64,000 bases of DNA, taken from positions 1-64,000 of the forward strand of contig DASUYB010000079.1 of NCBI GenBank assembly GCA_036377595.1. Direction: 5' to 3'. Of this stretch, positions 1-64,000 are shown one piece after another. Source of the stretch: Longimicrobium sp. GTDB lineage: Bacteria > Gemmatimonadota > Gemmatimonadetes > Longimicrobiales > Longimicrobiaceae. A program made the position numbers and the translations under genes. Numbering within the stretch: position 1 is the first letter of the stretch; every line of letters starts with the position of its first letter. The notes beneath the pieces were generated by a model. That model made no database searches. It was not told the origin of the DNA and saw only the letters and a list, made by a program, of their open reading frames with translations.

Positions 1-540
1 CCGCGTACTGCACCGCCAGCGGCGGCAGCGGCGATGCCGGCCGTGCCGCACCGGAGGGTGGCGAGAACGATTCGTAGAGGGTGAACAGCTCGCGGAAGAG
101 CACGCCCATGCTCCAGCCGTCGCTGACGATGTGGTGCATGGCGAGCAGCAGCACGTGCTCCTCGTCCACGAGGCGCAGCAGCGTCGCGCGCAGCAGCGGA
201 CCGCGCTCCAGGTCGAAGGGGCGCTCCGCGTCCTCCCGCGCCAGGCGGCGCGCCTCCTGCTCGCGCGCCTGCGGCGCGAGATCGGCGAGGTCCAGCACCG
301 GCAGGCGCGCGGACGCGGCCGGGTGCACGACCTGCACGGCACCGCCCTGCTCCACCGGGCGGAACGTGGTGCGCAGCGACTCGTGGCGGCGCACCAGCTC
401 GCCCAGCGCCCGCTCCAGGGCGCCCGCGTCGAGGCGCCCCCGCAGCCGGCGCGGCCGGGGCATGTTGTAGCCGGCGCCCTCCGGCTCCATCTGGTGCAGG
501 AACCAGAGCCGCTCCTGCGCGAAGGACAGCGGCAGCGGCG
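1..540 (-). other. NRPS module 19 C domain, partial
   Basis: C1 motif LPLSFAQERLWF near 540-500 and HHIVSDGWS near 150-115. The sequence leaves the window at VQYA, about midway through the C domain. Confidence 0.85.
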
Positions 541-3500
541 CCTCTCGGGCGACGGGAATGAGCGGCGGGAGGGCGGCGCTCTCGCCCGCGCGCCGCCGCT
601 CCTCCACGCGCCCGGCCACCTCCACCACCGTGGGCCCCTCGAAGAGCGCCCGCAGCGGCAGCTCCACCCCGAACAGCTCGCGGATGCGCGAGACCACCCG
701 CGTGGCCAGCAGCGAGTGCCCGCCCAGCTCGAAGAAGCTTTCCTCTACCCCCACGCGCTCCAGCCGCAGCACCTCCGCCCAGATCCCCGCCAGCACCTCC
801 TCCACCGGCGTCCGCGGCGCCACGTACCGGTCCGTGCCGGCCGCGTGCTCCGGCGCCGGCAGGGCCTTGCGGTCCAGCTTTCCGTTCGGCGTCAGCGGCA
901 GCCGCTCGAGCACCACGATCGCCGCCGGCACCATGTACTCCGGCAGGCCCCGGCGCAGGTGCTCGCGCACCCCCTCCACCTCCACACCGCCGACGACGTA
1001 CGCCACCAGCCGCTTCTCTCCCGGCTGGTCCTCGCGCACGATCACCCGCGCCTCGCGCACCGCCCCGTGCGCGAGCAGCCGCGCCTCGATCTCGCCCGGC
1101 TCGATGCGGAACCCGCGGATCTTCACCTGGAAGTCCGTGCGGCCCACGAACTCGATGGTCCCGTCCGGCAGCCAGCGGCCCAGGTCCCCGGTGCGATACA
1201 TCCGGGCGCCGGCCTCGGCCGCGAACGGATCGACGACGAACCGCTCCGCCGTCAGCCCGGGCCGGTTCAGGTAGCCGAGCGCCACGCCCGCGCCGCCGAT
1301 GTGCATCTCCCCCGCGACGCCGACCGGCACGGGCTGGCCGCGGGAGTCCAGGATGTAGACGCGCGTGTTGGAGATCGGCCGGCCCAGCGGGATCGTGCGC
1401 GCATCCGGCGCCACGTCGGTGACGGGATGGGTGATGGCGAACGTCGTGGTCTCGGTGGGGCCGTAGCAGTGGATGAGCGAGACGGGTCCACCCTCGGCCA
1501 GCACGCGCGCGAACGACGACGGATCGGCCGCCTCGCCGCCCGTCAGCAGGCGGCGGAGGCTGGCCAGCGCGCCGGGGATGGCCTGGGCGTGCTGGTTGAA
1601 GACGGCGGTGGTGATGAACAGCGTCGTGACCTGCTGGTCCGCCAGCGTCCCGGCGAACGCGTCGGGATCGAGCAGCACGTCCTGCGGGACGACGACGGTG
1701 CGGCCGCCGTGCAGCAGCGGCCCCCACACCTCCATCGTCGTCGCGTCGAACGCCGGGTTCGCCGCGAACGCCACCCGGTCGTCCGCGCCAAAGTCCGCAT
1801 ACCCGTTGTCGAACACGAGCCGCGCGATGGCGCGATGCGGCACCACCACACCCTTGGGCCGGCCGGTGGAGCCGGAGGTGTACATCACGTAGGCCGGCGC
1901 CTCGCCGTCGGCCGGAACGCGCGGATTTTCCGCGTTCCCCTCCGCCAGCGCATCCACGTCGACGCGCCGCACGCCGGGAAGCTCGGGAAGGTCGGCGCCG
2001 GGAAGGGCGAGCACGACCGCGGAGCCGCTGTCCGCGAGCATGAACGCGATGCGCTCCGCCGGGAACGAGGGGTCGATGGGCACGTACGCCGCGCCGGCCT
2101 TGAGGATGGCCAGCTCGGAGACGACCAGCTCGATGGAGCGCGGCATCAGGATCGCCACGCACGCCTCCGGCCCCACGCCCAGCGCGCGGAGGTGGTGCGC
2201 GAGACGGTTGGCCCGCGCGTTCAGCGCCGCGTACGTCAGCGAGCGGTCCTCGTGGACCACCGCCACCGCGTCGGGCGTGCGCTCCGCCTGCTCCTCGAAG
2301 AGCCGGTGGATGGGAGAACCCGCGGGGTGCTCCGCGTCCGTGCGGTTCCACTCCTCCACGACGTGCCGGCGCTCCGCCTCCGGCAGCACGTCGATGCTCC
2401 CGATCGCCCGCCCGGGAGTGGTCTCCAGCGCCTCGACCAGCCGCTCCAGCGCCGTGTGCATCATCCGGCACACCCGCTCCGCCTCCGCCGGGGCCGCCAC
2501 CTGCGCCACCACCAGGAAATCGTCCCCCAGGTCGTTCACCGCGAGCGCCACGGGGTAGTTCGTCCGCTCCTGAAAGCGAATTCCCCGCCCGCCCGCCCCG
2601 GGCTGCCCCGCCGGCTGCGAACTCCCCCTCCCGCCGCTGTGGCGATAGTTCAGCAGCGAGGTGAACAGCGGCGCGGGTGCCGCCACCCCGCTGCAGCGCT
2701 GCGCCAGCGACAGCGAGGCGTGCTCGTGCCGCAGCAGGTCCGCCAGCAGCGCGTGCGTGCGCCGCACCGCCGCCTCGGCCCCCTCCTCTTCCACCCCGAT
2801 CCGCACCGGCAGCGTGTTGATCAGCGGGCCCATCACCCGGTCCACTCCCTCGCCGCCCTGCATGCGGCCGAAGAGCACCGTCCCGAAGACCACGTCGCTC
2901 CGGCCCGAGACCCGCGCCAGCACCTGCGCCCACGCCAGGTGGCACAGGCTCGCCGCGCTCACCCCCAGCGCCCGCGCCCGCCGGCGCAGCCGCGCGGCGA
3001 CGTCGCCCGCCACCGGAAGCCGCGCCTCCCCGATCCCATCTCCCTCCCTCCACACGTCCAGCAGCCCGTACGGCGCCGTCGGCTCCTCCACGTCGCCCAG
3101 CATGCCGCGGAAGAACCGCTCGTGCTCCTCCCGGCTCACCCCCAGGCGCGCCCGCGCCACGTAGTTGCGGAAGGGGAGCGGCGCCGGCAGCTCGGACTCG
3201 ACACCCCGCAGGTGCGCCGAGATCTCCTCCTGCAGCACCTCCACCGACTCGCGGTCGTCCACCAGGTGGTGCATGAGGATCAGCAGCAGCCACCGGCCCC
3301 GTGCGCGGTCCTCGGCGATGCACGCCCGCAGCAGCGGCGCCCGCCCCAGCTCCATCCGGTACTGGCGAGGGTCATGGCGCCGCCACAGCTGCTCGGCCGC
3401 ATCATCCGCCGCATCCAGCTCCACCTCATCCACCGACAGCGGCGCGTGCCGCCAGACGACCTGCACCGGCTCGCGCAGCCCCTCCCAGGCCACGCCCGTG

Positions 3501-3790
3501 CGCAGGATGTCGTGGCGGTCGATCACCGCCTGCAGTGCCGCCAGGTACTGCTCCAGGCGCGCGCGCGTGTCGAACTCGGTCACGCTCGACGTCAGGTACG
3601 GATCCCCCTCCTGCGACAGCAGATGGTGGAAGTGGATCCCCTCCTGCAGGTGGGTCAGCGGGTAGATGTCCTGCACGTTCGCGGCTCCGCCCGGCACCTC
3701 CGCCACGATCCGGTCGATCTCCACCTGCGTGAGATCCACCAGCGGGAGCATCTCCGGCGTGAGGAGCTCGCACCCCTCCGGGATCGCGTT
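541..3790 (-). other. NRPS module 18 (dual C/E-A-T), predicted branched aliphatic residue
   Basis: Starts with a dual condensation/epimerization domain: N-terminal HHLLSQEGD fits the HH(I/L)xxxxGD signature, and the second motif is MHHLVDDRES. A domain core PAFDATTMEVW, LFITTAVF, LLTGGEA and HCYGPTETTTF gives D-A-M-F-L-G-C-T-F, close to Ile/Val codes. The T domain has LGGHSL near 718. Confidence 0.75.
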
Positions 3791-6700
3791 CGCCGGGACC
3801 TCCATCTCGGGAAACGCTCCGCCCAGGGCCTGGGCCAGCTCCGCCAGCACCGGGGTGGTGAACAGGGCACGCACGTCCGCGTGTAGCCCCGCGTGCCGCA
3901 TCCGCCCGATCAGCCGGATCGCCAGGAGCGAGTGCCCGCCCAGCTCGAAGAAGTGGTCCCACCGCCCCACCCGCTCCACCCCCAGCACCTCTGCCCAGAT
4001 CCCGGCCAGCGCCGCCTCCACCTCTCCCAGCGGTGCCTCGTAGCTCCGCCGCGCGTACGCATCCCCCTCCGGCGCCGGCAGCGCCTTCCGATCCAGCTTC
4101 CCGTTCGCGGTCAGCGGGAGCGCGTCCATGAAGACGAACGCGGCCGGCACCATGTACTCCGGCAGGCTCTGGCGCAGGCGGTCGCGCAGCGCCTCGGCCT
4201 CCGCTTCACCCACCACGTACGCCACCAGCCGCCGGTCACCCGTCTCGTCCTCGCGCACGATGACGGTGCAGTCCCCGACGCCGGGCGCCTGGCGCAGCGC
4301 GGCCTCGATCTCACCCAGCTCGATCCGGAACCCGCGGATCTTCACCTGCTCGTCCAGGCGGCCCAGGTAATCGAGCGTCCCGTCCGCCAGCCACCGGACG
4401 CGGTCGCCCGTGCGATACAGCTTTCCGGCGCCGAACGGATTTTCGACGAACCGCTGCGCCGTCAGCTCCGGGCGGTTCAGGTACCCGCGCGCCACGCCGC
4501 CGCCGCCCACGTACAGCTCGCCCGGCACGCCCACGGGCAGCGGCCGCAGCGCCGGGTCGAGCACGTACAGCTGCAGGTCCGGGATGCGCACGCCGATCGG
4601 GCTGCCGGAGCCGCCGAACACGTCCGCCTCCGTCAGGCGGCGATAGGTGACGTGTACGGTCGTTTCGGTGATCCCGTACATGTTCACCAGCCGCGGCGTC
4701 TCGGCGCCGCGGCGCTCCACCCACTCGCGGAGCGTGGCGGGCTCCAGCGCCTCGCCGCCGAACACCACCACGCGCAGCGCCAGGTCGCCGCCCCGCTCGC
4801 CGTCGACGCGGATGAACTGCCGGAACGCCGAGGGGGTCTGGTTGAGCACGGTCACGCCCTCGCGCTGCACCAGCGCGTGGAACGCCTCGGGGTCGCGGCT
4901 GACCAGGTGCGGCACCACCACCACGCGGCCGCCGTAGAGCAGCGCACCCCACAGCTCCCAGACCGAGAAGTCGAAGGCGTACGAGTGGAAGAGCGTCCAC
5001 ACGTCGTCCGGGCCGAAGCCGAACCATGCGTCCGTCGCGGAGAAGAGCCGCGCCACGTTGCGATGCTCGATCAGCGCTCCCTTGGGCGCGCCGGTGGAGC
5101 CGGAGGTGTAGATGACGTACGCCAGCGAATCCGGCCCCGCGCCGCTCTCCGGGTTCTCCGCGCTCTCCGCCGCGATCTCGGCCGCCGCGCCGTCCAGGCT
5201 CACTAGCTCCACGCCCTCCCGCGCCGGGAGCGCGCCGCGCAGCGACTCCTGCGTCACCAGCACGGGCACGGCCGCATCAGCCAGCACGAACGCCAGCCGC
5301 TCGGCCGGGTAGCCGGGGTCCAGCGGCACGTAGGCGCCGCCGGCCTTCAGCACCGCCAGGAGGGAGACCACCATCTCCAGGCTCCGTTCCAGGCAGATCC
5401 CCACCCGCACCTCGGGGCCCACCCCGCGGCGCCGCAGGTGGTGGGCGAGCCGGTTCGCGCGCTCGTTCAGCTCGCGGTAGGTGAGCGACTCCTCCTCGAA
5501 GCGCACGGCCACCGCCCCCGGCGTGCGCGCCGCCTGCGTCTCGAACAGAGAGTGGATGCACCGGTCCGCCGGATACTCCGCTTCGGTCCCGTTCCACGCC
5601 TCCAGCACGAGCGCGCGCTCCGCCTCGTCGAGCAGCTCCAGCCGCGAAAGCCGTACGTCCGCATCCGCGGCGACCTGCTCCAGCACCCGTGCCAGGTGGC
5701 CCAGCATCCGGCGGATGGTGGAGCGGTCGAAGAGGTCGGTGCTGTACTCCACCGTGCCGTGGACGCCGCCGTCGTGCGGAACGGCGGTGAGCGACAGGTC
5801 GAACCGGGTGGTCTCCCACTCCGCGTCCACCCCCGCCATCCGCAGCCCCGCAAGAGGGCCTCCCCCGCCCTCGACGTTCTGGAGGATGAACATCACCTGG
5901 AAGAGCGGCGCGTGGCTCAGGGAGCGCTCCGGCTGCAGCTCGGCCACCAGCTTCTCGAAGGGCACCTCCTGATGCTCGTACGCGCCCAGCGTCCCCTCGC
6001 GCACGCGCCCCAGCAGCTCGCGGAAGGTGGGGTCGGCCGAGAGGTCGGTGCGCAGCACGAGCGTGTTGGCGAAGAAGCCGATCAGCTCCTCCACCTCCTT
6101 CCTCGTCCGTCCCGCGATCGGGCTGCCGACGACGATGTCCTCGCTCCCGCTGTACTTCGACAGCAGCAGCTGGAAGGCGGAGAGCATCACCATGTACAGC
6201 GTGGCGCCTTCGCCGCGGCCCAGCGCCTGTAGCCGGTCGAGCAGCGCGAGCGGCAGGTCGAACCTCTCCCGCGCGCCGCGGTGCGACTGCACCGGCGGCC
6301 GGGGCCGGTCCGTCGGCAGCTCCAGCAGTGCGGGCGCGCCCGCCAGCCGCTCCTTCCAGTAGCCGACCTGGCGGTCGAGCGCCTCGCCCTGCAGCTGCTC
6401 GCGCTGCCACACGGCGTAATCCGCGTACTGCACCGGCAGCTCGGCCAGCGGCGAATCGCTCCCCTCACGATAGGCCGCGTACAGCGCCGACAGCTCGCGC
6501 AGGAGGATGCCGCTGCTCCACCCATCGGTGACGATGTGGTGGACGCACAGCATCAGGACGTGCTCCTCCGCCGCCACCCGCAGCAGCGCGGCGCGGAAGA
6601 GCGGGCCCTCGGCCAAGTCGAACGGACGCGCCGCATCCTCCCGCGCGCGCCGCCGCACCTCCGTCTCGTGCGCAGTCTCGTGGAGCCCCGACAGGTCGTC

Positions 6701-6944
6701 GACGGGGAGCGCGAAGCCGGAGAACGGCGCGATCACCTGCACCGGCGAGCCGTCCACCTCGCGGAAGACGGTCCGCAGCGACTCGTGGCGGCGGACGATC
6801 TCGCCCAGGCTCCGCTCGAGCGCGCCCACGTCCAGCGCGCCGCCCAGGCGCAGCGCGGTGGGGATGTTGTACGGCGCGCTCCCGCCCTCGAGCCGGTCGA
6901 TGAACCAGAGGCGCTCCTGGGCGAACGAGAGCGGGAGGGGACGA
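3791..6944 (-). other. NRPS module 17 (C-A-T), predicted Thr
   Basis: C domain with CVHHIV(T)DGWS. A domain core FDFSVWELW, VLNQTPSAF, VVFGGEA and NMYGITETTVHVT gives D-F-W-N-V-G-M-V-H, the established Thr code. The T domain is of the type that precedes dual C/E domains (LLAIRLIGRM), so the Thr is expected to be epimerized by the next module. Confidence 0.85.
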
Positions 6945-13490
<6,546 letters not shown>

Positions 13491-13498
<8 letters not shown>

Positions 13499-16400
13499 GG
13501 CCGCCCTCCTCCATCCCCGCCGCCAGCAGCGCCTCGACCTCGTCGTCGCTCAGCCCCTCCACCCCGGCCAGCAGCGCGCGCAGCTCGTCGTCGGCGGCCG
13601 GGCCGTCCACCACCGCCGCCAGCGCGGCCACCGTGGGCGCGTCGAACACGGCGCGCACGCCGATCTCCGCGCCCAGCTCCGCGCGGATGCGGGCCACCAG
13701 CTGCGTCGCCATCAGCGAGTCGCCGCCCTCCCCGAAGAAGTCGTCGTGCAGCCCCGGCGCAGCGCCGAGCAGCGTCTCCCAGATGCGCCCGATGGCCCGC
13801 TCCGTGGCCGACCATCCCGGGCGCGGGTCGCCGGCCGCCGCGTCCGCCTCCGCCTCGTCCGCCGCGGTGACCGCGGCCAGGGCCACGAAGCCGGGCTGCG
13901 GCGCGCGGTCGATCCAGAAGCGCTTGCGCTCGAAGGGGTAGGTGGGCAGCGGAACGCGGCGGCGCGCCTCGCCCCCGTGCACGGCGCGCCAGTCGACCTG
14001 GGTCCCCGCGGCCCAGGCGCGACCCAGCGCGCCCAGCAGCACCTCGACGTCGTCGGCCGGGTCGTCCGCGTGGCGGATGGAGTGGATGGCGGCGGATCCC
14101 GGCACCTGCCGCCTGACCAGCGACGACAGCGTGCGCCCGGGCCCGCACTCGATGAACACCCGCTGGCGCCCCTCCGCGGCCAGCGTGGCCACGCAGTCGG
14201 CGAAGCGGACGGCCTGGCGCAGGTGGCTCGCCCAGTACGCCGGATCCGTCGCCTGCTCCGGCGTGATCCACGTTCCCGTGAGGTTCGACACCCAGCGCAG
14301 CTCCGGCGCGCCGCGGGCGGTCTGGCGCACGCGCGCCGCGAAGGCGTCGAGGATGGGGTCCATCATCGGCGAGTGGAACGCGTGCGATGTCTCCACGCGC
14401 TTCGCCTCGATCCCGCGCCCCGCCAGCTCCGCCTCCAGCCGCGCGATCTCGTCGCCCGGCCCGGAGACCACGCAGCGGTCCGGCGCGTTGACCGTCGCCA
14501 CGGACACCGATCCGCCCAGCGCCCCCTCCACCTCGGCGGCGGGGAGGGGGATGGCGAGCATGGAGCCCGGCGGCAGCGCCTGCATCAGCCGCCCGCGCTC
14601 GGCGACCAGGGCCAGCGCATCCTCCAGCGAGAAGACGCCGGCCAGGCAGGCGGCCACGTACTCGCCCACGCTGTGGCCGATCATCGACTCGGGCGCGACC
14701 CCCCACGCCATCCACTGCTTCGCGGTCGCGTATCCGACGGCGAAGAGCGCGGGCTGGGTCAGCGCCGTCTGCTTCAGCCGGTCCGCGCCGTCCGGGAAGA
14801 TCGCCTCGCGCAGGTCCAGCCCCAGGTGCGGGCGCAGGAGCTCCGCGCAGCGGTCCAGCTCCTCGCGGAAGACGGGCTCGCGGTCGTAGAGGCCGCGCGC
14901 CATCCCCGCGTACTGCGCGCCCTGGCCGGGAAAGAGGAAGACGGCGGCGGGCGCCTCGCTCCCGGCCCGGCCGGCCACGCCGCGTGCCGCGTCGGCCAGC
15001 GCCTCGGCGGCCTCGGCGTGGGTGCGCGCCACGACGGCGCGGCGGTGGGCGAACGCGCGCCGCCCCTGCTGAAGCGTCCACGCCACGTCCGCCAGCGCCT
15101 GCTCCGGGTTCTGCTCCAGGTGCGCGGCCAGCCGCCGCGCCGCCGCGTCCAGCGCCGTCGCGGTGCGGGCGGAAAGGACCAGCAGCTGCTCCGCCCGCGA
15201 CGGCGCGGGCGAGGGAGCCACGGCGGGCGGCTGCTCCATCACCACGTGCGCGTTGGTGCCGCCGATGCCGAACGACGAGACCCCGGCGCGCCGCGGCACC
15301 CCGGCGGGCGGCGTCCACCTTGCCAGCGCGGCGTTGACGAAGAAGGGGCTGGACGCGAAGTCGATCTGCGGGTTGGGCCGCGTGAAGTGCAGCGAGGGCG
15401 GGATCTCGCCCGTGCGCAGCGCAAGCGTGGTCTTGATGAAGCCCGCGATCCCCGCCGCCACGTCGAGGTGGCCGATGTTGGTCTTGATCGAGCCGATGGC
15501 GCAGTAGCCCGTGCGGTCCGTCCCGGCGCGGAACGCCTGCGTGAGCGCCTCGATTTCGATGGGGTCGCCCAGCTCCGTTCCGGTGCCGTGCGCCTCCACG
15601 TAGGTGATGGTGGCGGGATCCACCTCGGCGGCGGCGTGCGCGGCGCGGATGGCGGCGGCCTGCCCCTCCACCCGCGGCGCGGTGAAGCCGATCTTGGCGG
15701 AGCCGTCGTTGTTGATGGCCGACGCCAGGATCACCGCGTGCACGGTGTCGCCGTCCGCCAGCGCGTCTTCGAGCCGCTTGAGCGCGGCGACGGCCACCCC
15801 GCTCCCGCGCACCGCCCCCCGCGCCTGGGCGTCGAAGGCCCGGCAGTGTCCGTCCGGCGAACGGATGTTCCCCTCCTGGTAGAGGTAGCCGACGTGCTGC
15901 TGCGCCGGGACGTCCGAGCCCCCGACCAGGGCCATGTCGCAGTCGCCGCCCAGCAGCGCCTGGCAGGCCAGGTGCACCGCCACCAGCGAGGTGCTGCACG
16001 CCGTCTGCACCACCACGGCGGGGCCTTCGAGCCCCATCTCGAACGCCGCGCGGGTGGCCAGGAAGTCCTTGTCGTTCCCCATGCGCACGGCCATGTCGCC
16101 GGCCGCGGCGATCACGTCGGGGCGGGAGAGCAGGTTCAGGTAGTAGCTGCTCATGCCGGTGCCCGCGTACACGCCCACGCGGCCGGAAACGCGCGCGGCA
16201 TCGTAGCCGGCGTGCTCCAGCGCCTCCCACGCCACCTCCAGGAACAGGCGCTGCTGGGGATCGGTGACCTCCGCCTCGCGCGGGGTGAACCCGAAGAAGG
16301 CGGCGTCGAAGCGGTCCACTTCCGCCAGCGCGCCCCCCGCGGGGACGTATGCGGGGTGGGTGCGCAGCGACTCCGGCACCCCCGCGGCGGCCAGCTCCTC

Positions 16401-16538
16401 GTCGGTGAAGCGGCGGATGGACTCCACCCCGGCGCGCAGGTTGGCCCACAGGGCGTCCACGCCGGGCGCGCCGGGAAAGCGCCCCGCCATCCCCACGACG
16501 GCGATCTCCAGCCCGGTGGGCTCGCTGGTCTGGCTCAT
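13491..16538 (-). CDS. Type I PKS module (KS-AT-ACP), malonyl-type
   Basis: A single elongating polyketide synthase module of 1015 residues that adds two carbons to the peptidyl chain handed over by NRPS2. The ketosynthase (about residues 10-440) has active-site Cys181 in TACSTS, His316 in EAHGTGT and His356 in KTNIGH. The acyltransferase (about 530-830) has Ser622 in GHSVGEY and HAFH at 718-721, the malonyl-CoA fingerprint. The acyl carrier protein (about 910-985) has Ser940 in GGDSL. No ketoreductase, dehydratase or enoylreductase lies between AT and ACP, so a beta-keto group should remain unless an enzyme acts in trans. The C-terminal tail carries VEGLSDDEVEALL, a docking-like helix also found at the end of NRPS1. 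The gene lies between a Gly-loading module and NRPS3, whose ATG overlaps its stop. The start ATG has only a weak Shine-Dalgarno. Confidence 0.95.
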
Positions 16539-16589
16539 CGATCGGTCGAAAAACTCGTCGTCAAAGAACAGGGAACAGGGAAACGTCTT

Positions 16590-16648
16590 CTCATCCGGTC
16601 ACCCCCGTCAATCCTCACCCCGTCAATCGCGTCAATCCCGTCATCCCG

Positions 16649-16677
<29 letters not shown>
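16590..16677 (-). repeat. Degenerate short tandem repeat at the NRPS2-PKS junction
   Basis: About eight imperfect copies of an 8-9 nt unit, TGACGGG(A/G)(T), read on the minus strand. They cover the last codons and the stop of NRPS2 and part of the 110-bp gap before the PKS. The array is rich in TGA, so it supplies stops in more than one frame. The NRPS2 tail just before it is Arg/Gly-rich and unlike a carrier-domain tail. Confidence 0.6.
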
Positions 16678-35968
<19,291 letters not shown>

Positions 35969-36031
35969 CGAGCCTTCGTCTCCGGTATCACGGCGGCGGG
36001 AGCCACGGCGGGTAACGGTCGGGACGGGAAA

Positions 36032-57844
<21,813 letters not shown>

Positions 57845-58090
57845 AGACTGTTTCCCGTCGAAAATCGCCTAAGACGTGAACCTGTGGGGCCCTTGTGCCC
57901 CGCAGGATTCGTTGTCGTGCCAGCCCACGTGATTTCCCGACACTCGCTGATCGGCCCCGCCCGAGAGTGGAGACAGCCTCCCACATCACCGCCTCGATGA
58001 CTGAGGCGGGGGAGGCGGTCCGATTACGTCCGGCGGCCCAGCTTTTGGTCTGGAGGAATTGAACAAAGATGTCCAAAACGTAGGGAAATA

Positions 58091-58120
58091 ACGATAACGT
58101 GGGCGATTGCCTTGCGTCAA
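58091..58120 (-). promoter_or_regulatory. Candidate promoter for the NRPS operon
   Basis: On the minus strand TTGACG (58120-58115) is followed after 18 nt by TATCGT (58096-58091). This matches the sigma-70 boxes at 5/6 and 4/6 positions, and it reads toward NRPS1. It rests on pattern only. Confidence 0.3.
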
Positions 58121-58160
58121 CCGTATCCCGTCACGTTTAGCGGAGTTATTTTGCTCCCTT

Positions 58161-58177
58161 TCTGACTCCCTGTCAGA
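58161..58177. promoter_or_regulatory. Inverted repeat, possible operator
   Basis: TCTGAC-TCCCT-GTCAGA, 6-bp arms with a 5-nt spacer, about 40 bp upstream of the candidate minus-strand -35 box. Confidence 0.3.
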
Positions 58178-58232
58178 TAAGAGTTTGCGAAAAATAACGA
58201 CCCGCTTAAACCTGAGGAATGAATATATCGCT

Positions 58233-58260
58233 TTGACACAAAAGATGCGCATCTGATGTA
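58233..58260 (+). promoter_or_regulatory. TTGACA box with overlapping perfect 12-bp palindrome
   Basis: TTGACA at 58233-58238 reads toward the P450 genes. AGATGCGCATCT at 58243-58254 is a perfect palindrome lying where a spacer would be. The -10 position (around 58255-58261) is poor, so if this is a promoter it probably needs an activator. Confidence 0.3.
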
Positions 58261-58459
58261 CCGCTGCATTGACTCCGTTTGACTTCTATGACTTCCCTGT
58301 CGGACTGGAGCTTTTGCGAGGAGATGGGAGACTCGGCTATTCCTTTGAACAGCATGGAGTTACCACGATTTGCAGGTCAGGGGCTCCATGTGATCTCCAA
58401 CAATTCCCTCTGCATATCAACCCCGAAGGTGCGCATCGGATTGGATGGAACATGACGCG

Positions 58460-58633
58460 GGAGAGTCGTTCGTGTGCCGCGGCGACCAGAGCCGCTGCCG
58501 CGCGAAGGACAGCGGCAGGCCCGCCCCGGCCCGCGGACTCGATCGCCGGCAGCTCCGCCCGGCGCGCGCTCACCGTCACCGATCCTGGACTTGCCAGCTT
58601 CAAATAAATCCCGGCACTCGCGCGTTGCCGCAC
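58460..58633 (-). pseudogene. Relic of an NRPS N-terminus (C1 motif fragment)
   Basis: On the minus strand it reads VTVSARRAELPAIESAGRGG in one frame, then LPLSFARQRLW (the C1 motif of condensation domains) in the next frame, so a 1-nt shift separates them. Together they match the module 3 start, ELPPIERVDRGGRLPLSFAQQRLW in pattern. The first half also matches the present NRPS1 N-terminus (VTVSAVRAELPA). It looks like the remains of the deleted first half of the NRPS1 starter C domain, or of a duplicated gene start. Confidence 0.6.
58544..58581. repeat. 38-bp direct repeat, copy 2 (in the relic)
   Basis: 36 of 38 positions identical to 57767-57804, 777 bp apart in the same orientation. Confidence 0.8.
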
Positions 58634-58792
58634 GACCCTCGACCTTGGCGGATTATCCTGGCGGCGAACGCGCTTGCGCTCCTTCCGCGACCGGGCTTAT
58701 CCTCGAAAAGAGTCTGAAAGCAGGTGCCGTATGGGCCGGGTCCTCCCGCGCCCAGCGCGCGGACGCGATCCGCCTCCTTTCGCCGAACCGAC

Positions 58793-58796
58793 GGAG
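58793..58796 (+). promoter_or_regulatory. Shine-Dalgarno pointing to ATG 58804, the likely original P450 start
   Basis: GGAG lies 7 nt before ATG 58804. The frame from this ATG reads a P450-like N-terminus (GQFTVDLKGVCP) and then falls out of frame with the rest of the P450 near 58910, which suggests a 1-nt deletion. Confidence 0.6.
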
Positions 58797-58877
58797 CAGG
58801 ACGATGAGCACGCTGGTCGCCACCCGAGCCTTCGGGCGGATGGGGAACGGCCAGTTCACCGTAGACCTGAAGGGCGT

Positions 58878-60095
58878 GTGTCCAACCTCGATCATCCCGA
58901 TTGCCCGAGCATGGCCGCCATGGTGGGCGCCTACCAGGCTCCGCACGCGCTCTACGACCGGGCGAGAGCCCTGGACGGGATCACGTTCGACCCGCTCGGC
59001 AACTGCTGGCTCGTCACCGACCACCGGGCCGTCCGGAGCATCCTCGAGGACCGGCGGTTCACCTCCGACCTGCGCTTCGCGAGCGGGGGGAGGGCCCGGC
59101 CGGCCCGGCGGTCGTTCATCCAGGACGCGGTCGAGAAGCAGATCATCTTTTCGGACGGGGCGGACCAGCACGGCGCCCAGCGGGTGATCCTGCAGGAGTC
59201 GTCTCGCAAGATGCAGGAGCTGTCCGGCTGGATCCGGGAGCTCGCGGCCGGGCTGCTCCAGCCGCTGCGCGCACGGGGCGGGTTCGACCTGGTGGCCGAC
59301 TTTTCCCTGCCGTACGCGCTGCAGACCGTCTGCCGGGTGTTCGGCATCCCGGTGGACGACCCCGGCCGGGTGGCCGAGCTGGCGCGCTGGTCCTCCACCC
59401 AGGCGGACGTCACCAGCGGCTACCTGAACATCCGGATGCAGGAGATCATGCTGTTGGGCGACTTCTTCCGGAGGCTGGTCGCCGCGCGCAGGTCCTCGCC
59501 GTCCGACGACCTGGTCAGCGCGTTCCTCAAGGCGGGCACCTTCGAGCAGGACGAGGACCTCGTCGTCAACTGCATGGGGGCCTTCGCCGCCGGCAGGGTC
59601 ACCACGCAGAAGCTGATCGGAGACGGCGTGCCGATGCTGTTCCCGGAGTGGGCCGCCTGGCGGGAGATGGTGGCGGCGAACCCGGGGACCAGCCGGCGGC
59701 TGACCGAGGAGCTGCTGCGGATGGTGACGCCCACCCGCTATCTCGGGCGGCACGCCACCGAAGACGTGGACCTTTCGGCCGAGTGGGGCCCCGGACACCT
59801 GATCCGGACGGGGCAGAGGGTCGTCCTGTTCCTGGAGGCCGCCAACCGCGACCCCGCCCGCTTCCCCGACCCGCACGAGCTGCAGTGGGAGCGGCAGCCG
59901 AACCCGCACCTGGCGTTCGGCCACGGCGCGCATCGCTGCCCCGGGGCGAGCATCGCGCGCGTGGAGATCCAGACCGCCCTGGAGACGCTGCTCGCGACCT
60001 TCGAGACGCTCGGTCCGGATCCGTCCGCACCGCCTGTCTGGGATCCGAACCCCAACCTCGGCGGCTATCGTTCGTACCCGTGCCTGTGCAGCTGA
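58878..60095 (+). CDS. Cytochrome P450, apparently frameshifted at its N-terminus
   Basis: Heme-thiolate monooxygenase, probably oxidising the peptide or a residue bound to the assembly line. The open frame gives 405 residues from GTG 58878 (AAGGG 3 nt upstream). Heme motif FGHGAHRCPG has Cys354; the ExxR motif is EELLR. The I-helix reads AFAAGRVTTQ, so Val stands where the usual Asp/Glu of the acid-alcohol pair should be. The natural N-terminus probably lies in another frame: ATG 58804 with a good Shine-Dalgarno encodes GQFTVDLKGVCPTSIIPIAR, and a single base added near 58907-58912 would join it to MAAMVGAYQAPHALYDRA. So the gene is either slightly broken, wrongly sequenced, or translated by frameshift or from the internal GTG. 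It is divergent from NRPS1 and followed after 240 bp by a second P450; that gap shows no gene. Confidence 0.85.
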   Translation: MSNLDHPDCPSMAAMVGAYQAPHALYDRARALDGITFDPLGNCWLVTDHRAVRSILEDRRFTSDLRFASGGRARPARRSFIQDAVEKQIIFSDGADQHGAQRVILQESSRKMQELSGWIRELAAGLLQPLRARGGFDLVADFSLPYALQTVCRVFGIPVDDPGRVAELARWSSTQADVTSGYLNIRMQEIMLLGDFFRRLVAARRSSPSDDLVSAFLKAGTFEQDEDLVVNCMGAFAAGRVTTQKLIGDGVPMLFPEWAAWREMVAANPGTSRRLTEELLRMVTPTRYLGRHATEDVDLSAEWGPGHLIRTGQRVVLFLEAANRDPARFPDPHELQWERQPNPHLAFGHGAHRCPGASIARVEIQTALETLLATFETLGPDPSAPPVWDPNPNLGGYRSYPCLCS

Positions 60096-60322
60096 AGCCA
60101 GACTCTTTCGCCGGCCGGGCCGCGGCGCACGGGGAGGCCGGCCGCGGTGCGGAGCTCGCGATGCGCATCGGGAAGGTGCGCGGCCGTCCGCCAGGACGAA
60201 GCGGCTCACCAGGAGAGAGTGGTCCGCCGCGCGGGCGAACGCAGGTTCACGCGGAGGACACCACGCTGCCTCGGGGACGCCGTCCGGACGCGGATGCCGC
60301 GGTGGGGATGATCCAGGCCTTC

Positions 60323-60327
60323 AGGAG
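60323..60327 (+). promoter_or_regulatory. Shine-Dalgarno of the second P450
   Basis: AGGAG, 8 nt before ATG 60336. It fixes the start and suggests separate, efficient initiation. Confidence 0.7.
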
Positions 60328-60335
60328 AACCGGGG

Positions 60336-61595
60336 ATGACGGCATTCAGGTTCGATGATCCCGATCAGTACGTGCACGGCACCCCGTTCGCCGAGTTCGC
60401 GCGCCTGCGGCGGGAGGCGCCGTTCGCCTGGCACGAGGCGTCGCAGACGCGCGGCGGCTTCTGGCTGGTCACCCGGCACCACGACGTGGTGTCCATCTCC
60501 CGCGACCCGGAGCGCTTCGCCACCAGCGCGCCGCTGCTGGCCGACCCGCTGCCGCGCGCCCTGTGGGCTACGTTCCCGTCGGCGGCGATGATCGCCGACA
60601 ACCTGATGACCTTCGGCCCCGAGCAGCACGCGCGCTTCCGGCCGCTCGCCACCGCGCTGCTGGCCCCGGCGTCGCTGCTGGCCATCGAGGACCGCGTCCG
60701 CGCCGTCTGCGCGCGGATCGTAGACGACGTCTCCGGCCGCGCCGGCTTCGACTTCGCCTCCGAGGTGGCGCTGCGGGTCCCCGTCGAGATCCTCTTCGGC
60801 ATGTTCCTGGGCGTCCCGGACGACGACCTGGACCGGGTGCGGGACTGGGTGCTCACCATCAATGCCATGGACGACCCGGTCTTCCGCCCGCACAGCGGGG
60901 CGATGATCGAGGCCGCCAAAGCGCTGTACGAGTACGGGTTCGCCCTTTTCCGCCGGCTGCGGGCAGAGCCCCCCGGGCCCACGCTGCTGAGCACGCTGGT
61001 GCACGGCGAGGCGCCCCGGGGGATGACGCCGGAGCAGTTCTTCCTGGTGTACTGGTTTCCGCTGGTCGCCGGGGCGTTCGACACCACGGCCAGCACCATC
61101 GCCGGCGGTGTCCGGGCGCTGCTCGAGCACCCGGACCAGCTGCGCCGGCTGCGCGAGGATCCCACGCTCATCCCCGTGGCGGTGGACGAGCTGGTCCGCT
61201 GGGTCTCGCCCGTGATCTACTTTCGCCGGACGGCGACGGTGGACACGGAGTACGAGGGCCACCACATCCGCCGCGGTCAGAAGGTGGTGCTGTGCTACGC
61301 CTCCGCCAACCGCGACGAGGAGGCGTTCGCCGATCCCGACGTGTTCGATGTGGGGCGCAAGCCCAACCGGCACGTCTCCTTCGGATACGGCCCGCACTAC
61401 TGCCCGGGGGGGCGCATCGGCTCGCTGGTGGTCCGCCTGTTCCTGGAGGCGCACCTGGACCGCATCGCCGGGCTGGAGCTGGACGGCCCCGCGACCTGCA
61501 CCCGCTCGGCGTGGATGAACCGCATCCGGTCCATGCCCGTCCGCCACCGCGCGCAGGTGCCCGCGGCGGGAGCGGCCCATGCCTCGGCTGCCTGA
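60336..61595 (+). CDS. Cytochrome P450
   Basis: Bacterial class P450 of 419 residues, a normal length. Heme-binding motif FGYGPHYCPGG with Cys356; ExxR motif in DELVRW; I-helix VAGAFDTTAST with the expected acid (Asp) and Thr. The K-helix to meander sequence and SANRDEEAFADPDVFD are typical. It starts with ATG 60336 behind AGGAG. It follows the first P450 on the same strand and is transcribed away from NRPS1, so it is probably a tailoring enzyme (hydroxylation or coupling of a residue on the carrier or of the released peptide). Substrate and position cannot be read from the sequence. No ferredoxin or ferredoxin reductase is in the window, so electrons must come from elsewhere. A strong hairpin follows the stop. 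Confidence 0.93.
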   Translation: MTAFRFDDPDQYVHGTPFAEFARLRREAPFAWHEASQTRGGFWLVTRHHDVVSISRDPERFATSAPLLADPLPRALWATFPSAAMIADNLMTFGPEQHARFRPLATALLAPASLLAIEDRVRAVCARIVDDVSGRAGFDFASEVALRVPVEILFGMFLGVPDDDLDRVRDWVLTINAMDDPVFRPHSGAMIEAAKALYEYGFALFRRLRAEPPGPTLLSTLVHGEAPRGMTPEQFFLVYWFPLVAGAFDTTASTIAGGVRALLEHPDQLRRLREDPTLIPVAVDELVRWVSPVIYFRRTATVDTEYEGHHIRRGQKVVLCYASANRDEEAFADPDVFDVGRKPNRHVSFGYGPHYCPGGRIGSLVVRLFLEAHLDRIAGLELDGPATCTRSAWMNRIRSMPVRHRAQVPAAGAAHASAA

Positions 61596-61618
61596 CCGGG
61601 CGCAGCTTGAAACGTGAA

Positions 61619-61654
61619 CCCCCGCGGCTGCCGCACGTGCAGCGGCCGCGGGGG
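61619..61654 (+). terminator. Hairpin after the second P450
   Basis: Perfect 10-bp stem CCCCCGCGGC / GCCGCGGGGG with a 16-nt loop, 23 nt after the P450 stop. There is no clear T run, only TTCGTC, so it may be a terminator of the GC-rich, tract-less kind. Confidence 0.55.
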
Positions 61655-61717
61655 TTCGTCCATGCAGACCCTTGTTCGCGGGGTCGAGCCACAGCCAACC
61701 GCAACCGTGCGCCGGTC
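61654..61717 (+). repeat. Intergenic repeat, copy 1
   Basis: About 80% identical to 63267-63328. Both contain TTCGTCC, GACCCTT, TTCGCGG and CAGCC(A/G)(A/G)CCGCAACCGTGCG. A short stem (GACCC/GGGTC) can form here, and CGGACC/GGTCCG in the other copy. Confidence 0.6.
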
Positions 61718-61808
61718 AATCCACCACCCGCGCCGACCCGGCACCGGGTCCCTCATACTGAATCCGGGAATTTGGTTAATACACCCAGACCCATCCCAAG
61801 CTGACGTC

Positions 61809-61867
61809 ATCCTGAGGCCGGCCAGACCGTAATCAGCGTCTGCGCAAGCGTTTGCAGGCCGAAGGAT
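61809..61867. repeat. Dispersed-type hairpin repeat (ATCCTGAGGCC ... GGCCGAAGGAT)
   Basis: Imperfect inverted repeat with 11-nt arms (9 of 11 pair) and a 37-nt centre, flanked by GTC and CTATA. Its ends resemble a family of interspersed CATCCTGAG...GAAGGATCT hairpins that I know from several soil phyla. It lies between two convergent genes and could stop transcription from both sides. Confidence 0.55.
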
Positions 61868-61927
61868 CTATAATCGCGGCAGCACGAGATTCGATGGGAC
61901 GCATCAATACTTCACGAAGACTTGGTA

Positions 61928-62866
61928 TCAGTCGTCGGCATATCCGTAGTCCGCGAGGACGTCTCCGAACTCACGCTCGAACGCCCTCAGGTGGTGCTCC
62001 TCGAAGACGTCGCGCCAGGAGTCCGTTCGCCCCTCGTGGAAGGTCTTCGTGCCTCCGAACAGGCCCCTGGTGAGCTGCTCGGTCGGGACGTCGACGGCCA
62101 GGAACCTTGCCCAGCGCTCGACCGCCGCAGCCTGGACCGCCCGGCTCCCCCCGCCCTCTTCTCCGACCAGGTCTTCGAACCGGAGCTTGAGCACGTTCGG
62201 GTGATACAGCAGCCACCTGTTCTGCCTGTAGACGTTCCGATACGGGAACTCCGGATCGGAGATGGCGAACGACAGCATCCGGTCCATGCTCCCCAGGCTG
62301 CGGAGGATCGGTCGATACACCAGCGCGGGGGGGTGCTGGACGGCGACGTCACTCTCGGCGAGGAACCTGATCATCGAAACGATCTGCGCCCTGGGATCCC
62401 GGTAGTTGTACACCATGTACGGCGCGCCCGTCCTTCGCCACCCGTCCAGGAACCGCGGGCCGGCCATCTGCCAGGGGAACAGGTGGGTGGAGACCACCAG
62501 CCCGGGAAGGAACAGGGTCTCGTCGCTCAACTTCCGTATCTCGCTCCAGACCTCGTGCATTGCAGGCGCCACTTCCCACCTTATTCCCATGCTCTCGGAC
62601 CTGGCGTGCTGCGCCAGCAAGGGCAGGAGGACGTCCGGTTCCAGGGCCGGGAATCTGTCGACGAGGGCGGCGACGGCTGGATTCCGGAGGAGGTTTCGTT
62701 TCATCTCCTCCCTGGGGATCCTGTCATCCGAGGGATTGATCGCATCGCCGGTCTGCAGGTACCCGGCCCGGCCATACAGCTTCAGGATCAGGTGGGAGCC
62801 GGACTTCGGGATGCTCACGAGAAGAGAGCCCGAGCAGGCAGCCTGGACGTCGTCGGTCTGGGTCAT
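61928..62866 (-). CDS. PAPS-dependent sulfotransferase family protein
   Basis: 312 residues. The family transfers sulfate from 3'-phosphoadenylyl sulfate to a hydroxyl or amine. The 5'-phosphosulfate loop SIPKSGSHL lies at 18-26, the STHLFP segment with the candidate catalytic His128 at 126-131, the 3'-phosphate motif YRDPRAQIVSM at 155-165, and the C-terminal PAPS motif FHEGRTDSW at 276-284. The frame is open further upstream, but that extension is Arg-rich and featureless, and the PAPS loop sits at the usual distance from ATG 62866. There is no signal peptide or membrane segment, so it acts in the cytoplasm. Lying beside two P450s at the edge of the NRPS cluster, it may sulfate a hydroxylated or phenolic residue of the peptide; this is inference from position. 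It faces the second P450 tail to tail. Confidence 0.88.
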   Translation of the reverse strand: MTQTDDVQAACSGSLLVSIPKSGSHLILKLYGRAGYLQTGDAINPSDDRIPREEMKRNLLRNPAVAALVDRFPALEPDVLLPLLAQHARSESMGIRWEVAPAMHEVWSEIRKLSDETLFLPGLVVSTHLFPWQMAGPRFLDGWRRTGAPYMVYNYRDPRAQIVSMIRFLAESDVAVQHPPALVYRPILRSLGSMDRMLSFAISDPEFPYRNVYRQNRWLLYHPNVLKLRFEDLVGEEGGGSRAVQAAAVERWARFLAVDVPTEQLTRGLFGGTKTFHEGRTDSWRDVFEEHHLRAFEREFGDVLADYGYADD

Positions 62867-63266
62867 CCTTGATTCTTTCTTTTGGAGAAAGGAAAGCCCG
62901 GGCGGCAGCCGGTGCCGTGCTGGTTCCGGCCTGGCGCGCCGGGCCGCGCGGCGTGCGAACGACAGCGTCCGGAGGCTCCGGCGGGCCCGCCGGACCGGAG
63001 TGCGGCGACGCCGGGGCCGGGCTTTCGCCCAGCCGGACCCGGTAGCCGATCGGCTTCTCCTCCGCGCATGTTCAGTCACATTCGGAGTGACAATCTCGCC
63101 GCGCGCGTCGGCAGCCGAAGTCTCCACGATCTGCAGCTGGATGGGGCGCACGACACGGACAGGAACCCCGCGGAGACGCAGTTCGGCCCCGGATTCACGC
63201 GGCGCTGGTGATCCCCGGACTCGCGGGCATCCTTCCCCGGCCGCGCAGGCGACCGGGACTCACCAC
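62867..63266. other. Intergenic region without a supported gene
   Basis: About 400 bp upstream of the sulfotransferase. Open frames exist on both strands but they are Arg/Pro/Ala-rich shadows without ribosome sites or recognisable domains. Promoter boxes are not convincing. The stretch just before the sulfotransferase ATG (62867-62890) is purine-rich on the minus strand, with AAAGAA. Confidence 0.5.
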
Positions 63267-63328
63267 GTTCGTCCGTGCGGACCCTTTTTCGCGGTCGGTC
63301 CGCAGCCAGCCGCAACCGTGCGTCGGCC
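63267..63328 (+). repeat. Intergenic repeat, copy 2
   Basis: Second copy of the element at 61654-61717, same orientation, so the two copies bracket the sulfotransferase gene at 1.6-kb spacing. Confidence 0.6.
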
Positions 63329-63349
63329 GGGGCGGATCCATGCCCCGGC
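63326..63349 (-). terminator. Hairpin after the PLP enzyme gene
   Basis: Perfect 8-bp stem GCCGGGGC / GCCCCGGC with an 8-nt loop, starting 7 nt after the stop codon at 63356. There is no T run. Confidence 0.4.
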
Positions 63350-63355
63350 GCGCCG

Positions 63356-64000
63356 TCAGAGCGACGCCAGCTCCAGGCGCTCGGGGGGAACGCCCATCAC
63401 CTCGGCGTACTCGCGGCGGCCCCAGCGAAAGTACGACCACGCCTCGGCGCCGTCGTGGGGGTGGTCCCACTCCACCGGCCCGGCGGGGGGAGCGTGCAGC
63501 CGCAGCCCCTTCTCCTCCAGCCACGCGTCGTCGTAGACCGTGTCCTGATAGCGGTAGCCCTCGTCCGGGAGGATCACGGCGGTGAGCGCGTCGGGGTTGT
63601 TCCGGGCGTACCAGTCGGCCACCAGGAACGCCGCGCCGCTGGTGGGGCCCATGAACACCGCGTGCTCCGCGTGCAGCCGCCGGGTGGCGTGGTAGGCCTC
63701 GGCGGCGCCCACCCAGTGCACCAGGTCCACCGCCGCGTGGTCCACGTTGGCGGGCACCAGGCTGTTCCCCAGCCCGCGCAGCGTGCGCTTGCCTTCGGAC
63801 AGGCCGAAGATGACGCTGCGGTGCGTGTCCACCGCCACCACGCTCAGCCCGGGGGAAAGGAGGCGGAGGGCCGACGCGGTCCCGCAGAGCGACCCGCCCG
63901 AGCCCACCGGGCCCACCAGGCAGTCCACCGCGCCGGCCGCGTGGGCGAGCTGCTCGGCGCAGGGGGCGAAGCTGGCCGGGTTCTGGGGGTTGGTGTACTG
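63356..64000 (-). CDS. PLP-dependent cysteine synthase family enzyme, C-terminal part (5' end outside window)
   Basis: The last 214 residues of a fold-type II PLP enzyme, open to the right edge. QYTNPQNPASF at the edge matches the substrate-loop region of cysteine synthases, and GPVGSGGSLCG is the glycine-rich loop that holds the PLP phosphate. SVIFGLSEGKRTLRGLG and VFMGPTSGAAFL are further family-like segments. The N-terminal PLP lysine is outside the window. The family covers O-acetylserine sulfhydrylase, cystathionine beta-synthase and diaminopropionate-forming SbnA-type enzymes. The long C-terminal tail (WDHPHDGAEAWSYFRWGRREYAEV) is not part of CysK itself. In this setting a role in making a nonproteinogenic residue or in handling sulfur for PAPS is possible, but equally it may be housekeeping next to the cluster. 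Confidence 0.85.
   Translation of the reverse strand, partial: QYTNPQNPASFAPCAEQLAHAAGAVDCLVGPVGSGGSLCGTASALRLLSPGLSVVAVDTHRSVIFGLSEGKRTLRGLGNSLVPANVDHAAVDLVHWVGAAEAYHATRRLHAEHAVFMGPTSGAAFLVADWYARNNPDALTAVILPDEGYRYQDTVYDDAWLEEKGLRLHAPPAGPVEWDHPHDGAEAWSYFRWGRREYAEVMGVPPERLELASL

Follow-up and report, generated by a model that had tools for sequence, protein, structure and literature searches.

A decayed NRPS start that includes the front of a C domain lies upstream of a half-C starter module in Longimicrobium sp.

Introduction

FmqA, which belongs to the fungal fmq system, carries a truncated condensation (C) domain at its front, before an anthranilate-loading A domain. Passages of PMC10212144 speak of a truncated and presumably inactive C domain (C*) in the fmq cluster and, along with it, of anthranilate. 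Initiation modules usually have no C domain, according to passages of PMC11546977 and PMC8949500, and the former also describes the engineered exchange unit XUC, composed as CAsub-A-PCP-CDsub. Natural exchange of bacterial NRPS gene parts is treated in passages of PMC8097286 (Mol Biol Evol 2021), where recombination is presented as a key driver. Here we describe a short relic of an NRPS start next to the gene NRPS1, in a window of 64,000 nucleotides of Longimicrobium sp. (contig DASUYB010000079.1 of assembly GCA_036377595.1), and compare it with NRPS starts of the same genome, the genus and the family. Among the titles and abstract openings listed in our literature searches, none names this locus.

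Results

A decayed NRPS start upstream of NRPS1

The features on which the comparison is based are as follows.

36032-57844, minus strand: NRPS1 open reading frame, 7270 aa.
57762-57804, minus strand: stretch of 43 nt at the living start of NRPS1, which matches 58539-58581 at 93% identity.
58485-58581, minus strand: NRPS start relic, made of a VTVSA prefix, a PCP-C type linker and a C1 motif, with a broken frame.

Read on the minus strand from 58581 to 58485, the relic encodes VTVSARRAELPAIESAGRGG in one frame and LPLSFARQRLW in the next, and both the linker peptide and the motif one frame off had been spotted in the first-pass annotation. It lies 641-737 bp from the start codon of NRPS1 (57844), in agreement with the earlier figure of about 0.7 kb. 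The components keep their natural order: VTVSA, a prefix of the start type, comes first, then a linker of the carrier-to-condensation type (RRAELPAIES.AGRGG), and last C1. The repeat that had been claimed between fragment and current start was recovered as direct repeat D1, which is 43 nt long with 40/43 bases the same at a spacing of 777 (57762-57804 / 58539-58581). In a whole-genome search with 58400-58700 as the query, this pair reached E 4.8e-11, and the linker and C1 part (58568-58485) matched an intact C-domain start with E down to 1.2e-18. Among intact modules of this genome and of the genus, the closest linkers and C1 motifs were 81-86% identical to that part and the others down to 72%; the best matches to intact C-domain starts within this genome were at 81-85%. 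The first 17 bases of the relic, CGGTGACGGTGAGCGCG, are matched exactly in the NRPS1 start, and local alignments with internal linkers start only at 58569 or later. Over the 43 bases, the relic differs from the NRPS1 start at 3 positions and from the G005 start (of a congener) at 4, and the latter two differ from each other at 3, so the donor of the relic is not distinguishable among these starts.

Homology of the relic to NRPS genes does not extend beyond the W codon in C1. No C-domain signal was found past this point, the best of 38 real continuations scoring 21.5, which was equalled in 434/500 shuffles. The relic thus has a C1 motif preceded by a PCP-C linker, as expected of a condensation domain, and shows no continuation into the N-lobe and HHxxxDG. 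The extent first assigned to the fragment (58460-58633) was too wide, since NRPS homology covers 58485-58581 only; the start copy itself stands, and the wider claim of C-domain DNA beyond C1 fails. We conclude that 58485-58581 represents the decayed start of an NRPS gene together with the front of a C domain, and that it is likely without function. Its decay is not strong, as identity to intact C starts is up to 86%.

Two rival explanations were weighed against these results. An assembly error in this draft genome, which is in 208 contigs and rich in NRPS repeats, might have brought a C-domain start next to the promoter of NRPS1; but the whole-genome search found no exact copy of the relic elsewhere in the genome, its flanks have no second genome copy at E 0.001, and the relic carries its own base differences and a broken frame, all of which make such an error very improbable. 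A functional relic, be it a short reading frame in a leader or a site of regulation, whose likeness to NRPS starts is incidental, would suit its position between the promoter region and a divergent P450 gene. Against this, the likeness is far beyond chance, the frame is broken, and no relic-like match was found at E 1e-4 upstream of the three other starts of the same type described below, so that we consider such a function hardly credible. A search of plasmid records with 57700-59000 in distant mode gave no match at E 1e-5.

Two observations concern the surroundings of the relic. The adjoining stretch 58453-58484, CGCCGCGGCACACGAACG, recurs in the genus, with 30 nt at 90% identity in G002:C481 and 20/20 bases in G009:C2, and these matches begin at or beside the relic end. 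On the plus strand, 58804-58911 encodes an apparent N-terminal part of the divergent P450, MSTLVATRAFGRMGNGQFTVDLKG, in a frame different from that of the P450 body starting at 58911; judging from the reading frames, the gene may be frameshifted or later-starting. An open reading frame upstream of the G005 start, of the same length as the P450 of the window, was considered as its counterpart and rejected, as blastn returned only chance-size pieces.

The half-C start of NRPS1 and its relatives

The front of NRPS1 itself is organized differently from a complete C-domain start.

57050-57748, minus strand: half C domain of NRPS1, covering Pfam Condensation positions 192-454 of 456.
55265-57844, minus strand: starter module of NRPS1, about residues 1-860, with start prefix, half C, A and T; common to three other genes.

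Only the C-terminal lobe of the C domain is present. NRPS1 has no complete N-terminal C domain with HHxxxDG, as a starter C domain (Cs) would, and the C domain that immediately precedes its first A domain is incomplete, the arrangement of a truncated initiation C domain (C*). From the missing N-lobe, the half C domain is predicted to have no catalytic role, in which case NRPS1 would begin with the substrate, whatever it is, that is loaded by its first A domain.

With the first 50 residues as query and a threshold of E 1e-6, four half-C start genes were detected in 3 of the 21 family genomes, and no others. Besides NRPS1 they are G002:C463, G002:C616 and G005:C10, from two congeners (G002 and G005). 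The four share the start MDVLAGRxSSTS..VTVSxVRAELPA..QAEYW, of which G002:C616 lacks part of the prefix, and the C1 motif is absent from all of them. Over the first 290 residues, the three relatives are 75-78% identical to NRPS1. The half C domain evolves faster than the A domain, with dN/dS of 0.44-0.63 vs 0.14-0.40 (Nei-Gojobori, six pairs), both below 1. A half C domain also seems to stand at the front of two Streptomyces loci (L123 and L133), and the number of such starts elsewhere is a minimum, N-termini having been read in nine of 69 loci. Taken together, the half-C start is apparently older than the relic and common to congeners, not a local loss in NRPS1.

The starter substrate may also be unusual. 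The first A domain of NRPS1 (55505-57007) aligns with linear gramicidin synthetase A, SFSFHLTQ against SFSFDGSA, so that H stands for D, and FSFHLTQ is likewise present in the three related starter modules. We take that aspartate to be D235, which holds the alpha-amino group of the substrate; its replacement suggests that the starter unit of NRPS1 may be non-standard, that is, other than an ordinary alpha-amino acid. Just upstream of the G002:C463 NRPS, an SbnA-like PLP enzyme gene is located (L031 7475-8533; TIGR03945 E 4.3e-61, below the curated cut-off), which would make a diaminopropionate building block possible there.

The starter module is shared and the downstream modules are not

Residues 1-860 of the G002:C463 and G005 proteins share 81.5% and 81.6% identity, respectively, with the NRPS1 starter module, vs 53-54% with the next best module of the NRPS1 genome that was compared. 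In 50-residue bins up to residue 850, identity of NRPS1 was 70-94% with G002:C463 and 64-94% with G005, and from residue 850 to 1900 it was 28-80% and 34-70%, respectively. For G002:C616 it was 66-96% up to the contig end. We then compared the second modules of the congeners with those of NRPS1 and NRPS2 and with long frames from three C175 stretches, considering the best six matches. For the C2 domain of G005, identity was 80-82% with modules of NRPS2 and 79% with a late module of NRPS1, and the second module of NRPS1 was not among its best six matches. The C2 domain of G002:C463 was 67.7% identical to a C175 module vs 67.5% to the second NRPS1 module, and its A2 domain was closest to C175 modules (60%) among the best six matches. 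For G002:C463 and G005:C10, the two genes covered by this comparison, an orthologous starter is thus followed by non-orthologous modules; the contig of G002:C616 stops within module 1. These identity profiles show a loss of orthology with the congeners after module 1. Two observations weigh against this: aligned as DNA, both congeners stay collinear with the window through module 2 (58141-52115 at 78.8% and 57965-52191 at 77.0%), though protein identity in module 2 is lower, and the identity between G002:C463 and G005 is 48-92% inside module 1.

The DNA between the relic and NRPS1 is shared with a congener

Upstream of the NRPS1 start, the following features were delimited.

57845-58141, minus strand: conserved promoter-leader of the half-C start, from alignment with the upstream region of G002:C463.
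58091-58120, minus strand: promoter-like TTGACG-N18-TATCGT, with equal spacing in L031 (the G002:C463 locus); a consensus match only.
58242-58441, minus strand: segment of which L031 has only a much shorter version; the direct repeats 58242-58257 / 58426-58441 (88%) form its ends.
58426-58480, minus strand: outer edge of the conserved upstream block, matching L031 8610-8662 and adjoining the relic.

The region 57842-58141 is 72-73% identical to the DNA upstream of the G002:C463 gene, and 58141-57300, which includes coding DNA, is 77% identical to G002:C463. The gene-proximal leader is also common to G005:C10 (to 57965) and G002:C616 (to 57934). In 57800-58960, two promoter-like sites were found vs a shuffle mean of 0.3. 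Homology with L031 resumes at 58480-58426, with a score reached by 0/20000 shuffles and 0/20000 random window pieces outside the block, and the gap between the relic end and the start of this shared block is about 4 bases. On the evidence of these alignments, the DNA between the relic and NRPS1 is the native promoter-leader of the half-C start. The suggestion that new regulatory DNA had been placed between the pieces is not supported, because both 57842-58141 and 58426-58480 are shared with a congener.

The leader and the outer promoter region have further features of their own. At 57845-57970 (minus strand), a conserved leader with two CACGT-like boxes precedes the NRPS start, as it does in all four genes; in the window it contains a hairpin, CCTGCGGGGC...GCCCCACAGG. 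Leader folding was better than that of shuffles (z -2.68, 0/200), and a search of 57500-59200 against Rfam, up to E 5, matched no family. In the outer promoter region there are two pairs of direct repeats, 58167-58186 / 58294-58313 (spacing 127) and 58242-58257 / 58426-58441 (spacing 184), which suggest local duplication or insertion.

This conservation also bears on the history first proposed for the relic, in which short repeats recombined, the C domain of NRPS1 itself thereby lost its front, and the parts became separated by new regulatory DNA. The prefix, linker and C1 motif are indeed the front that such a loss would leave, in the correct order and on the correct strand, and the identification of the fragment as an NRPS start with a C-domain front holds. 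The supposition that NRPS1 lost this front locally does not, for the half-C start also occurs in three genes of two congeners and the relic is not simply the lost part of NRPS1. As both the half-C start and its promoter-leader are common to congeners, they predate the relic, unless the loss is far older than the relic's identity of up to 86% suggests, and C-domain DNA is absent past C1. We therefore regard a local loss as improbable.

A possible leader relic and the origin of the fragment

One further feature lies on the far side of the relic.

58583-58638, minus strand: possible NRPS leader relic, weak, in the same register as about 57912-57965.

The stretch 58638-58583 resembles two leaders, those of the window and of G005, in equal register. 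Both scores together were reached by random window pieces at a rate of 0.0019 (n=20000) and by base shuffles at 0.0001, and dinucleotide shuffles of a longer flank reached the single leader scores in 69/2000 and 21/2000 cases. The remaining two leaders gave no support for a leader relic at 58583-58638. We graded this feature as weak because a leader profile search gave E 99 at 58620-58584 window-wide and no match on the short stretch alone; its resemblance to the two leaders is suggestive of a leader remnant.

If it is one, a local tandem duplication of promoter, leader and start, whose upstream copy decayed to the relic, would leave a leader-like stretch in just this place and register (repeat D6). 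Such a duplication would also account for the 40/43 bases common to the relic and the NRPS1 start, and more direct repeats (D3 and D5) occur in the outer promoter region. However, the relic has a C1 motif and none of the four half-C starts does, so the duplicated gene would not have been today's start, and comparison of 58582-58700 with 57805-58141 and the leaders of the three relatives yielded a weak leader match only and no promoter copy. We judge a tandem duplication unlikely, though it is the strongest competitor of the history proposed below.

A gene with a full C domain and the relic prefix was sought among 30/74 own-genome matches and loci among L146-L172. No intact full-C start with a VTVSA prefix was present among the genus loci read. 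C1 lay at most 130 residues from an upstream stop in L044 and L062, which are both the relic itself, and in L053, L065 and L157. The last three were rejected as full-C relatives of the relic, as they lack VTVSA, the SLTVS of L053 being only superficially alike. The relic prefix was encountered elsewhere only in half-C starts, and in this respect a local duplicate fits equally well as an exchanged relative.

Discussion

Recombination, which the first-pass annotation had invoked, is likely the cause of the arrangement at this locus. We propose that the relic is the scar of a recombination that joined an older, shared starter unit to the start of another NRPS gene, a history to which we give an even chance. 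The older unit would have comprised promoter, leader, start codon, half C, A and T, in the form common to the congeners, and would either have been joined ahead of the gene that once began with the relic or have replaced that gene's front, with the break point directly after the C1 motif. As the living start and its promoter are shared across species and the relic is little decayed, the relic would be the start of another, full-C gene, presumably one from the start family of NRPS1 that still had its C-domain front. Afterwards, the relic would have lost its translation start and frame. We infer both the direction of this exchange and the identity of the relic as the former start of NRPS1 itself. 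More tentatively, and with odds that we place below even, promoter, leader RNA, half C, A and T may move between NRPS assembly lines of the genus as one piece, with the protein boundary between the C-domain halves, and the relic may be the scar of one such arrival.

If the scar reading is true, this would be a natural change of starter module in which the incoming module brought its own promoter and the remains of the former start still lie adjacent. It would also offer a guide to cut points in NRPS engineering, since a natural protein boundary between the C-domain halves is useful for choosing them.

In comparison with known systems, the relic most likely represents a familiar type of recombination scar; recombination of NRPS genes has been described before, and so have truncated C domains at initiation. 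As in the recombination treated in PMC8097286, NRPS parts would have been exchanged between assembly lines; here, however, the exchanged part would be the 5' end with its promoter-leader, and a dead start was left beside it, neither of which is treated in the cited passages of that paper. The C* of fmq and the half C domain of NRPS1 are both truncated C domains, to the extent that PMC10212144 describes the former, but that of NRPS1 is bacterial, consists of the C-terminal lobe only and is common to four genes. Set against the XUC unit as outlined in PMC11546977, the starter unit likewise has its 5' protein boundary between the two halves of a C domain, whereas at its 3' side the drop in identity falls near residues 850-950 (in 50-residue bins), around the T-C2 linker.
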